This document shows, piece by piece, positions 1 through 64,000 of a DNA stretch of 64,000 bases. The stretch covers positions 376,929-440,928 of the forward strand of contig PTEU01000001.1 of the NCBI GenBank assembly GCA_004359425.1. The letters run 5' to 3'. Numbering within the stretch: position 1 is the stretch's first letter; each line of letters starts with the position of its first letter. This DNA comes from Ideonella sp. MAG2 (GTDB lineage: Bacteria > Pseudomonadota > Gammaproteobacteria > Burkholderiales > Burkholderiaceae_C). The notes under the pieces are model-generated. The model worked only from the letters and a program-made list of their open reading frames with translations. It did no database searches and was not told the DNA's origin. The position numbers and the translations under genes are program-made.

Positions 1-45
1 CCAGCCTCAGAAGGCCCTTGTGGCCATAAGGGGCGGAGAAGAACC

Positions 46-650
46 ATGAGTCTAAGCAATCGTCTCGGATTGCTGGGCCGCAAGGTGGGCATGATGCGCG
101 TGTTCACAGACGACGGCGACGCCGTTCCTGTGACCGTGCTGGATGTGTCCAACAACCGCGTGACCCAGGTCAAGACCGTAGAGACCGACGGCTACAGCGC
201 CATTCAAGTGGCGTTCGGTGCGCGCAAAGCTTCGCGCGTCACCAAGCCTGAAGCTGGCCACCTCGCGAAAGCGGGCGTTGAAGCCGGTGAAATCCTCAAA
301 GAATTCCGCGTCGCTGCAGAAGTGGCTGCTGAGTACAAGCCGGGTACGGCTGTGCCAGTGACTCTGTTTGCCGCTGGCGAAAAGGTGGACGTGCAGGGCA
401 CTTCCATCGGTAAGGGGTTCACGGGCACCATCAAGCGTCACAACTTCAGCTCGCAGCGCGCGTCGCACGGTAACAGCCGTTCGCACAACGTGCCGGGTTC
501 GATCTCGATGGCGCAAGATCCGGGCCGCGTGTTCCCGGGCAAGAAGATGTCGGGCCATCTGGGCGACGTGACCGTTACCACCCAGAATCTGGACATCGTT
601 CGCATTGACGAAGCCCGCCAGTTGCTGCTGGTGCGTGGCGCCGTGCCGGG
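46..650 (+). CDS. rplC: 50S ribosomal protein L3, 3' end missing
   Basis: L3 initiates assembly of the large subunit and lies near the peptidyl transferase centre. The frame opens with '[14 protein letters not shown]' and carries the conserved loop '[26 protein letters not shown]'-type sequence (residues about 148-175), so the family is certain. After 'LLVRGAVPG' (about residue 202) the frame loses all similarity to L3, which normally continues for roughly 15-25 more residues. The next bases encode the middle of L4 in another frame. The ORF-track end at 741 is therefore out-of-frame read-through. The ATG at 46 follows GGAGAAGAACC. rpsJ should lie just upstream, outside the window. Confidence 0.93.
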
Positions 651-974
651 AAGGTCAACAAGAAGATGTATCGCGCCGGTATGGCCACCATCCTCTCCCA
701 GTTGGCCCGTGACGGCCGTCTGGCTGTGGTGGATTCGCTGACTGTGGAAGCTCCGAAGACCAAGCTCTTGGCTTCGAAGTTCAAGGCCATGGGCCTGCAG
801 TCGGTGTTGGTGATCTCCGATGTCGTGGATGACAACCTGGCACTGGCTTCGCGCAATCTGCCTAACGTGCTCGTCGTTGAGCCGCGTTATGCCGATCCGC
901 TGTCGCTGGTCTTCTACAAGAAGGTGCTGGTGACCAAGGCGGCCATCGAGCAGCTCAAGGAGATGTACGCATGA
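651..974 (+). pseudogene. rplD: 50S ribosomal protein L4, C-terminal half only
   Basis: This is the C-terminal part of L4, from '[19 protein letters not shown]' through '[34 protein letters not shown]'. L4 binds 23S rRNA, lines the exit tunnel and, in enterobacteria, represses the S10 operon. The N-terminal part of about 95 residues, including the long tunnel loop, is absent, and no start codon or ribosome binding site is present. The fragment begins directly at the join with L3. The stop overlaps the rplW start (ATGA), as expected for this operon. L4 is essential, so this is more likely an assembly gap than a real pseudogene. Confidence 0.9.
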
Positions 975-1282
975 GCGCCGCATTCAAAGAGGGCCGTTTG
1001 GCTCAAGTGCTGGTGGCACCGGTGATCTCCGAGAAAGCCACTCAAGTCGCTGAAAAGCAGAACCAAGTTCTGTTCAAGGTCTTGCGTGACGCGACCAAGC
1101 CCGAAATCAAGGCCGCTGTTGAACTGATGTTCAAGGTTGAGGTGGAGGCTGTGAACGTCGTGAACGTCAAGGGCAAGGTCAAGCGCTTCGGTCGCTCGAT
1201 CGGCCGTCGTGACCACGTCAAGAAGGCCTATGTCTCGCTGAAGGCGGGCCAGGAGCTGAACTTCTCCGGGGAGGCCGCGTAA
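971..1282 (+). CDS. rplW: 50S ribosomal protein L23
   Basis: L23 sits at the peptide exit site and docks trigger factor and SRP. The 103-residue product has the family pattern: '[54 protein letters not shown]' is followed by the basic '[22 protein letters not shown]' loop. The ATG overlaps the rplD stop by four bases, indicating translational coupling. rplB starts two bases after its stop. Length is normal for betaproteobacteria. Confidence 0.96.
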
Positions 1283-1284
1283 TC

Positions 1285-2109
1285 ATGGCTGTCGTCAAAG
1301 TCAAACCAACCTCGCCTGGCCGCCGTGCCGTGGTGAAGGTGGTGCACAAGCACCTGCACAAGGGCGCTCCGGAAGCTTCGCTGCTGGAACCCCAGAAGCA
1401 AAACTCTGGCCGTAACAACAACGGTCACATCACGATGCGTCACAAGGGTGGTGGTCACAAGCACCACTACCGCGTTGTCGACTTCAAGCGCAACAAGGAC
1501 GGCATTCCCGCGAAGGTTGAGCGTATCGAGTACGACCCCAACCGCACGGCTCACATCGCTCTGGTGTGCTATGCCGACGGCGAGCGTCGCTACATCATCG
1601 CTCCGCGTGGTCTGGAAGTCGGTGCAACCATCCTGAGCGGCTCGGAAGCGCCGATCAAGGCTGGCAACACCCTGCCGATCCGCAACATCCCCGTCGGCTC
1701 GACCATCCACTGCGTGGAAATGATGCCTGGCAAGGGTGCGCAGATCGCTCGCTCCGCTGGTACCGCTGTGACCCTGATGGCGCGTGAAGGCACCTACTCG
1801 CAGATCCGTCTGCGTTCGGGTGAAGTGCGCAAGATCCACATCGATTGCCGCGCCACCATTGGTGAAGTGAGCAACGAAGAGCACAACCTGCGTCAGTACG
1901 GCAAGGCCGGCGCCATCCGCTGGAAGGGCATCCGCCCGACCGTGCGTGGTACCGCCATGAACCCGGTCGACCACCCGCACGGTGGTGGCGAGGGTCGTAC
2001 CGGCGAAGGCCAGGCTCCAGTGTCGCCGTGGAACACCCTGACCAAGGGCTACCGCACTCGCAACAACAAGCGCACGCAGACGTTCATCGTTTCGCGTCGC
2101 AAGAAGTAA
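1285..2109 (+). CDS. rplB: 50S ribosomal protein L2
   Basis: L2 is needed for subunit association and peptidyl transferase activity. The 274-residue protein is full length, with the RNA-binding segment in the middle and the near-universal C-terminal block '[21 protein letters not shown]' (about residues 221-241), which contains the functionally important His. It ends with the basic tail 'TFIVSRRKK'. It lies between rplW and rpsS with very short spacers, inside the S10 operon. Confidence 0.97.
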
Positions 2110-2119
2110 GGGCTGGACC

Positions 2120-2395
2120 ATGGCACGTTCACTCAAGAAGGGTCCCTTTGTGGACCACCACCTTCTGGCCAAGGCTGAAAAGGCCGTCGCCACGAAGGAC
2201 AAGAAGCCGATCAAGACCTGGTCGCGCCGCTCTACCATTCTTCCCGACTTCATCGGCCTGACCATTGCTGTGCACAACGGCAAGCAGCATGTGCCGGTGT
2301 ATGTGTCTGACCAGATGGTCGGCCACAAGCTCGGCGAGTTCGCACTGACCCGTACGTTCAAGGGTCACCCTGCGGACAAGAAGGCCAAGAAGTAA
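2120..2395 (+). CDS. rpsS: 30S ribosomal protein S19
   Basis: S19 is in the small-subunit head, in complex with S13, near the A-site tRNA. The 91-residue product begins '[16 protein letters not shown]' and has '[23 protein letters not shown]' and '[16 protein letters not shown]', which are diagnostic. The ATG is 11 bases after the rplB stop, and rplV follows after 12 bases. Length is normal and nothing unusual was seen. Confidence 0.97.
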
Positions 2396-2407
2396 AAGGA
2401 CACGACG

Positions 2408-2737
2408 ATGGAAACCAAAGCAATCGTCCGTGGCGTTCGCCTCTCCGTGGATAAGGGCCGCCTCGTGGCAGACCTGATCCGTGGCAAGAAGGTTGACCAA
2501 GCCCTGAACATCCTGGCCTTCACCCAAAAGAAGGCCGCCGGCATCGTTAAGAAGGCGCTCGAGAGCGCCATCGCCAACGCCGAGCACAACGATGGCGCAG
2601 ACATCGATGACCTGAAGGTCACCTCGATCTACGTCGAGCAAGGCACCACGCTGAAGCGTTTCTCGGCCCGCGCAAAGGGCCGTGGTAACCGCATCAGCAA
2701 GGGTACCTGCCACATCTATGTGACCGTCGGGAACTGA
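2408..2737 (+). CDS. rplV: 50S ribosomal protein L22
   Basis: L22 contacts all 23S rRNA domains; its beta-hairpin lines the exit tunnel and mutations there give macrolide resistance. The 109-residue sequence opens '[29 protein letters not shown]' and retains the hairpin region with '[25 protein letters not shown]' near the C-terminus. It lies between rpsS and rpsC with short spacers and is of normal length. Confidence 0.97.
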
Positions 2738-2745
2738 GGAAGACC

Positions 2746-3603
2746 ATGGGACAAAAAATCCATCCAACCGGCTTCCGCCTGCCCGTCACCCGTGCATGGG
2801 CGTCGCGCTGGTATGCAAGCAACAAGAACTTCGCCGGCATGCTGGCCGAAGATCTTGATGTGCGCGAGTACCTCAAGGCCAAGCTGAAGAGCGCCGCTGT
2901 GTCGCGCATCCTGATCGAGCGTCCTGCCAAGAACGCCCGTATCACCATTTACTCGGCTCGTCCGGGCGTGGTGATCGGCAAGAAGGGCGAAGACATCGAA
3001 AACCTGAAGGCCGAACTGACCAAGCGTCTGGGCGTGCCGGTGGCCGTGAACATCGAAGAAGTGCGCAAGCCTGAAATCGATGCTCAGCTGATCGCCGACT
3101 CGATCACCCAGCAGCTGGAAAAGCGCATCATGTTCCGTCGCGCCATGAAGCGTGCGATGCAGAACGCCATGCGTTTGGGCGCTCAGGGCATCAAGATCAT
3201 GTCCGCTGGCCGTTTGAACGGCATCGAAATCGCTCGTACCGAGTGGTACCGCGAAGGCCGCGTGCCTCTTCACACCCTGAAGGCCGACATCGACTATGGC
3301 TTCTCTGAAGCCAAGACGACTTACGGCGTGATCGGCGTGAAGGTGTGGGTCTATCGTGGTGATCGCCTGGCCAATGGTGACGCTCCGGTGATCAACACGC
3401 CAGCAGGCGCTGAAGATGACCGTCGCCCACGTCGCAACGCCCGTCCGGGTGCCCCGGCTGGCCGTGGCCGTCCGGCTGGCGATCGTGGTGCTCCCCGTGC
3501 GGACAAGCCCGCTGAAGCCGGCGCAGCCGGTGCCGGCGCACCTGCAGCTGCCAAGCGTGTCCGCAAGGCCGCGCCTGCTGCCGGTGAAGGCAAAGGAGAA
3601 TAA
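2746..3603 (+). CDS. rpsC: 30S ribosomal protein S3 with long Ala/Pro/Arg-rich tail
   Basis: S3 binds the 16S head at the mRNA entry channel. The core (about residues 1-210) contains the KH domain '[16 protein letters not shown]' and '[35 protein letters not shown]'. After '[12 protein letters not shown]' the protein runs on for about 70 residues rich in Arg, Pro, Ala and Gly, low in complexity. The total is 285 residues, compared with about 233 in E. coli. Such extensions are common in Burkholderiales S3 and are probably disordered. rplP starts two bases beyond the stop. Confidence 0.97.
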
Positions 3604-3605
3604 GC

Positions 3606-4022
3606 ATGCTGCAACCAGCACGTCGTAAATACCGCAAGGAACAAAAAGGCCGCAACACCGGCGTCGCTACCCGCGGCGCTCTGGTGTCCTTCGGTGACTT
3701 CGGTCTGAAGGCTACCGAACGCGGTCGCCTGACGGCTCGTCAAATCGAAGCGGCTCGTCGTGCCATTTCGCGCCATATCAAGCGCGGTGGCCGCATCTTC
3801 ATCCGCATCTTCCCGGATAAGCCGATCTCGCAAAAGCCTGCCGAAGTCCGTATGGGTAACGGTAAGGGCAACCCTGAGTACTACGTGGCTGAAATTCAGC
3901 CCGGTAAGGTGCTCTACGAGATCAATGGCGTTCCCGAGGCGCTCGCCCGTGAAGCGTTCACCCTGGCAGCCGCCAAGCTGCCGCTGCGGTGCACCTTCGT
4001 GGCTCGCCAGCTCGGCGCTTAA
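3606..4022 (+). CDS. rplP: 50S ribosomal protein L16
   Basis: L16 organises the A-site tRNA elbow region of the large subunit. The 138-residue product begins '[19 protein letters not shown]' and contains '[52 protein letters not shown]', typical of the family. The ATG follows the rpsC stop almost directly. The length matches the family (136-138 residues). Confidence 0.97.
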
Positions 4023-4049
4023 TCCGCGCAGACACAAGGAAAGCACATC

Positions 4050-4250
4050 ATGAAAGCATCTGAACTGCGAGCCAAGGACGTGGCCGCGCTGGAAAAGGAA
4101 GTCACCGACCTCCTGAAGGCGCACTTCGGCCTGCGCATGCAAAAGGGTACGCAGCAGCTCGGCAACACCGCGCTGTTGGGTAACACCCGCCGCGACATCG
4201 CTCGCGCCAAGACCATCCTGGCCGAGAAGAAGAGGGAGGCAGCGAAATGA
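4050..4250 (+). CDS. rpmC: 50S ribosomal protein L29
   Basis: L29 sits beside L23 at the exit site. The 66-residue helical-hairpin protein begins '[23 protein letters not shown]' and ends in '[20 protein letters not shown]'. It starts 27 bases after rplP, with AAGGAAAG upstream, and its stop overlaps the rpsQ start (ATGA). Confidence 0.95.
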
Positions 4251-4522
4251 CGCAAGCCCAAGAAACCACGACCAACACTCGGACGCTGGTCGGCCGCGTG
4301 GTCAGCGACAAGCGCTCCAAGACGGTCACCGTCTTGGTCGAGCGTCGCGTCAAGCACGAGCTCTACGGCAAGATCGTGGCCCGCTCGCGCAAGTACCATG
4401 CGCACGACGAAAAGGGCGAATACCACCTGGGTGACACCGTGGAAATCGCTGAGTCGCGCCCCATCTCCAAGACCAAGAACTGGGTCGTGACCCGCTTGGT
4501 TGAGAAGGCCAACTTGGTCTAA
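4247..4522 (+). CDS. rpsQ: 30S ribosomal protein S17, last gene of the first block
   Basis: S17 is a primary 16S rRNA binder with an OB fold. The 91-residue protein contains '[42 protein letters not shown]' and ends '[16 protein letters not shown]'. It is coupled to rpmC by a four-base overlap. About 140 bases downstream is a strong terminator, so the S10-like transcript probably ends here. rplN lies about 960 bases further on under its own promoter. Confidence 0.96.
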
Positions 4523-4659
4523 AGCGGCAACCCTGCTTCGCACTGAGGTCTTTTGGGGCCGATGTGCAGAGCAAGGGTGTGGCAGCGATACTCGCAGCCC
4601 ACCGGTTCGGACCATGCCTCTGGTTGATGTCTAGCTAATGTCTAGCGCAGCACCAGAGC

Positions 4660-4684
4660 AGCCCGCCCCTCGGCGGGCTTTTTC
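4660..4684 (+). terminator. Rho-independent terminator after rpsQ
   Basis: An 8-bp stem AGCCCGCC/GGCGGGCT closes a 4-base loop and runs into TTTTTC. It lies between rpsQ and the peroxiredoxin gene, whose ATG is 18 bases beyond. It should end the rplC-rpsQ transcript, or attenuate transcription into the peroxiredoxin gene. Confidence 0.85.
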
Positions 4685-4702
4685 ATTTCAGGAGACCCAA
4701 TC

Positions 4703-5212
4703 ATGTTGAAAGTCGGCGACAAGCTTCCCGCAGGTTCCTTGCAAGAGTTCATCGAAGTCGAGGGCGAAGGCTGTAGCCTGGGGCCCAATAGTTTCGACAT
4801 CGAGACTGCTACCCGTGGCAAGACCGTGGCGATCTTCGCGCTGCCAGGTGCCTACACGCCCACCTGCTCTGCACAGCATGTGCCTGGCTATGTGGCACAA
4901 GCCGATGCGCTGCGCGCGGCAGGCGTCGACGAGGTGTGGTGTGTGTCGGTCAACGACGCCTTTGTGATGGGTGCTTGGGGCCGCGACCAAAAGACGGCCG
5001 GCAAAGTCCGCATGATGGCGGATGGCTCCGCAGCCTTTACTCAGGCCACAGGCTTAACGCTCGATCTGACCGCACGTGGCATGGGCGTGCGCTCGCAGCG
5101 CTACTCGATGCTGGTGGTGGATGGCGTGGTCAAGACGCTGAACATCGAAGCCCCCGGCAAGTTCGAAGTCAGTGATGCGGCCACCATGCTGTCGCAAGCG
5201 CAGGCTCGTTGA
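4703..5212 (+). CDS. Peroxiredoxin, Prx5-like
   Basis: This is a thiol peroxidase that reduces peroxides. The 169-residue protein has the redoxin pattern 'KTVAIFALPGAYTPTCSAQHVPGYV', with the peroxidatic Cys near residue 53 in the P-x3-T-x2-C context. Other Cys residues lie near positions 24 and 79; whether either resolves the sulfenate cannot be judged from sequence. It resembles the Prx5/AhpE-type group and has no fused glutaredoxin domain. It is inserted between rpsQ and rplN on the same strand, flanked by a terminator upstream and a promoter downstream, so it is probably not tightly co-expressed with the ribosomal genes. Confidence 0.9.
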   Translation: MLKVGDKLPAGSLQEFIEVEGEGCSLGPNSFDIETATRGKTVAIFALPGAYTPTCSAQHVPGYVAQADALRAAGVDEVWCVSVNDAFVMGAWGRDQKTAGKVRMMADGSAAFTQATGLTLDLTARGMGVRSQRYSMLVVDGVVKTLNIEAPGKFEVSDAATMLSQAQAR

Positions 5213-5242
5213 GCCTCGCAGAAGAAAATGCTGCAAAAGGTG

Positions 5243-5272
5243 TTGACATAGCGTTGGCACCTCACGCATAAT
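5243..5272 (+). promoter_or_regulatory. Sigma70-type promoter for the rplN (spc) block
   Basis: A perfect -35 box TTGACA (5243-5248) is followed after 18 bases by CATAAT (5267-5272). It lies about 210 bases ahead of rplN, on the coding strand, just after the peroxiredoxin gene. This is the clearest consensus promoter in the ribosomal region. It implies independent transcription of the spc-like block with a leader of about 200 nucleotides. Confidence 0.75.
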
Positions 5273-5279
5273 CGAGAGC

Positions 5280-5480
5280 TTCGCTGGTGAAGCGTGCTCT
5301 TCAGTCTTTCCGAATTTGCCCAAAAGCATCTCGGAGGGGTTTGAAAGTACCGCTCACTGGTTTCAGCCCAAGCGGCTGGGTTGGTCTCGCAAGAGGCTGC
5401 CTCAGCAAGACGGGCCCAATACTGACCGCTTATGTGCAGCCATTGTGGCTGTTCGCTGCGGGCCAAGTTGGGGATAAGAC
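5280..5480 (+). promoter_or_regulatory. Untranslated leader before rplN with hairpins
   Basis: No convincing gene lies here; the 65-residue ORF starting at 5287 has no family resemblance or clear ribosome binding site. Visible structure includes a perfect hairpin CAGCCA-TTG-TGGCTG at 5437-5451 and a CCCA/TGGG pairing near 5368-5383. The leader could carry ribosomal-protein feedback control. In enterobacteria the spc operon is controlled by S8 at the L5 site, so control at this site would be different. This is inference only. Confidence 0.4.
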
Positions 5481-5849
5481 ATGATCCAAATGCAATCGCG
5501 ACTCGACGTCGCGGACAACACTGGCGCGAAGTCTGTCATGTGCATCAAGGTGCTGGGCGGCTCGAAGCGTCGCTACGCCGGCATCGGTGACGTGATCAAG
5601 GTCAGCATCAAAGAAGCTGCGCCGCGCGGTCGCGTCAAGAAGGGCGAGATCTACAACGCTGTGGTCGTTCGCACGGCCAAGGGCGTTCGTCGTCAAGACG
5701 GCTCGCTCGTCAAGTTTGATGGCAACGCTGCAGTGCTGCTGAACGCAAAGCTCGAGCCCATCGGCACACGTATCTTTGGCCCGGTGACGCGTGAACTGCG
5801 TTCCGAGCGCTTCATGAAGATCGTGTCGCTGGCGCCTGAGGTGCTTTGA
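5481..5849 (+). CDS. rplN: 50S ribosomal protein L14
   Basis: L14 binds at the subunit interface and is the docking site of RsfS. The 122-residue product opens '[39 protein letters not shown]' and ends '[14 protein letters not shown]', both diagnostic. It is the first gene after the strong promoter at 5243. A weak GGGGATAAGAC precedes the ATG. Confidence 0.97.
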
Positions 5850-5876
5850 TCGTCCGCCACGAGTAAAGGAAACGCG

Positions 5877-6194
5877 ATGAACAAGATTCGCAAGGGCGAC
5901 CAAGTTGTCGTCCTGACTGGCCGAGACAAAGGCAAGCGCGGCACGGTGTCGCTGCGCGTTGATGCGGACCACGTGGTGGTCGATGGCATCAATATGGTCA
6001 AAAAGCACGTTAAGCCCAACCCGATGAAGGGCACGACTGGCGGCGTGATCGACAAGACCATGCCAATCCACCAGTCCAATGTGGCCATCTGGAACGCAGC
6101 AGCTGGCAAGGCTGACCGCGTGGGCATCAAGACGCTGGCCGATGGCAAGCGTGTCCGCGTGTTCAAGTCCAGCGGCGAAGAAATCAAGGCCTGA
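5877..6194 (+). CDS. rplX: 50S ribosomal protein L24
   Basis: L24 is an assembly initiator with a KOW motif, seen here as '[25 protein letters not shown]' (residues 3-27), followed by '[16 protein letters not shown]'. The protein has 105 residues, which is normal. It is preceded by AAAGGAAACGCG and lies in the standard L14-L24-L5 order. Confidence 0.97.
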
Positions 6195-6205
6195 GGAGTG
6201 CTGGC

Positions 6206-6772
6206 ATGAGTCAAAAGCAACAAGCCGCGATCGTGGCCCGTCTGCAGGCCTACTATCAAGAGAAGGTCGTCCCCGACATGGTCGCCAAGTTTGGCTACAA
6301 GTCGGTGATGGAAGTTCCTCGCCTGACCAAGATCACCTTGAACATGGGCGTCAGCGAAGCTGTCGCCGACAAGAAGGTCATGGATCACGCTGTGGGCGAC
6401 CTGACCAAGATCGCAGGCCAAAAGCCTGTGGTGACCAAGTCCCGTAAGGCTATCGCTGGTTTCAAGATCCGCGACGGTGTGCCTATCGGTTGCATGGTCA
6501 CGCTGCGTGGCGCGCGCATGTTTGAATTCCTGGACCGTTTCGTCACCGTGGCTCTGCCCCGCGTGCGTGACTTCCGTGGTATCTCTGGTCGCTCTTTCGA
6601 CGGCCGTGGTAACTACAACATCGGCGTCAAGGAACAGATCATTTTCCCGGAAATCGAGTACGACAAGATCGACGCGATCCGTGGCATGAACATTTCCTTC
6701 ACGACCACTGCGAAGACCGACGACGAGTGCAAGGCACTGCTCGCCGCGTTCCGCTTCCCGTTCAAGAACTGA
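6206..6772 (+). CDS. rplE: 50S ribosomal protein L5
   Basis: L5 binds 5S rRNA and contacts P-site tRNA. The 188-residue protein has '[20 protein letters not shown]', '[23 protein letters not shown]' and '[21 protein letters not shown]', all typical. It is slightly longer than the E. coli protein because of an N-terminal '[14 protein letters not shown]'. The ATG follows GAGGAGTGCTGGC. Confidence 0.97.
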
Positions 6773-6780
6773 GGTGACCT

Positions 6781-7086
6781 GTGGCAAAACTCTCCCTCAA
6801 GCAGCGTGAAGACAAGCGTGAAAAGCTGGTCGCCAAGTACGCAAAAAAGTACGCCGAGCTGAAGGCCATCATTGACAACGCCAAGAAGTCTGACGACGAG
6901 CGTTATGCCGCTCGCCTGGAACTTCAAAAGCTGCCGCGCAATGCAAACCCGACACGTCTGCGCAATCGTTGCGCCCTGACGGGTCGTCCCCGCGGCACGT
7001 TCCGCACCTTCGGCCTGGCCCGTAGCAAGATCCGCGATCTCGCCTTCAAGGGTGACATCCCTGGCGTGATCAAGGCCAGCTGGTAA
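6781..7086 (+). CDS. rpsN: 30S ribosomal protein S14, zinc-free type
   Basis: S14 is a small-subunit head protein. The 101-residue form '[27 protein letters not shown]...' with '[41 protein letters not shown]' is the long C-minus type lacking the CxxC zinc ribbon. It starts with GTG at 6781, eight bases after the rplE stop, preceded by GAGGTGACCT. Confidence 0.96.
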
Positions 7087-7108
7087 TCAAGGCGATAAGG
7101 AGAAAACT

Positions 7109-7273
7109 ATGAGCATGAGTGATCCTATCGCCGACATGCTGACCCGCATTCGCAATGCGCAGGCTGTTGAGAAGTCGTCGGTGACCATGCCGGCGTCCAA
7201 GATCAAGGCTGCGATTGCGCAGGTGCTGAAGGACGAAGGCTATATCGATGCTTTCGCCGTTCGCACCGAGGGT
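7109..7273 (+). pseudogene. rpsH: 30S ribosomal protein S8, N-terminal fragment
   Basis: The first about 55 residues are clean S8: '[46 protein letters not shown]'. S8 is an essential 16S binder of about 131 residues. After 'FAVRTEG' the S8 sequence is lost and the frame stops within a few codons, while L6 sequence begins in another frame. The ribosome binding site AAGGAGAAAACT is strong. Because S8 is essential, the break is probably a missing stretch (last about 75 residues of S8 plus the start of L6), not natural decay. Confidence 0.9.
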
Positions 7274-7455
7274 ATGCTGGCATCACCGTGACCACGCCGA
7301 CGCAGACAGAAGTGCTGATCAAGGGTGCGGATCGTCAGGTGGTGGGTCAGTTGGCCGCTGAAGTGCGCGCCTTCCGTCCGCCCGAGCCTTACAAGGGCAA
7401 GGGTATCCGCTACGCCGACGAGCGTGTGGTCCTCAAAGAGACCAAGAAGAAGTAA
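7274..7455 (+). pseudogene. rplF: 50S ribosomal protein L6, C-terminal fragment
   Basis: Reading '[58 protein letters not shown]' in pieces identifies the last 55-60 residues of L6 ('[13 protein letters not shown]' is diagnostic). The first about 115 residues and any start codon are missing. It begins at the join with S8 and ends at TAA 7453-7455, 11 bases before rplR. The ORF track does not list this frame because it has no start. Confidence 0.88.
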
Positions 7456-7466
7456 GGAGCGACACC

Positions 7467-7826
7467 ATGCTGACAAAGAAAGAACAGCGTCTGCGTCGTG
7501 CGCGTCAAACGCGTGCTCGTATCGCGATTCAAGGCGTCGCCCGCCTGACTGTCTTCCGCTCGAACACCCACATCTACGCCAGCGTCATTTCTGGCGATGG
7601 CGCTGTGGTGGTGGCTTCGGCCTCGACGGCAGAGAAAGAACTGCGCGACCAATTGGGTGGCAATGGCGGCAACGCTGCTGCAGCCGCCTTGGTGGGCAAG
7701 CGTATCGCCGAAAAGGCCAAGGCTGCTGGCGTCGAGAAGGTTGCCTTCGACCGCGCTGGTTTCGCCTACCACGGTCGTGTCAAGGCACTGGCAGAAGCTG
7801 CTCGCGAAGCAGGTCTCCAGTTCTAA
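7467..7826 (+). CDS. rplR: 50S ribosomal protein L18
   Basis: L18 binds 5S rRNA together with L5 and L25. The 119-residue product has '[33 protein letters not shown]' and ends '[29 protein letters not shown]', a diagnostic tail. AAGGAGCGACACC precedes the ATG. Position between L6 and S5 is standard. Confidence 0.97.
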
Positions 7827-7850
7827 GCGGCCGGATAAGGAATACTGAAA

Positions 7851-8369
7851 ATGGCAAAGTTCACTCCCCGCGCCCAGGCTGAAGGCAATGACGACGGCCT
7901 GAAGGAAAAGATGATCGCGGTTAACCGCGTCACCAAGGTTGTTAAGGGTGGTCGTACCCTCAGCTTCGCAGCGTTGACCGTGGTCGGCGACGGCGATGGC
8001 CGTGTTGGTATGGGCAAGGGTAAGGCCAAGGAAGTGCCGGTGTCGGTGCAGAAGGCCATGGAATCCGCTCGTCGCGGCCTGTTCAAGGTCAGCCTGAAGA
8101 GCGGCACCATTCACCACCGCGTGGAAGGTCAGCACGGCGCAGCTCGCGTCCTGATGATGCCCGCACCGGCTGGTACCGGCATCATTGCTGGCGGCCCGAT
8201 GCGCGCTGTCTTCGAAGTGCTGGGCATCACCGACATCGTGGCCAAGAGCCATGGCTCCTCCAACGCCTACAACATGGTTCGTGCCACGTTGGACGCTTTG
8301 AAGAACCTGTCGACCCCCGCCGAAGTCGCCGCCAAGCGCGGCAAGACAGTTGAAGACATCTTCAACTGA
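7851..8369 (+). CDS. rpsE: 30S ribosomal protein S5
   Basis: S5 helps decoding fidelity and mRNA helicase activity. The 172-residue protein contains the double-stranded-RNA-binding core '[49 protein letters not shown]' and '[37 protein letters not shown]'. It starts after AAGGAATACTGAAA and lies between rplR and rpmD. Confidence 0.97.
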
Positions 8370-8392
8370 TCCGCGCTCAAGGAGAAGACCAA

Positions 8393-8578
8393 ATGACTGA
8401 AGCCAAAAAGACCTTGACGGTCAAGCTGGTGAAGAGCCCGATCGGCTGCAAGACGTCGCACCGCGACACCGTGCGTGGCCTGGGCCTGCGTCGCCTCAAC
8501 AGCCAGCGCGTGTTGGAAGACACGCCTTCTGTGCGCGGCATGATCAACAAGGTGGCTTACCTGGTTCAGGTGCTGTAA
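8393..8578 (+). CDS. rpmD: 50S ribosomal protein L30
   Basis: The 61-residue protein has the L30 signature '[53 protein letters not shown]'. It binds domain II of 23S rRNA. It follows AAGGAGAAGACCAA and lies in the usual S5-L30-L15 order. Confidence 0.96.
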
Positions 8579-8603
8579 GTCGGCACGAACGAGGAGAAAC
8601 AAC

Positions 8604-9035
8604 ATGCAACTCAATACTGTCAAGCCCGCTGAAGGCTCCAAGAAGGCTGCGCGTCGCGTTGGTCGTGGCATTGGCTCCGGCCTGGGCAAGACCGCTGGTC
8701 GTGGCCACAAGGGTCAAAAGTCGCGTGCTGGTGGCTACCACAAGGTGGGTTTCGAAGGCGGTCAAATGCCGCTGCAGCGTCGTCTGCCCAAGCGTGGCTT
8801 CAAGTCTGCTTTGCTGAAGTACAACGCTGAGTTGACTCTGTCGGAATTGCAAGCCTTTGGCGCTGACGAAATCGACTTGCTGGCACTCAAGGCCGCTGGC
8901 CTGGTTCCGCAAATCGCTCGCAACGTCAAGGTGATCAAGTCCGGCGAGCTGACCAAGAAGGTCGTGCTCAAGGGCATTGGTGCCACCGCAGGTGCCAAGG
9001 CTGTGATCGAGGCCGCTGGCGGCCAAATCGCTTAA
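8604..9035 (+). CDS. rplO: 50S ribosomal protein L15
   Basis: L15 is a late-assembly large-subunit protein. The 143-residue sequence opens '[43 protein letters not shown]', the Gly/Arg/Lys-rich extension that threads into rRNA, and continues with '[17 protein letters not shown]'. It precedes secY by 30 bases; both have normal length. Confidence 0.97.
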
Positions 9036-9065
9036 GACTGGCGATTGATTAGGACCTGACCACTC

Positions 9066-10376
9066 GTGGCAAGCTCTCAAACTCAGTTGGCCAAAAACGG
9101 CAAGTTCGGCGACCTCCGTCGTCGGCTTGTGTTTCTGCTGTTGGCGCTGGTGGTGTATCGGCTAGGGGCGCATATCCCTGTGCCGGGCATCAACCCTGCC
9201 AAGCTGCAAGAGCTGTTCACCGGCCAACAGGGCGGCATCCTGAACCTGTTCAACATGTTCTCGGGTGGCGCACTCTCTCGTTTCACCGTGTTTGCATTGG
9301 GGATCATGCCGTACATTTCGGCGTCGATCATCATGCAGTTGATGGGGCATGTGGTCCCAGCACTGGAAGCGCTGAAGAAAGAGGGAGAGGCGGGTCGCCG
9401 CAAAATCACTCAGTACACGCGTTACGGCACGTTGGTGCTGGCGATCTTTCAATCGTTGGGCATCGCGCTGGCCTTGGAAGGCAGTGCGGGTTTGGTGATT
9501 GCGCCGGGCTTTGGCTTTCGCATGACTGCCGTGGTGAGCTTGGTCGCGGGCACCATGTTCTTGATGTGGTTGGGTGAGCAGATTACCGAGCGCGGGCTGG
9601 GCAACGGCATCTCCATCCTTATTTTTGCGGGTATCGCCGCGGGCTTGCCCGGCGCGATTGGTGGCCTGTTCGAGCTGGTTCGTACCGGAGCCATGAGCAT
9701 TCCGGCTTGCCTGTTGATCATTGCCTTGGCTGTCGGTGTCACGTTCGCGGTGGTGTTTGTGGAGCGAGGTCAGCGCAAGATCTTGGTGAACTACGCCAAG
9801 CGGCAGGTTGGCAACAAGGTGTATGGTGGTCAGTCATCGCATCTGCCCTTGAAGCTGAATATGTCGGGCGTGATCCCACCGATCTTTGCGTCCTCCATCA
9901 TTCTCTTGCCGGCCACCATCGTAGGTTGGTTTGCCACCGGTGAAGGCATGCGTTGGTTGAAGGACATCTCGGCCGCTTTGTCACCAGGTCAGCCGATCTA
10001 CGTGTTGCTGTACGCTGCGATGATTGTGTTTTTCTGCTTCTTCTACACGGCGCTGGTGTTCAACAGCCGTGAGACCGCAGATAACCTGAAGAAGAGTGGC
10101 GCGTTCATCCCTGGCATTCGGCCCGGTGAGCAAACCGCCAAGCACATTGACAAAATCTTGGCCCGCTTGACGCTGGCGGGTGCGGTCTACATCACACTGG
10201 TGTGTCTGCTACCGGAGTTCTTGATTTTGAAGTACAACGTCCCGTTCTACTTTGGTGGCACATCCCTGCTGATCATCGTGGTCGTGACCATGGATTTTTG
10301 GGCTCAGGTCCAGTCTTATGTGATGAGTCAGCAGTACGAGTCACTGTTGAAGAAGGCGAATTTCAAGGCCAGCTGA
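9066..10376 (+). CDS. secY: Protein translocase subunit SecY
   Basis: SecY forms the inner-membrane protein channel with SecE and SecG, and works with SecDF-YajC encoded at 16312-19576. The 436-residue product has ten hydrophobic segments; '[16 protein letters not shown]' and '[17 protein letters not shown]'-type sequence (here '[13 protein letters not shown]') are SecY signatures, and '[12 protein letters not shown]' lies in TM7. The start is GTG at 9066. The gene is complete despite nearby broken ones. Confidence 0.97.
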
Positions 10377-10407
10377 CCGGTGTGGGTCAGCTGTGGAAAG
10401 AGTAGCC

Positions 10408-10519
10408 ATGGCGTGAAATGACGGCATCCAGATTCTCGGGTCGGGTGATGGTCAAGTTAACGCCGTACGATTTAGGTCACACTCATACCGCGTTCTGCGC
10501 GAAGTGGGTGTTTGAGTAG
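10408..10519 (+). pseudogene. infA: Probable decayed infA (IF-1) relic
   Basis: An ATG GCG preceded by GGAAAGAG occurs where infA sits in many betaproteobacteria (secY-infA-rpmJ), but a stop follows at once. Further on, the frame from 10457 reads LTPYDLGHTHTAFCAKW, closely matching the IF-1 end LTPYDLSRARIVFRAK; upstream, ATCCAGATTCTC and GGTGAT fit IF-1 'IRIL..GD' in shifted frames. The remnant is about 110 bases, compared with about 220 for a full gene. Most inferred differences in the tail are transitions, and the stop appears changed from TGA to TGG. I read this as a real relic, with another infA copy elsewhere carrying the function. The comparison is from memory of the family. Confidence 0.6.
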
Positions 10520-10534
10520 GTCAAGGAGAAGACC

Positions 10535-10648
10535 ATGAAAGTCGCAGCATCAGTCAAGAAGATGTGCCGCAATTGCAAAATCATCCGCCGCAATGGGGTG
10601 GTTCGGGTGATCTGCACCGACCCGCGCCACAAGCAGCGGCAAGGCTAA
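10535..10648 (+). CDS. rpmJ: 50S ribosomal protein L36, zinc-ribbon form
   Basis: This gene is too short for the ORF track. The ATG at 10535, after AAGGAGAAGACC, encodes 37 residues: '[19 protein letters not shown]...[13 protein letters not shown]'. Cys11, Cys14, Cys27 and His32 form the zinc ribbon of the ancestral C-plus L36. L36 is a late large-subunit protein. It precedes rpsM by 33 bases. The E. coli-type linkage secY-rpmJ-rpsM is preserved. Confidence 0.96.
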
Positions 10649-10681
10649 GCGGCCTCGCTTGAGCGAATCGAAGGAAGCACA

Positions 10682-11047
10682 ATGGCACGTATTGCTGGTA
10701 TCAACGTTCCGCCGCAAAAGCACGCGGAAATCGGTCTGACTTATATCTACGGCATCGGCCGTACCACCGCGCAGAAGATCTGCACCGCGGCCGGTATCCC
10801 GTTTGCTAAGAAGGTCAAAGACCTGACTGACTCCGACCTGGAAAAGATCCGGGAAGAAGTCGGCAAGCTCACGATCGAAGGTGACCTGCGTCGCGAAACT
10901 TCGATCAACATCAAGCGCCTGATGGACTTGGGTTGCTATCGCGGCTTCCGTCATCGTCGCGGTTTGCCCATGCGTGGTCAGCGTACCCGCACCAATGCTC
11001 GTACCCGCAAGGGTCCGCGTAAGGGTGCTGCGGCGCTGAAGAAGTAA
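10682..11047 (+). CDS. rpsM: 30S ribosomal protein S13
   Basis: S13 contacts S19 and bridges to the 50S subunit. The 121-residue protein begins '[34 protein letters not shown]' and ends with the basic '[26 protein letters not shown]' tail. In enterobacteria S4 represses translation at the rpsM leader; here the 33-base spacer after rpmJ leaves little room for such a structure. Confidence 0.97.
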
Positions 11048-11074
11048 GCCCACCCACTGACTGGTAGAAGATAA

Positions 11075-11479
11075 ATGGCAAAAGCACCCGCCAATAGCGC
11101 TGCACGTCGAGTGAGCAAGAAGGTCCGCAAGAATGTTGCGGACGGTATCGCCCACGTGCACGCCTCGTTCAACAACACCATCATCACCATCACCGATCGT
11201 CAGGGCGGCGCGCTGTCCTGGGCATCGTCGGGTGGTCAAGGCTTCAAGGGCTCGCGCAAGTCGACGCCTTTCGCAGCCCAGGTGGCGGCTGAAGTGGCCG
11301 GTCGCGCTGCTCAGGAACAAGGCATCAAGAATCTGGATGTCAAGATCAAGGGCCCAGGCCCCGGTCGTGAGTCCTCGGTGCGTGCTCTGGCTTCGCTAGG
11401 CATTCGCATCAACTCCATCTCCGATGTGACACCGGTGCCGCACAACGGCTGCCGTCCGCAAAAGCGTCGTCGCATCTGA
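11075..11479 (+). CDS. rpsK: 30S ribosomal protein S11
   Basis: S11 lies on the platform near the E site. The 134-residue protein has '[48 protein letters not shown]' and the C-terminal '[18 protein letters not shown]', both diagnostic. It is followed by 218 non-coding bases before rpsD, unlike the tight packing upstream. Confidence 0.97.
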
Positions 11480-11506
11480 GTTGAAAGCGGGGTTCGCAAT
11501 AACCCT

Positions 11507-11515
11507 GCTACAATC
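11507..11515 (+). promoter_or_regulatory. Extended -10 promoter element before rpsD
   Basis: TGCTACAAT matches the extended -10 form TGnTAnAAT. No good -35 box is at the correct distance, which is usual for extended -10 promoters. It would start transcription near 11522, a few bases before the hairpin at 11531, giving rpsD-rpoA a transcript of their own with a leader of about 175 bases. Confidence 0.5.
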
Positions 11516-11530
11516 AAGAGTTGCCTGAAC

Positions 11531-11558
11531 GCCGGCGATGGAGAAATCCATCGTCGGC
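11531..11558 (+). promoter_or_regulatory. GAAA-capped hairpin in the rpsD leader
   Basis: A 12-bp stem GCCGGCGATGGA/TCCATCGTCGGC, with one G-T pair, is capped by the GNRA loop GAAA. It stands 140 bases before rpsD and right after the extended -10 box. It lacks a true U-tract (TGTTTCG follows), so it is not a standard terminator. It could stabilise the 5' end, or be part of a control site for S4, the autoregulator of the alpha operon in other bacteria. The structure is visible; the role is inferred. Confidence 0.55.
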
Positions 11559-11697
11559 TGTTTCGACTCCGGCACTCTGCAAGCCCACCGTCTGTGCACT
11601 GTCTCCCTGCCTTGAGCAAGGGCGGTCGCCAGACTTGCGTGTCCTGCAAGCCTTTGCGCTTGTGGGTGCACGTCAGACCATCGCATAAGGAAGCAAC

Positions 11698-12321
11698 GTG
11701 GCACGTTACCTCGGCCCCAAGGCCAAACTCTCCCGCCGTGAAGGCACCGACCTGTTCCTGAAGAGCGCACGCCGCGCCATCAGCGACAAGGCCAAATTCG
11801 ACTCCAAGCCTGGCCAGCATGGCCGCACTTCGGGTCAGCGCACTTCGGACTTCGGTCTGCAATTGCGCGAAAAGCAAAAGGTCAAGCGCATGTATGGCGT
11901 GCTGGAGCGTCAGTTCCGCCGCTACTTCGCTGAGGCCGACCGTCGCAAGGGCAGCACCGGCGCTAACTTGCTGACCATCCTCGAATCCCGTCTGGACAAT
12001 GTCGTTTATCGCATGGGTTTCGGTTCGACCCGCGCTGAAGCGCGCCAATTGGTGTCCCACAAGGCACTGACGGTGAATGGTGTTGTGGTCAACATTCCTT
12101 CTTATCAAGTCAAGGCTGGCGATGTCATCGCCATCCGTGAAAAGGCCAAGAAGCAGCTGCGCGTTGCCGACGCTCTGAAGCTGGCTGAATCGATTGGCCT
12201 GCCTGCTTGGGTGTCTGTGGACGCCACCAAGCTGGAAGGCACCTTCAAGAAGGCTCCGGACCGTGATGAGTTCGGCGCTGAAATCAACGAGTCGCTCATC
12301 GTCGAGTTGTACTCGCGTTGA
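11698..12321 (+). CDS. rpsD: 30S ribosomal protein S4
   Basis: S4 nucleates 16S 5'-domain assembly and autoregulates its operon in several bacteria. The 207-residue protein begins '[23 protein letters not shown]' and has the S4 RNA-binding domain '[48 protein letters not shown]' (about residues 98-145). The start is GTG at 11698 after AAGGAAGCAAC. A 5' leader with its own promoter-like element and hairpin precedes it. Confidence 0.97.
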
Positions 12322-12331
12322 TGTTGGCTGC

Positions 12332-12359
12332 TGGCTGGTGGGTTCGTCCCTGCCAGCCA
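12332..12359 (+). repeat. Inverted repeat between rpsD and rpoA
   Basis: TGGCTGG and CCAGCCA form a 7-bp stem, with inner GGG/CCC pairing around TTCG. No U-tract follows, so it is probably an mRNA-stabilising or processing hairpin rather than a terminator. The 146-base spacer holds no gene. Confidence 0.5.
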
Positions 12360-12467
12360 CACCCCGCTGCGGCATGCCGGTTCCGTGGCGGGTTTTCTCG
12401 CTTCCGGCGTGGTCCGTCAGCCTTATCGGTGTAACGAGCCGAGGGTATTGAGAGGAACAGGACTTAC

Positions 12468-13454
12468 ATGCAAACCAATCTGCTGAAACCCAAAGCCATC
12501 GTTGCGGAACCCCTGGGCGGTCACCGCGCCAAAGTCACGCTGGAGCCGTTTGAGCGTGGTTACGGGCATACGCTCGGCAACGCGCTGCGCCGCGTGCTCT
12601 TGTCCTCGATGGTGGGCTATGCGCCGACCGAAGTGACCATTGCAGGCGTGTTGCACGAATACTCCACCATCGACGGCGTGTCCGAAGATGTGGTTCACAT
12701 CATGTTGAACCTGAAGGGCGTGGTCTTCCGTCTGCATAACCGCGACGAAGTCACCCTGGTTCTGCGCAAAGAGGGCGAAGGCCCCGTCACGGCGGCTGAC
12801 ATCCAGACGCCGCATGACGTTGAGATCGTCAACCCCGAACACGTCATTGCCAACTTGGCCCAAGGTGGCAAGCTGGACATGCAAATCAAGGTGGAAAAGG
12901 GCCGTGGCTATGTGCCTGGCACCTTGCGCCGCCATGGCGACGAGCCTACCAAGTCCATCGGTCGCATCGTCTTGGATGCCTCGTTCTCGCCCGTCAAGCG
13001 CGTGAGCTATGCCGTCGAGAACGCCCGTGTGGAGCAGCGTACCGACCTGGACAAGCTCGTCATGGAAATCGAAACCAATGGCGCGATTTCGCCTGAGGAA
13101 GCGATCCGTGCCTCGGCCAAGATCTTGGTAGAGCAATTGGCGGTGTTCGCACAGTTGGATGCCGGCGATCTGACCGACATCACGGCCCCTGCCAAGAGCT
13201 CGGCGGTGTTCGATCCTATCCTGCTGCGCCCCGTGGACGAGCTGGAGCTGACCGTGCGCTCGGCCAACTGCTTGAAGGCTGAGAACATCTACTACATTGG
13301 CGACCTGATCCAGCGCACTGAGACTGAACTGCTCAAGACGCCAAATCTGGGCCGCAAGTCCCTCAACGAAATCAAGGAAGTGCTGGCCTCGCGCGGCTTG
13401 ACCTTGGGTGCCCGTCTCGAGAACTGGCCACCCCAAGGTTTGGACAAGCGCTGA
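12468..13454 (+). CDS. rpoA: RNA polymerase alpha subunit
   Basis: This subunit dimerises to start RNA polymerase assembly and contacts UP elements and activators. The 328-residue protein has the N-terminal domain with '[32 protein letters not shown]' (about residues 26-57) and the C-terminal domain with '[44 protein letters not shown]'. The ATG at 12468 follows GAGAGGAACAGGACTTAC. The gene is complete. Confidence 0.97.
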
Positions 13455-13457
13455 TCT

Positions 13458-13500
13458 GGCCCTCCCCCTACTGGCTTCGCCAGCCCCCTCAAGGGGGCGC
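13458..13500 (+). repeat. Double GC hairpin (REP-like) after rpoA
   Basis: Four bases past the rpoA stop are two adjoining palindromes: CTGGC-TTC-GCCAG (13471-13483) and CCCCCTCAAGGGGG (13484-13497). Sequences of this kind recur between genes in Comamonadaceae genomes, from my general knowledge. It may work as a terminator-like or 3'-end-stabilising element. Related GC palindromes are at about 47478 and 54201. Confidence 0.55.
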
Positions 13501-13642
13501 ACTCAGTGGCCCGGCAGAGCCGTCTCCACGAGTGCCAGCCAGATAGGGCGCTCTTTTAGAAAGTGGTGGGCACTGCGCCCACCGGTGCACCCAGCAGTAC
13601 CTGATCCGGCTGCTGGCTATTACTCAAGGAAAGGAAAGCACC

Positions 13643-14038
13643 ATGCGTCACCGTAACGGTCTCCGTAAACTCAATCGCACCAGCGAACACCGCGCAGCCA
13701 TGCTGCGCAATATGTGCGTCTCGCTGCTTCAGCACGAAGCTATCAAGACCACCGTGCCCAAGGCCAAAGAGCTGCGTCGCGTTGTCGAACCGCTGATCAC
13801 CTTGGCCAAAGAAGCCACTGTGGCCAATCGCCGCCTGGCCTTTGCACGCCTGCGTGATCGCGATGTGGTCACCAAGCTCTTCAATGAACTGGGCCCACGC
13901 TACAACGCTCGTCCGGGCGGCTACACCCGCATCTTGAAGATGGGCTTCCGCGTGGGTGACAACGCACCCATGGCCTATGTGGAGTTGGTCGATCGTCCTG
14001 AAGTTCAGGCTGACGCTGCTCCTGCTGCGGCAGAGTAA
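13643..14038 (+). CDS. rplQ: 50S ribosomal protein L17, end of the alpha block
   Basis: L17 sits near the exit tunnel opening. The 131-residue protein begins '[56 protein letters not shown]', diagnostic for L17, and ends in an Ala-rich tail. AAGGAAAGGAAAGCACC precedes the ATG. A strong terminator 43 bases past the stop ends the ribosomal block. Confidence 0.97.
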
Positions 14039-14080
14039 TCGTCTTGGGATCTGATGATCCCCTCGCTATTGCTAGTCAAA

Positions 14081-14103
14081 GGGTCGGCTCTGCCGACCCT
14101 TTT
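14081..14103 (+). terminator. Rho-independent terminator after rplQ
   Basis: A perfect 8-bp stem GGGTCGGC-TCT-GCCGACCC runs into TTTTG. It closes the alpha-operon transcript. It also argues that dsbD does not start at 14054, since that ATG is upstream of the terminator. Confidence 0.9.
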
Positions 14104-14134
14104 GTCGTTTGAGGCTCCTAGGATAATCTTCGGC

Positions 14135-16003
14135 ATGCCTATGTCTTTTGGATCATTGCCCCTACAGGCCCTCAAGCGCCTCATCTTGGCTACGGCGTTG
14201 CTGCTGCTCGGTGTGACGGCGACTCGCGCTGCACAAGATTTTTTGGAGCCTGAGCAAGCCTTCAAGTTCTCAGTCCGGGTGCTGGATGATCGAACCGCCG
14301 AGCTGCGCTTCGACATTGCGCCCGGCTACTACCTCTACCGAGAGCGACTGACCGTGACGCCTCTGGGCGGCAAAGTCGGCGAGATCCAATTGCCCGAAGG
14401 CAAGGTCAAGTTTGATGAGACCTTCCAAAAAGAGGTCGCCACCTGGCGCGACAAGGTCGTGGTTCAAGTGCCGGTGCTCGAAGCCGCAGGCTCGGTGTCC
14501 CTGGAGATCACGAGCCAAGGCTGCGCAGATGCTGGCCTGTGCTACCCACCCATGGTCAGTGCAGCGCAACTGTCCCTGAAGGCCTTTGGCGGCACTGGGG
14601 TGGCCACTGTGGTGGGTGAGACGCCTGGGCCTGGCGGTCTGCTGGCAAGCGCTAGCCAGGCCCCAATAGCGTCCCCAGCACCCAACAACGACGGGTCGGG
14701 CCAAACGCAAGCTTCCGAAGGGTCCCGTGTAGAGCGCTTGCTCCAGGGGGGCTCCTATCCCGCTGTCATCGGGGGCTTTGCGCTGATGGGTTTGTTGTTG
14801 GCCCTCACCCCCTGTGTATTGCCCATGCTGCCCATCCTGTCGTCCATCATCGCGGGCGGTGGTGAAGTCAGCCGCAAGCGCGGCTTGGTGCTGGCTGTGG
14901 CCTATTCCTTTGGTATGTCTCTCGTCTACACCGCACTCGGCGTTGCCGCTGGCCTGGCGGGAGAAGGGCTGGCGGCCGCGCTGCAAAAGCCTGCAGTCCT
15001 GCTTGCATTTGGCCTCTTGCTCGCAGTGCTGTCTCTGTCTATGTTTGACGTATTCGAGTTGCGCCTGCCGCTGGCGCTCTCGGGCCGCCTCGACGGCATA
15101 TCGCGCCAACTGCCCGGTGGGAAGTTCCTGGGAGTGTTCTTGATGGGCGGGCTCTCCGCGCTCATCGTCAGCCCCTGTGTTACCGCGCCGCTGGCGGGGG
15201 CTTTGCTGTTCTTGAGTAAAACAGGGGATGTCTGGTTGGCGGGGTCGGCCCTGTTTGCCATGGCGTGGGGCATGAGCGTGCCGCTGCTGATCCTGGGGGC
15301 CTCGGCGGGCCGTTGGTTGCCCAAGTCAGGCGGCTGGATGCATGCCGTCAAGCGATTCTTTGGCTTGCTGCTTTTGGCTGTCGCGCTCTGGATCATTCAG
15401 CCGGTGCTGCCCCCCTCGCTGATGCTCGCCGCCTGGGGCGCGCTGGCCTTGGTGGCGGGTTTCATGTTGCGCCCCTTCGATGCCCACCCGCACAGCGGTG
15501 CCCCCCGCATCTGGCTGCAAAGGGCGGCTGGCATGGCCCTCCTCACCGTGGGTGTCCTCCAGCTCGCTGGGGCCAGCTCTGGCGGCACCGACCCCCTGCA
15601 ACCTTTGGGGCATTGGGCACGAGGCGCATCAGCCGCCCCATCGCAAGGCTTGGCCTTCCAGCGTGTCAGCAGCGACGCTGAACTGGACGCCCTGTTAAAA
15701 ACAGCCGGTCGTCCCGTGATGCTCGATTTCTATGCGGACTGGTGTGTCTCTTGCAAAGAGATGGAGCGCTTCACCTTCACAGACCCTGCTGTCCAAGCCA
15801 AGCTTGCGAAGGCCCTGTTGCTCAAGGCCGATGTCACGGCCAACACCGCCGCAGACAAGGCATTGCTCAAGCGCTTTCACCTTTTTGGGCCGCCTGGCAC
15901 CATCTTTTTTGATGCGCAAGGGCGGGAGCTCACCGAGGTGCGCGTCATGGGCTTTCAGTCCGCCAGAGACTTTGAGAAAACTTTGACCGCGGCTGGCCTC
16001 TAG
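14135..16003 (+). CDS. dsbD: Thiol:disulfide interchange protein DsbD
   Basis: DsbD carries reducing power from cytoplasmic thioredoxin to the periplasm, feeding DsbC/DsbG and cytochrome c assembly. From the ATG at 14135 the protein has a signal peptide ('LILATALLLLGVTATRAA'), an alpha domain with 'CADAGLCYPP' (Cys near 130 and 136), eight membrane segments with 'LTPCVLPMLPIL' and 'SPCVTAPLAGALLFL' redox cysteines, and a C-terminal thioredoxin domain with 'DWCVSCKEME' (near residue 535). All three domains are intact. I prefer 14135 over 14054 because the terminator at 14081 lies between them. Confidence 0.94.
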   Translation: MPMSFGSLPLQALKRLILATALLLLGVTATRAAQDFLEPEQAFKFSVRVLDDRTAELRFDIAPGYYLYRERLTVTPLGGKVGEIQLPEGKVKFDETFQKEVATWRDKVVVQVPVLEAAGSVSLEITSQGCADAGLCYPPMVSAAQLSLKAFGGTGVATVVGETPGPGGLLASASQAPIASPAPNNDGSGQTQASEGSRVERLLQGGSYPAVIGGFALMGLLLALTPCVLPMLPILSSIIAGGGEVSRKRGLVLAVAYSFGMSLVYTALGVAAGLAGEGLAAALQKPAVLLAFGLLLAVLSLSMFDVFELRLPLALSGRLDGISRQLPGGKFLGVFLMGGLSALIVSPCVTAPLAGALLFLSKTGDVWLAGSALFAMAWGMSVPLLILGASAGRWLPKSGGWMHAVKRFFGLLLLAVALWIIQPVLPPSLMLAAWGALALVAGFMLRPFDAHPHSGAPRIWLQRAAGMALLTVGVLQLAGASSGGTDPLQPLGHWARGASAAPSQGLAFQRVSSDAELDALLKTAGRPVMLDFYADWCVSCKEMERFTFTDPAVQAKLAKALLLKADVTANTAADKALLKRFHLFGPPGTIFFDAQGRELTEVRVMGFQSARDFEKTLTAAGL

Positions 16004-16034
16004 GCCCATTCCATGCCATAATCACAGCTTCAGT

Positions 16035-16112
<78 letters not shown>

Positions 16113-16145
16113 ATAAGCAGCAAGAGTCCGCGGGCATTGCTGGTC

Positions 16146-16181
16146 AAAAGCCCTCCCTGCCATGTGTAGCGAGGGCTTTTT
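16146..16181 (+). terminator. Rho-independent terminator after tRNA-fMet
   Basis: A 10-bp stem AAAAGCCCTC/GAGGGCTTTT with a 15-base loop is followed by TTTG-rich sequence. It should end the tRNA transcript and separate it from yajC-secDF. Confidence 0.88.
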
Positions 16182-16311
16182 GTTTGGGCCTGGTGCCGCA
16201 GTCTGCGGGCTTTTCCGGGGCTTGCATTTCAGCCCATGGTCCGCACCTAGAATCCTCACTCGCCCAGGCCTGCCTTTGCCGCAGGCCGTCTTTGACACTA
16301 AAGGAATTGTT

Positions 16312-16638
16312 GTGTTCATTTCCAGCGCTTATGCCCAGGCTGCCCCCGCAGCCGCACCTGCCGGTGCCGGTGGTCTGATGTCCTTCTTGCCACTCGTGTT
16401 GATGTTTGTGGTGCTCTACTTCATCATGATTCGGCCCCAAATGAAGCGCCAGAAAGAGCACAAGGCCATGATCGACGCCCTGGCCAAGGGCGATGAAGTG
16501 GTGATCGCCGGTGGCGTGCTGGGCAAAGTGGCCAAGCTGGGCGAGGCCTATGTCCATGTGGAAGTGGCGCAAGGTGTCGAGCTGCAAGTCCAACGTGCCT
16601 CCGTGCTGCAAGTGTTGCCCAAGGGCAGCGTCAAGTAA
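16312..16638 (+). CDS. yajC: Preprotein translocase subunit YajC
   Basis: YajC is the small accessory subunit of the SecDF complex. From GTG 16312 the 108-residue protein begins 'MFISSAYAQAAPAAA', has one membrane segment 'LMSFLPLVLMFVVLYFIMIRPQMKRQKEHKAM' and the conserved 'LAKGDEVVIAGGVLGKV'. The GTG is chosen because AAGGA lies six bases upstream and the product then matches the family; the ORF track extends 50 codons upstream into non-coding sequence. secD follows, in the usual order. Confidence 0.93.
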   Translation: MFISSAYAQAAPAAAPAGAGGLMSFLPLVLMFVVLYFIMIRPQMKRQKEHKAMIDALAKGDEVVIAGGVLGKVAKLGEAYVHVEVAQGVELQVQRASVLQVLPKGSVK

Positions 16639-16728
16639 TCTCCCGCCAATGTCAGTTGGAGCGGCCTGCGCACCAGCAACGGCCCTCTCCCATTTTTGAC
16701 CCAGGCGCTGCCGCCTGAGGATGCACGC

Positions 16729-18666
16729 ATGAATCGCTATCCATTGTGGAAGTACCTCATTCTGGCGGTCTCGCTGGTGGTGGGCTTGATCTATACCTTG
16801 CCCAATTTTTTCGGCGAGGCACCGGCCGTTCAAATTTCCAGCAGCAAGGTGACGGTCAAAGTCACGCCCAGCATGGTGTCGCAGGTCGAAACCATCTTGG
16901 CCGAGGCTGGCGTCAAGCCAGATTTCGTGCAGTTTGAAGGCAACTCCATCAAAGCGCGCTTCGCCGATACTGACACCCAGATCAAGGCCAAAGACGCCAT
17001 CAGCCGCGTGCTGAACCCTGACGCCGCTAACCCCAGCTATGTGGTGGCGTTCAACCTGATTTCCCGCTCACCGCAGTGGCTGACGGCCTTGCATGCCAAC
17101 CCCATGTACCTGGGCTTGGACTTGCGGGGCGGCGTTCACTTTTTAATGCAAGTGGACATGCGGGCGGCACTGACTAAAAAGGCTGACTCGCTGGCCAACG
17201 ATGTGCGTTCGCTACTGCGGGACAAAAACATCCGCCACGCAGGTATCAGCCGCGATGGCAACGATGTGCATGTGCTCTTCCGCGATGCGGCGTTGCGTGT
17301 GGCAGCCAAGAATGCCTTGCTCGACAATCAGCTTGATGTGATCTGGACGGATGCCCCCGCCGACAACGGTGAATTTAAGCTGGTGGGTTCGCTCAAGCCT
17401 GAAGCGGCCCGCAAAGTGCAAGACGCTGCCCTGAAGCAAAACATCACCACGCTGCACAACCGAGTGAACGAGCTGGGAGTGGCCGAACCGGTGATTGCCC
17501 AGCAGGGCTTGGACCGCGTGGTCATCCAATTGCCAGGCGTGCAAGACACCGCGAAAGCCAAAGACATCATTGGTCGCACGGCCACGCTGGAGTTACGTCT
17601 GGTGGATGACAGTGCAGAGGCCAGTGCCGCCGCTGCGGGCTCGGGCCCGGTTCCCTTTGGTACCGAGCGCTATCTGCAGCGTGGTGAGGCTCCCGTCATC
17701 GTCAAAAAGCAGGTCATTCTGACGGGGGAGTCTCTGACGGATGCCCAACCAGGCTTTGACCAGAATCAGCAGCCCTCGGTGAAGCTCACCGTGGATGCCA
17801 AGGGTGGCCGGATCATGCGCGATGTCTCCCGCGACAATGTAGGCAAGCGCATGGCCATCTTGATCTTCGAGAAGGGCAAGGGTGAAGTGGTGACTGCGCC
17901 CGTGATCCGGGGCGAATTGGGCGCAAGCTTTGAGATTACAGGGGGGCGTATGAGCACCCAGGAAGCCAACGACACAGCTCTGTTGCTGCGTGCGGGCTCT
18001 CTGGCGGCACCCATGGAAATCATCGAGGAGCGCACCATTGGCCCCAGCTTGGGCAAAGAGAACATTGAGAAAGGCTTCTACAGCGTGGTTTGGGGCTTTG
18101 CCGCCATCGCTTTGTTCATGTGCCTCTACTACATGCTGTTTGGCGTGTTCTCCACCCTGGCATTGGGCTTCAATCTCTTGCTCTTGTTGGCTGTTTTGTC
18201 GATGCTGCAGGCGACCTTGTCGCTGCCGGGCATTGCGGCCATTGCGCTTGCCTTGGGCATGGCCATTGACGCCAACGTGCTGATCAATGAGCGAGTTCGC
18301 GAAGAGTTGCGCGCGGGCGCGTCGCCGCAGGCGGCCATTCATGCCGGCTACGAGCGGGCCTGGGCCACGATCTTGGACTCCAACGTCACCACTTTGATCG
18401 CCGGTTTGGCTTTGTTGGTGTTTGGCTCCGGCCCGGTCAAAGGCTTTGCCGTGGTCCATTGCCTGGGCATCGTGACCTCCATGTTCTCGGCGGTGATGTT
18501 CTCGCGCGGCCTGGTCAACCTTTGGTATGGCGGCCAGAAGAAGCTGAAGTCTGTGTCGATTGGTCAAGTTTGGCGGCCACAGGTCAGCCCGCAGACCGAG
18601 GACAGCGAGGCCACAGCCGACGCAGCCTTGCCAACGCCGACGACCGATACCCCCAGCGGCCGCTGA
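16729..18666 (+). CDS. secD: Protein translocase subunit SecD
   Basis: SecD uses the proton gradient to complete translocation on the periplasmic side. From ATG 16729 (after TGAGGA) it has 645 residues: TM1 'WKYLILAVSLVVGLIYTLPNFFG', a large periplasmic domain with 'MYLGLDLRGGVHFLMQVDM', and the C-terminal TM2-6 block with 'GMAIDANVLINERVREELRAG', the RND-type signature in TM4. The Ala/Thr/Asp-rich C-terminus follows the last TM. It is complete. Confidence 0.96.
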   Translation: MNRYPLWKYLILAVSLVVGLIYTLPNFFGEAPAVQISSSKVTVKVTPSMVSQVETILAEAGVKPDFVQFEGNSIKARFADTDTQIKAKDAISRVLNPDAANPSYVVAFNLISRSPQWLTALHANPMYLGLDLRGGVHFLMQVDMRAALTKKADSLANDVRSLLRDKNIRHAGISRDGNDVHVLFRDAALRVAAKNALLDNQLDVIWTDAPADNGEFKLVGSLKPEAARKVQDAALKQNITTLHNRVNELGVAEPVIAQQGLDRVVIQLPGVQDTAKAKDIIGRTATLELRLVDDSAEASAAAAGSGPVPFGTERYLQRGEAPVIVKKQVILTGESLTDAQPGFDQNQQPSVKLTVDAKGGRIMRDVSRDNVGKRMAILIFEKGKGEVVTAPVIRGELGASFEITGGRMSTQEANDTALLLRAGSLAAPMEIIEERTIGPSLGKENIEKGFYSVVWGFAAIALFMCLYYMLFGVFSTLALGFNLLLLLAVLSMLQATLSLPGIAAIALALGMAIDANVLINERVREELRAGASPQAAIHAGYERAWATILDSNVTTLIAGLALLVFGSGPVKGFAVVHCLGIVTSMFSAVMFSRGLVNLWYGGQKKLKSVSIGQVWRPQVSPQTEDSEATADAALPTPTTDTPSGR

Positions 18667-18736
18667 ACTCCCCTCATCCCGTCAAGGCCAACGCTGCACA
18701 GAGTGTTGGCCCTGAGACCCAGCACAGGACTCCATC

Positions 18737-19576
18737 ATGGAATTCTTCCGTATCCGGCGCGACATTCCCTTCATGCGGCATGCGCTGGTGTTCAACATCA
18801 TTTCGGCGCTCACTTTCGCGGCGGCCGTGTTCTTTCTGGCTACCCGGGGTTTGCACTTCTCGATTGAATTTACCGGGGGGGCGGTGCTGGGGGTTGAGTA
18901 CGCGGCCCCTGCTGACTTGAACAAAACCCGCACCGCCGTCGAAAGCATGGGCTTTGGCGAGGTGCAGGTGCAGGGCTTTGGCTCGGCCCGGTCGGCGCTG
19001 ATCCGCTTGCCCTTGCGGGGCGATATGAAGCAGGCTGAGTTGACCGAGAAAGTCTTTGCCAAGCTTTGTGCCGCCGAATCAGGCTCGGTTCAGACCAAGA
19101 CGGAAATCACCCCCAAGGGGGAGCAGGTGACCCGGCAGGCCTGCGTGACGGGCAATGCCGAGCCCGTCAAGCTCACCAGTACCGAGGTGGTCGGCCCCTC
19201 GGTGGGGGAGGAGTTGGCCATCGATGGTGCCTTGGCCTTGCTGTTTGTGGTGCTGGGCATCATGGTGTACTTGGCCATCCGCTTCGAGTGGAAGTTTGCC
19301 GTTGCCGCCATCATCGCCAACTTGCATGACGTGATCATCATCCTCGGTTTCTTTGCCTTTTTCCAGTGGGAGTTCTCACTCTCGGTGCTGGCCGCCGTGT
19401 TGGCGGTGCTGGGCTACTCCGTCAACGAGTCGGTGGTGATCTTCGACCGGATTCGCGAGGCGTTCCGCAAGTACCGCAAATTGACCACGCCGCAGGTCAT
19501 TGATCACGCAATTACCTCCACAATCAGCCGCACCGTCATCACTCACGGCTCAACTCAGATGATGGTTTTGTCGATG
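18737..19576 (+). CDS. secF: Protein translocase subunit SecF, 3' end missing
   Basis: SecF partners SecD in the inner membrane. The sequence starts 'MEFFRIRRDIPFMRHALVFNIISALTFAAAVFFLATRGLHFSIEFTGG' and includes 'VLGYSVNESVVIFDRIREAFRKYRK' and 'AITSTISRTVITHGSTQMMVLSM'. SecF normally continues for about 40-60 residues through TM5-TM6 and a basic tail. Here the sequence changes at once to unrelated codons. The following ORF reads in another frame into a DUF1631 protein. The break looks like a collapsed gap. Confidence 0.92.
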
Positions 19577-22020
19577 AAATCATCGACCAGGCAAGGCTGT
19601 TCTTCGCGGAGCAATTCGTGAAGGACACCCAAATGCTGCTGGATGCGGCCGTCGAGGGTGCTCGAAAATTAGTGGAGCTGACCGCCGAGCGCGCTGTGGC
19701 GCAAGCGCGCCGAGACATGTTTCAGGACATACAGCGCCACGCGGGTGCATGGCCGGCCCAGTTGGGTGAGGACTTGCGGGAGCGCGTCAACGCGGGCGAC
19801 TCCCTCAATTCCACGGCCACCGCCTTGGTGTCCTCGCTGGCCGTTCGGGTAGATTTGTCTTTGGTGGACGACGAAACAGTGGATCGGGACATCATCATGT
19901 CCCGCCTCTCTTTGGCGCTCCAAGACATTACCACCTGGGAGTACACCGATCTGCGAGCCCGTTTGGCCAAAGTCAGCCAACGGCCAGACTTAGACGATAC
20001 CGATGCCTTCAAGGCGCAAAACATCGCTCGGCTGCTGGTGAAGTCGTGGATGGCGGTAGGTTTGAGCCTCAAAACCTGGCAGGCCCTTGAACAGGACCTG
20101 CATAAGGCCTGTGGCCAGCGGCTGCTGGAGGCTTATCACGAAACCAATGCATGGTTGGTCGAGCGTGGTGTCTTACCTGAGGTGGATTTGCGGCCCTTTA
20201 TTCGCCGGGCTGAGGGGCACACCAGTGGGCGGCCGCAGCTAGAGGGTTTGACGGACGGGCCGACGAGTGGTGCATCCCCCAGCATTGGAGCCTACGGAGG
20301 CCAGGCTGGCTCACCATACACAACGGCCACCTACGGCGGCGGTTCTTCACCCTATGTGACTGGGACTTTTGATCCAGCACGGGTGGGTGAGCAAGCCGGG
20401 GGCTATGGCGGTGGCCAAGGCGGAGGTGGCTCCGGTGCGGCAGGGGGCGGCGGTGGCGGTGGCGTCCGTGGTGCAGCGGCGGCGGGCCGTTTGCCTCATC
20501 TGGACGATGAAACCCGGATGCTGACGCGACCGGCCCCAGCCCATTGGGGCGAGCCTAGCCCGGTAGGCGCGCATTTCAGCGCCATGATGGAGCGCCATCT
20601 CCCGGGATTCAAAGACACTTCCAGCCCACGAGCCCCATCGCAGCGCTTGGCGCAGGCCATGGAGCAGGTGCAGGCCAGGGTCGCGCTCCAGGTTGAGCAG
20701 CCCGCCACGGATACCCATGGCGATCCGACACCGTCGGTCTTGCTGCGCAATATCCGCGAGAAGCACGCCGACCTCAAACAAGCGGCATCCTCACCGGCTG
20801 AGCGCGCCACTATCGAGTTGGTTGCGCTCTTGTTTCAGGCCATCCTCACCGAAGACCGTCTTCCAGCCTCTTTGCGAGTTTGGTTTGCACGGCTGCAGAT
20901 GCCCACACTGCGGGTGGCCATTGCTGAGCCAGATTTTTTCTCCAGCGAAGAGCATCCGGCACGCCGCTTGATTGACCGCATGGGTGCTTGCGTGATGGGC
21001 TTTGAGGGTGATGCCGATGTGATTGGTTCCCCCTTAGAGACCGAAATCCGTCGCGTGGTGCAGGTGGTCGAGGCCTTTCCAGACACCGGGCGGCGCGTCT
21101 TCCAGACCGTGCTCAACGAGTTCGAGAAATTCCTCGAAGCCTATTTCCGCGACCACAACGACACCACGCGGTTTGCCGTGTCCTTGGCCGAGCAAGTCGA
21201 GCAGCGGGAAACCTTGGCCATCCAGTACACCATCGAGCTGCGCAAAATGCTCAGTGACGTGCCCGTCCAAGACGGGGTGCGGGATTTCCTATTCCACGTC
21301 TGGGCAGATGTATTGGCCACCTCAGCGGTGCGCCACGGTGCTCAGAGCGAAGAGGTGAGGCGTGTTCGCCATGCCGCCACCGAACTGCTGTGGACGGCCG
21401 GTGCCAAGACCTCCCGCGAGGAGCGGGCCGAGGTCATCCGCCGCTTGCCGCCCCTGCTGGCCACGTTGCGGCAGGGCATGACTTCCGCCGGCCTGTCGAG
21501 TCAACGTCAGGACGAATCTCTCAAGAGCTTGAACCTGGCCCTCGCAGCGGCCTTCGGTGCCCGTGCGGTCAGCATCAGCGAAGAACAACTCGATGCGCTC
21601 AAGCGCCGCTTGGAAACAATCGAAGAGCTCTTGCCCGACGAAGACTTTGAGTTGGATGAGTCTTGGGTGCTGGACGAAGCCAGCCATGAACAAGAAGGCC
21701 TGGAGGTCGTCAGCGACGGTGGCTCCATGCCAGGGCCACAAATGCTGGAAATGGCCGAACGCTTGCAGCCCGGTGAATCCTTCCATCTGGACTACCGGGG
21801 TCGTCAAGAACGGGTCCGGCTGGTGTGGCAGGGCATGAGCAAGCAACTGACCTTGTTCAGCGCAGCTAACGGGCGTTGTGTGCTGTTCCAGAAAGCACGT
21901 TTGGCGGCCTTCTTGCAGGCGGGCTTGTTGATTCCAGCCCAAGAAGAATCGCTCACCACCGCAGCCACCCGCAGCGCCATCAGCAAGATCAACGCAGACC
22001 CAGCGCGCTTGCTGGGCTAG
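19576..22020 (+). CDS. DUF1631 family protein, 5' end missing
   Basis: This is a large soluble protein of unknown function, assigned to DUF1631 ('thymidine phosphorylase-like' in old annotations) on overall pattern. The open frame runs from the join at 19576 with no proper start; the GTG at 19618 used by the ORF track has no convincing ribosome binding site. Visible parts are a helical N-terminal region, a Gly-rich linker near residues 250-290 of the track ORF ('GGGQGGGGSGAAGGGGGGG'), a conserved helical block ('ERATIELVALLFQAIL', 'HPARRLIDRMG'), and a C-terminal part with 'LDYRGRQERVRLVWQG', which resembles PilZ-like beta sheets. No membrane segment was seen. Confidence 0.72.
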   Translation, partial: EIIDQARLFFAEQFVKDTQMLLDAAVEGARKLVELTAERAVAQARRDMFQDIQRHAGAWPAQLGEDLRERVNAGDSLNSTATALVSSLAVRVDLSLVDDETVDRDIIMSRLSLALQDITTWEYTDLRARLAKVSQRPDLDDTDAFKAQNIARLLVKSWMAVGLSLKTWQALEQDLHKACGQRLLEAYHETNAWLVERGVLPEVDLRPFIRRAEGHTSGRPQLEGLTDGPTSGASPSIGAYGGQAGSPYTTATYGGGSSPYVTGTFDPARVGEQAGGYGGGQGGGGSGAAGGGGGGGVRGAAAAGRLPHLDDETRMLTRPAPAHWGEPSPVGAHFSAMMERHLPGFKDTSSPRAPSQRLAQAMEQVQARVALQVEQPATDTHGDPTPSVLLRNIREKHADLKQAASSPAERATIELVALLFQAILTEDRLPASLRVWFARLQMPTLRVAIAEPDFFSSEEHPARRLIDRMGACVMGFEGDADVIGSPLETEIRRVVQVVEAFPDTGRRVFQTVLNEFEKFLEAYFRDHNDTTRFAVSLAEQVEQRETLAIQYTIELRKMLSDVPVQDGVRDFLFHVWADVLATSAVRHGAQSEEVRRVRHAATELLWTAGAKTSREERAEVIRRLPPLLATLRQGMTSAGLSSQRQDESLKSLNLALAAAFGARAVSISEEQLDALKRRLETIEELLPDEDFELDESWVLDEASHEQEGLEVVSDGGSMPGPQMLEMAERLQPGESFHLDYRGRQERVRLVWQGMSKQLTLFSAANGRCVLFQKARLAAFLQAGLLIPAQEESLTTAATRSAISKINADPARLLG

Positions 22021-22087
22021 AGCTCGGCGAGCTGGCACGGGGCACCCTCAGCGCCTGAGGGGCGCGCATCTCGACCTTCAGCGTGCC

Positions 22088-22558
22088 TCAGTGGATCAAG
22101 CGATCTTCCGGTGCAACGAACAACTCGTCCAAGATCAGGGCATCGGGCTCTTCGCCCAAGCTCCAGAAGACCATCAGGACAATGACCTTCAGGTCGTCCA
22201 GCGCCAGTGGGCCTGCCCCGACTGCCCAGGCGCGGTCGATCACAAACTCGCGCAAAGCTGGGGTCAACACACCGGCTGACTCCAAAAAACTGATGAAGGC
22301 GATGGACTCGGAGCCCAGTTGCTCTTGCTCTTGGGGGGCGTAGAGCCGCAGGCTGCGCGAAGACGAGTTGTCCAGCAAGGCGCGCGACTGCGCGTGCCCA
22401 TTCAGGCCCGATAACCAGCTCAGCGCCTCCTGGATCTCCTCAGACTCAAACCCCACCGCCGACAGTTTGCGGGTGAGTTGATCGGGCTCAGGGCAGGCGT
22501 CAGGTCGCCAGTAGTTTTCGTACAGGTAGACCAGAACTTCAAACATGATGCGGCCCAC
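22088..22558 (-). CDS. smg: Smg protein (DUF494)
   Basis: The 156-residue protein begins 'MFEVLVYLYENYWRPDACPEPDQLTRKLSAVGFESEEIQEALSWLSGL', as in Smg/DUF494; the listed 'MGRIM' is a few codons upstream and the true start is probably the internal Met-Phe-Glu at 22546. The biochemical function is unknown. It lies directly downstream of dprA on the same strand, and this smf-smg linkage near def-fmt is widely conserved. Its 3' end faces the DUF1631 gene. Confidence 0.88.
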   Translation of the reverse strand: MGRIMFEVLVYLYENYWRPDACPEPDQLTRKLSAVGFESEEIQEALSWLSGLNGHAQSRALLDNSSSRSLRLYAPQEQEQLGSESIAFISFLESAGVLTPALREFVIDRAWAVGAGPLALDDLKVIVLMVFWSLGEEPDALILDELFVAPEDRLIH

Positions 22559-22590
22559 TATACCCGAGCCCGCCCGCCTGCGGCGTGGGC

Positions 22591-23715
22591 CTAAGCTTGG
22601 CCGCAGCGCTGAAAAAAACCGCCGGGCAAGCGAGCCACCAGGCCCGACAGCTCCAGCTCCAGCAGCTTTGCCGACAAGACCGACGCTGGCCAGCCCGTGC
22701 GTGCGACCAAGCTGTCCAAGGACATCGGGTCCTGCCCCAGCGCCGCAAGCACCGGGTCACTGACAGGGGGCTCCTCACGGCTCGGGGGCAGAGGCTTTGC
22801 CTCAGGCTGAGACCGCGGGCCGAGCAGGGCGGTTTGCGCGCGCAACTCCTGCAACACGTCCTCACCTGTCTCCACCAATTTGGCACCTTGTTGAATCAAG
22901 CGGTGGCAACCTTTGGCCACGGGTGAGTGGATGGAGCCAGGAATGGCAAACACCTCGCGCCCACATTCCGACGCCAGGCGTGCAGTGATCAAGGAGCCCG
23001 ATTGCACGGCGGCTTCAACCACCAGCGTTCCGAGTGACAAGCCCGCAATGATGCGGTTGCGCTGCGGGAAATTGGCGGGCAGGGGTGGTGTGCCAGGTGC
23101 AAACTCGGTCAGCAGCAAGCCCTCTTGGGCAATGCGCTCCCCCAGGCCTTGGTGCCGCCTGGGGTACAGCTGTTCTGGGCCGGTGCCCATCACGGCGATG
23201 GTACTTCCTCTGCCTCTGAGGCCGCCTTCATGCGCTGCGCCGTCGATGCCCGCAGCCAAGCCAGACACGATACAGAGCCCCGCATCGCTGAGATAGTGCG
23301 AAAAGGCGCGCGCATGCTCAATGCCCTGGGCTGTGGCATGGCGGCTGCCAACGACGGCTAGAGAAGGCTGCTGGAGCAGCGCAACCCGCCCTCTGCAAAA
23401 CAGCAAAAAGGGAGGATCTGCGGTTTGGAATAGGGCGGGCGGGTAGGCGGCTTCGCCTAAAGCAATCACCTGCGCGCCAGGGGTGTGGGCCTGCCAGTGC
23501 AGGCCCTGCTCAACGATTTGTTGGGCTAAATCGCTGGGCTGGGCCAGGGCTTTGGCGGCATCGGCCCCACCCACTTCTCGCCACGCCCCTGGGCCTGCGT
23601 CCAACACCGCTTGCGGCGACCCAAAGGCCGCCAGCAAGCGGCGCACCGCCGCGGCGCTCAGCCCAGCTCTGGGGTTGAGGGACAACCAGGCTTCCAGCTC
23701 CTTGCCGTCTGCCAT
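22591..23715 (-). CDS. dprA: DNA processing protein DprA (Smf)
   Basis: DprA protects incoming single-stranded DNA and loads RecA in natural transformation. The 374-residue protein has an N-terminal helical region, the Rossmann-like core with 'LAVVGSRHATAQGIEHARAFSHYL', 'IVSGLAAGIDGAAHEGGL', 'FPQRNRIIAGLSLGTLVVEAAVQSGSLITARLA' and 'FAIPGSIHSPVAKGCHRLIQQGAKLV', and a C-terminal winged-helix (DML1-like) segment. It is complete and typical. It lies between smg and the LysM gene. Confidence 0.95.
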   Translation of the reverse strand: MADGKELEAWLSLNPRAGLSAAAVRRLLAAFGSPQAVLDAGPGAWREVGGADAAKALAQPSDLAQQIVEQGLHWQAHTPGAQVIALGEAAYPPALFQTADPPFLLFCRGRVALLQQPSLAVVGSRHATAQGIEHARAFSHYLSDAGLCIVSGLAAGIDGAAHEGGLRGRGSTIAVMGTGPEQLYPRRHQGLGERIAQEGLLLTEFAPGTPPLPANFPQRNRIIAGLSLGTLVVEAAVQSGSLITARLASECGREVFAIPGSIHSPVAKGCHRLIQQGAKLVETGEDVLQELRAQTALLGPRSQPEAKPLPPSREEPPVSDPVLAALGQDPMSLDSLVARTGWPASVLSAKLLELELSGLVARLPGGFFQRCGQA

Positions 23716-23730
23716 CCCAGCTCAGTCCGT

Positions 23731-24927
23731 TCAGGGCTGGCTGAAGCGATCGCCCGTCTGCACAGGCTGCTCGGCTTGCAGGATCAATGCGTAAGACACG
23801 CGGTTAAACGTACGGAACACAAACAAGGTGCCGTTTCGCTCATCGGGAATGGCCAAGGTGGCACGGTCTGCACTGGTCGAATCTTGCTTCACGCCGCCTC
23901 GGGCCCAGAGTGCCAAGACATGGCCGCGCTCCATACCATCTTGGGTACCACGATTGAGGGCCACGATCTGGTTTTGCCCGGCCACCCGGCCATCACCGTA
24001 AATCGAGATGATGCGGCCGTCCATCGGGCCATTCGGGCTGTGCGGCGCAAAGGCTTCTGTGTCGCGGGCAGGCAGGGGGGCCAAACGGACGCCCACATCA
24101 GCTTCTTCGCGCAGGCTGGTGACACGGATGCTGTGCGGTACGACCAAGTCTTTGCCGTCTGCACCCAAACCAGCACCCGCAGCGGCTTCACCACGGCGGA
24201 TCACCTCGGCCACGCCGACATGGCGTGCTTCATAGCCCAGGATTTGCCCAGATTGGGTGTCGCGCAGTGGCTTGGGAGCGCGGAACATTTGCCAGTTGCG
24301 TGCCGCGTCGATGTCTCCCCGCACATAGGCCACTTCACCCTTTGAGACCAGCATGCGTCCAGCTTGGGTGGCAACCACTCGGGGCGCTGCCTCCAACTCA
24401 TTGCCGTCAAAGACAACGGCATCGGTGAGGAAGGGGCCGATCAAATGCATGGGCACCGAGGTGATCGCACCCAGGGTGAGTGGCTCGGCGCGAATGCTGG
24501 GGCTCAGCTTGGTGACGCCGCTCTCAGCCGCGGAGCCGACATTGCCACCCACTTGGCGGCCCACACGCAAGACAGCCCGGCCGTCGGCGGTGCGTTCCAA
24601 GACCAAAATTTGCCCGGGGTAGATGAGGTGCGGGTTGCGAACCGTGGCTTTATTCATGCCCCACAGCTCGGGCCAACGCCAGGGCGATTTAAGGAATAAC
24701 TTAGAGATGTCCCACAGGGTGTCACCGCGCCTAACGGTGTGGCTGTCGGGGGCGTTAGCGGCCAGCTCAGACAGCGGGATGCCGGCGGCAGCCACCTTGT
24801 CTGCGGTGGCCTGCTGCTGGGCAGAGACGCCCTGCGCCATGGCAGGTGCGCCTGCCCAGAGCACGGAAAACATGGCGCTGAGGCCCAGCGAAATGGCAAA
24901 AATCGGACGACGATTGAATCGGCTCAT
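23731..24927 (-). CDS. LysM peptidoglycan-binding secreted protein
   Basis: From the ATG at 24927 the protein has 398 residues: a signal peptide 'FAISLGLSAMFSVLWAGAPAMAQ', then one LysM domain 'SHTVRRGDTLWDISKLFLKSPWRWPELWGMNKATVRNPHLIYPGQILVLE' (about residues 63-112), then a long region without a recognised catalytic domain. It probably binds the cell wall in the periplasm. The track start at 25161 adds 78 residues with no signal peptide, so I use 24927. A hairpin in its leader (24952-24982) precedes the start. The gene heads a minus-strand group with dprA and smg, as in related genomes. Confidence 0.9.
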   Translation of the reverse strand: MSRFNRRPIFAISLGLSAMFSVLWAGAPAMAQGVSAQQQATADKVAAAGIPLSELAANAPDSHTVRRGDTLWDISKLFLKSPWRWPELWGMNKATVRNPHLIYPGQILVLERTADGRAVLRVGRQVGGNVGSAAESGVTKLSPSIRAEPLTLGAITSVPMHLIGPFLTDAVVFDGNELEAAPRVVATQAGRMLVSKGEVAYVRGDIDAARNWQMFRAPKPLRDTQSGQILGYEARHVGVAEVIRRGEAAAGAGLGADGKDLVVPHSIRVTSLREEADVGVRLAPLPARDTEAFAPHSPNGPMDGRIISIYGDGRVAGQNQIVALNRGTQDGMERGHVLALWARGGVKQDSTSADRATLAIPDERNGTLFVFRTFNRVSYALILQAEQPVQTGDRFSQP

Positions 24928-24951
24928 GGTGTCTCGCTCCCGGGCAATGAG

Positions 24952-24982
24952 CCGGAATTTCTGGGCAGTGCAACAATTCCGG
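24952..24982 (-). promoter_or_regulatory. Inverted repeat in the LysM gene leader
   Basis: Perfect 8-base arms CCGGAATT and AATTCCGG enclose 15 bases, 25 bases before the LysM gene start, in the 272-base divergent region shared with def. It may be an operator or a leader hairpin. I saw no consensus promoter pair in this spacer. Confidence 0.45.
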
Positions 24983-25199
24983 GTGTGTACCCCGGTGCGA
25001 TTCTTGACGGGGTGTGCACATAACCACCCGCTGAAATGCTGAGAAAGCTCCGCAAATTCTGCCCCTAAAGCCTTGATGCCGCAATGAAACAAGGGTCGCC
25101 AATGAGAAACCATTCGCGTCTTTGGCGGGCTTGTAGCCCACCCGTTGTGTCGCCTCAACATCCTGTCCTGGCCTTGTCGGGCCTCAACCGTGCTGACTC

Positions 25200-25712
25200 A
25201 TGGCTCTCCTGAACATTCTCCGCTATCCCGATCCACGCCTGCACAAGGTAGCCGCACCCATCGCCCAGGTGGATGACCGAATTCGCACATTGGCCGCCGA
25301 TATGCTGGAAACCATGTATGACTCCGAAGGGGTGGGGCTGGCGGCCACCCAGGTGGATGTGCATGAGCGCTTGATCGTCATGGATGTCTCCGAAGAGCGC
25401 GATCAGCCCATGGTGCTGATCAACCCTGAATTGGTGAGCGTCAGCGACGAGAAGGTCGTGGGTGACGAAGGCTGCCTGTCGGTGCCCACTGTTTATGACA
25501 AGGTGGAGCGCCATGCACGCGTCACGGTCAAAGCCTTGGATCGCGCCGGTAAGCCCTTCCAATTCGAGGCCGAAGGCCTGGCCTCGGTGTGCGTACAGCA
25601 TGAGATGGATCATCTGCGCGGCAAGGTGTTTGTGGAATACCTGAGCCTGCTCAAGCGTGAGCGCATCAAGGTCAAGATGATCAAGCGCACGCGAGACGAG
25701 CAAAAGCCATGA
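25200..25712 (+). CDS. def: Peptide deformylase
   Basis: This enzyme removes the formyl group from nascent peptides, using a metal ion. The 170-residue protein has all three motifs: '[10 protein letters not shown]' (about 44-53), 'EGCLSVP' (about 90-96) with the metal Cys, and '[12 protein letters not shown]' with the HExxH-like His pair (about 132-143). It overlaps fmt by four bases (ATGA), the classical def-fmt pair. It is divergent from the LysM gene. Confidence 0.96.
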
Positions 25713-26500
25713 GCATGGTGGCTGGGGGAGGAGAATTACGGGTCGCTTTTGCGGGCACGCCGGAGTTTGCGGCGGTCGCTTTGAAGGCCATTCATGCCGC
25801 TGGCTTTGTGGTGCCCTTGGTGCTGACCCAGCCCGACCGGCCCGCGGGCCGCGGCATGAAGCTGCAGGCCTCGCCCGTCAAGCAGGCGGCGCTGGAATGG
25901 GGCGTGCCGGTGGCGCAGCCGCGCAGTTTGCGCCTGGACGGCAAGTACCCCGAGGACGCCTTAGCCGCTCGGCACGCCCTTCAAGCGGCCGCGCCCGATG
26001 TGCTGGTGGTGGCCGCCTATGGCCTGATCTTGCCGGCCTGGGTGCTGGAGCTGCCGCGCAGCGGTTGCCTGAACATCCATGCCTCGCTGCTGCCCCGCTG
26101 GCGCGGTGCGGCACCCATCCACCGAGCCATTGAAGCCGGTGACGCCCAAACCGGCATCACCCTGATGCAGATGGATGAAGGCCTGGACACCGGGGCCATG
26201 CTGGCCATGGAGCGCCTGGACATCCAAGCCCAGCACACCACGGCCAGCTTGCACGACGAGCTGGCGGCCATGGGCGGGCGCATGGTGGTGGCCGCCTTGC
26301 GGCAACTCTGTGCCGGGCCATTGGCCGCCACGCCGCAGCCTACCGAAGGCATCACCTACGCCCACAAGATCGAAAAATCCGAGGCCGCGCTGGATTGGAC
26401 CCTGCCGGCCGAGGTGATCGCCCGCCGCATCCGAGCGTTTGACCCCTTCCCTGGGGTGAGTTTTGACTGCGCTGGGGAGTCCGTCAAAGTCTGGCAAACT
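25709..26500 (+). CDS. fmt: Methionyl-tRNA formyltransferase, C-terminal domain missing
   Basis: Fmt formylates initiator Met-tRNA (the tRNA at 16035 is its substrate). The catalytic domain is intact: '[22 protein letters not shown]', '[45 protein letters not shown]' and '[17 protein letters not shown]'. After '[18 protein letters not shown]' the C-terminal OB-like tRNA-binding domain (roughly 90-100 residues) is absent, and the sequence passes straight into the htpX ribosome binding site. This is another abrupt join. The normal length is about 310-320 residues. Confidence 0.93.
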
Positions 26501-26514
26501 AAGGAGTCACCGAC

Positions 26515-27369
26515 ATGTTCAATCTGATGAAGACCGCCATCCTGATGGCGGCCATCACCGCCCTGTTCATGGTCATCGGCCAGTTTTTGGGTGGGCAGAC
26601 GGGCATGCTGATCGCGCTGGCGGTGGCCGTGGGCATGAACTTCTACAGCTACTGGTTCTCGGACAAGATGGTGCTGCGCATGTACAACGCGCAGGAGGTC
26701 AATGCCCAGAGCGCGCCACAGTTCTACCGCATGGTGCAAGAGCTGGCAGAGCGGGCGCAGATGCCCATGCCACGGGTCTACCTGATTGACGAGCAAGCCC
26801 CCAATGCCTTTGCCACCGGGCGCAACCCGGCCAACGCGGCTGTGGCGGCGACCACGGGTATTTTGCGGGTGCTCAACGAACGAGAGCTGCGTGGCGTCAT
26901 GGCGCACGAGTTGGCGCATGTCAAGCACCGCGACATCCTGATCTCCACCATCAGCGCCACCATGGCCGGGGCCATCTCCATGCTGGCCAACTTCGGCATG
27001 ATGCTGGGTGGCCGCGACAGCGAAGGCCGCCCCGCCAACCCTTTGGTGTCCATCTTGGTGATGTTCTTGGCACCCTTGGCGGCCAGCGTGATCCAGATGG
27101 CCATCAGCCGCTCGCGCGAGTTTGAGGCCGACCGTGGGGGCGCGGAGATCTCAGGCGACCCGGCGGCCTTGGCCTCGGCCCTGCAAAAAATCCAGCGCGT
27201 TGCGCAAGGTGTGCCTCTGGAGGCGACCGAGCGCCACCCCGAGACGGCGCAAATGATGATCATGAACCCCTTGTCGGGCGGCGGGCTGCGGGGCTTGTTC
27301 TCAACCCACCCGGCCACCGAAGAGCGAGTCGAGCGCCTGCTGGCCATGGCGCAAAGCATGGGCCGCTGA
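26515..27369 (+). CDS. htpX: Membrane zinc metalloprotease HtpX
   Basis: HtpX degrades misfolded inner-membrane proteins. The 284-residue protein has N-terminal membrane segments ('[23 protein letters not shown]', '[19 protein letters not shown]'), the active-site '[18 protein letters not shown]' (HExxH, near residue 130) and further hydrophobic segments before '[14 protein letters not shown]', with the third zinc ligand Glu. AAGGAGTCACCGAC precedes the ATG. It starts just after the fmt break, so a gene normally lying between them may have been lost. Confidence 0.95.
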
Positions 27370-27521
27370 GCGCCTCAGCCGACACGCCTCAGGTCCGACC
27401 GGCAACTAGGCTCAGTCGGATACAGGGTGTGACGCACCCTCAAGCACAGCAGGCCCAGGGCCGATAAAGCAGCAGAGGCACCTTGTGGGGTGCCCGCCCC
27501 TGGGTTCATCTGCACACCGCT

Positions 27522-27965
27522 ATGCGTTCACCCTTTCTGCCGCTTGCTTTGCTGGCCGTCAGCCTCACCTTGGGGGGCTGCGACATGCTGGGCATTGAGT
27601 CCGCCACCGTGGTGGCTGAGAAGCGTACGGCTGAAGGCAAGGCCCTGGGCGCAGCCTGCCGTCACGCGGGCCGGGCGATTGAGGATTGCTACACGCTGAA
27701 CAAGAAGTCGGACAAAGCGGCCATGTACACCGGCTGGCGCGAGATGGACGACTACATGCGTGAGAACAAGCTGGAACCGGTCATTCCGGTGGTGCCACGC
27801 GACCCGCCCAAACCCAAACCCAAGCCCCCCGTAGAGGGTGAGGAGTCTGAGGGTCATGCTGCGGGCGATGGCCACGCGGCGGACGACGGCAAGCCTGCTG
27901 ATAAGGCCGAAGACAAGGCCGAAGGCCACACGGCCCACAAACCCGCAGGCAAGAGCGCCCACTGA
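27522..27965 (+). CDS. Small lipoprotein with charged His/Asp/Lys-rich tail
   Basis: I use the ATG at 27522, which gives 147 residues with a lipoprotein signal 'LLAVSLTLGGC' (lipidated Cys near residue 20). The middle has two Cys ('AACRHAGRAIEDC') that could pair. Pro/Lys-rich 'PPKPKPKPPVEGEE' leads to a tail alternating 'GHAAGDGHAADDGKPADKAEDKAEGH'. This tail could bind metals but may only be disordered. The family is not recognised. It sits alone between htpX and azlC. Confidence 0.7.
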   Translation: MRSPFLPLALLAVSLTLGGCDMLGIESATVVAEKRTAEGKALGAACRHAGRAIEDCYTLNKKSDKAAMYTGWREMDDYMRENKLEPVIPVVPRDPPKPKPKPPVEGEESEGHAAGDGHAADDGKPADKAEDKAEGHTAHKPAGKSAH

Positions 27966-27995
27966 CGCACCTGCCCGCCATAGGACAATGGCGGG

Positions 27996-28727
27996 ATGCA
28001 CTCTTTGCCTTCCGTGCTGGCCTTGCGCCATCACCCTGAATTCGAACGCGGCGCTCGGGACATGGCCTCGGCCGCCCTGGGCATTGGTGCCTGGGGTTTG
28101 GTGACCGGCGTGGCCATGGTCAAGACGGGCCTGGGCGTACCGCTGTCATTGGCCATGACCCTGCTGGTGTTTGCCGGTAGCGCCCAACTCGCCGCTCTGC
28201 CCTTGATCATCGCAGGTGCGCCTGTCTGGCTGATTTGGGCCACCGCCGCCTGCGTGAACCTGCGCTTCGTGATCTTCAGCGCAGGCCTGCGGCCCTACTT
28301 CGCTCATTTGCCGCTGCAACGACGCTTGACCTTGGGCTATTTCACGGGCGATCTGAACTACATTTTTTTCCAACGTCGCTTTCCCGACCCCAAGCCCGCA
28401 GAGGGCCAGGAGGCCTATTTCTGGGGCAGCGTGGCCACCAATTGGGTGGCCTGGCAAACCTTCTCGGTGGTGGGCATCTTGCTGGCCAATGTGATTCCGA
28501 CGCATTGGGGCCTGGGCTATGCCGGGGTGCTGGCGCTGCTGGGGATCACGGCGTCCCTGCTGACCTCCCGCACAACCTGGGCGGCGGCCGGCGTGGCGGC
28601 AGTGGCGGCGGTGGCGTCTTACGGCCTGCCCCTCAAGCTACACATTGTGGTGGCGATTGTGGCGGCCATCGTCACCGGTTTGGCCTTGGAGCAATGGCAG
28701 CGCCGCCAGCGAGGCACGACACCATGA
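27996..28727 (+). CDS. azlC: AzlC family branched-chain amino acid exporter, large subunit
   Basis: With AzlD it forms a two-part exporter of branched-chain or related amino acids and analogues. The 243-residue protein has several membrane segments with the family pattern 'GVAMVKTGLGVPLSLAMTLLVFAGSAQLAALPLI' and 'WATAACVNLRFVIFSAGL'. The stop overlaps the azlD start by four bases. No regulator gene is adjacent. Confidence 0.9.
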   Translation: MHSLPSVLALRHHPEFERGARDMASAALGIGAWGLVTGVAMVKTGLGVPLSLAMTLLVFAGSAQLAALPLIIAGAPVWLIWATAACVNLRFVIFSAGLRPYFAHLPLQRRLTLGYFTGDLNYIFFQRRFPDPKPAEGQEAYFWGSVATNWVAWQTFSVVGILLANVIPTHWGLGYAGVLALLGITASLLTSRTTWAAAGVAAVAAVASYGLPLKLHIVVAIVAAIVTGLALEQWQRRQRGTTP

Positions 28728-29056
28728 ATGAATGGGTTGCGCTGTTGACGATTCTTGGCTTGGCGCTCATCACCTTGCTGAGCCGCAGCTTTTTCCTCAT
28801 CCCCAAGACCGACCTGCCTCTGCCAGACTGGCTGCGTGACGCCCTGCGTTACGCGCCTCTGGCTGCCCTGGTGGCCATCGTGGTGCCCGAAACCGTGTTG
28901 ACCCAGGGGCAGTTGATCCAGACTTGGCAGGACCCGCGCCTCTTTGCCGCTGCTGCTGGTCTCGCCTGGTACCTGCTGCGCAAAGGCATTCTGGGCACCA
29001 TCGTGTGCGGCACCACGGTGCTGCTGGTGCTGCGCCTGGGCTTGGGTTGGACCTGA
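28724..29056 (+). CDS. azlD: AzlD family exporter, small subunit
   Basis: The 110-residue hydrophobic protein starts '[26 protein letters not shown]', with about four membrane segments and '[16 protein letters not shown]', typical of AzlD. The ATG at 28724 overlaps the azlC stop (ATGA). The ORF track begins much further upstream out of frame with azlC; the coupled start is the real one. Confidence 0.88.
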
Positions 29057-29094
29057 TTTTTTGCTTTGTTTTTGAACCTCAAGAGGAGATTGCC

Positions 29095-30288
29095 ATGAAA
29101 GTGATTCGATTCGCCGATCTGGTGGCCCAAGGCCAAGTGGCCGGCAAGCGGGTGTTCATCCGCGCCGACCTGAACGTGCCGCAGGATGACGCCGGCAATA
29201 TTACGGAAGACACCCGTGTACGAGCCTCGGTGCCCTGCATCGAGATGGCGCTGAAGGCCGGTGCAGCGGTGATGGTGACCTCCCACCTGGGCCGCCCCAC
29301 CGAAGGCGAGTTCAAGCCCGAAGATTCACTGGCCCCGGTGGCCAAGCGTTTGGGCGAGTTGCTGGGCCGCGAGGTCAAGCTGCTGGCGAATTGGGTGGAC
29401 GGCGTGCAGCTTGCCCCTGGCGAGGTAGTGATGCTGGAGAACTGCCGCGTCAACAAAGGCGAAAAGAAGAACAACGAAGAGCTGGCTAAGAAAATGGCGG
29501 CGCTCTGCGACATTTTTGTGCACGACGCTTTTGGCACCGCCCACCGCGCTGAGGCCTCCACCTACGGCATCGCGCAGTTCGCGCCCATCGCCTGTGCAGG
29601 CCCCTTGCTGGCGGCCGAAATCGACGCCATCTCCAAGGCCCTGGCCAACCCGAAGCGCCCGCTGGTCGCCATCGTGGCCGGCTCCAAAGTCAGCACCAAG
29701 CTCACCATCTTGCAAGCCCTGTCCAAGAACGTGGACGGCCTGATCGTGGGTGGCGGCATTGCCAACACCTTCATGCTAGCCGCAGGCTTGAAGATCGGCA
29801 AGAGTTTGGCCGAGCCCGACTTGCTGGGTGAAGCCACAGCCGTCATCGCGGCCATGAAGGCCCGTGGCGCTGAAGTGCCCATTCCGGAAGACGTGGTCTG
29901 CGCCAAGCGCTTTGCGGCGGACGCTGAGGCCACCGTCAAAGCCGCCACCGACGTGGCCGACGATGACCTGATCCTGGACATCGGCCCCAAGACCGCCGCC
30001 AAGCTGGCTGCTCAGCTCAAGGCGGCAGGCACCATCGTCTGGAACGGCCCGGTGGGTGTGTTCGAGTTTGAAGCCTTTGAAGGCGGCACCAAGGCCATCG
30101 CCCAGGCCATTGCCCAGAGCAGCGCCTTCAGCATCGCCGGTGGTGGCGACACCTTGGCCGCCATTGCCAAGTACGGCATTGAGAAACAGGTGGGCTACAT
30201 CTCCACCGGTGGCGGTGCCTTCTTGGAGGTGCTGGAAGGCAAGACCCTGCCCGCGTTCGAGATTCTCAGCAAGCGCGCGGCCGCGTAA
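29095..30288 (+). CDS. pgk: Phosphoglycerate kinase
   Basis: Pgk interconverts 1,3-bisphosphoglycerate and 3-phosphoglycerate, making ATP. From ATG 29095 (after AAGAGGAGATTGCC) it has 397 residues: N-lobe '[14 protein letters not shown]' and '[10 protein letters not shown]', C-lobe '[35 protein letters not shown]', 'ILDIGPKTA', '[17 protein letters not shown]' and '[14 protein letters not shown]'. All are diagnostic. It opens a run of central carbon genes; a GC hairpin without a U-tract follows at 30297. Confidence 0.96.
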
Positions 30289-30296
30289 GCGCAACA

Positions 30297-30320
30297 AGCC
30301 CGGGGCCATGTGCCCCGGCT
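30297..30320 (+). terminator. GC hairpin after pgk
   Basis: AGCC(C)GGGGC pairs with GCCCCGGCT around CATGT, with one bulged C. The sequence after it is CATTGG, not a U-tract, so it may be a Rho-type end or a stability hairpin between pgk and maeB. Confidence 0.45.
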
Positions 30321-30413
30321 CATTGGGTCATGCAAAAACGGCATGATGTGGGCTTTGCGGATGGAGCGAGTGACGCTCGGGCCTACAGTGCCTCCTCCCA
30401 AGGAGACAAGCCC

Positions 30414-31316
30414 ATGAGCCCCAAAAACCTGAGCGCCGCTGAGCAAGCGCTACGTGACGCCGCCCTCGACTATCACCGCACCCCCACGCGCGGCAAGATT
30501 GCCGTCAACGCCACCAAGCCGCTGTCCAACCAGCGCGACCTGAGCCTGGCCTATTCGCCCGGCGTGGCTTATGCCTGTTTAGCGATTGAGGAAGACCCCT
30601 CGCTGGCGGCCGAGTACACCTCGCGCGCCAACCTGGTGGGCGTGATCACCAATGGCACGGCGGTGCTGGGCTTGGGCAATATCGGCCCCTTGGCCGGCAA
30701 GCCGGTGATGGAGGGCAAGGGCTGCTTGTTCAAGAAGTTCGCGGGCATCGATGTGTTCGACATCGAGCTGGCCGAGAACGACCCCGACAAGTTGGTTGAG
30801 ATCATCGCCGCCATGGAGCCCACGCTGGGCGGCGTCAACCTGGAAGACATCAAAGCGCCCGAGTGCTTCTACATTGAGAAGCAGTTGCGCGAGCGCATGA
30901 ACATCCCTGTCTTCCATGACGACCAGCACGGCACGGCCATCATCTCGGGTGCTGCCTTGCTCAACGGCTTGGAGCTGGTGGGCAAGAAGATTGACGAGGT
31001 CAAGCTGGCCGTCTCTGGCGCCGGTGCCGCAGCCATTGCCTGCCTAGATCTGATGGTGGGCCTGGGCGTTAAGCCTTCCAACATTTTTGTTTGCGACTCC
31101 AAGGGTGTGATCCGCGCAGGCCGGGGCGACAAGCTGGATGAATCCAAACAGCGCTACTGCCAAACCACCACCGCCCAGACCCTGGCCGATGTGGTGGCCG
31201 GTGCCGATGTGTTCCTGGGCTGCTCGGCTGCCGGGGTGCTGACGGCTGAGATGGTCAAGACCATGGCCCGCCAGCCCATCATCCTGGCGCTGGCCAACCC
31301 TGAGCCTGAGATTCAC
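30414..31316 (+). CDS. maeB: NADP-type malic enzyme, N-terminal part
   Basis: This enzyme decarboxylates malate to pyruvate. From ATG 30414 the first 300 residues carry '[23 protein letters not shown]', '[27 protein letters not shown]', '[11 protein letters not shown]' and the NADP fold '[18 protein letters not shown]'. After '[11 protein letters not shown]' the frame breaks. In intact MaeB the malic domain continues for about 120-130 residues and then joins a phosphotransacetylase-like domain, which appears next in another frame. The whole normally has about 760 residues. Confidence 0.92.
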
Positions 31317-32160
31317 CATGCGCATCGAGCGCGCGGGCTTGCGCCTCAAGGCGGGCGTGGACTTCGAGGTGGTGGACCCGGAGAACGACCCGCGCTTCCG
31401 GGACTGCTGGGAGGGGTATCGCCGCCTGATGGGCCGCGATGGTGTCTCGCCCGAGACAGCCAAATCGGCGCTGCGCCGATCCAACACCTTGATCGCCAGC
31501 ATGCTGCTCAAGCGAGGTGATGCCGACGCCATGCTGTGCGGCTTGGTGGGCCGCTTTGACGCGCATTTTGAGCATGTCAAAACGGTGATCGGCGCGCGCC
31601 AGGCAGGCGGGGTGATGGCCACCATGAACGCGCTGATGCTGGAGCAGCACACGCTGTTCATTGCCGACACCTTTGTCAATGAAGAGCCCAGCGCGGCCGA
31701 GTTGGCCCAGATCGCCCAGATGGCTGCCGACGAAGTGCAGCGCTTTGGCTTCCCCGCCAAGGTGGCGTTCTTAAGCCACTCCATGTACGGATCCTCCAGC
31801 CGCGCCTCGGCCAAACGCATGCGCGCGGCCCGCGATCTGTTTGTGCAGCAGGCCCCGCACATCGAGTGCGACGGTGAGATGCACGGTGATGCGGCGCTGT
31901 CAGAGACCATTCGCCAAGCGGTTCTGCCCGAGACCACGCTGAAGGGCTCGGCCAATCTGCTGGTGCTGCCCAACATCGATGCGGCCAACATCTTGTTCAA
32001 TGTGCTGAAGGTGACAGGCAGCCATGGCGTTACGGTCGGGCCTATTTTGTTGGGGGCGGCTGCGCCCGTGCATGTGCTGACGCCCTCGGCCACCATGCGT
32101 CGGGTCGTCAATATGACAGCCTTGGCGGTGGCGGATGTGGCGGCAGCCGCCAAGCGCTGA
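31317..32160 (+). CDS. maeB: MaeB phosphotransacetylase-like C-terminal part
   Basis: The ORF '[51 protein letters not shown]' is the Pta-like domain that follows the malic domain in large MaeB proteins; it is regulatory rather than catalytic in known cases. It contains '[16 protein letters not shown]' and '[20 protein letters not shown]' type sequence. The fragment starts at the join, with no ribosome binding site. Together the two parts are about 180 residues short of a full MaeB. Confidence 0.88.
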
Positions 32161-32292
32161 GCCCGCGGGGGGGCGTTCTTGGGTGCCCCGGTAACCTAAC
32201 GGTAACCCCCGAGGGGCTGGGGCTGCGTATGATGGCGCGCTGACAACAGCCCTTCAGGACTCTGGAGGGCACCACTTTCGGAGACTCCTTTC

Positions 32293-33723
32293 ATGCCCCG
32301 CGCCACCAAAATCGTTGCCACCCTCGGCCCTGCGTCCAGCGACCCCGAGGTGCTGGAGCGGCTGCTGCGTACCGGGGTGGATGTGGTGCGGCTGAACTTC
32401 AGCCACGGCAAGGCGCAGGACCACATCGACCGAGCCAACCTGGTGCGGGCTTGTGCAGCGCGTGTCGGCAAGCCCATCGCCTTGATGGCCGACTTGCAAG
32501 GCCCCAAGATCCGCGTCGGCAAGTTTGCCGAAGGGCGCGTGATGCTGGAAAACGGCATGCCCTTTGTGCTGGACGCTGCGCGCACCGAACCCGGTGACAT
32601 CAACGGCGTGGGCCTTGACTACAAAGAGCTGCCGCGTGATGTGAAGCCCGGCGATGTGCTCTTGCTCAACGATGGCCTCATCGTGCTGACCGTGGACCGG
32701 GTGCAGGGCGAACAGGTCCACACCCTGGTGAAGATCGGCGGCGAGCTCTCCAACAACAAGGGCATCAACAAGCAGGGCGGCGGCCTGACCGCCCCGGCCT
32801 TGACCGGCAAGGACATGGACGATATCCGCACGGCCATGAGCTTCCAGTGCGACTACCTGGCCGTCAGCTTCCCCAAGAACGCCACCGACATGGAGATGGC
32901 GCGCCAACTGGCCAATGTGGCGGGCGAGCCCTATCGCCACAAGCCCTGCATGATTGCCAAGATCGAGCGCTCAGAGGCCATTCCGCACCTCGAAGCCATT
33001 TTGCGTGCCAGCGACGGCATCATGGTGGCGCGAGGCGACTTGGCCGTGGAAGTGGGCAATGCGGCGGTGCCGGCCCTGCAAAAGCGCATGATCAAGCTGG
33101 CGCGCGAGTTGGACAAGATCGCCATTACCGCCACGCAGATGATGGAGTCCATGATCCAGAACCCGGTGCCCACCCGCGCCGAAGTCTCAGACGTGGCCAA
33201 TGCGGTGCTGGACGGCACGGACGCTGTGATGCTCAGCGCGGAGACGGCGGCGGGCAAATACCCGGTCGAGACCGTGGAGCAAATGGCCCAAATCGCCCAA
33301 GAGGCGGAGCGTGCAGAAGACGTGCACCTGGACGCCGACTTCACCAACAAGCGCTTTGGCCGCATCGACCAGTCCATCGCCATGGGCGCGCTTTTCACCG
33401 CCCACCACCTGGGCTGCAAGGCCATTATCGCTTTGACGGAATCAGGCTCGACCGCCTTGTGGATGAGCCGTCACAACATCCGTGTGCCCATCTATGCGCT
33501 GACCTCTAAAGCCACCTCGCAGTCACGCATGGCGCTCTACCGCAATGTGCGGCCGATCTTGATGCCCACCTTTACCGACCGCGACCAAGCCTTGGCCGAG
33601 GCCGAGCGCATCTTGGTGGCCAGAGGCGCGCTCAAACCCGGCGACACCTATGCCATCACCTGTGGCGAGCCCATGGGTTACCCCGGCGGTACGAATATGC
33701 TGAAGGTCTGTAGGGTAGATTGA
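32293..33723 (+). CDS. pyk: Pyruvate kinase
   Basis: This enzyme makes pyruvate and ATP from phosphoenolpyruvate. The 476-residue protein has 'TKIVATLGPASSDPEVLERLLRTGVDVVRLNFSHG', 'LMADLQGPKIRVGKF', 'ARGDLAVEVGNAAVPALQKRMI', and 'ITATQMMESMIQNPVPTRAEVSDVANAVLDGTDAVMLSAETAAGKYPVETV', which is the active-site and substrate-binding signature. It is complete. A structured terminator follows its stop. Confidence 0.96.
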   Translation: MPRATKIVATLGPASSDPEVLERLLRTGVDVVRLNFSHGKAQDHIDRANLVRACAARVGKPIALMADLQGPKIRVGKFAEGRVMLENGMPFVLDAARTEPGDINGVGLDYKELPRDVKPGDVLLLNDGLIVLTVDRVQGEQVHTLVKIGGELSNNKGINKQGGGLTAPALTGKDMDDIRTAMSFQCDYLAVSFPKNATDMEMARQLANVAGEPYRHKPCMIAKIERSEAIPHLEAILRASDGIMVARGDLAVEVGNAAVPALQKRMIKLARELDKIAITATQMMESMIQNPVPTRAEVSDVANAVLDGTDAVMLSAETAAGKYPVETVEQMAQIAQEAERAEDVHLDADFTNKRFGRIDQSIAMGALFTAHHLGCKAIIALTESGSTALWMSRHNIRVPIYALTSKATSQSRMALYRNVRPILMPTFTDRDQALAEAERILVARGALKPGDTYAITCGEPMGYPGGTNMLKVCRVD

Positions 33724-33742
33724 CCGCACTTTTCCCCGCGAG

Positions 33743-33784
33743 AGGCCCCTAAAGCTGTCAGCCTTGACAGGCATTGGGGCCTTT
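33743..33784 (+). terminator. Branched hairpin terminator after pyk
   Basis: Outer arms AGGCCCC/GGGGCCT enclose an inner CTGTCA/TGACAG hairpin; TTTAG follows. It starts 20 bases beyond the pyk stop and separates pyk from fba. The inner TTGACA followed by TAGAAT looks promoter-like but has only 14 bases between, so I do not call it. Confidence 0.7.
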
Positions 33785-33888
33785 AGAATCGTGAAAGTTA
33801 CGACGCGGTTACGGCCTGCGTTGGCCAGAGGAGGGCAGCCTGTCACCTCCGTGGCGCACCGGTTTCTTTCACTTCCTCGGGGTTTCCC

Positions 33889-34094
33889 ATGCCACTCGTT
33901 TCCATGCGCGAACTGCTGGACCATGCTGCCGAAAACGGCTATGGCATTCCGGCCTTCAACGTCAACAACCTGGAGCAAGTCCAGGCCGTGATGGCGGCGG
34001 CCGATGAAGTCGGCGCGCCGGTCATCTTGCAAGCCAGCGCGGGTGCGCGCAAGTATGCGGGCGAGCCCTTCATCAAGCACCTGATCCAATTGCC
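33889..34094 (+). pseudogene. fba: Class II fructose-bisphosphate aldolase, N-terminal fragment
   Basis: The frame begins '[67 protein letters not shown]', unmistakably class II aldolase (about 67 of about 354 residues). It then breaks; the rest of the gene, including the zinc-binding His residues, is missing, and the sequence goes straight to a terminator. Because the aldolase is central to glycolysis and gluconeogenesis here, a collapsed assembly gap of nearly 900 bases is likely. Confidence 0.92.
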
Positions 34095-34098
34095 GCAC

Positions 34099-34125
34099 GC
34101 CTCCTCTCTATTGAGGAGGCTTCAG
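34099..34125 (+). terminator. Hairpin terminator, probably of fba
   Basis: A perfect 8-bp stem GCCTCCTC/GAGGAGGC with a 6-base loop is followed by TTCAGT. It stands right after the broken fba and before purC, where the fba terminator would be. The U-tract is weak. Confidence 0.6.
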
Positions 34126-34185
34126 TCAGGCATTTGTCCGGTTGGGCGGCCTACAATCTCAAGCCTTTGAGATCTTGCCTGCGCC

Positions 34186-35082
34186 ATGGACAACGCCCTG
34201 CACACCAGCTCCCTCCACTCTCTTCCGTTGCTGGCCAGCGGCAAAGTGCGTGACAACTACGGTGTGGGAGACGACCGTTTGTTGATGATCGCGACGGATC
34301 GTCTGTCGGCCTTTGATGTGGTCATGGGCGAACCCATCCCGGGCAAGGGCGCGCTGCTGACCAAAATGGCGCTGTTCTGGTTCGACAAGCTGGGCCATGT
34401 GGTGCCTAACCACTTAACGGGCGAAGACCCGCTGAGCGTGGTGGCTGCGGACGAGCGCCCTCAGGTCGAGGGCCGGGCCATGCTGGTCAAGCGGCTCAAG
34501 CCCCTGCCCGTTGAAGCCGTGGTGCGGGGCTACCTCGCTGGCTCAGGCTGGAAGGAGTACCAGCACAACCAGCAGGTGTGTGGCGTGGCCCTGCCGGCCG
34601 GGTTGCAAAACGCTTCCAAGCTGCCTGAGCCCATTTTTACCCCCGCCACCAAGGCTGAGATGGGGGATCATGACGAAAACATCTCGTTTGCGCAGATGGT
34701 CACCATCATTGGTGAAGACTTGGCGACGCGGGTGCGCGAGGTGTCGATTCGCCTCTATAGCGAAGCGGCGGCCTATGCGCTGACCAAAGGCATCATCATT
34801 GCCGACACCAAATTCGAATTCGGATTGGACGAGCAGGGCACCCTGACCCTGATGGACGAGGTGCTGACCCCAGACTCCTCGCGTTACTGGCCTGTGGAGG
34901 GCTGGAAAGAGGGCGCCAACCCGCCGAGCTATGACAAGCAGTTCGTGCGGGATTGGTTGGAATCGGCGCAGGTGGACGGGAAGCCTTGGAACAAGCAAGC
35001 CCCTGCCCCTGCATTGCCCGCCGACGTGACAGCGCACACGGCCAACAAATATCGAGAAGCGCTGCAACGGCTGGTGGGCTGA
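34186..35082 (+). CDS. purC: SAICAR synthase (purine synthesis)
   Basis: PurC joins CAIR and aspartate to make SAICAR. The 298-residue protein has '[52 protein letters not shown]', '[24 protein letters not shown]', and '[31 protein letters not shown]', all family signatures. A TACAAT -10-like box lies at 34152. The TPR gene follows after 9 bases with its own strong ribosome binding site, so both are probably on one transcript. Confidence 0.96.
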
Positions 35083-35091
35083 GGAGGATCG

Positions 35092-36216
35092 ATGGTTGTT
35101 CCACGATTACTGCAGCGCCTGGATCAGGCGATCGCGCGGGCAGAGCTGCCGCTTGACCGGGAGTGCTTGAAGGCAGAGCGGGTGGTTGCCATGGCTCGAT
35201 TGGGCAATTTGGTGGAGGCGCGCATTGCCTTGGCACACCTTAAGGCTCAAGCGAAGAGGCAAACAGAGCCCAGACTGCTAGGGTGGTTGAGTTTTGCCGA
35301 AGCGATTGTTGTTAACCGTACGGACCACACTCTGGCAGTGATTCCGCACCTGTGCCGAGAAGCAAAGCAGCGAGCGATTACAGCCGGTGATCAGGCCTTG
35401 CAATTTCAGGCCAGTGTCGCTCTAGCCGGCTTTGACTTTCATGATGCCCGCTGGGAGGCGCTTGCCGACGAACTGATGTTTGCATTGACGATCTTTCCCG
35501 CCGACGAGGCACCGGAGTTGGCTCGCTTCGACCAATTGCTCGGTCGTGCCTACAGCTACGCCGGGAAAAGTGACGTGGCCTCGGGGTACTACAAGAGAGC
35601 GCATCGTTTGGCTGCGGGTGAGGGTGATACCGCCATGATTGGCGGCATCATGGCTGACCGAACCATGTATCAAACTGATGCGTTGGCGCTGGAAGACGCA
35701 TTTGGGCGCGGAAATCCAGAAGCTGCGCGCCGTGTGAAGTTGGAAATTGACTCCTTCACCAATTTCAACTCTGGTATTGGGAAAGCGGATCGGCAATCTT
35801 GGAACTCGATGTTCAAGTCCATGCTGTGCGTTTGCCTTGGTCAGTTTGAGGAGGCCTCAGCCTTGCTCGAAACGCATATGCGCAATGCCATGGCCGAAGG
35901 TTTGGGGGAGCATAGCGCCTACTTCCACGCTCCGAGGGCCTGGTGTCTGTGGCACCTGGACGAGAAGGAGGCTGCCCGTAGAGACATGCAGATTGCCAAA
36001 TCCACGATGCATCTCATGCCCGACTTCGATGACATTGCCACGACGCAAGCGCGGATGGCCCGCCTGCTGGACTTGATGGGTCATAGTAATGAGGCGGCTC
36101 TGCACAGAGCCGAAGCAGACCTCGCGCTGGCGCGGTATCGGCACTCTCAAGAAGCACTTTGTGTCCAGCTTTCTCGGGTGGAGCGCGAGCGTGAGCGTTC
36201 GCTGAAGCGAGGCTAG
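35092..36216 (+). CDS. TPR-like helical protein of unknown function
   Basis: I do not recognise a named family. The 374-residue protein has no signal peptide or membrane segment. It is almost all helical, with repeated pairs in the style of tetratricopeptide repeats, e.g. 'LGRAYSYAGKSDVASGYYKRAHRLAAGEGDTA' (about 155-185) and 'FKSMLCVCLGQFEEASALLETHMRNAMAEGLGEHSAYF'. It ends in a charged coiled-coil 'LSRVERERERSLKRG'. That ending resembles the linker of TPR-GGDEF proteins, but no GGDEF domain follows. AGGAGGAT just before the ATG and only 9 bases from purC imply coupling. Codon use looks less GC-biased than in its neighbours by eye. Confidence 0.75.
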   Translation: MVVPRLLQRLDQAIARAELPLDRECLKAERVVAMARLGNLVEARIALAHLKAQAKRQTEPRLLGWLSFAEAIVVNRTDHTLAVIPHLCREAKQRAITAGDQALQFQASVALAGFDFHDARWEALADELMFALTIFPADEAPELARFDQLLGRAYSYAGKSDVASGYYKRAHRLAAGEGDTAMIGGIMADRTMYQTDALALEDAFGRGNPEAARRVKLEIDSFTNFNSGIGKADRQSWNSMFKSMLCVCLGQFEEASALLETHMRNAMAEGLGEHSAYFHAPRAWCLWHLDEKEAARRDMQIAKSTMHLMPDFDDIATTQARMARLLDLMGHSNEAALHRAEADLALARYRHSQEALCVQLSRVERERERSLKRG

Positions 36217-36290
36217 AGCAAGCGATCTCTGCGCAAGCCCTGCTCTGCTGATGGTTTCAACTCGGGCCTGCTGAGTCCGCCGCTCAGTGC

Positions 36291-37259
36291 TTAAAAAAGC
36301 ACCATACTCAGCTTGCGCCGGTACTGGTCCACCACCGGGTCGGCCGGTGCCACCGTTGCGTGGCCTGCGATCTCCAACGTGCCCTTGCCGTCACCTGAAG
36401 CCTCTGGTTTGGCCTTGGGCAGTGGCTTGCTCATCAATTCCAGAATCGCGACATAAGTCTTGCGGGCGAGGCCATCGCTCCAGGCTTTGTCGCGCATCAA
36501 AATCTCCAGCAGCTCGTCCATCGCCTGCTTGGGTTCGTTCTCAACCATCTTGCGCTGGGCCAGGGCATAGCGGGCCTCAAAGTCGCGGCGGTTGGCCTCA
36601 AAGGCGGCGCGCAGCGCCTCTTCTGAGCGAGCGGTTGGGTAAGCCTCAGCAGCTTTTAACCACTGCTCTACGGCGGCAAAGCGGGTGTCCGACAAGGTTT
36701 TGGCGGCCACGGGGTCGAAGGCGAGGCGGGCTTGTTGGGTGCGCGCGGGTTCATGCGCAGAAAGCTCCAACAGCAGCTTGAGGTAGTCGAGGCGAGCGTT
36801 ATCGTTGGCTGGGTCAATGGCGACGGCCTCTTGCAACTTGTCCAGCGCGCTCAGGGGGTCACCCCCGTCAGCCAGCAGGGCTTCTGCCTCTTCCAGCTCG
36901 GCCTCGGCCTCTAGCGCGTCTACGCTGGGCACGTGCTTGTCCAAGAAGGTGCGGATGTCTGCCTCGGGGATCGCCCCCACAAAGCCGTCGACAGGCTGGC
37001 CTTGCGAGAACATCACGCAAAACGGAATCGAGCGCACCCCAAAGGCCTGGCTCAACTGCCCGGCGATCTCGGGCTGCTCATCGCTGTTGAGCTTGGCCAG
37101 TGTGAATCGTCCCTCATAGGCCACTTCCAGCTTTTCCAGCACGGGGCCGAGTGATTTGCAGGGGCCACACCAGGGTGCCCAGATGTCCAGTAACACCGGT
37201 TGCTGCATGGAGGCATGGATGAGATCCGCTTCGAAATTTTGGAGGGTGATGTCGATCAT
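36291..37259 (-). CDS. CnoX-like thioredoxin with TPR region
   Basis: From ATG 37259 ('MIDITLQNFEADLI') the protein has about 322 residues: a thioredoxin fold with 'VLLDIWAPWCGPCKSLGPVLEKL' (CGPC near residues 36-39), then helical repeats ('SALDKLQEAVAIDPANDNARLDYLKLLLEL', 'RRDFEARYALAQRKMVENEPKQAMDELLEIL'). This is the architecture of CnoX (YbbN), a chaperedoxin that hands clients to GroEL and DnaK. E. coli CnoX has lost one Cys; this protein keeps both, so it may also be redox active. It opposes the TPR gene at 35092. Confidence 0.88.
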   Translation of the reverse strand: MIDITLQNFEADLIHASMQQPVLLDIWAPWCGPCKSLGPVLEKLEVAYEGRFTLAKLNSDEQPEIAGQLSQAFGVRSIPFCVMFSQGQPVDGFVGAIPEADIRTFLDKHVPSVDALEAEAELEEAEALLADGGDPLSALDKLQEAVAIDPANDNARLDYLKLLLELSAHEPARTQQARLAFDPVAAKTLSDTRFAAVEQWLKAAEAYPTARSEEALRAAFEANRRDFEARYALAQRKMVENEPKQAMDELLEILMRDKAWSDGLARKTYVAILELMSKPLPKAKPEASGDGKGTLEIAGHATVAPADPVVDQYRRKLSMVLF

Positions 37260-37378
37260 GGTCGCTCGGGGTTGCTGATGCACAAAACGCCGGAAGGTGA
37301 CGCCTTTACATGGGGGCGGTCACGGGTGGCACAAGCCGCCTAAAATCACAGGTTTACACAAAGTCGGAGCACTGAGCC

Positions 37379-37876
37379 TTGAACACTGCCCAAGCCCTGG
37401 TCGGGATCGTCATGGGGTCTTCCAGCGATTGGGAGACCATGAAGGCTGCTGCCCAGATTCTCGCCGAGTTCGGCGTGGCGCATGAGGCTCGTGTGGTCTC
37501 GGCCCACCGCATGCCCGATGACATGTTTGCTTATGCTGAGCAAGCGCAGTCGCGGGGCCTGCAAGCCATCATTGCCGGCGCGGGCGGTGCTGCCCACTTG
37601 CCGGGCATGTTGGCCGCCAAGACCGTGGTGCCGGTGCTGGGCGTGCCGGTGGCCAGCCGTCACTTGCAAGGGGTGGATTCTCTGCACTCCATCGTTCAGA
37701 TGCCCAAGGGCATTCCGGTGGCGACGTTCGCCATCGGCACGGCCGGGGCCGCCAATGCGGCGCTGTTTGCAGTGGCCATGCTGGCCAACCGAGACGACGC
37801 CCTGCGGGCGCAACTGCAGGCCTTCCGCGCCCGTCAAACCGAAGTGGCGCGGGCCATGACCCAGGACTTGGTATGA
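37379..37876 (+). CDS. purE: N5-CAIR mutase PurE
   Basis: PurE rearranges N5-CAIR to CAIR for PurC. The 165-residue protein has '[26 protein letters not shown]', '[12 protein letters not shown]', '[28 protein letters not shown]' and '[20 protein letters not shown]', the class I PurE signatures. The start is TTG at 37379, since the next Met lies inside the first strand. It overlaps purK by four bases. TAAAAT at 37341 may be its -10 box. Confidence 0.95.
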
Positions 37877-38978
37877 GCGGCGTGAAGCGCGAGCCCCTGC
37901 TGCCGGGCGCCACGCTGGGCGTGATGGGCGGCGGCCAATTGGGCCGCATGTTCGTGCACGCGGCGCAGGCCATGGGCTACAGCACGGCCGTCTTGGACGC
38001 CGACCCGCACAGCCCCGCAGGATTGGTGTCCCACCACCATGTGCAAAAGCCCTATCTCGACGCCGACGGCCTGCAGCAGTTGGTGACGGTGGCCCAGGCC
38101 ATCACCACCGAGTTTGAGAACGTGCCGGCCGAAGCCTTGCGTACTCTGGCCCAAAGCCGCCCGGTCGCGCCCAGTGGCGATGCGGTGGCGATCTGCCAAG
38201 ACCGCGCGGCGGAGAAGGCCCACATCACAGCATCTGGCGTGCCCTGTGCGCCCTTTGCTTTGATTGACTCCGACGCCACGCTGGCCAGCGTCAGCGACGC
38301 GCTCTTGCCGGGCATCCTCAAGACCGCGCGCATGGGCTATGACGGCAAAGGCCAAGTGCGCATCCAGAGCCGTGCCGAGTTGGCCGAAGCCTGGGCCAGC
38401 TTGGGCCGCGTGCCCTGTGTGTTGGAGCAGCGCCTGGCCTTGCACCGGGAGCTCAGCGTCATCGTGGCACGCGGGGTGGATGGCCAGTGGGTGCACTTTC
38501 CCGTGCAGCAAAACATGCATCGCGATGGCATCCTGGCCGTCACCGAAGTGCCCGCGCCGGATGTGACACCCGAGTTGGCGGCTCAGGCCGTGGCCCATGC
38601 GGGGGCGATTGCCCAGTCCATGCAGTATGTGGGCGTGCTGTGCGTGGAGTTCTTTGTGGTCAAGGCGGCCGATGGCAGCCTGAGCCTGGTGGCCAATGAA
38701 ATGGCCCCACGGCCCCACAACTCCGGCCACTACACGATAGACGCTTGCGATGTCTCGCAGTTCGAGCTGCAAGTTCGGGCTATGGCCCAGCTGCCCTTGG
38801 TGGTGCCGCGCCTGCACTCGCCCACCGTGATGCTCAACCTCTTGGGCGACCTGTGGTGGCATGAGGGCGTGGAGCGCACCCCCGCCTGGGACGCAGTGTT
38901 GGCCCTGCCTGGTGCGCACTTGCACCTCTACGGCAAAACCAGCGCGCGGCCCGGCCGCAAGATGGGCCACCTGACCCT
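37873..38978 (+). CDS. purK: N5-CAIR synthetase PurK, 3' end missing
   Basis: PurK carboxylates AIR using ATP. ATP-grasp features are visible: '[23 protein letters not shown]', '[17 protein letters not shown]', '[19 protein letters not shown]' and '[20 protein letters not shown]'. After '[18 protein letters not shown]' (about residue 368) the frame ends abruptly; the normal protein has 15-25 more residues. Sua5 sequence follows in another frame. The ORF-track end at 39078 is out-of-frame sequence. Confidence 0.93.
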
Positions 38979-39899
38979 ACCACCGAGACTGTCTACGGCC
39001 TGGGTGCGCGTGCTGACGATGACGCAGCGGTGGCGGCGATCTTCAGCGCCAAGGGCCGCCCGGCCGACCACCCCTTGATCGTGCATGTGCTCGATGCCGC
39101 CCATGCCGCGCCCTTCGCGTCCGTCTGGCCCGAGACCGCCCAGCGCCTGACGGCCGCCTTTTGGCCGGGGCCTTTGACGGTGATCGTGCCGCGCAGCCCG
39201 GGTTTGGCCCATGCCGCAGCCGGAGGGCAAACCACCGTTGGCTTGCGCTGCCCCGCGCATCCGGTGGCCCAGGCCTTGTTGGCCGCGGCGGGGCGCTTGG
39301 GCGTGCGCGGCGTGGCCGCGCCCAGCGCCAACCGCTTCGGCCGTGTCAGCCCGACCTCCGCCGCTCATGTGGCGCAGGAGTTCGGTGCCGATCTCTTGAT
39401 CCTGGACGGCGGTGACTGCGAGGTGGGCATTGAGTCGGCCATCGTCGATTGCAGCGGTGTGCACCCCACCTTGCTGAGGCCCGGCGTGCTGACGCGCCAA
39501 GCCATCGAAGCCGTGTTGGGCCAGCCCCTGCAAGCCCCGGGCGTCAACGCGCCCAAAGCCTCGGGCACGCTGGAGGCGCATTACGCCCCCCGCGCCAAAG
39601 TGCGGCTGATGAGCGCCGCCGAGCTGCAAGCGGCCTTTACCTTGATGCAACCTTTGGCCACCACGGGCCAGCCTGTGGCGGCGGTATATTCACGCACCGT
39701 CTTTCCTGCGGCCGACTCAAGCGCGCAGTGGCCGCACAGGCGCATGCCTGACAATGCCGCCGATTGCGCGCACGAGTTGTTTGCAGTTTTGCGGGCCTTG
39801 GACGAGACGCAAGCCCCGCTCATCTGGGTCGAGCGGCCCCCGGACTCCCCGGAGTGGGAAGGGGTGCGAGATCGGCTACAACGTGCCGCTGCGGCCTGA
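38976..39899 (+). CDS. Threonylcarbamoyl-AMP synthase (Sua5/YwlC), 5' end missing
   Basis: This enzyme makes threonylcarbamoyl-AMP for t6A37 of tRNA, the same pathway as TsaB at 46209. The frame from 38976 reads '[40 protein letters not shown]', the YrdC active-site start, then 'VPRSPGLAHAAAGGQTTVGLRCPAHPVA', 'APSANRFGRVSPTSAAHV' and a C-terminal Sua5 domain ('YAPRAKVRLMSA'). The first 20-30 residues and the start codon are missing at the join. The ATG at 39030 used by the ORF track would cut off the signature. Confidence 0.92.
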   Translation, partial: PTTETVYGLGARADDDAAVAAIFSAKGRPADHPLIVHVLDAAHAAPFASVWPETAQRLTAAFWPGPLTVIVPRSPGLAHAAAGGQTTVGLRCPAHPVAQALLAAAGRLGVRGVAAPSANRFGRVSPTSAAHVAQEFGADLLILDGGDCEVGIESAIVDCSGVHPTLLRPGVLTRQAIEAVLGQPLQAPGVNAPKASGTLEAHYAPRAKVRLMSAAELQAAFTLMQPLATTGQPVAAVYSRTVFPAADSSAQWPHRRMPDNAADCAHELFAVLRALDETQAPLIWVERPPDSPEWEGVRDRLQRAAAA

Positions 39900-39931
39900 T
39901 GCAGCGCGTTCACACTTCAACGGAGTTTGTT

Positions 39932-40885
39932 ATGACATTCGCCCCTTGGGCCTCGCGCCTGACGGCCCCCCTCGCACTGCTGGCGCTCAGCGGTGCCTTG
40001 CTCGTGGGTTGTGGCGGAGGAACCTCTCAAGTCGATCAATTCAAGCCGACGCGCTTGTTGAATTTTGGCGATGAGCTGAGCGTGCTGACGGCCGATGGCA
40101 AGAAGTACAGCGTGAATGCCTTGGATAAGGACGACGCCCTGTCGTGTGGCGGCAATCCGCTATGGATTCAAACCGTGGCAGCCCGCTATGGCTTCACGTT
40201 TGAACAGTGCAACCCTGACAAGAAAACAGTGTTTTTGGCCAAGAGTCTTGCGACTGTTGGGGCGGGTGTGAATGAGGTTTTGGCGCAGATTGACACCTTT
40301 CAAGCCAGCAACAGCTTTACCGATACCGACTTGCTGACGGTCTTTGTGGGCTTTAACGACATCAAAGCGGCCTATGCCAAGTACCCGGCGAAGTCGGAGG
40401 CTGAGTTGACGGCTGAAGTCAAGGCCAAGGGTGAGGCGCTGGCGCTGCGCGTCAATGCCCTGACGGCTCTGGGTCCGCGCGTGCTGGTGTCCACGGCCAT
40501 GCATATTTCGGGCTCCCCCTGGGCGTTGGCCGAAAAGGCCGCACACGCCGACACAGACCGAGCGGCACTCCTGACGCGCCTGACCGAAGCCTTTAACTTG
40601 GCCATGCGCTTGAAGCTGATCAATGATGGCAGCAAGATTGGCCTGCTGTTGGCAGACGACCTCTCGCGCGCCATGTCCAGTGAACGCACTCGGTCAGCCT
40701 ATGGCTTGGCCAATTCCACGGTGGCGGCGTGCAGCACGGCTTTGCCAGACTGCACCACCAAGACCATGGTGAGCAATGCCACGGCCTCAGTCTACCTATG
40801 GGCTGATGACACGCGCCCCGGTGCTTCCTTCCACAGCTACTTGGCGCAACAGGCCTCTAACCGCCTGTCCGCACTGCCGTTCTAA
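39932..40885 (+). CDS. GDSL/SGNH-like lipoprotein, catalytic Ser replaced
   Basis: From ATG 39932 (317 residues) it has a lipoprotein signal 'LLALSGALLVGC' (Cys near 29). The layout follows SGNH hydrolases: 'LLNFGDELSVL' where block I (FGDS) is expected, 'LLTVFVGFNDI' for block III (GxND), and 'WADDTRPGASFHSYLAQQA' for block V (DxxH-like). The nucleophile Ser is replaced by Glu in block I, so normal esterase chemistry is unlikely unless the next Ser acts. It probably sits on the cell envelope. Its role is unknown. Confidence 0.75.
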   Translation: MTFAPWASRLTAPLALLALSGALLVGCGGGTSQVDQFKPTRLLNFGDELSVLTADGKKYSVNALDKDDALSCGGNPLWIQTVAARYGFTFEQCNPDKKTVFLAKSLATVGAGVNEVLAQIDTFQASNSFTDTDLLTVFVGFNDIKAAYAKYPAKSEAELTAEVKAKGEALALRVNALTALGPRVLVSTAMHISGSPWALAEKAAHADTDRAALLTRLTEAFNLAMRLKLINDGSKIGLLLADDLSRAMSSERTRSAYGLANSTVAACSTALPDCTTKTMVSNATASVYLWADDTRPGASFHSYLAQQASNRLSALPF

Positions 40886-40914
40886 GCGGCCTTGCGTTTC
40901 TTCCAAAACGCGCC

Positions 40915-41199
40915 TCAGGCCTCGCGGCCTTTGGCGCGTTTGTCTTCCCGCAGCTTGATGAACAAAATGCTGGCCGCCATGGGCAGGGTGATGCTGTTGG
41001 AGGCGATCAAGGCCCAGTCCTTGATCGCCAAGCCGTAGATCAACCACAGCGACACGCCGACGGTAAAGGCCACGTAGGTGGTGGCTGAGATGCCTTCCAC
41101 ATTGCGGGTGCGCAAGGTCAGCCATGCCTGGGGCACAAAGGCCAGGGTGGTCAAGGTGGCGGCGGGGTAACCGAGCCAGCGCAGGCTGTCTGCATCCAT
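40915..41199 (-). CDS. SemiSWEET family sugar transporter
   Basis: The 94-residue protein has three membrane segments and the PQ-loop pattern 'LGYPAATLTTLAFVPQAWLTLRTRNVEGISATTYVAFTVGVSLWLIYGLAIKDWALIASNSITLPMAASILFIKLRE'. SemiSWEETs work as homodimers that move sugars down their gradient. The substrate cannot be told. It ends 30 bases from the GDSL-like gene, which is on the other strand. Confidence 0.88.
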   Translation of the reverse strand: MDADSLRWLGYPAATLTTLAFVPQAWLTLRTRNVEGISATTYVAFTVGVSLWLIYGLAIKDWALIASNSITLPMAASILFIKLREDKRAKGREA

Positions 41200-41284
41200 G
41201 ATGGTGTGGTGGTGTGAGGAACGGCGGATTGTCCCTCACACCGCACTCCGCACCACTCGCGAAAGCGCTTTGTCGCTGGCAGGC

Positions 41285-42655
41285 TCAAGCCTTGGGCTCT
41301 GAGGACCCAGGCTGGTAGGCATCATCAATGCCGGGTGGGATGGGCCGATGCTGGCGCAGTGTTTGCTCAAAAGCCAGGATCATCTTGCGCATGGGCCCCC
41401 GTACCCAGCCGTCTTCCATGGCCGCATCGGTTTCTTCTTTGGGGTCGCGCTTGATGTTGAACAGCCACGGCGTCTCCAGGTGCTTGGTGCCTTGGTTGGG
41501 TTCGCTCTCAAACACAAAATGCAGCTTCCAGTGCCGCCATTTCACAGCACGCAATTCGTTCTTGATGTAGAACAAAAAGCCTTCGCGGGCGGACTTGTCG
41601 GTTTGGCCTGTCCACCAGTCCCACTGGTTCACACCGTCAATGGGGCGGTCGGTGGGCAAGGCGGCCCCACCGGCGCTGGCGATGGTGGCAAAGAGGTCGG
41701 TGACATGCACGATGTCGTCGCTCACCTGGCCTTCTTGCACCTGCCCCGGCCAGCGCACGATCAAGGGCACGCGCAGGCCTCCCTCCATGGCCGTGTGGTA
41801 GGTGCCGCTCCAGGGGCCTGCCGTGCCGCGCCAGGGGCGGCGGAACTCGGGGCCGTTGTCGCTGGCAAAGATGAACAGCGTGTCCTCGCGCAGGCCCAAT
41901 TCATCCACGGCGTCCAGCATCTGCCCCACGCGGTGGTCCATTTCCATCATGGAATCGGCGAACTCGCCCACGCCGCTGCGTCCGGCAAAGTCGGGGTGCG
42001 GCAGGGTGGGAAAGTGCAGATGTGTCAGCGGCACATAGGCAAAAAACGGCTGGTCTGCGGCCTGCATACGGCGCATGAAGTCAATCGTTTTGTCGGTCAG
42101 CTCGCTGTCAATCAGGCGTCGCTTGGGCAGGTCGTATACGGCCACATTCTTGGCGGGCTGCCCTGCAAAGCCTTCCATCACATAGGGCAGGTCCACCACG
42201 CTCGGGTCAAAACCCGGTGCGTTGGTGAATAGGGTTTCGTTGGTGGTGCGGGGAATGCCGTACCACTCGTCAAAGCCGCGCTGGTGCGGAAAGCGGCCTT
42301 CGCGGTCACCCAAATGCCATTTGCCAAACATGCCCGTGGCGTAACCCGCTTCTTTCATCAACTGGGGCAGGGTACGCTCCCAGGGGTGAATGCCTTGGGG
42401 CAGGCCGGCGGGCACCGATTGCACGGCACCTGTGCGGATGGGGTGGCGGCCGGTCATGAGGGCCGAGCGCGTGGGCACGCAGTCACTCTCCACATTGAAG
42501 TTCAAAAACTTCATGCCCTCTTGGGCCAAGGCGTCGATGCGGGGCGTGGGGGCACCGCGTAGCGCGCCACCGCCGTAGCAGCCTAGTTCGCCCCAGCCCA
42601 GGTTGTCGGCCAGCACCAAGACGATGTTGCGGGGTTTGTCTGCCTTCATGCTCAT
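41285..42655 (-). CDS. Sulfatase (arylsulfatase family)
   Basis: From ATG 42655 the protein has 456 residues. It begins 'MSMKADKPRNIVLVLADNLGWGELGCYGGG', and the metal-binding D-D of the family is D-N here. The key motif 'SDCVPTRSALMTGRHPIRTG' has Cys-x-Pro-Thr-Arg, the site oxidised to formylglycine. Further motifs are 'GKWHLGD' and 'SDNGPEF'. No signal peptide was seen, so it is probably cytoplasmic. It overlaps the Bug gene by four bases (ATGA), so the two are coupled. The track's 765-residue ORF includes 309 codons of shadow over the Bug gene. Confidence 0.92.
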   Translation of the reverse strand: MSMKADKPRNIVLVLADNLGWGELGCYGGGALRGAPTPRIDALAQEGMKFLNFNVESDCVPTRSALMTGRHPIRTGAVQSVPAGLPQGIHPWERTLPQLMKEAGYATGMFGKWHLGDREGRFPHQRGFDEWYGIPRTTNETLFTNAPGFDPSVVDLPYVMEGFAGQPAKNVAVYDLPKRRLIDSELTDKTIDFMRRMQAADQPFFAYVPLTHLHFPTLPHPDFAGRSGVGEFADSMMEMDHRVGQMLDAVDELGLREDTLFIFASDNGPEFRRPWRGTAGPWSGTYHTAMEGGLRVPLIVRWPGQVQEGQVSDDIVHVTDLFATIASAGGAALPTDRPIDGVNQWDWWTGQTDKSAREGFLFYIKNELRAVKWRHWKLHFVFESEPNQGTKHLETPWLFNIKRDPKEETDAAMEDGWVRGPMRKMILAFEQTLRQHRPIPPGIDDAYQPGSSEPKA

Positions 42656-43641
42656 TCCATGGAAATCTTGCGGTCTTTGATCAGCTTGGCCCAGCGGCTG
42701 CGCTCCTGCGTGATCAGCTGTTGAAAGGCCTCTGGCGTCATGGTGCTGATGTCCATGGCGGCATTGCCGAACTTTTGTTTGACCTCGGGCTCGGCCAATG
42801 TCTCCAGCACGCTGGCCCGCAGCTTGGCCAAAACGGCAGGGGGTGTGTCTTCGGTGGCGAACAGGGCCGACCATTGCGCCACGTCCACGTCGCTGGCACC
42901 GCTTTCCGCCAAGGTGGGGGTGTCGGGCAACATGGTGGAGCGTTTGCGGGTGCTGACGGCCAATGGAATCAAGCGACCAGACTTGATGTGCGGCAGTACC
43001 GCCGCAGCTCCCAATACGGCCACGGTGACTTGCCCGGCCACCACGTCGTTGACGGCTTGGCCGCCCCCTTTGTAAGGCACATGCAGCAGGTCCATGCCCA
43101 ACTGTTGCGAGAACAACTCGCCCACCAGATGCTGGATGGAGCCCTGGCCCGAGCTGGCATAGGAGACTTGGTTGGGCTTGGCCTTGGCCAGTGCCTGCAG
43201 GTCTTTGATGGTCTTCAAACCCGATGAGGGTGCGGTCACCACCACAATGGGTTGAAAGGCCAGCGCGGCCACAGGGGTGAAGGACTTGGTCAAATCCCAC
43301 TGCGTGGCCCTGAACAGCGGCACCAGGGACACCGAATCGGAGGCCACCAAAAAAGTCGATTGGTCTTTGGGCGCACGCAGCACCGCATCCACACCCAGGG
43401 CACCGCTGGCACCGGCCTTGTTCTCCACCACCACGGTCTGCCCCAGGCGCTTGCGCACACCCTCGGCCAAGACGCGCGCGGCGATGTCGTTCGACCCCCC
43501 GGCAGGGAAGGGCACCACAAAACTCAGGGGTTTGCTGGGCCAATCCTGCGCGCTGGCCTGCAGCGGCAGGCTCAGGCTCCAAAGGCCAGCCAGGGCCAGC
43601 AGCAGGTGACGGCGGGGAGGAGTGAAGGGGAGTTGGTGCAT
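42652..43641 (-). CDS. Bug family (TctC-like) periplasmic binding protein
   Basis: These proteins bind small carboxylates or aromatic acids in the periplasm. The 329-residue protein has a signal peptide (ends near 'LQASAQ'), then 'DWPSKPLSFVVPFPAGGSNDIAARVLAEGVRKRLGQTVVVENKAGASGALG', the family hallmark, and 'VSYASSGQGSIQHLVGELF'. TctAB membrane partners are not present nearby, as is common for orphan Bug proteins. It is coupled to the sulfatase, suggesting its ligand is a sulfated or desulfated compound. LysR is divergent. Confidence 0.92.
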   Translation of the reverse strand: MHQLPFTPPRRHLLLALAGLWSLSLPLQASAQDWPSKPLSFVVPFPAGGSNDIAARVLAEGVRKRLGQTVVVENKAGASGALGVDAVLRAPKDQSTFLVASDSVSLVPLFRATQWDLTKSFTPVAALAFQPIVVVTAPSSGLKTIKDLQALAKAKPNQVSYASSGQGSIQHLVGELFSQQLGMDLLHVPYKGGGQAVNDVVAGQVTVAVLGAAAVLPHIKSGRLIPLAVSTRKRSTMLPDTPTLAESGASDVDVAQWSALFATEDTPPAVLAKLRASVLETLAEPEVKQKFGNAAMDISTMTPEAFQQLITQERSRWAKLIKDRKISME

Positions 43642-43698
43642 GGCATAGACCTCACAAAGTGCCCCTCAGTCTAGGCCTTTAACATCAGGGGTTAAGCA

Positions 43699-43714
43699 AT
43701 TAATTTGATTTAAT
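43699..43714. promoter_or_regulatory. Possible LysR-type operator between Bug and LysR genes
   Basis: ATTAATTTGATTTAAT contains ATTAA/TTAAT arms and fits the LysR rule T-N11-A. It lies in the AT-rich 106-base divergent spacer, where a LysR regulator usually binds. The assignment is by position and pattern only. Confidence 0.4.
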
Positions 43715-43747
43715 CATCAGCAAACCCTGAATATTTGGAGCCTGCCC

Positions 43748-44659
43748 ATGTCCTCACGCCGCCTCGATCAACTGCGCATCCGGCACCTTCAATTCATCGG
43801 CCTGCTGGCCTCGCGTGGGTCCTTGGCGGCCACGGCCGAACACCTCTCTCTCAGCCCCTCTGCCGCCAGCATGATGCTCAAGGAGATTGAGGGCATCTTT
43901 GGGGCCAAGCTCTTTCGGCGTCAGGGCCGAGGCATGGCGCTCACGCCTGAAGGGGCGGCGTTGATGCCACGCTGCCAAACCGTCTTGGGTGAGGTGGGGG
44001 CCATGCGCACCACCTTGCTGGATGCCTCCCAGGCGCTGCTGCGCATAGGGGCGTTTCCTCACACCACCACCACGGTGTTGCCCGCCATCGTCAGGCACTT
44101 GATCCAAGGCCCACCCACCTGGCGCTTGCAGGTCTTTGACCACAGCGCCGAGCAGTTGCTGGCGATGTTGCAGCGCGGGGAGATCGATGTGCTGCTGGGC
44201 CGCTTGCCCAGCGGCATGGCAGACAGCCAGTTCATCGCCAGCCTGGCGCAGCGGGCGCTCTACCAGAGCGAGTTGGTGGTGGTGGCCCGCCCGGGCCACC
44301 CTTTGGCGGGCCGGCCGGCACTGTCCATGGGTGAACTGCTGGACTGGCCCTGGGTGCTGCCCAGCACCCACTCCACCACGCGCATGGCCGTGACCAATGC
44401 CTACCTGCAGCAAGGTTTGGTGCCGCCCCTGCCGCAGGTGGAGTCGCCGTCCTTCTTCTACAGCCTGTCTTTGGTGGCTGAGACCGACTTGTTGACCTGC
44501 TGCGCTGAATCGGCGGCAAAGCGCCACCACCCGCAGACGGTGATCCTGCCCGTGTCGATGCCGCTGGAGGCCAGCTCGGTAGCCCTCATCTGGCGCAAAG
44601 ATTCAGCCCAGGCACGGCGCGCGGTAGAGCAATTGGTGGCCCTGAACCTACGGGCCTGA
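43748..44659 (+). CDS. LysR family transcriptional regulator
   Basis: The 303-residue protein has an N-terminal winged helix 'QLRIRHLQFIGLLASRGSLAATAEHLSLSPSAASMMLKEIEGIFGAKLFRRQGRGMALTPEGAAL' (about 9-73) and a periplasmic-binding-like effector domain. The 'SPSAASMMLKEIE' recognition helix is as in regulators of the PcaQ/GbpR group. It is divergent from Bug-sulfatase and probably controls it in response to the compound they handle. Confidence 0.92.
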   Translation: MSSRRLDQLRIRHLQFIGLLASRGSLAATAEHLSLSPSAASMMLKEIEGIFGAKLFRRQGRGMALTPEGAALMPRCQTVLGEVGAMRTTLLDASQALLRIGAFPHTTTTVLPAIVRHLIQGPPTWRLQVFDHSAEQLLAMLQRGEIDVLLGRLPSGMADSQFIASLAQRALYQSELVVVARPGHPLAGRPALSMGELLDWPWVLPSTHSTTRMAVTNAYLQQGLVPPLPQVESPSFFYSLSLVAETDLLTCCAESAAKRHHPQTVILPVSMPLEASSVALIWRKDSAQARRAVEQLVALNLRA

Positions 44660-44680
44660 GCCCATCGGCAGAGCGGGCGT

Positions 44681-46117
44681 TCAGCGCGATGGCGCGTCCC
44701 GAATGGCCCATTGAACCAGCGCGTCAAAGGCTGGGCGGCCTGCTGCTGCATTAGGGTGGTTGAGGATGGCCACCACCACATAGCGCCGGCCGCTATTGGA
44801 CAGCACATAGCCGGCCACGGCGGCCACGTCTCGCAGCGAACCCGTCTTGAGGTGGGCTCGACCCTGAGGCGCTTTGGAGCGCCGCAGCGTGCCATCGACC
44901 CCGCTGATGGGCAGGGAGCTCATCAACTCGGCCATCACCGGGCTGCTCCAGGCTTGCTGCAAGAGGCGTGACAAGCCTTGGGCGGTCAGGCGAGTCTCCC
45001 GCGACAAGCCGGAGCCGTTGTCCACGACCCAGCCTTTCAGGCCGTCCTCGCCCAGGCGGCTGGCCAGAAACCGCCGCACTTGTTCGCGGGCGTCGTCTGG
45101 GGTGATGCCGCCGCTGGGTTTGTCCACTTGGCCCAAGCTCAAGAAGACCTGCTCCGCCATTACGTTATTGCTGAACTTATTGATGTCCCGTACCACCTGT
45201 TGCAGCGGCGGCGAGACCTGATCAAACAGCAGGCGTGCGCCCGGTGGCAACACACTGTCTTTCACCTGGCCGCTCAAACGCCCACCCAACTGCTGCCACA
45301 TGGCCTCCACCATGCGGGCATTGAAGCTGGCGGGGTCCGCATAGGCCATGGAGAAACTGCGCTCACCGCAGCTCTGCGGGTAGCGCCCGGCAAAGTTCAT
45401 GTGCTTGGGCTCGCCCCATTGCGGTTTGAGCTGGGCCGACCAATCATCACAGGCCACAGCAGCCAGGGGCACCGTCTCGTCGGTGCGCACACCCGCCAGC
45501 GCGGGGTCGGTTTGCACCAGGGCCACGCCTCGGCTTGGGTCCGGCGTGAAGGTATAGGTCACAGCCTTGAAGTTCATCATCAAGGCGTCGGGCCGCACGT
45601 TGTAAGGTTGGCTGGCGTCGTCATCAAACGCCTTGGGTGAGACCACCGGCAGGTTGAAAAAACTGCGGTCCAAGAGCACATCGCCGCGGATCTCGCGAAT
45701 GCCCATTTGCTGCACGCGGCGCAGCATCAGCCACACCCGCTCCAGCACCAAGCTGGGGTCGCCGCTGCCTTTGATGATGAGCTTGCCCTCCAGCACACCG
45801 TCTTTCACCGTGCCCTGCACCCACACCGGCGTGCGCCAACTCCAGGCCGGCCCCCACTGATCCAGCGCCGCATAGGTGGTCACCAGCTTGAACACCGAGG
45901 CCGGGTTCACCGGCTCGCGCTCACGCCATGCGAGTTTTTGGCTGCCACTGCCCACTTCGTGAACTACCGCGACCAGCGCTGTCTCAGGCAGCTTGGCGCG
46001 ACGCAGCGCCGCGTCAACCTCGGCGGGTAAATCTTGGGCTTTGAGGGGTGAGAACAGGCTCAGGCACAAAGCCGCGCAGGCGGCTGGCACTCGCAGGGGT
46101 TGCAAAGGTTTCAGCAT
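44681..46117 (-). CDS. dacB: D-alanyl-D-alanine carboxypeptidase/endopeptidase (PBP4 type)
   Basis: This enzyme trims peptidoglycan cross-links in the periplasm. From ATG 46117 the protein has 478 residues with a signal peptide 'AACAALCLSLFSPLKAQ'. The three penicillin-binding motifs are intact: SxxK in 'NPASVFKLV', SxN as 'FSNNVMAEQ', and KTG in 'HLKTGSLRDVAAVAGYV'. The large insert between the first two motifs is typical of PBP4. The track's extra 156 N-terminal residues are shadow of tsaB. Confidence 0.93.
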   Translation of the reverse strand: MLKPLQPLRVPAACAALCLSLFSPLKAQDLPAEVDAALRRAKLPETALVAVVHEVGSGSQKLAWREREPVNPASVFKLVTTYAALDQWGPAWSWRTPVWVQGTVKDGVLEGKLIIKGSGDPSLVLERVWLMLRRVQQMGIREIRGDVLLDRSFFNLPVVSPKAFDDDASQPYNVRPDALMMNFKAVTYTFTPDPSRGVALVQTDPALAGVRTDETVPLAAVACDDWSAQLKPQWGEPKHMNFAGRYPQSCGERSFSMAYADPASFNARMVEAMWQQLGGRLSGQVKDSVLPPGARLLFDQVSPPLQQVVRDINKFSNNVMAEQVFLSLGQVDKPSGGITPDDAREQVRRFLASRLGEDGLKGWVVDNGSGLSRETRLTAQGLSRLLQQAWSSPVMAELMSSLPISGVDGTLRRSKAPQGRAHLKTGSLRDVAAVAGYVLSNSGRRYVVVAILNHPNAAAGRPAFDALVQWAIRDAPSR

Positions 46118-46208
46118 GGCGGCAATGTTCGCACGGCTACACTCACAGCCTCGGTGACCTGCCGAGACAGGCTCCGCTTTTCCCTCCGATTTGCCCCACA
46201 TTGACCCC

Positions 46209-46946
46209 ATGAAGTTGCTGGCACTCGACACCGCCACCGAGCACATGGCGCTGGCCCTCAGTGCGGGCAAGGGCGTGGGCGAGAGCGGCCTGCACCGGCT
46301 GGCAGAGGGCGGCGCGCAGTCTTCCGCGCAGATCATCCCCATGCTGCTGGCGCTGCTGGCCGAGGCCGGGCTCACATTGGCGGAGGTGGATGCCATCGCC
46401 GTGGGCCAAGGGCCGGGGGCTTTCACGGGCCTGCGTACCGCCATCTCGGTGGCCCAGGGCCTCGCCTTCGGCGCGAACAAGCCGGTGTTGATGTTGGACT
46501 CTTTGATGCTGGTGGCCGAGGCTGCGCGCTTGGAGGCTCCCGTCGCTGCGGGCCACACCGTCTGGGTGGCCATGGACGCCCGCATGGACGAAATTTATGC
46601 CGCCGCCTACACCCACGACGGCCACGCCTGGACGACCGTCGCGGCCCCTGCGCTGATGGACGCGCCCAGCCTCAATGCAGCTTGGCAGGCCTTGCCACCG
46701 GCCTGCGTGGCGGGCTCGGCAGCCGCCGCGTTTGGCGAGCGGCTCCACACCCAGGGCGTGCCGCTGGTGGCCGGTGTGGCACAGCGCGCAGCGGCCCTGC
46801 TGCCCCTGGCGCGCCACGCTTGGCTGCATGCACCCAAGCTGCGGCCTGAAGACGCACAACCGCTTTATCTGCGCGACAAAGTCGCCCAAACCACGGCTGA
46901 GCGTGCTGCACTGCGCCTGGCCAAAGAGGCGGCGGCCTCCTCATGA
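46209..46946 (+). CDS. tsaB: tRNA t6A synthesis protein TsaB
   Basis: TsaB scaffolds TsaD and TsaE in t6A synthesis. I take ATG 46209 ('MKLLALDTATEHMALALS'), giving 245 residues; the track start adds six doubtful residues. Key parts are 'AQIIPMLLALLAEAGLTLAEVDAIAVGQGPGAFTGLRTAISVAQGLAF' (about 43-90), the ASKHA-type fold without catalytic residues. The four-base overlap with rimI (ATGA) matches the widespread tsaB-rimI linkage. Confidence 0.94.
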   Translation: MKLLALDTATEHMALALSAGKGVGESGLHRLAEGGAQSSAQIIPMLLALLAEAGLTLAEVDAIAVGQGPGAFTGLRTAISVAQGLAFGANKPVLMLDSLMLVAEAARLEAPVAAGHTVWVAMDARMDEIYAAAYTHDGHAWTTVAAPALMDAPSLNAAWQALPPACVAGSAAAAFGERLHTQGVPLVAGVAQRAAALLPLARHAWLHAPKLRPEDAQPLYLRDKVAQTTAERAALRLAKEAAASS

Positions 46947-47557
46947 GCGCGCGGCCCCACCCCCACCACGCCACGCTGACGCTGCGCCCTATGAGCGTGG
47001 CCGACCTGGACACGGTAATGGCCATTGAGCCCCGCGCCTACCCTTACCCCTGGAGCCGGGGCAATTTCACCGACTCCTTGGCGGCCGGCTACCTGGCCTG
47101 GATGCTGGAAGCCAGCACCGAAGCCCCACGCCGCGCCGAGCGTGACACCGAATGCCTGGGCTACTACGTGGCCATGCTGGGCTTTGAAGAAATGCACCTG
47201 CTCAACATCACCGTCAAGCCAGAGGCCCAAGGTCGTGGCCATGCGGTGAGCTTGCTCAACCACCTGGCCGAGCGCAGCCGCGAAGCCCAGGTTCACAGCC
47301 TGTGGTTGGAAGTCCGCCGCAGCAATGAGCGGGCGCGGGCCGTCTATCAGCGCTGGGGCTTTGCCGAGATGGGGGAGCGCCGGGGCTATTACCCGGCTGC
47401 CGGTGGGCAACGCGAAGATGCGGTGTTGATGAGTTGGCGCGTGATGGAGCCCCCAGGCCTGGGCGCAGCCCAGCCCGCCCCCCGAGGGGGTCAAGAAAAC
47501 TTGGGGCGGCCCGGCGTTTTCCTGAGCGATGAAAGCCTCGGCCATGCGCTGGACTGA
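46943..47557 (+). CDS. rimI: Ribosomal protein S18 alanine N-acetyltransferase RimI, with odd tail
   Basis: RimI acetylates the N-terminus of S18. The GNAT core is clear: 'LRPMSVADLDTVMAIEPRAYPYPWSRGNFTDSL', 'LNITVKPEAQGRGHAVSLLNHLAE' (acetyl-CoA loop, RGxA-like) and 'LEVRRSNERARAVYQRWGFAEMGERRGYYP'. It should end near 'DAVLMSWRVMEPP', residue about 170. The extra about 34 residues are read from a GC palindrome (47478-47516) and overlap the start of the udg gene. The tail is probably non-functional. Confidence 0.92.
   Translation: MSARPHPHHATLTLRPMSVADLDTVMAIEPRAYPYPWSRGNFTDSLAAGYLAWMLEASTEAPRRAERDTECLGYYVAMLGFEEMHLLNITVKPEAQGRGHAVSLLNHLAERSREAQVHSLWLEVRRSNERARAVYQRWGFAEMGERRGYYPAAGGQREDAVLMSWRVMEPPGLGAAQPAPRGGQENLGRPGVFLSDESLGHALD
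47478..47516 (+). repeat. GC palindrome in the rimI 3' end
   Basis: CCCCC-CGA-GGGGG (47478-47490) is followed by TTGGGGCGGCCCGGCG at 47501. It resembles a dispersed GC element of Comamonadaceae genomes, also seen at 13484 and 54201. It extends the rimI reading frame past its family end. Confidence 0.45.
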
Positions 47558-48473
47558 GCGCCAACAAAGCATCTTGTCGGCCATGGGCTTGAAGCCCTGG
47601 GGCCCTGCGCGCAAGGGCGCTGCCGACGCGGCTGCATCTGTGCCTGCGGCGGCCCTGGCCGCTGAGCCTGTCCCGCCTGCGGCCGCGTCGCGCCCAGCCG
47701 CTGTGCCTGTGGTTGCCGGGGTGCCTGTTGCACCGGCTGCGCCCGTGGCCACGCGGCCCATCACCGTCCTACGCGACAAGCCCGCGCCCATGGAGGCGGC
47801 AGCAGCCTTGGTGGGGGCGGCGGTACAGGGCTTGCGGCCCCAAGCAGACAGCGCACGCGCCGCCGAGATCGCCCAGATGGACTGGGCCGGGCTGCAAGAG
47901 GCCGTCAGCCAATGCCAAGCTTGTGGCCTGTGCCAAAGCCGCAAGCAGACGGTGTTTGGCGTGGGCCACGAGCATGCCCATTGGATGATTGTGGGCGAGG
48001 CCCCTGGCGAGCAAGAGGACCAGCAGGGCGAGCCTTTTGTGGGTGCGGCTGGGCAACTGCTGGACCGCATGCTGGCGGCGGTGGCACTGTCCCGAAGCGA
48101 GGGTGACGCCGCCCAGCGCGCCTTCATCGCCAACACGCTCAAGTGCCGCCCCCCGCGCAACCGCAACCCCAGCACCGAAGAAATGGCCCAATGCGCGCCG
48201 TTCTTGCAACGTCAAATTGAGCTGGTGAAACCCAAACTCATCTTGGCCATGGGCCGCTTTGCCATCCAGCAATTGCTGGGCACCGAGGAGCCCATTGGCA
48301 AGCTGCGGGGCCGTCTGCACGACTATCGCGGCACGCCCGTCGTCGTCACCTACCACCCGGCCTACCTCCTGCGCCAGCCGCTGGACAAAGCCAAGGCATG
48401 GGCCGATCTGTGCTTGGCGGCTGACACGGTCGAGAAGCTCTCCACTTGGAAGCCCATGGCCTCGGCCTCATGA
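47529..48473 (+). CDS. Uracil-DNA glycosylase, family 4 (Fe-S type)
   Basis: This enzyme removes uracil from DNA. The 314-residue protein has an N-terminal 'MRWTERQQSILSAMGLKPW', then an Ala/Pro/Val-rich linker (about 30-90), then the catalytic domain with 'CQACGLCQSR' (first Fe-S Cys pair), 'MIVGEAPGEQEDQQGEPFVGAAGQLLDRML' (motif A), 'NTLKCRPPRNRNP' (third Cys), 'QCAPFLQ' (fourth Cys) and 'TYHPAYLLR' (motif B). Family 4 is assigned on the GEAPGExED motif and cysteines. It overlaps the end of rimI. Confidence 0.92.
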   Translation: MKASAMRWTERQQSILSAMGLKPWGPARKGAADAAASVPAAALAAEPVPPAAASRPAAVPVVAGVPVAPAAPVATRPITVLRDKPAPMEAAAALVGAAVQGLRPQADSARAAEIAQMDWAGLQEAVSQCQACGLCQSRKQTVFGVGHEHAHWMIVGEAPGEQEDQQGEPFVGAAGQLLDRMLAAVALSRSEGDAAQRAFIANTLKCRPPRNRNPSTEEMAQCAPFLQRQIELVKPKLILAMGRFAIQQLLGTEEPIGKLRGRLHDYRGTPVVVTYHPAYLLRQPLDKAKAWADLCLAADTVEKLSTWKPMASAS

Positions 48474-48579
48474 AGTCATCAGCACCGAGAGGTGCAGGCT
48501 TGATGGGGTTGGATTGATAAGCCAGCACCACAATGCCCTCACCCTGCGTACTTCCTCACCCCCACGGAAGGCCTTACTC

Positions 48580-49242
48580 ATGACCCTGCGCGTTTCACCA
48601 TCCGCTCTTGCGGCACTGCTGCTTGGCTGTGCCAGTTTAGCCATCGCCTCCGCACCCTGGGCCCTGAACCAGCCTTGGCTGAACTTTGTGTTCAAGCCGC
48701 TGGCCACCCTGGTCATCATCGCCTATGCCTGGGGACGCGGCCTGGGCGAGCCGCTGCTGCGCCGCTGGGTGTTGGCGGGGCTGCTGCTGTCCTTGTGTGG
48801 TGACATCGCCTTGCTCTGGCCCGAGCAAGGTTTTCTGCCCGGCTTGGTGAGCTTTCTGCTGGCCCACCTGTGCTACCTCTGGGCCTTCACCCGGTGCCAG
48901 CGCCTAGCAGCCTGGTGGCCCGCCTTTGCCGCCTATGCGGCCATTGCCGCAGCCGTGCTGTCTCAACTCTGGCCCGGTGTGCCGGGGCCTTTGAAGGGGC
49001 CGGTCCTGACTTATGTGGTTTGCTTAGGCACCATGGCTGCGCAAGCCGCTGTGCTGTGGCACCAGGGCGAACCGCGTGGCCGCATCCTGGCCTTGGGCGG
49101 CGCGCTCTTCATGCTGAGCGACGCGCTCCTGGCCTCCAACAAATTCGCCGGGCCCCTGCCGCTGGCCAGTCTGTGGGTGCTCGGTAGCTATTGGGCGGCG
49201 CAGTGGTGTATTGCGAGTGGTTTGGAGCCCAGGGCCTCTTGA
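48580..49242 (+). CDS. YhhN/TMEM86 family membrane protein
   Basis: From ATG 48580 the 220-residue protein has about eight hydrophobic segments, with 'LCGDIALLWPEQGFLPGLVSFLLAHLCYLWAF' and 'GGALFMLSDALLASNKF', the acidic signatures of the YhhN family. Eukaryotic and some bacterial members hydrolyse lysoplasmalogen; whether this one does is unknown. The track start at 48259 lies inside udg. Confidence 0.86.
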   Translation: MTLRVSPSALAALLLGCASLAIASAPWALNQPWLNFVFKPLATLVIIAYAWGRGLGEPLLRRWVLAGLLLSLCGDIALLWPEQGFLPGLVSFLLAHLCYLWAFTRCQRLAAWWPAFAAYAAIAAAVLSQLWPGVPGPLKGPVLTYVVCLGTMAAQAAVLWHQGEPRGRILALGGALFMLSDALLASNKFAGPLPLASLWVLGSYWAAQWCIASGLEPRAS

Positions 49243-49266
49243 TCCATCGCATCGGTGAGCGATTCC

Positions 49267-49524
49267 TTAGACCGCTGCGATCGCTTGTTCAACCCAGATA
49301 GTGGCTTTAGGGTGATGCTCAGCGATGGTGTCGAGTGCATCTTGCAAAACATCCTTGGGCTCACCCAACAATGGGTAACTGAAGCGAGAGACATCGAGGC
49401 CGGATAGCGCGTGATAGTCGGCGTCGCTGATGGCATCCGAGCCGCACCAAATCGAGACGGACTGCATTTCAGCGAGTTTGATGGCCTGACGCAACCCTGC
49501 GGCTGAAACGGCAAGAAAAACCAA
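49267..49524 (-). CDS. Small unknown protein downstream of glmU
   Basis: The 85-residue frame starts with TTG at 49524 (no ATG is available), 13 bases after the glmU stop on the same strand. The sequence 'GLRQAIKLAEMQSVSIWCGSDAISDADYHALSGLDVSRFSYPLLGEP' looks like a folded alpha-beta protein and has normal codon use, but no family is recognised. It may be a real small gene co-transcribed with glmU. Confidence 0.5.
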   Translation of the reverse strand: MVFLAVSAAGLRQAIKLAEMQSVSIWCGSDAISDADYHALSGLDVSRFSYPLLGEPKDVLQDALDTIAEHHPKATIWVEQAIAAV

Positions 49525-49536
49525 TCGAGGCCGTCC

Positions 49537-50925
49537 TCACTTCTTCTGCTTCACCGGCCTCGTCCACCCCGCAATCGCCATTTGCTTGGCGCGGGTCACG
49601 GTGAGTTGGCCTTCGGGCGCGTCGCGGCTGATGGTGGAGCCACCGCCGATGGTGGCACCAGCACCGATGGTGACAGGGGCGATGAGCACGCAGTTGGAGC
49701 CCACGTGCACGTCGTTGCAAATCACGGTGCGGTGTTTGTTGGCGCCGTCGTAGTTGGCGGTGATGGAGCCCGCGCCGTAGTTGACGCGCTCGCCCACCGT
49801 GGCGTCGCCCAAATAGGCCAGGTGATTGGCTTTGGAGCCTTTGGCCATGGTGGAGTTTTTGACCTCCACGAAGTTGCCGATGTGAACCTCTTCGGCCAAC
49901 TGTGCGCCCGGGCGCAGGCGGGCATAGGGGCCGATCAGCGAGCCTGCGCCGACGCTGGCACCATCGCTGCCGCCATCAATGTGGGTGTAGGGGTGGATGA
50001 CCACGCCTGCGCCGATGCTGGCATTGCGGATCACGCAGTGCGCGCCCACGCGCACATCGTCGCCCAGGCTGACTTGGCCTTCAAAAATGCAGCCCACGTC
50101 AATCTCGACATCGCTGCCGCAAGCCAGCGTGCCACGCAAGTCAAAGCGGGCCGGGTCGGCCAGGCGCACGCCTTGCTCCAACAGAGTGTGGGCGCGGCGG
50201 GTTTGCAGGCGGCGCTCCAGGTCGGCCAGTTGCAGCGGGCTGTTGACACCCAGCACTTCGGTTTCATCAGCCGCGCTGGCGCTGGTGACGGCCACGCCCT
50301 CGGCCACGGCCATGGCCACGATGTCGGTCAGGTAAAACTCGCCCTGGGCGTTTTGGTTGTTCAGCGCCATCACCCAGCGCTTCAGCGCCGCCGTGGGCGC
50401 GGCCATCATGCCGGTGTAGACCTCGCGGATCTGGCGCTGGGCCTCGCTCGCGTCTTTGTGCTCGACGATGGCCTCAATGCCGCCACTGGCGCTGCGCACG
50501 ATGCGGCCATAGCCGGTGGCAACAGGCAAGGTGACGGTCAACAAGGCCAGCTTGTCGCCGCCGCAGGCCGCTGCCAGGGCTTGGGCGGTGGCAGCCTCGA
50601 TCAAAGGCACATCGCCGTTCAGGATCAGGGTTACCCCATCATCGCCCAGGTGCGGCACCACCTGCTGCACAGCATGGCCGGTGCCCAGTTGCGGTTCTTG
50701 GCGCACGCTGCTGAGGCCCGTCACGCCCAAACCCGCCACGCTGGCTTCCACCACCTCGGCACCATGGCCGGTGATGACGAGGGTGCGAGTGGGGTTCAGG
50801 GTGGCGGCGGTCTGCAGCACATGGTGCAGCAGCGGGGTGCCGGCCAAGCGGTGCAGCACCTTGGGCAGCTTGGAGCGCATGCGGGTGCCTTTGCCCGCAG
50901 CCATGATGACGATGTTGAGAGACAT
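49537..50925 (-). CDS. glmU: Bifunctional GlmU (acetyltransferase/uridyltransferase)
   Basis: GlmU makes UDP-GlcNAc for peptidoglycan and LPS. The 462-residue protein has the pyrophosphorylase domain 'LNIVIMAAGKGTRMRSKLPKVLHRLAGTPLL' (residues 3-33) with 'LILNGDVPLI', and the left-handed beta-helix acetyltransferase with hexapeptide repeats, 'NFVEVKNSTMAKGSKANHLAYLGDATVGERVNYGAGSITANYDGANKHRT'. It is complete. An inverted repeat lies before its start. Confidence 0.96.
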   Translation of the reverse strand: MSLNIVIMAAGKGTRMRSKLPKVLHRLAGTPLLHHVLQTAATLNPTRTLVITGHGAEVVEASVAGLGVTGLSSVRQEPQLGTGHAVQQVVPHLGDDGVTLILNGDVPLIEAATAQALAAACGGDKLALLTVTLPVATGYGRIVRSASGGIEAIVEHKDASEAQRQIREVYTGMMAAPTAALKRWVMALNNQNAQGEFYLTDIVAMAVAEGVAVTSASAADETEVLGVNSPLQLADLERRLQTRRAHTLLEQGVRLADPARFDLRGTLACGSDVEIDVGCIFEGQVSLGDDVRVGAHCVIRNASIGAGVVIHPYTHIDGGSDGASVGAGSLIGPYARLRPGAQLAEEVHIGNFVEVKNSTMAKGSKANHLAYLGDATVGERVNYGAGSITANYDGANKHRTVICNDVHVGSNCVLIAPVTIGAGATIGGGSTISRDAPEGQLTVTRAKQMAIAGWTRPVKQKK

Positions 50926-50958
50926 AACGGGCTATATCAGGGATCAATAGGGAATGGG

Positions 50959-51008
50959 CCGTTCGCCCTGAGCCTGTTGAAGGGCTTCGACGGGCTCAGC
51001 CCGAACGG
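50959..51008. repeat. Imperfect 50-base palindrome upstream of glmU
   Basis: Arms CCGTTCG...CGAACGG of 25 bases each match at about 20 positions, with GCCCTGAGCCTGTTGAAGG in one arm. This is a well-known dispersed palindromic element of many proteobacterial genomes. It lies between glmU and the DUF4136 gene and may act as a transcription end or stability hairpin. Confidence 0.75.
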
Positions 51009-51042
51009 TGGCAAGGCTTCTCGGAGCTGTCATGGTGAAGAG

Positions 51043-51669
51043 TCAGGGCAAGGTCACGGCCACGTTGTGCGGCTCGTTCTGGACCTTGGGAAACTCGGCC
51101 AGCGAGGCCAAAAACATGCCTTGCAGCACGCTGGTGCCCCCTGTGGTGCCGCCATTGCTGCGAGCGCGGGTTTCGTACAGGGCTTCGCCGCTCTTGCGGT
51201 CGCGGATCAGCAGCGCCACTTCGCGCTCATATTCCACCTGCCCCCAGGGCACCCCAAGCCCCCAGCCAAAGCGCGGGAAAGGGCCGCCCATGCGGGTGCC
51301 GATGGTGAGCCGGCCCCAGAGTGGATCGTCCCAGGGCGAGCGCACTTGGCGCGAAACTTTGGCGCCAATCTGCACCATCACGTCGGGCTCGCTGCCTTCA
51401 GCGGCCAGCACAAACCCGGCGCGCTCCAGGGCTTGGGCGGCAGCATCTTCCAAAGACTGTTGGGTCTCGGGCTGTGTGGCCTGGGAAGGCAGGCGCTCAA
51501 AGCGGTAGCTGCCGGGTTTGCGCTCTGCCGCCCAGGTGCCGTAGCTGGCCACTTCTGCACGGAAGGTATTGACCAGCGCACAGCCACCAAGGCTTGCCGC
51601 CAACAACAGCGCTGCCAAGGCGGGGCCACCTTGCAAAGTGCGGCGACGAGCGGGCATGAATTCGGTCAT
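51043..51669 (-). CDS. DUF4136 family lipoprotein
   Basis: The 208-residue protein has a lipoprotein signal 'ALAALLLAASLGGC' (Cys near 30). The body begins 'TFRAEVASYGTWAAERKPGSYRFERLP' and contains 'EPDVMVQIGAKVSRQ', typical of DUF4136. It ends 'AEFPKVQNEPHNVAVTLP'. The function is unknown; it is probably outer-membrane associated. It follows ttcA on the same strand. Confidence 0.82.
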   Translation of the reverse strand: MTEFMPARRRTLQGGPALAALLLAASLGGCALVNTFRAEVASYGTWAAERKPGSYRFERLPSQATQPETQQSLEDAAAQALERAGFVLAAEGSEPDVMVQIGAKVSRQVRSPWDDPLWGRLTIGTRMGGPFPRFGWGLGVPWGQVEYEREVALLIRDRKSGEALYETRARSNGGTTGGTSVLQGMFLASLAEFPKVQNEPHNVAVTLP

Positions 51670-51694
51670 GAAAGTCTCCTGGAGAGGGGCGGAT

Positions 51695-52672
51695 TCAGGG
51701 CTTGGAATCGTCCCACATCAGCCGCACAGCTTGAACTTCTTTACCTGCGCTGGCGGTGGGGGTGGCGCAGCTCTCCTCGTCCTCGTCAAAGGCTTTGTCG
51801 CCCTGTGGGTCGGGGATGCCGGTGGCCTTGATGCTCTCGAATGGGTGCAGCTTGCGGTCCATCATGTGTGAGAGCGTGATGTTGCCCATGGCGCTGAACA
51901 TATTGTCGATGCGCCCCGGGTACTCCTTATCCCATTCGCGGATCATCTTCTTGGTCAGCACGCGCTGCAGGTTCTCTTGGCTGCCGCACAGGCTGCAGGG
52001 GATGATGGGGAACTGACGGTGCTCAGACCAGCGCACCAGATCGTCCTCGGCCACATAAGCCAGCGGGCGGATCACCACGAACTCGCCGTTATCGCTCACC
52101 AGCTTGGGCGGCATGCCCTTCATGCGGCTGCCAAAGAACATATTCATCAGCAGCGTCACCACCATGTCGTCGCGGTGGTGGCCCAGCGCGATCTTGTTGC
52201 AGCCCAGCTCCCGCGCCACACGGTAGAGGATGCCCCGGCGCAGCCGCGAGCACAGGCTGCACATGGTTTTGCCTTCCGGGATGATGTTCTTGACGATGCT
52301 GTAGGTGTCTTGCGTCTCAATGTGAAACGGCACCCCCACTTGTTTCAGGTAATTGGGCAGCACCTCAGCCGGAAAGCCCGGCTGCTTTTGGTCGAGGTTG
52401 ACGGCGATCAGCTCGAACTTGATGGGCGCCCGCTTCTGCAGGTTCATCAAGATGTCCAGCATGCTGTAGCTGTCTTTGCCGCCCGAGAGGCAGACCATGA
52501 CCTTGTCGCCGTCTTCAATCATGTTGAAGTCGGTGATGGCTTGGCCCACCTGCCGGTGCAGGCGCTTGCTGAGCTTGTTGGTCTCGAAGGCGGCCTTCTT
52601 GGCTTGCTTGGCGGCCAGCTCTTCGGCGCTCAAGGGGGCCCTCGTTTCAGGGGTTTGGAGAACGTCGCTCAT
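51695..52672 (-). CDS. ttcA: tRNA 2-thiocytidine synthetase TtcA
   Basis: TtcA adds sulfur to cytidine 32 of tRNA. The 325-residue protein has the PP-loop '[18 protein letters not shown]' (about 60-77) and CxxC pairs '[14 protein letters not shown]' and '[13 protein letters not shown]' that bind the Fe-S cluster. The region '[20 protein letters not shown]' is typical. It is complete. Its neighbours are folB upstream and the DUF4136 gene downstream. Confidence 0.95.
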
Positions 52673-52682
52673 GGGGGGATCA

Positions 52683-53075
52683 TCAGTCTTTCATGCCGAA
52701 GACTTCCACGCCGACGGCATCGCAGTCGGGGTAGACATCGGGCTTCTCGGTGGACACGCTGGCGGCCCGCACGTTCGGGTGGGCCAGCATCAGGGCCAGC
52801 ACCTCGTCGCACAGGGTTTCTTGCAGGTGGATGTGGCCCTTAGAGACGCGCTCGGCAATGGTGCGGCGGATGAAGTCGTAATCCAGCACTTCTTCCAACT
52901 CATCGACCTTGGGCGTGGAGGTGGCCAGCGGCACGAAGAGGTTCACATTGATCAACACACGCTGCTCGCCCTTCTTCTCGAAGTCGTGCACGCCGATGTT
53001 GATCCACACCTCGTAGTCGCGCAAAAACAGGCGGCGGCAATCGCGCAGGCCAGGGTGAAGCAAAGAGGTCTGCAT
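52683..53075 (-). CDS. folB: Dihydroneopterin aldolase FolB-like
   Basis: FolB cleaves dihydroneopterin in folate synthesis. The 130-residue product has '[37 protein letters not shown]' (family start motif 'IGVHDFEK') and '[34 protein letters not shown]', with the catalytic Glu/Lys region retained. It lies just downstream of the SDR gene on the same strand, and this pairing fits a pterin role for both. Confidence 0.9.
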
Positions 53076-53082
53076 GGTCAGA

Positions 53083-53919
53083 TTAGCCTTGAGGGTTCAA
53101 TGTCTGTTGCGCCAAAAACAGCACGTCGCGCGGCTGCGCAACCAGGTGCTGGCCACCGTCCACCAACAAAGTGGTGCCGGTGATGGCGGGGGATTCGATG
53201 CAAAAGCGAACCGCCCGCGCAATGTCTTGCGGGGTCGACGAGCGCTGCAGCGGGGTCAGTTGGTGGGCGGCGGCAAACTCGGCCTCGTTCATGGGGCCTG
53301 AGACCAGCGTCACCCCCGGCGCCACGCCCACCACGCGCACGGCCGGTGCCAGGGCTTGGGCCAGCAGCACCGTGGCCTCGCGCAGCGCAGCCTTGGAGAG
53401 CGTGTACGAAAAATAGTCTGGGTTGGGGTTCCAGAGCTTTTGGTCCAACAGGTTGACCACGCAAGCCTGGCCCCCGCGCTCGGCCACATGCTGGGCCAAG
53501 GCTTGGGCCAGCATCACCGGGGCCACGGTGTTGACCTGCCAGTGCGCGCGCAGGGCCTCGGGGGTCGGTGCCTGAGGGCTGGCGGGGCCGGGGGCGTCAT
53601 AGTCAAAGCGCGAGGCGTTGTTCACCAGCGCATCCACCCGCCCCAGCGCAGCCACCGCACGCGGCAGCAGCTCGGCGCAGGCGCTGTCGTCGCCCAAGTC
53701 GGCCGCCAGCACGGCCACGCGCGCCCCCAGGGCCTGCAGTTGGGCCACGGCGTCTTGCACGGCGGCAGCGGCCTCACCGTCTTGGCGCCGCACATGCAGC
53801 GCCAGGTCGTGGCCGGCAGCGGCCAGCTCGCAGGCAATGGCCAGGCCAATGCGCCGCGCACCGCCCGTCACCAGGGTGACGGGGCGCTGTGGCGCGGGGG
53901 AGGGGGTGTGGAGGGGCAC
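53083..53919 (-). CDS. SDR oxidoreductase, pteridine reductase (FolM-like)
   Basis: The 278-residue Rossmann protein has 'VTLVTGGARRIGLAIACELAAAG' (TGxxxxIG cofactor loop; Arg-Arg favours NADPH), 'DALVNNASRFDYD' and 'YFSYTLSKAALREAT' (YxxxK catalytic pair). Adjacent folB suggests the FolM role, dihydromonapterin or dihydrofolate reduction. It is divergent from the MidA-like gene. Confidence 0.86.
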   Translation of the reverse strand: MPLHTPSPAPQRPVTLVTGGARRIGLAIACELAAAGHDLALHVRRQDGEAAAAVQDAVAQLQALGARVAVLAADLGDDSACAELLPRAVAALGRVDALVNNASRFDYDAPGPASPQAPTPEALRAHWQVNTVAPVMLAQALAQHVAERGGQACVVNLLDQKLWNPNPDYFSYTLSKAALREATVLLAQALAPAVRVVGVAPGVTLVSGPMNEAEFAAAHQLTPLQRSSTPQDIARAVRFCIESPAITGTTLLVDGGQHLVAQPRDVLFLAQQTLNPQG

Positions 53920-53936
53920 GAACCTACAATCCGAGA

Positions 53937-55199
53937 ATGCAAAAAATGCCGTCGTCTACACCTGCTGACGCAGCAGGTGACGAACCCCACAGTTTAAATG
54001 GCCGCCCTGACACGGGCGTACTCGCCGAATTGAGCGCCCAGATTCGTGGGGCCATTGCCGGCAACGGCGGCTGGCTGCCCTTTGACCAGTTCATGGGCCT
54101 GGCCTTGTACGCCCCTGGCCTGGGCTACTACAGCAACAGCAGCCGCAAGTTTGGGCTGATGCCGTACAAGAAAGCGACGGGCCGCCCCGAGCTTTCTGGC
54201 GCCCCCTCGGGGGGCCGGGATGGGCAAAGCCCAGAACAAGGGGGCTTGTTCAGCGGCAGTGATTTCGTCACAGCACCCGAGCTCTCGCCGCTCTTCGGCC
54301 AAGCCCTGGCCCAACAGGTGGCGCAGGCGCTGCAAGCCACCGGCACGCAAGAAGTGTTCGAGTTTGGCGCGGGCTCCGGCGCCTTGGCCGAGCAGGTGAT
54401 CAGCAGCTTGGACGCCGCAGGCCAGCCCCTGGTGCGCTACACCATCATCGACCTGTCCGGCGAGCTGCGCGAGCGCCAAGCCCTGCGCCTGGCCCGTTTT
54501 GGCGAGCGCGTGCAGTGGGCCCACACCTGGCCCGCCGCCATGCGCGGCGTGGTGTTGGGCAACGAGGTGTTGGACGCCATGCCGGTGAACCTGCTGCACT
54601 TCGACGGCCAGCAGTGGCTGGAGCGCGGCGTGGTGTGGGACGAGCGCACCCAGGCCTTTGCCCATGCCGACCGGCCCACGGACCTGCGCCCGTCACTGGA
54701 AGACCTGAGCGGCTTTGTGCCGGGCACCACCACCGAGATCCACCCCCAGGCCGAGGCCTTCATCCGCAGCTTGGCCGAGCACCTGCAACACGGCGTGGCC
54801 CTGTTTCTGGACTACGGCTTCCCCGAGGCCGAGTACTACCACCCCCAGCGCATTGGCGGCACCTTGATGTGCCACCAAGCCCATGTCGCCGACGCCGACC
54901 CGCTGGTGAGCGTGGGCCTGAAAGACATCACCGCCCACGTCAACTTCACTGGCATTGCGCTGGCCGCCCAAGATGCAGGGATGCAGATCCTGGGCTACAC
55001 CAGCCAGGCCCGCTTCTTGATGAACTGCGGCCTCATGCCCCTGCTGGGCGCGGCCAGCGTGCAAGAGCGCGCCATGGCGCAAAAGCTGATCACCGAGCAT
55101 GAGATGGGCGAGCTTTTCAAAGTGATCGCCCTGGCCTCCGCTGATGTCACCTTGGACCCTGTGGGCTTTGCGGCGGGTGACCGGACGCATCGTTTGTGA
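53937..55199 (+). CDS. SAM-dependent methyltransferase, MidA/NDUFAF7 family
   Basis: Mitochondrial relatives methylate a complex I subunit; bacterial substrates are unknown. From ATG 53937 (420 residues) the protein has 'GWLPFDQFMGLALYAPGLGYYSNS' (about 39-62), 'GSDFVTAPELSPLFGQALAQQV', the SAM loop 'EVFEFGAGSGALAEQVI' and 'VVLGNEVLDAMPVNLL'. A stretch of about 30 residues between 'KFGLMPY' and 'GSDFVTAPE' is absent from the family pattern and is encoded by GC palindromes (54201-54233). The gene runs away from the SDR gene. Confidence 0.9.
   Translation: MQKMPSSTPADAAGDEPHSLNGRPDTGVLAELSAQIRGAIAGNGGWLPFDQFMGLALYAPGLGYYSNSSRKFGLMPYKKATGRPELSGAPSGGRDGQSPEQGGLFSGSDFVTAPELSPLFGQALAQQVAQALQATGTQEVFEFGAGSGALAEQVISSLDAAGQPLVRYTIIDLSGELRERQALRLARFGERVQWAHTWPAAMRGVVLGNEVLDAMPVNLLHFDGQQWLERGVVWDERTQAFAHADRPTDLRPSLEDLSGFVPGTTTEIHPQAEAFIRSLAEHLQHGVALFLDYGFPEAEYYHPQRIGGTLMCHQAHVADADPLVSVGLKDITAHVNFTGIALAAQDAGMQILGYTSQARFLMNCGLMPLLGAASVQERAMAQKLITEHEMGELFKVIALASADVTLDPVGFAAGDRTHRL
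54201..54233 (+). repeat. GC palindromes inserted in the midA-like gene
   Basis: GCCCCCTCGGGGGGC (54201-54215) and TGGGC-AAA-GCCCA (54221-54233) lie in frame within the MidA-like gene, encoding the odd 'GAPSGGRDGQSPEQ'. The pattern is like that at 13484 and 47478. Confidence 0.5.
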
Positions 55200-55328
55200 C
55201 CAACATTGCAGGGGTTTTCCACGGCGGAAGGCCGGTGGCTTGCATGAAAGAATTCCCACCGCTGTGGCAGCCTCGTGCTGTGACAACGGCACGTTTTCTG
55301 ACTAAAGAGTTTCACGAGGAGTGAGGAC

Positions 55329-56018
55329 ATGAGTTTTCGAGTATTTGCGGTGATTGGCGTTCTTTTGGCCTTGGGAGGCTGTGTAGCACCACCCCAGTTG
55401 CCCGTGCCTTTGGCAGCGACTGCGGTGGGTGGGGCCGCCGGCAAAGTGGGGGTGGCACTCAACATCGTTGAAAAGGCGGATACATATTTCCCGGGTGCCG
55501 ACTGCTTGCTTTGCTACGGCTTAGCCAGTGCTGCGAATTCAACTTTGACGGCCTATGTCGTCAAGCAACCCATCGACGATGTGGTTCAGTTTCAAGCGGA
55601 TGTCGTCACGGCGCTCGGCAAAAAGCAAACCAGTGTGGTGGCCTTGCCGAGAACTTGGAAGATCGACACCTATCCCAAGTTGAGCTCCACTCAACCCAAT
55701 GCGGCGGTGTATGACTTCAGTGCCTTGAAGAAGACCGATGGCCTGGACCGTTTGCTGGTGATCAATGTGACATCCCTTGGCGTGGAGCGCACCTATGCCT
55801 CCTACATCCCCACCAGTGAACCCAAGGCCTTTGTGTTGGGGTCGGCCTATATGGTCAATCTCACCAGCAATCAGTATGAGTGGTTCGAGCCCATCGCTGT
55901 TCGTCGAGCAGCCGATGGCAAGTGGGATGAACCGCCCAATTTCCCAGGTCTGACCAACGCCTTGGTGCAGGCCATTGAGTCCGCCCGGACCTTGATCCTC
56001 AAGCCCTTCGCTAAGTAA
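55329..56018 (+). CDS. Unknown lipoprotein, first of a coupled secreted pair
   Basis: The 229-residue protein has the lipobox 'VLLALGGC' (Cys near 18) and then an Ala/Gly segment. It contains 'ADCLLCYGLASAANSTLTAYV' with a CxxC pair near residues 59-62, which could bind metal or form a disulfide. The later part resembles small envelope proteins with beta strands ('RLLVINVTSLGVERTYASYIP'). I recognise no family. The stop overlaps the next start (TAATG), so both are translationally coupled. Confidence 0.7.
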   Translation: MSFRVFAVIGVLLALGGCVAPPQLPVPLAATAVGGAAGKVGVALNIVEKADTYFPGADCLLCYGLASAANSTLTAYVVKQPIDDVVQFQADVVTALGKKQTSVVALPRTWKIDTYPKLSSTQPNAAVYDFSALKKTDGLDRLLVINVTSLGVERTYASYIPTSEPKAFVLGSAYMVNLTSNQYEWFEPIAVRRAADGKWDEPPNFPGLTNALVQAIESARTLILKPFAK

Positions 56019-56947
56019 TGCGGGCGCTTTCTTCCATGGCTTGGCGATGGATGGGGGCCTGCTTTGCCGCGCTGATGGTGGCGCAGCCCAGCGCCTTTGC
56101 GCAGGCTGAAAAGCCGGTGCCCTTGACCACTGCGATGCCGGAATTGACTCCCGGCGAGTGGGGGTGGCGTGTAGAGCAGCCGACCAGTGCCTTGTTTCGA
56201 GGCGCTGTGAATCGAGACGCCGCAGGTGGTGGTGCTGTCGGCATGCTGTACCCAGGGGGGCATGCATTGGTGGCCCTGGCGGCCATCTTGACCCATGCCG
56301 CCATCAATTCAGCCGCACGAGAGGCCGAGGATAAAAAGCTGCGCGAAGACGCTGACAAGGTGTTGGACCCTTTGCGAGAGGTGCTGAGCGACGTGACGGT
56401 GGCTACCTTGGATCAAGGGGTCAAGCAACACGTTCAGGGTTCAGCGCTACTCCAGGGGCATGGACCGAGCGAGGCTTCGAGACGGTGGACGGCTGAATTG
56501 GTGCCCACCTTGACGCTGGCGCAGTCGGCGCGATCCTGGATGCTGGATGTCCAAGTCAATCTTTGGAACGAACCTCGTGCGACCGAACCTTATGCGATCC
56601 GTGTCGTTCGAGTGATTTCGGACCCGGTGTCTGCAGAGCAAGCCATCGAGTATTGGCGAGCAGACGGTGGGGTGAACCTGAAGCGCGTTGTAGCCGGATT
56701 GATGGCGGAGGCCTTGGACCTGAGTCTCTCAGATCGCGCCCCACAACCGAACGCACCCCAGCGGACGGTTCGGTTTCTAGATGGCGTTGACGAAAAAGTG
56801 GAACGCGCTGCGGTGCTTGCAAAAGCCTGCGGGCGAGTGCAATTCAGAAGCCTACGGGAATGGTTGGTTTCAGCGCCATTGCCCAATGCAGAAATTGCGG
56901 ACGCTGAGGCCCCAGCGTGCTTGGTGGCCAAGAAGCGTTTTCAGTGA
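56018..56947 (+). CDS. Unknown exported protein, second of the coupled pair
   Basis: The 309-residue protein has an N-terminal signal peptide ('WMGACFAALMVAQPSAFAQ') and a hydrophobic helix near 80-95 ('GGHALVALAAILTHAAINSAA') that could be membrane-associated. The rest ('DVQVNLWNEPRATEPYAIRVVRVIS') looks like periplasmic alpha-beta sequence. There is no recognised domain. It is coupled to the lipoprotein at 55329, so the two probably form one envelope complex. Confidence 0.68.
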   Translation: MRALSSMAWRWMGACFAALMVAQPSAFAQAEKPVPLTTAMPELTPGEWGWRVEQPTSALFRGAVNRDAAGGGAVGMLYPGGHALVALAAILTHAAINSAAREAEDKKLREDADKVLDPLREVLSDVTVATLDQGVKQHVQGSALLQGHGPSEASRRWTAELVPTLTLAQSARSWMLDVQVNLWNEPRATEPYAIRVVRVISDPVSAEQAIEYWRADGGVNLKRVVAGLMAEALDLSLSDRAPQPNAPQRTVRFLDGVDEKVERAAVLAKACGRVQFRSLREWLVSAPLPNAEIADAEAPACLVAKKRFQ

Positions 56948-56993
56948 GCCGCAAAGAAATTCTTGGACGTGCCGTTTTTCATAGAGGTACGTC

Positions 56994-57185
56994 GTGCGCT
57001 GGCTGATCGTTTTTTTGTTGGCGTTTCTGATCTTCAACCGCCTAGGCACTTGGCTCGGCCGCATCGGCCTGGGCCGCCTGCCGGGCGACGTGCGCTTCAC
57101 GCTCTTCGGGCGCGAAATATTTCTGCCCTTCGCCAGCAGCATCGTGCTGTCGGTGCTGGCGGCGGGGATCAGTTATTTGATCTGA
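56994..57185 (+). CDS. DUF2905 small membrane protein
   Basis: The 63-residue protein starts with GTG at 56994 and has two membrane segments flanking the motif 'LGRIGLGRLPGDVRFTLFGREIFLPFASSIVLS', typical of DUF2905. The function is unknown. It faces the ABC permease gene, whose stop is five bases away. Confidence 0.85.
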   Translation: MRWLIVFLLAFLIFNRLGTWLGRIGLGRLPGDVRFTLFGREIFLPFASSIVLSVLAAGISYLI

Positions 57186-57189
57186 GACC

Positions 57190-58512
57190 CTAAGGCGATG
57201 TGCGGAACTCAGCGCGCCCCCAGCGGATGCGCAGCAGCGCGGCCAGAGTGGCGCTGATCCCTGCGGCTACTAGGCACCACCACCCCGTGGGGTCGTGTGC
57301 TTCGCTGATGGCGACAAGCAGCATGCTGAGGAGTGTGACGAACACCGGCAGTGGCGCAAAGTTCAGACGGTTGGAATGGGTGGAAGCAATGTAGAGCCAC
57401 ATATGCGCCGAGAAGACTGCGGCCAGCCCAGTCCACAGCATGAGGGCAGGCAGGTCATTCCAGCGGAAATCGGCGTAAAACACCGCGAACAAGCTCAGCA
57501 AGACATTGACGAGTAGCCAGCGTTTGAGGGCCTCCGCGCCTGTTAGGCGCATCAACTGCAGGCTAGTGTTCGGTCGCCGCAGCCCTCCCGGCACCAGCCA
57601 CGCGCGGGGCGCGATCTTCCAACCCATGGCAGCGCCGCCTGAGCCACCGGCCCATGGCATGCAGAAGGATGTGATGACCCAGGCGGCGGTCCAGATCATG
57701 CCCTTAGAGAATGTGTTCTCTTGCAGGGAATCTATGGGGTGGAACAGCAGAATGGCCAAGCCCATGACAGTCAAGGCCATCCACCAACGCTGATGCGGCT
57801 CTGTTCGAAGGTGCACTAGACCATGCAGCAAAGAGGCCTTCACGAAACCTTTCGGCGGTGAAGGTGTATAGGCGGCTAAACCAAGGCCAGGGCCCGGCGC
57901 ACAGGGTACCGGCGTGCGGCCTGCTTGGATCAAATGCAATCGCGTGCGCGTCCAAACCCATGCTGCTCCGATCGTGAAGAGGCCGCTGATGACGAGCATG
58001 AGCGGCGTGCCGATTTGAAGCGCTTGAAGTCGTTGCCAAGTGCCTTCCTTAAGGAACTGTGGAACCATGACTGGAAGTACCAAAATGAAGGCGGCATGCT
58101 TGCGCGGCCAAGCGATGCTCAAGCCGAGGGTAACGCCCAGCATCAACAGGGCGGTGTGCCACCACCACACCCACAGGCCCTCATTGGTCTGGGTCAGTAC
58201 CGAGGCAGGGACGACCAAGGCCAGCCACCAAAACGCGATGAGCACTGCAAGCCAATGGTTCAGATTCACCCTGGCCCAGTGTTGTGTCTCTGGACGTCTT
58301 ATAGCGAGCCCAAGATGGTTGCCGAGCAACGCACACTGAAGGAAAGGTCCGAAGAGAATCATCAGACTGACTCTGAGATCGATAGACGGGGCGGGCGTTG
58401 TTTGCAGGCCTAGAGCCCAAAGCGCTACCGCTGGGCACAACCCGATGAACAACGCTCCCACATGTCCCACCTTCGCCCCGCGCCACAGGGTCAGTGCCAG
58501 CCCCGGCCTCAT
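57190..58512 (-). CDS. Large membrane subunit of ABC exporter (YtrC-like)
   Basis: The 440-residue protein has about 11-12 hydrophobic segments and no recognised catalytic motif. It starts four bases inside the ATPase stop (overlap 58509-58512), so it is the partner of that ATPase. A family of large membrane proteins of this kind pairs with Ytr-type ATPases. The substrate is unknown. Confidence 0.78.
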   Translation of the reverse strand: MRPGLALTLWRGAKVGHVGALFIGLCPAVALWALGLQTTPAPSIDLRVSLMILFGPFLQCALLGNHLGLAIRRPETQHWARVNLNHWLAVLIAFWWLALVVPASVLTQTNEGLWVWWWHTALLMLGVTLGLSIAWPRKHAAFILVLPVMVPQFLKEGTWQRLQALQIGTPLMLVISGLFTIGAAWVWTRTRLHLIQAGRTPVPCAPGPGLGLAAYTPSPPKGFVKASLLHGLVHLRTEPHQRWWMALTVMGLAILLFHPIDSLQENTFSKGMIWTAAWVITSFCMPWAGGSGGAAMGWKIAPRAWLVPGGLRRPNTSLQLMRLTGAEALKRWLLVNVLLSLFAVFYADFRWNDLPALMLWTGLAAVFSAHMWLYIASTHSNRLNFAPLPVFVTLLSMLLVAISEAHDPTGWWCLVAAGISATLAALLRIRWGRAEFRTSP

Positions 58513-59228
58513 GCTTGGGCCTCGCTGACGAACAGGTCTTCCAGCGCTTGGTGGCGCTGCTCCTGCAGCTCATCCCACGGCGCGTTGAGCACCACTTGGC
58601 CGTCCTTGAGCATCACCAAGTGGGTGATCACGCGCTCCAGGTCGCTGAGCAGGTGGCTAGAGATCACGACGGTGCGCGGCGTGGCCCGCTCGGCGTCTGT
58701 CTCAAACAGCACTCGCATGAAGTCTCGGCGGGCCAAAGGGTCGAGGTTGGAGACGGGTTCGTCCAGCAGCAGCACATCGGGGTCATGCGCCAGGGCCAGC
58801 ACGATCTCCAGCTTTTGCTGGTCGCCTCCACTCAGCGCCGCCACCTTGGTGGCCTCGCTCAAGGCCAGGCGTTGGCAGAGTTGGCGGGCGCGTTCAGGTG
58901 TCCACCGCGCATAAAAGCTGCCGATGTACTCGATGTGTTGCCACACCGTCAGCCAGGGCAGCAGGTCGGGAGCCTGCCCCGCAAAGCCCAGCCGCTCGCG
59001 CACGGCGTCACTCAAGTCCATGCTGTCGCAACCCAGCACCGAGGCTTGCCCGCTGCTCGGTGGCGTGAGCCCGGCCCAACAGCGCAGCAAGCTGCTTTTG
59101 CCCGCCCCATTGCGGCCCACCAGGCCGACGACCGCTCCTGTGGGGATGTCCAGTGAGGTGGGCTGCAAGACGGTGTGCGAGCCGTAGCTCAGGCAAAGCT
59201 GATGCAGAGAAAGTGCAGAGCGGTTCAT
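58509..59228 (-). CDS. ABC transporter ATP-binding protein
   Basis: The 239-residue ATPase is typical: Walker A 'VGLVGRNGAGKSSLLRCWAGL' (about 33-53), a Q-loop region, signature 'ALSGGDQQKLEIVLALAHDP', Walker B 'VLLLDEPVSNLDPLARRDFM', and H-loop 'VISSHLLSDLE'. It pairs with the permease at 57190 and is probably repressed by the GntR at 59280. Confidence 0.94.
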   Translation of the reverse strand: MNRSALSLHQLCLSYGSHTVLQPTSLDIPTGAVVGLVGRNGAGKSSLLRCWAGLTPPSSGQASVLGCDSMDLSDAVRERLGFAGQAPDLLPWLTVWQHIEYIGSFYARWTPERARQLCQRLALSEATKVAALSGGDQQKLEIVLALAHDPDVLLLDEPVSNLDPLARRDFMRVLFETDAERATPRTVVISSHLLSDLERVITHLVMLKDGQVVLNAPWDELQEQRHQALEDLFVSEAQA

Positions 59229-59279
59229 GTCAGTCGGTGTTCTGTCCGGTGGGGTCGTGGGAGGGCGTGATGTGTCTGC

Positions 59280-59684
59280 TCAAGACGCTGTCTCGTGAGC
59301 GTTGTGGGCTGCGTGCAGCGCTTGCTCAAACGCCGCCAGGGCTTCTTCTGGCGAGAGGCCCAGTTGCTGGGCTTGCCGCGCGGCGGCTTCAAGCGTGGGC
59401 ATCAGCAGCGCGGTGCGTTGGTCGGCTTGAGCTTGGCTTTGGTCGGCCACCACCATGCCCATGCCACGCCGTCGTGCCAGCAGGCCTTCAGCCTCCAGTT
59501 GGCTGTAGGCCTTGGAGACGGTCATGGGGTTGATGGCATGGGTCAGAGCCACGGCGCGCACGCTGGGCAGCTCGTGGCCTGCGGGCCAGTGGCCCCCGGC
59601 GATGTAGCGACGTACCTGGTCCACGATCTGGCGGTAGATCGGGGTTGGGTCGCTGGGTGTGACGGCAAAGTCCATTGGCTGCAT
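59280..59684 (-). CDS. GntR regulator, YtrA subfamily
   Basis: The 134-residue protein has a winged helix 'PIYRQIVDQVRRYIAGGHWPAGHELPSVRAVALTHAINPMTVSKAYSQLEAEGLL' (about 15-70) and a short tail of about 60 residues, as in YtrA-type GntR proteins, which usually repress ABC operons. It is first in the minus-strand group GntR-ATPase-permease. The perfect palindrome at 59687-59708 abuts its start codon, which suggests autoregulation. Confidence 0.92.
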   Translation of the reverse strand: MQPMDFAVTPSDPTPIYRQIVDQVRRYIAGGHWPAGHELPSVRAVALTHAINPMTVSKAYSQLEAEGLLARRRGMGMVVADQSQAQADQRTALLMPTLEAAARQAQQLGLSPEEALAAFEQALHAAHNAHETAS

Positions 59685-59686
59685 TG

Positions 59687-59708
59687 GTGTATTAATTCAA
59701 TAATACAC
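59687..59708 (-). promoter_or_regulatory. GntR operator overlapping the -10 box
   Basis: Perfect arms GTGTATTA and TAATACAC enclose 6 bases, ending just three bases before the gntR start codon. The minus-strand -10 box TATTAT (59705-59700) lies inside it, so a bound repressor would block RNA polymerase. This is the strongest operator candidate in the window. Confidence 0.7.
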
Positions 59709-59729
59709 ATGCTGTGCCATACCAGTCAA
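59700..59729 (-). promoter_or_regulatory. Promoter of the GntR-ABC operon
   Basis: On the minus strand, TTGACT (59729-59724) and TATTAT (59705-59700) are 18 bases apart. Transcription would start near 59693, so the leader before the ATG at 59684 is only about 9 bases, with no Shine-Dalgarno sequence: a nearly leaderless message. Confidence 0.6.
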
Positions 59730-59828
59730 CGGGACCTTTGTCAGGAGTTGAGCAATTCGTTGAGCGCTTCGCCCAAAGGCTCCAACGGTACGACGGGGCA
59801 GAGCACATGGCTCTAGCCGTGCGGGGAA

Positions 59829-60797
59829 TCAGGCCGCGTTTTTCAGCGGCGGTCGCTTGCTGTGTTCCAAGATCTGTTCGACCAAAGTGCGCTTGCGAGA
59901 TTCGGCCTGCTCATTCGGCCCCTGGCAAGTGCCCGCCGCATGGTGGCCGCCGCCGCCGTGTTCCAGCATCAGCGCGCCCACGTCCATGGGGTTGCGGCGT
60001 CCGAAGATGGACTTGCCCACGGTGTAGACGGTGTTCTGCTTGTCGCGGCCCCACATGACGTGCATGGAGATGTCGCACTGCGGGAACATGGCGTAGACCA
60101 CAAAGCGGTTGCCCGCAAAGATGGTGTCTTCCTTGCGCAGGTCCAAGATGACAAGGTTGTCGTGGACTTCGGCCACGCGCTGGATCTGCTCGCGGAACAG
60201 GGCGTGCTGGGCAAAGAACAGGTCGACCCGTTCTTTGACATCGGGCAGCGCCAAGATGTCGGCGATGGGCATGTCGCGGCAGCACTCAATGAGCTGCATC
60301 ATCAACTGGTAGTTGGAAATGCGGAACTCTCTGAAGCGGCCCAATCCGGTGCGGGCATCCATCAAAAAGGACAGCAGCTCCCAGCCTTGCGGGTGCAGCA
60401 CATCGGCTTCGGTGAAACCGGCGGAGTCCGCCTTGTCCACGGCGTGCATCATCTCTTCGCTGATGCGCGGGAAGTGGGCCTTGCCGCCAAAGTGCTCGTA
60501 GACCACACGGGCGGCTGATTTGGCGTCGGCCTTCAGCACATAGCCCGGCGTGGGTTTGCCGCTGTTGCGGTCGGCTTCGCTGGAGTGGTGGTCAAAACAC
60601 ATGCCGCAACCCGGCACATAGGGCAGGTTGGTAAGGATGTCTTGGGCCGTCACCGCAATCTTGCCGTCTTGCATGTCTTTGGGGTGTACAAAGACGATCT
60701 CGCCCAGCATGTCCATTTCTTTGAGCAGCACGGCGCAGACCAGGCCGTCCATATCGCTGCGGGTCAATAGACGGTACTTTTGAGCGGCAAAGGTCAT
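59829..60797 (-). CDS. DHH/DHHA1 family phosphoesterase
   Basis: From ATG 60797 the 322-residue protein begins 'MTFAAQKYRLLTRSDMDGLVCAVLLKEM' (Asp-x-Asp of the DHH family), has 'CGMCFDHHSSEADR' (DHH motif) and 'LEHGGGGHHAAGTCQ' (DHHA1 GGGH). It is a nucleic-acid or nucleotide phosphoesterase; whether it acts on nanoRNA, c-di-nucleotides or polyphosphate cannot be decided. The track's 33-residue extension is not supported by a ribosome binding site. Confidence 0.9.
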   Translation of the reverse strand: MTFAAQKYRLLTRSDMDGLVCAVLLKEMDMLGEIVFVHPKDMQDGKIAVTAQDILTNLPYVPGCGMCFDHHSSEADRNSGKPTPGYVLKADAKSAARVVYEHFGGKAHFPRISEEMMHAVDKADSAGFTEADVLHPQGWELLSFLMDARTGLGRFREFRISNYQLMMQLIECCRDMPIADILALPDVKERVDLFFAQHALFREQIQRVAEVHDNLVILDLRKEDTIFAGNRFVVYAMFPQCDISMHVMWGRDKQNTVYTVGKSIFGRRNPMDVGALMLEHGGGGHHAAGTCQGPNEQAESRKRTLVEQILEHSKRPPLKNAA

Positions 60798-61007
60798 GAG
60801 GTGAGACTCCCAAGGTCGTTGATGGCGCGCTGAGGCCTGAGGCCCAGCATCTGCAGCAATGTCGGCTGAATCCGGCGGGGCTTGAATGCATGCCACAGCA
60901 CAGGGGTCAAGGGCCGCGACAAAATTCTCGGAGGATTGACCAAGCCCGTTGTGCAGCTTGGGGGAGCTGAGGTTGGCCGCCGCAAGCAGAGGTCTGCGGC
61001 GCGGTGC

Positions 61008-62231
61008 TTACACCTGGGCTGCTACCAGGGCCGCCGCGCGAGCTTGGTGCAAAGCATTGGCAATGCCTGGCCCGGTGATGCCTCTGGCCAGGGCATCGGC
61101 GGCTACGCGGGTGGTGTCCACCGCGTCGAGCACCTCCAAGGCTTTTAGCAAACGGCCGCGGCTGGGGTAGGCGCTTTCCTCAAAGCCCAGGCGGCCTCGG
61201 GCGTCGGCTTCGCAGGCCAGCAGGGCTTGTTCAAAGCGCTCGCGGCGGCGGAAGGCGTCGCAGCGCTCGATCAGCCGCAGCAGGGCGGTGGCGTTCAGCT
61301 CGGTGGCGCGGTGGATGTTGGTGTGCTCGCGAGCGACCATCACCGCCAGCTCGCTGCACTCGGTGGGGGTTTTGAGGCGCTGGGCGATTTGGCGGGCCAG
61401 ATCCTCGCTGCGCGCTTCATGGGCGATGTGACGCGGCCACTCTTCGGGCGGTGTGCTGCCTTTTCCGAGGTCATGACACAAGGCGGCAAAGCGCACGGGC
61501 AGCGGCGCTTGCAAGCGGGCCGCCATGTCCACCACCATCAGCGTGTGCACGCCGCAGTCCACCTCGGGGTGATGCAGTGGCGGCTGGGGCACGCCCCACA
61601 GCGCGTCCAACTCCGGCAGCAGCCGCGCCAGGGCGCCGCAGTCTCGCAGCACTTGCAGCATGCGGCTGGGGCGCGCCTCCATCAGGCCACGTGCCAGCTC
61701 TTGCCACACGCGTTCGGGCACCAGGGCATCTACCTCGCCGCTGGCGACCATCTGCTGCATCAGATGCAAGGTCTCGGGGGCGACGCTGAAATCCGTCAGC
61801 CGGGCGGCAAAACGGGCCAAGCGCAGGATGCGCACCGGGTCTTCGGCAAAGGCCTCGCCCACATGGCGCAGCACGCGCTGTTGCAGGTCGGCCTGGCCGC
61901 CATAGGGGTCGATGAGCTGCCCGTCGGCGTCTTGCGCCATCGCGTTGATGGTCAGGTCGCGCCGCTGCAGGTCTTGCTCCAGCGTCACATCGGGCGCGGC
62001 ATGCACCGCAAAGCCGTGGTAGCCCGGCGCAGTCTTGCGCTCGGTACGGGCCAGGGCATATTCCTCGTGGGTCTGCGGGTGCAAAAAGACGGGGAAGTCC
62101 TTGCCCACCGCCACAAAGCCCGCATCCAGCATGGCCTGGGGCGAGCTGCCCACCACCACCCAATCGCGGTCATGCACCGGGCGGCCCAGCAGGGCATCGC
62201 GTACCGCGCCGCCCACCACATAGCACTTCAT
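61008..62231 (-). CDS. cca: tRNA nucleotidyltransferase (CCA-adding) with HD domain
   Basis: This enzyme adds and repairs the 3' CCA of tRNA. From ATG 62231 the 407-residue protein begins '[39 protein letters not shown]' (nucleotidyltransferase signature, DxD at 'DRDW'), has '[52 protein letters not shown]' (RRD/EDxxR), and then an HD domain ('[15 protein letters not shown]'). The start overlaps the GNAT stop by four bases. Confidence 0.95.
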
Positions 62232-62662
62232 GTCGAGGCAGGCAGCTCGCGCTGCATCATGAACTTGCTGATCTCGGGCGTGAAGCCGCGCACCTCCCAC
62301 ACCACCTCGTAGCCCAGCTTTTCATAGAAGCCACGGGCCTGAAAGCTGAAGGTGCTGAGGTAGATGCGGCGCACGCCTCGGCCCAGCGCCTCTTGCTCAA
62401 AGTGTTGCATCAGGGTCCGGCCCAGCCCACTGCGCCGGTGGGCCACTTGCACCCACACTTGCTCCACTTCCGCGCATTCGCCCCAGGTGCGCCCCACCAC
62501 GCCGCCCAGCGTGCGGTGCTCATCGTCCAAGGCTGCGCAGACCAAGGCTTGCACCTGTTCCAGTGGGGCGTGGCTCAGATTGTGCGCATGCAGCCCGCCA
62601 TCGATCGCGTCGGCAATGTCCGCCGGGCGCTCCGCACTGGTGAGGAATCGAGGCACCCCCAT
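62228..62662 (-). CDS. GNAT family N-acetyltransferase
   Basis: From ATG 62662 the 144-residue protein shows a compact GNAT fold: '[59 protein letters not shown]', including the Rx2GLGxxL acetyl-CoA loop. The substrate is unknown. It is coupled to cca by four bases and follows the broken epimerase. Confidence 0.88.
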
Positions 62663-62670
62663 GGACAGGC

Positions 62671-63060
62671 TCAGCGGTGCAAGGCGCGCCAGGCATCCAG
62701 CCGAGCGCAGCCTTGGTGGTGGCGCAGGTAGCCGGGCGCAATGGCGTGAACCGAGCTGGGCGTGAGGCCCAAGGCGGCCAGCCCAGGCCGACCCGGCGTG
62801 GCGATGTTGGGTGTCTGCATGGAGGCTAAGTTGTCGCGCGACATCAAGGGCTCGCCCGGCAGGCACTCCATGGCCAAGGCCTGAAGTTGGGCCAATGCTG
62901 AGGGCAGCGGCAGCACGGTGCGCGGGTGGCCGCTGAGCTGCCCGGACAGGGCCACTAACTGCCGCAGGGTAAAGACCTCCGGCCCGGCGCACTCAAAGGT
63001 TTGGCCCACGCTGCTGGGTAGGCGCAGGCTGGCCACCACGGCCTGTGCCACATACGGGCC
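62671..63060 (-). pseudogene. NAD-dependent epimerase, C-terminal fragment
   Basis: The frame 'VAQAVVASLRLPSSVGQTFECAGPEVFTLRQLVALSGQLSGHPRTVLPLP' is the C-terminal part of an extended SDR of the NDUFA9-like kind, ending in 'YLRHHQGCARLDAWRALHR'. The middle about 180 residues are missing and the frame differs from the N-terminal piece. The track start at 63186 lies in unrelated sequence. Confidence 0.8.
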
Positions 63061-63131
63061 AGTGCATCGCACAGGGCACTGCCCACAAAGCCCGTGCCCC
63101 CCAGCACCAAAACTTGGTGCAGAGTGGTCAT
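63060..63131 (-). pseudogene. NAD-dependent epimerase, N-terminal fragment
   Basis: From ATG 63131, 'MTTLHQVLVLGGTGFVGSALCDAL' contains the GxxGxxG cofactor loop that starts an extended SDR. The frame then meets the C-terminal fragment out of register at about 63060, so this is one gene with an internal loss. Its start overlaps the transglycosylase stop by four bases. Confidence 0.78.
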
Positions 63132-64000
63132 GGCAGCGATCTATCTGGTGCCGGGGCCTGGGCCTCACGCGGGCCAACAGTGGCACCCAGGCGCGGCTTC
63201 AAGGCCACGGGTTTGCCGGCGGCGAGGCTGGCGTAATAAGTGGCGTTCGACAACACCCGCCTCACGTAGTCTCGGGTTTCGTGCAGAGGAATGTTTTCGA
63301 TCCAGATGGCGGTTTCCAGCACCGGCCCTTCACGCCAGCGGCGCGGCCGGTTGGGCCCCGCGTTATAGGCTGCTGCGGCCATGGCTTGGGAGCCGCTCAG
63401 GTCGTCTAACACCAGCTTGAGGTAAGCATTGCCCAGGCGCAGATTGGTGTCGCGGTCGGCAATCATTTCGGGCCTGTAGGGCATGCCAATGCGCTTGGCG
63501 GTCCAGCTGGCCGTGGCCGGCATGATTTGCATCAGCCCCGCAGCGCCCACGTGCGAGCGCGCCGCCACAATGAAGCGCGACTCCTGGCGGATCAGGCCGT
63601 AGACATAGGCCGGGTCCAGCCCCGCCTCGCGAGCGCGGGGCACGACTTCGTCGCGCATGGGCCAAGGGAAGCGCTGCTCCATGTCGATCTCGGACTTGCT
63701 GCGCTCACTGGTGTTGATGCAGCGGTCCCAAATCTCACGGCTGCAAGCCAGTTGGGCTGCGGCGAGCAACTCTCGGTCGCCCATGCCGATGAGCGAGAAA
63801 TTCCACTCTCGCACGGCTTCGCTGCGCAGGCCCATGCCAAAGGCCACCAGCGAGCGTTGCAGGCCAGGGTGGCTGCGGGCGGCTTCGCGCTCAGGGGCGC
63901 TGGGGGCGCTGGGCTTGGCGGGCAGGGCTTGCACAGCCCCCAGATCTTCGGCGGCGAGCTGCCCGTAAAAATGCAGCTCGTCCGACAAGTCCTTGAGCAG
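63128..64000 (-). CDS. Soluble lytic transglycosylase (Slt), 5' end outside window
   Basis: This enzyme cleaves peptidoglycan, releasing anhydromuropeptides. The C-terminal SLT domain is intact: 'DPAYVYGLIRQESRFIVAARSHVGAAGLMQIMPATASWTAKRIG' with the catalytic Glu in 'RQESRF', then 'LRLGNAYLKLVLDDLSGSQAMAAAAYNAGPNRPRRWREG'. The preceding helical region matches the Slt70 U/L domains. The frame stays open to the window edge, so the TTG at 63988 is not the start. Confidence 0.92.
   Translation of the reverse strand: MLKDLSDELHFYGQLAAEDLGAVQALPAKPSAPSAPEREAARSHPGLQRSLVAFGMGLRSEAVREWNFSLIGMGDRELLAAAQLACSREIWDRCINTSERSKSEIDMEQRFPWPMRDEVVPRAREAGLDPAYVYGLIRQESRFIVAARSHVGAAGLMQIMPATASWTAKRIGMPYRPEMIADRDTNLRLGNAYLKLVLDDLSGSQAMAAAAYNAGPNRPRRWREGPVLETAIWIENIPLHETRDYVRRVLSNATYYASLAAGKPVALKPRLGATVGPREAQAPAPDRSLP

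Follow-up and report, generated by a model that had tools for sequence, protein, structure and literature searches.

What is the function of a perfect palindrome that lies over the -10 box of a gntR gene and ends two bases short of an ATG, and is the gene behind it translated from a nearly leaderless transcript? Here, we report an analysis of this locus in a 64,000-nucleotide stretch of DNA from Ideonella sp. MAG2 (the window, in which all coordinates are given unless stated otherwise), for which a sequence-only reading had proposed both near-leaderless translation of the regulator and autorepression of a GntR-ABC operon. We are confident that the locus is best explained as a combined operator and promoter through which a YtrA-type GntR repressor controls its own ABC operon, with the regulator presumably translated from ATG 59675 independently of a Shine-Dalgarno (SD) sequence.

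The regulator gene (59280 to 59684, minus strand; Pfam GntR) encodes 134 amino acids from ATG 59684 or 131 amino acids from ATG 59675, which is the preferred start. Its GntR winged helix-turn-helix domain (PF00392; E value, 1.4e-14) spans residues 17 to 79 and is followed by a C-terminal part of about 55 amino acids with no further Pfam domain, matching the reduced C-terminal domain of the YtrA subfamily (about 50 residues, without a FadR, HutC, or MocR effector domain). The best solved relatives are mostly GntR proteins of 113 to 134 amino acids, and the closest named relative, from Ideonella paludis, is 85% identical. As in other YtrA-type operons, an ABC transporter gene follows: the ATPase gene (58509 to 59228, minus strand; Pfam ABC_tran, 8e-28), second in the presumed operon, starts about 51 nt downstream of the regulator gene and overlaps by 4 nt the gene of a hydrophobic protein of 440 amino acids (57190 to 58512, minus strand), the presumed permease, which had no Pfam or NCBIfam match. 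Of 73 homologous loci, 72 have a same-strand ABC gene directly behind the regulator gene. The regulator was assigned to the YtrA subfamily as described previously (PMC4494728).

The presumed regulator site is a 22-bp dyad (GTGTATTA-TTGAAT-TAATACAC; 59687 to 59708, minus strand), a perfect 8 + 8 inverted repeat with arms at 59687 to 59694 and 59701 to 59708 and a 6-nt spacer; on the minus strand, its edge is separated by 2 nt from the ATG at 59684 to 59682. Among perfect 8 + 8 repeats with AT-rich arms, it is the only one in the window (0.15 expected), and a palindrome pattern with a 1-nt spacer had no match, the real spacer being 6 nt. The exact motif occurs at a single site in the whole 4.39-Mb genome. 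A near-match scan of the genome, allowing 3 mismatches, returned 4 places versus 5 for the control, which is chance level apart from the true site. With its ends reading GT-N18-AC and one site per genome, the dyad has the form known for the subfamily, in which one long palindrome, ending in GT and AC far apart, precedes the regulator's own operon. The operator of a YtrA regulon in Xanthomonas citri is reportedly GGTG-N16-CACC, and the GTG-N16-CAC ends of the Ideonella dyad would agree with this pattern.

Read on the minus strand, a -35 box TTGACT (59724 to 59729) is followed after 18 nt by a -10 box TATTAT (59700 to 59705) and then by TGAATTAATACACCAATG. This pair agrees with the sigma-70 consensus at 10 of 12 positions and resembles a promoter more closely than any other site within the 7 kb around it. 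The -10 box falls within the left operator arm and the first spacer base, bearing out the earlier description of a perfect palindrome over the -10 box, and several relatives share it in an identical register. TTGAC likewise recurs in relatives: 24 of 66 loci have it 14 to 22 nt upstream of the operator, whereas 0.45 loci would be expected. From the position of the -10 box, transcription is predicted to start at about 59693 (minus strand), inside the right operator arm.

Across loci, the offset of the -35 box from the operator varies together with the position of the -10 box. An offset of 21 is combined with TATTAT at operator positions 4 to 9 in the Ideonella gene, L009, and L015 (L030 is in the same group, but its -35 box reads TTGTCA), and an offset of 17 to 18 is combined with TACTGT-like boxes at positions 7 to 12. 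At an offset of 14 (L074, L075, and L077), the spacing fits only TGTAGT at positions 10 to 15; the hexamer match alone favors another register. Because the two elements shift together, the comparison speaks for a genuine promoter embedded in an operator that stays in place. An alternative promoter (ATGGCA-17-AATTAA, with a start at ATG 59684) was rejected by eye as a poor match that is absent in L009. No terminator was found between the upstream gene and the regulator gene, so read-through from upstream is possible; the upstream same-strand gene (59829 to 60797) had a weak, sub-threshold DHHA1 match.

Homologs of the regulator were searched for in 401 family genomes, 53 of which carried one. 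Using the consensus GTGTAYTA-N6-TARTACAC and a call threshold of at least 12 of 16 positions, an operator was detected near the gene start in 56 of 60 family loci versus 82 of 12,000 shuffled regions; at 14 or more positions, the counts were 46 of 60 and 1 of 12,000 (the shuffled regions keep base composition but not dinucleotides). With order-level and other relatives added, including Lysobacter, the operator stood at the same place in 66 of 70 loci at the call threshold, so the check proposed by the sequence-only reading, whether homologous gntR genes are preceded by the palindrome, was positive. The strongest conservation test was a scan for the exact motif, because it is independent of the gene: the motif was present in 7 of 121 family genomes, once in each and always directly before a gntR homolog, and there were no hits for the control. 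A recognizable operator was not found at 4 of 70 loci (L027, L034, L067, and L068). The L027 and L034 genes are regulator homologs (57% identical) in GC-rich contexts. Half-site changes are mostly symmetric, which fits a site bound by a dimer: of 66 loci, 37 have T/A at operator positions 6/17 and 21 have C/G. Mapped on the protein tree, the C form of position 6 requires 6 changes, and the half-sites have therefore changed more than once. The conservation of the palindrome is not due to chance.

Since the operator is kept at nearly all loci and the exact motif stands exclusively before a gntR homolog, the best reading is very probably autorepression of the GntR-ABC operon, and this part of the earlier proposal, an operator over the -10 box, gains strong support from the comparative evidence. 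The dyad, the promoter match, its conservation, the exclusive linkage to a gntR gene, and the operon context can be read from the sequences themselves; binding, repression, transcript start, and start codon we infer as follows. A repressor dimer would bind the two GTGTA half-sites of the dyad and, by analogy with the PmtR and YtrASa sites at the transcription start, exclude RNA polymerase by covering the -10 box and the predicted start of transcription. Some ligand or stress would release the repressor, so that regulator and transporter would be induced together. The transcript would begin near 59693. Translation of the regulator would most likely start at ATG 59675, some 18 nt from the 5' end of the mRNA, and would use ordinary initiation without an SD sequence rather than the leaderless mode.

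It is very improbable that the palindrome belongs to another regulator, such as one of the TetR type, that happens to control the operon. Its 8-bp arms and 6-bp spacer do recall TetR-type operators, for example the AcuR site, but in all 7 genomes with the exact motif, it occurs once and stands before a gntR gene, which argues for the GntR protein itself, as do the distant GT/AC ends, a described property of YtrA operators (PMC4494728). The view that the repeat arose by chance in AT-rich DNA, or that it forms a hairpin in the leader RNA, can practically be dismissed: AT-rich promoters raise the odds of short palindromes, but not to a level that would account for retention at 66 of 70 loci when 0.15 such repeats are expected in the window, and an RNA starting inside the right arm, as predicted, would not contain both arms of a hairpin.

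The third alternative concerns translation and is the one that the sequence-only reading had favored, namely, that the transcript starts about 9 bases before ATG 59684 (59682 to 59684, minus strand) and that initiation is leaderless or near leaderless. We consider this unlikely. Leaderless is taken here to mean that no more than 10 nt of transcript, if any, precede the start codon, with the start site at this locus being a predicted one. Promoter geometry does give a leader of about 9 nt to ATG 59684, as had been stated; a second in-frame ATG lies nine bases further downstream (59673 to 59675, minus strand), however, and from there the leader would be about 18 nt. It is this second ATG that is conserved, aligning with the start of 11 other relatives, and the resulting 12 sequences, including Ideonella, begin 11 residues before a conserved PIY in an N terminus of the form M-x-F-x-I...PIY or similar. 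The ATG adjoining the operator shares the reading frame of the gene in Ideonella, L009, and L020 (shifted by one codon in the last), but L012, L016, and L018 have it in another frame. Given the conservation of ATG 59675 and these frame differences, ATG 59684 is probably not the start codon here; its in-frame position in Ideonella, L009 (85% identical), and L020 means that these few members may nevertheless use it.

The second argument for a near-leaderless start, the missing SD sequence, is correct as an observation, with no SD match of at least 4 nt before ATG 59684 or ATG 59675, but it is not distinctive of leaderless mRNA, because such starts are common in the window: in a rough count with a crude choice of genes, an SD match of at least 4 nt precedes the first ATG in 19 of 52 long open reading frames and is missing in about 33 of 52, and the downstream ABC ATPase gene lacks one as well. 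Predicted leaders of relatives are mostly about 15 to 25 nt long; about 10 relatives have AGGA (in some AGGAG) or a longer SD match, and most have none. Short leaders do have precedents, both in Burkholderia cenocepacia, where 114 genes have a 5' untranslated region (UTR) of 10 nt or less and regulators are enriched among the coding ones (PMC4603805), and in AcuR of Rhodobacter, a leaderless autorepressor with its operator over the promoter (PMC3017554). In the same Burkholderia species, 5' UTRs of 17 to 126 nt account for 75% of those mapped (PMC4603805), so that leaders of about 9 and about 18 nt are both known situations. The predicted 18-nt leader falls in the ordinary range, and with the likely start codon corrected, the reason to think translation unusual at this locus is removed.

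A further point in favor of short leaders comes from L074, L075, and L077 (Lysobacter and related), in which the start ATG lies directly at the operator edge and TTGACA or TTGATT begins 36 nt upstream of it. A truly leaderless transcript is predicted for Lysobacter-type relatives only, Lysobacter arseniciresistens among them. A class-wide search yielded one more relative, whose family added none, and the leaderless arrangement thus rests on three loci. Tentatively, the operator may be the fixed element of the regulator family, along which the promoter slides in steps of about 3 to 4 bp. The -35 box might then begin about 21, 17 to 18, or 14 nt upstream of the operator, with the -10 box possibly at operator positions 4 to 9, 7 to 12, or 10 to 15, and the leader could range from about 18 to 20 nt, with or without an SD sequence, to none at all in Lysobacter-type members. 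If this somewhat doubtful scheme is true, the family would be a natural series for studying the origin of leaderless repressor genes.

An operator overlapping its own promoter is the usual design for the family of the regulator. The locus resembles those of Bacillus YtrA, Staphylococcus PmtR, and archaeal YtrASa in its short GntR protein, in a regulator gene located within the operon that it controls, in a palindrome that has its GT and AC ends far apart and covers the transcription start or lies close to it, and, presumably, in autorepression, which has been shown for PmtR (36-bp site over the transcription start; PMC5080381) and YtrASa (site centered on the transcription start; PMC6746942). 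It differs from all three in its operator sequence, GTGTAYTA-N6-TARTACAC, and from PmtR in lacking an SD sequence. The acuR operon of Rhodobacter sphaeroides shares the 8-bp arms, the 6-bp spacer, an operator (TAATAGAC-N6-GTCTATTA) overlapping a promoter with the -10 box TATTAT, the absence of an SD sequence, and the regulator gene in first place (PMC3017554), but AcuR belongs to the TetR family, not to GntR, and its transcript begins exactly at the ATG, whereas the Ideonella leader is predicted to have 18 nt or, less likely, 9 nt. HpaR1 of Xanthomonas campestris is likewise a YtrA-subfamily protein that represses its own gene, as the Ideonella regulator would; unlike the latter, it is a global regulator that activates many genes, with half-sites 1 bp apart at the gumB site (PMC4730234). 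The Ideonella regulator and its operator are a further case of the known YtrA type and supply a betaproteobacterial operator missing from a 2015 comparative survey, which held 0 betaproteobacterial YtrA regulators (PMC4494728); YtrA-type regulators of Burkholderiales, a group without a member in that survey, thereby gain a well-supported operator motif.

Two minor observations concern the neighboring gene and the rest of the genome. Compared with its Ideonella paludis counterpart, the presumed permease is 52% identical (best segment), and it seems to be evolving unusually fast, because the regulator and the ATPase are 85% and 92% identical, respectively. A second YtrA-type gene is present in the same genome (L002, 1452 to 1836; C2:1004353 to 1004719, plus strand), directly preceded by one of the 3-mismatch matches of the genome scan. 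It has an operator-like dyad, GTGTGCTACATCACCAACACAC, directly upstream and AGGA ahead of its ATG, and it is followed by an apparent ABC gene, giving the same layout, but with a leader and an SD sequence.
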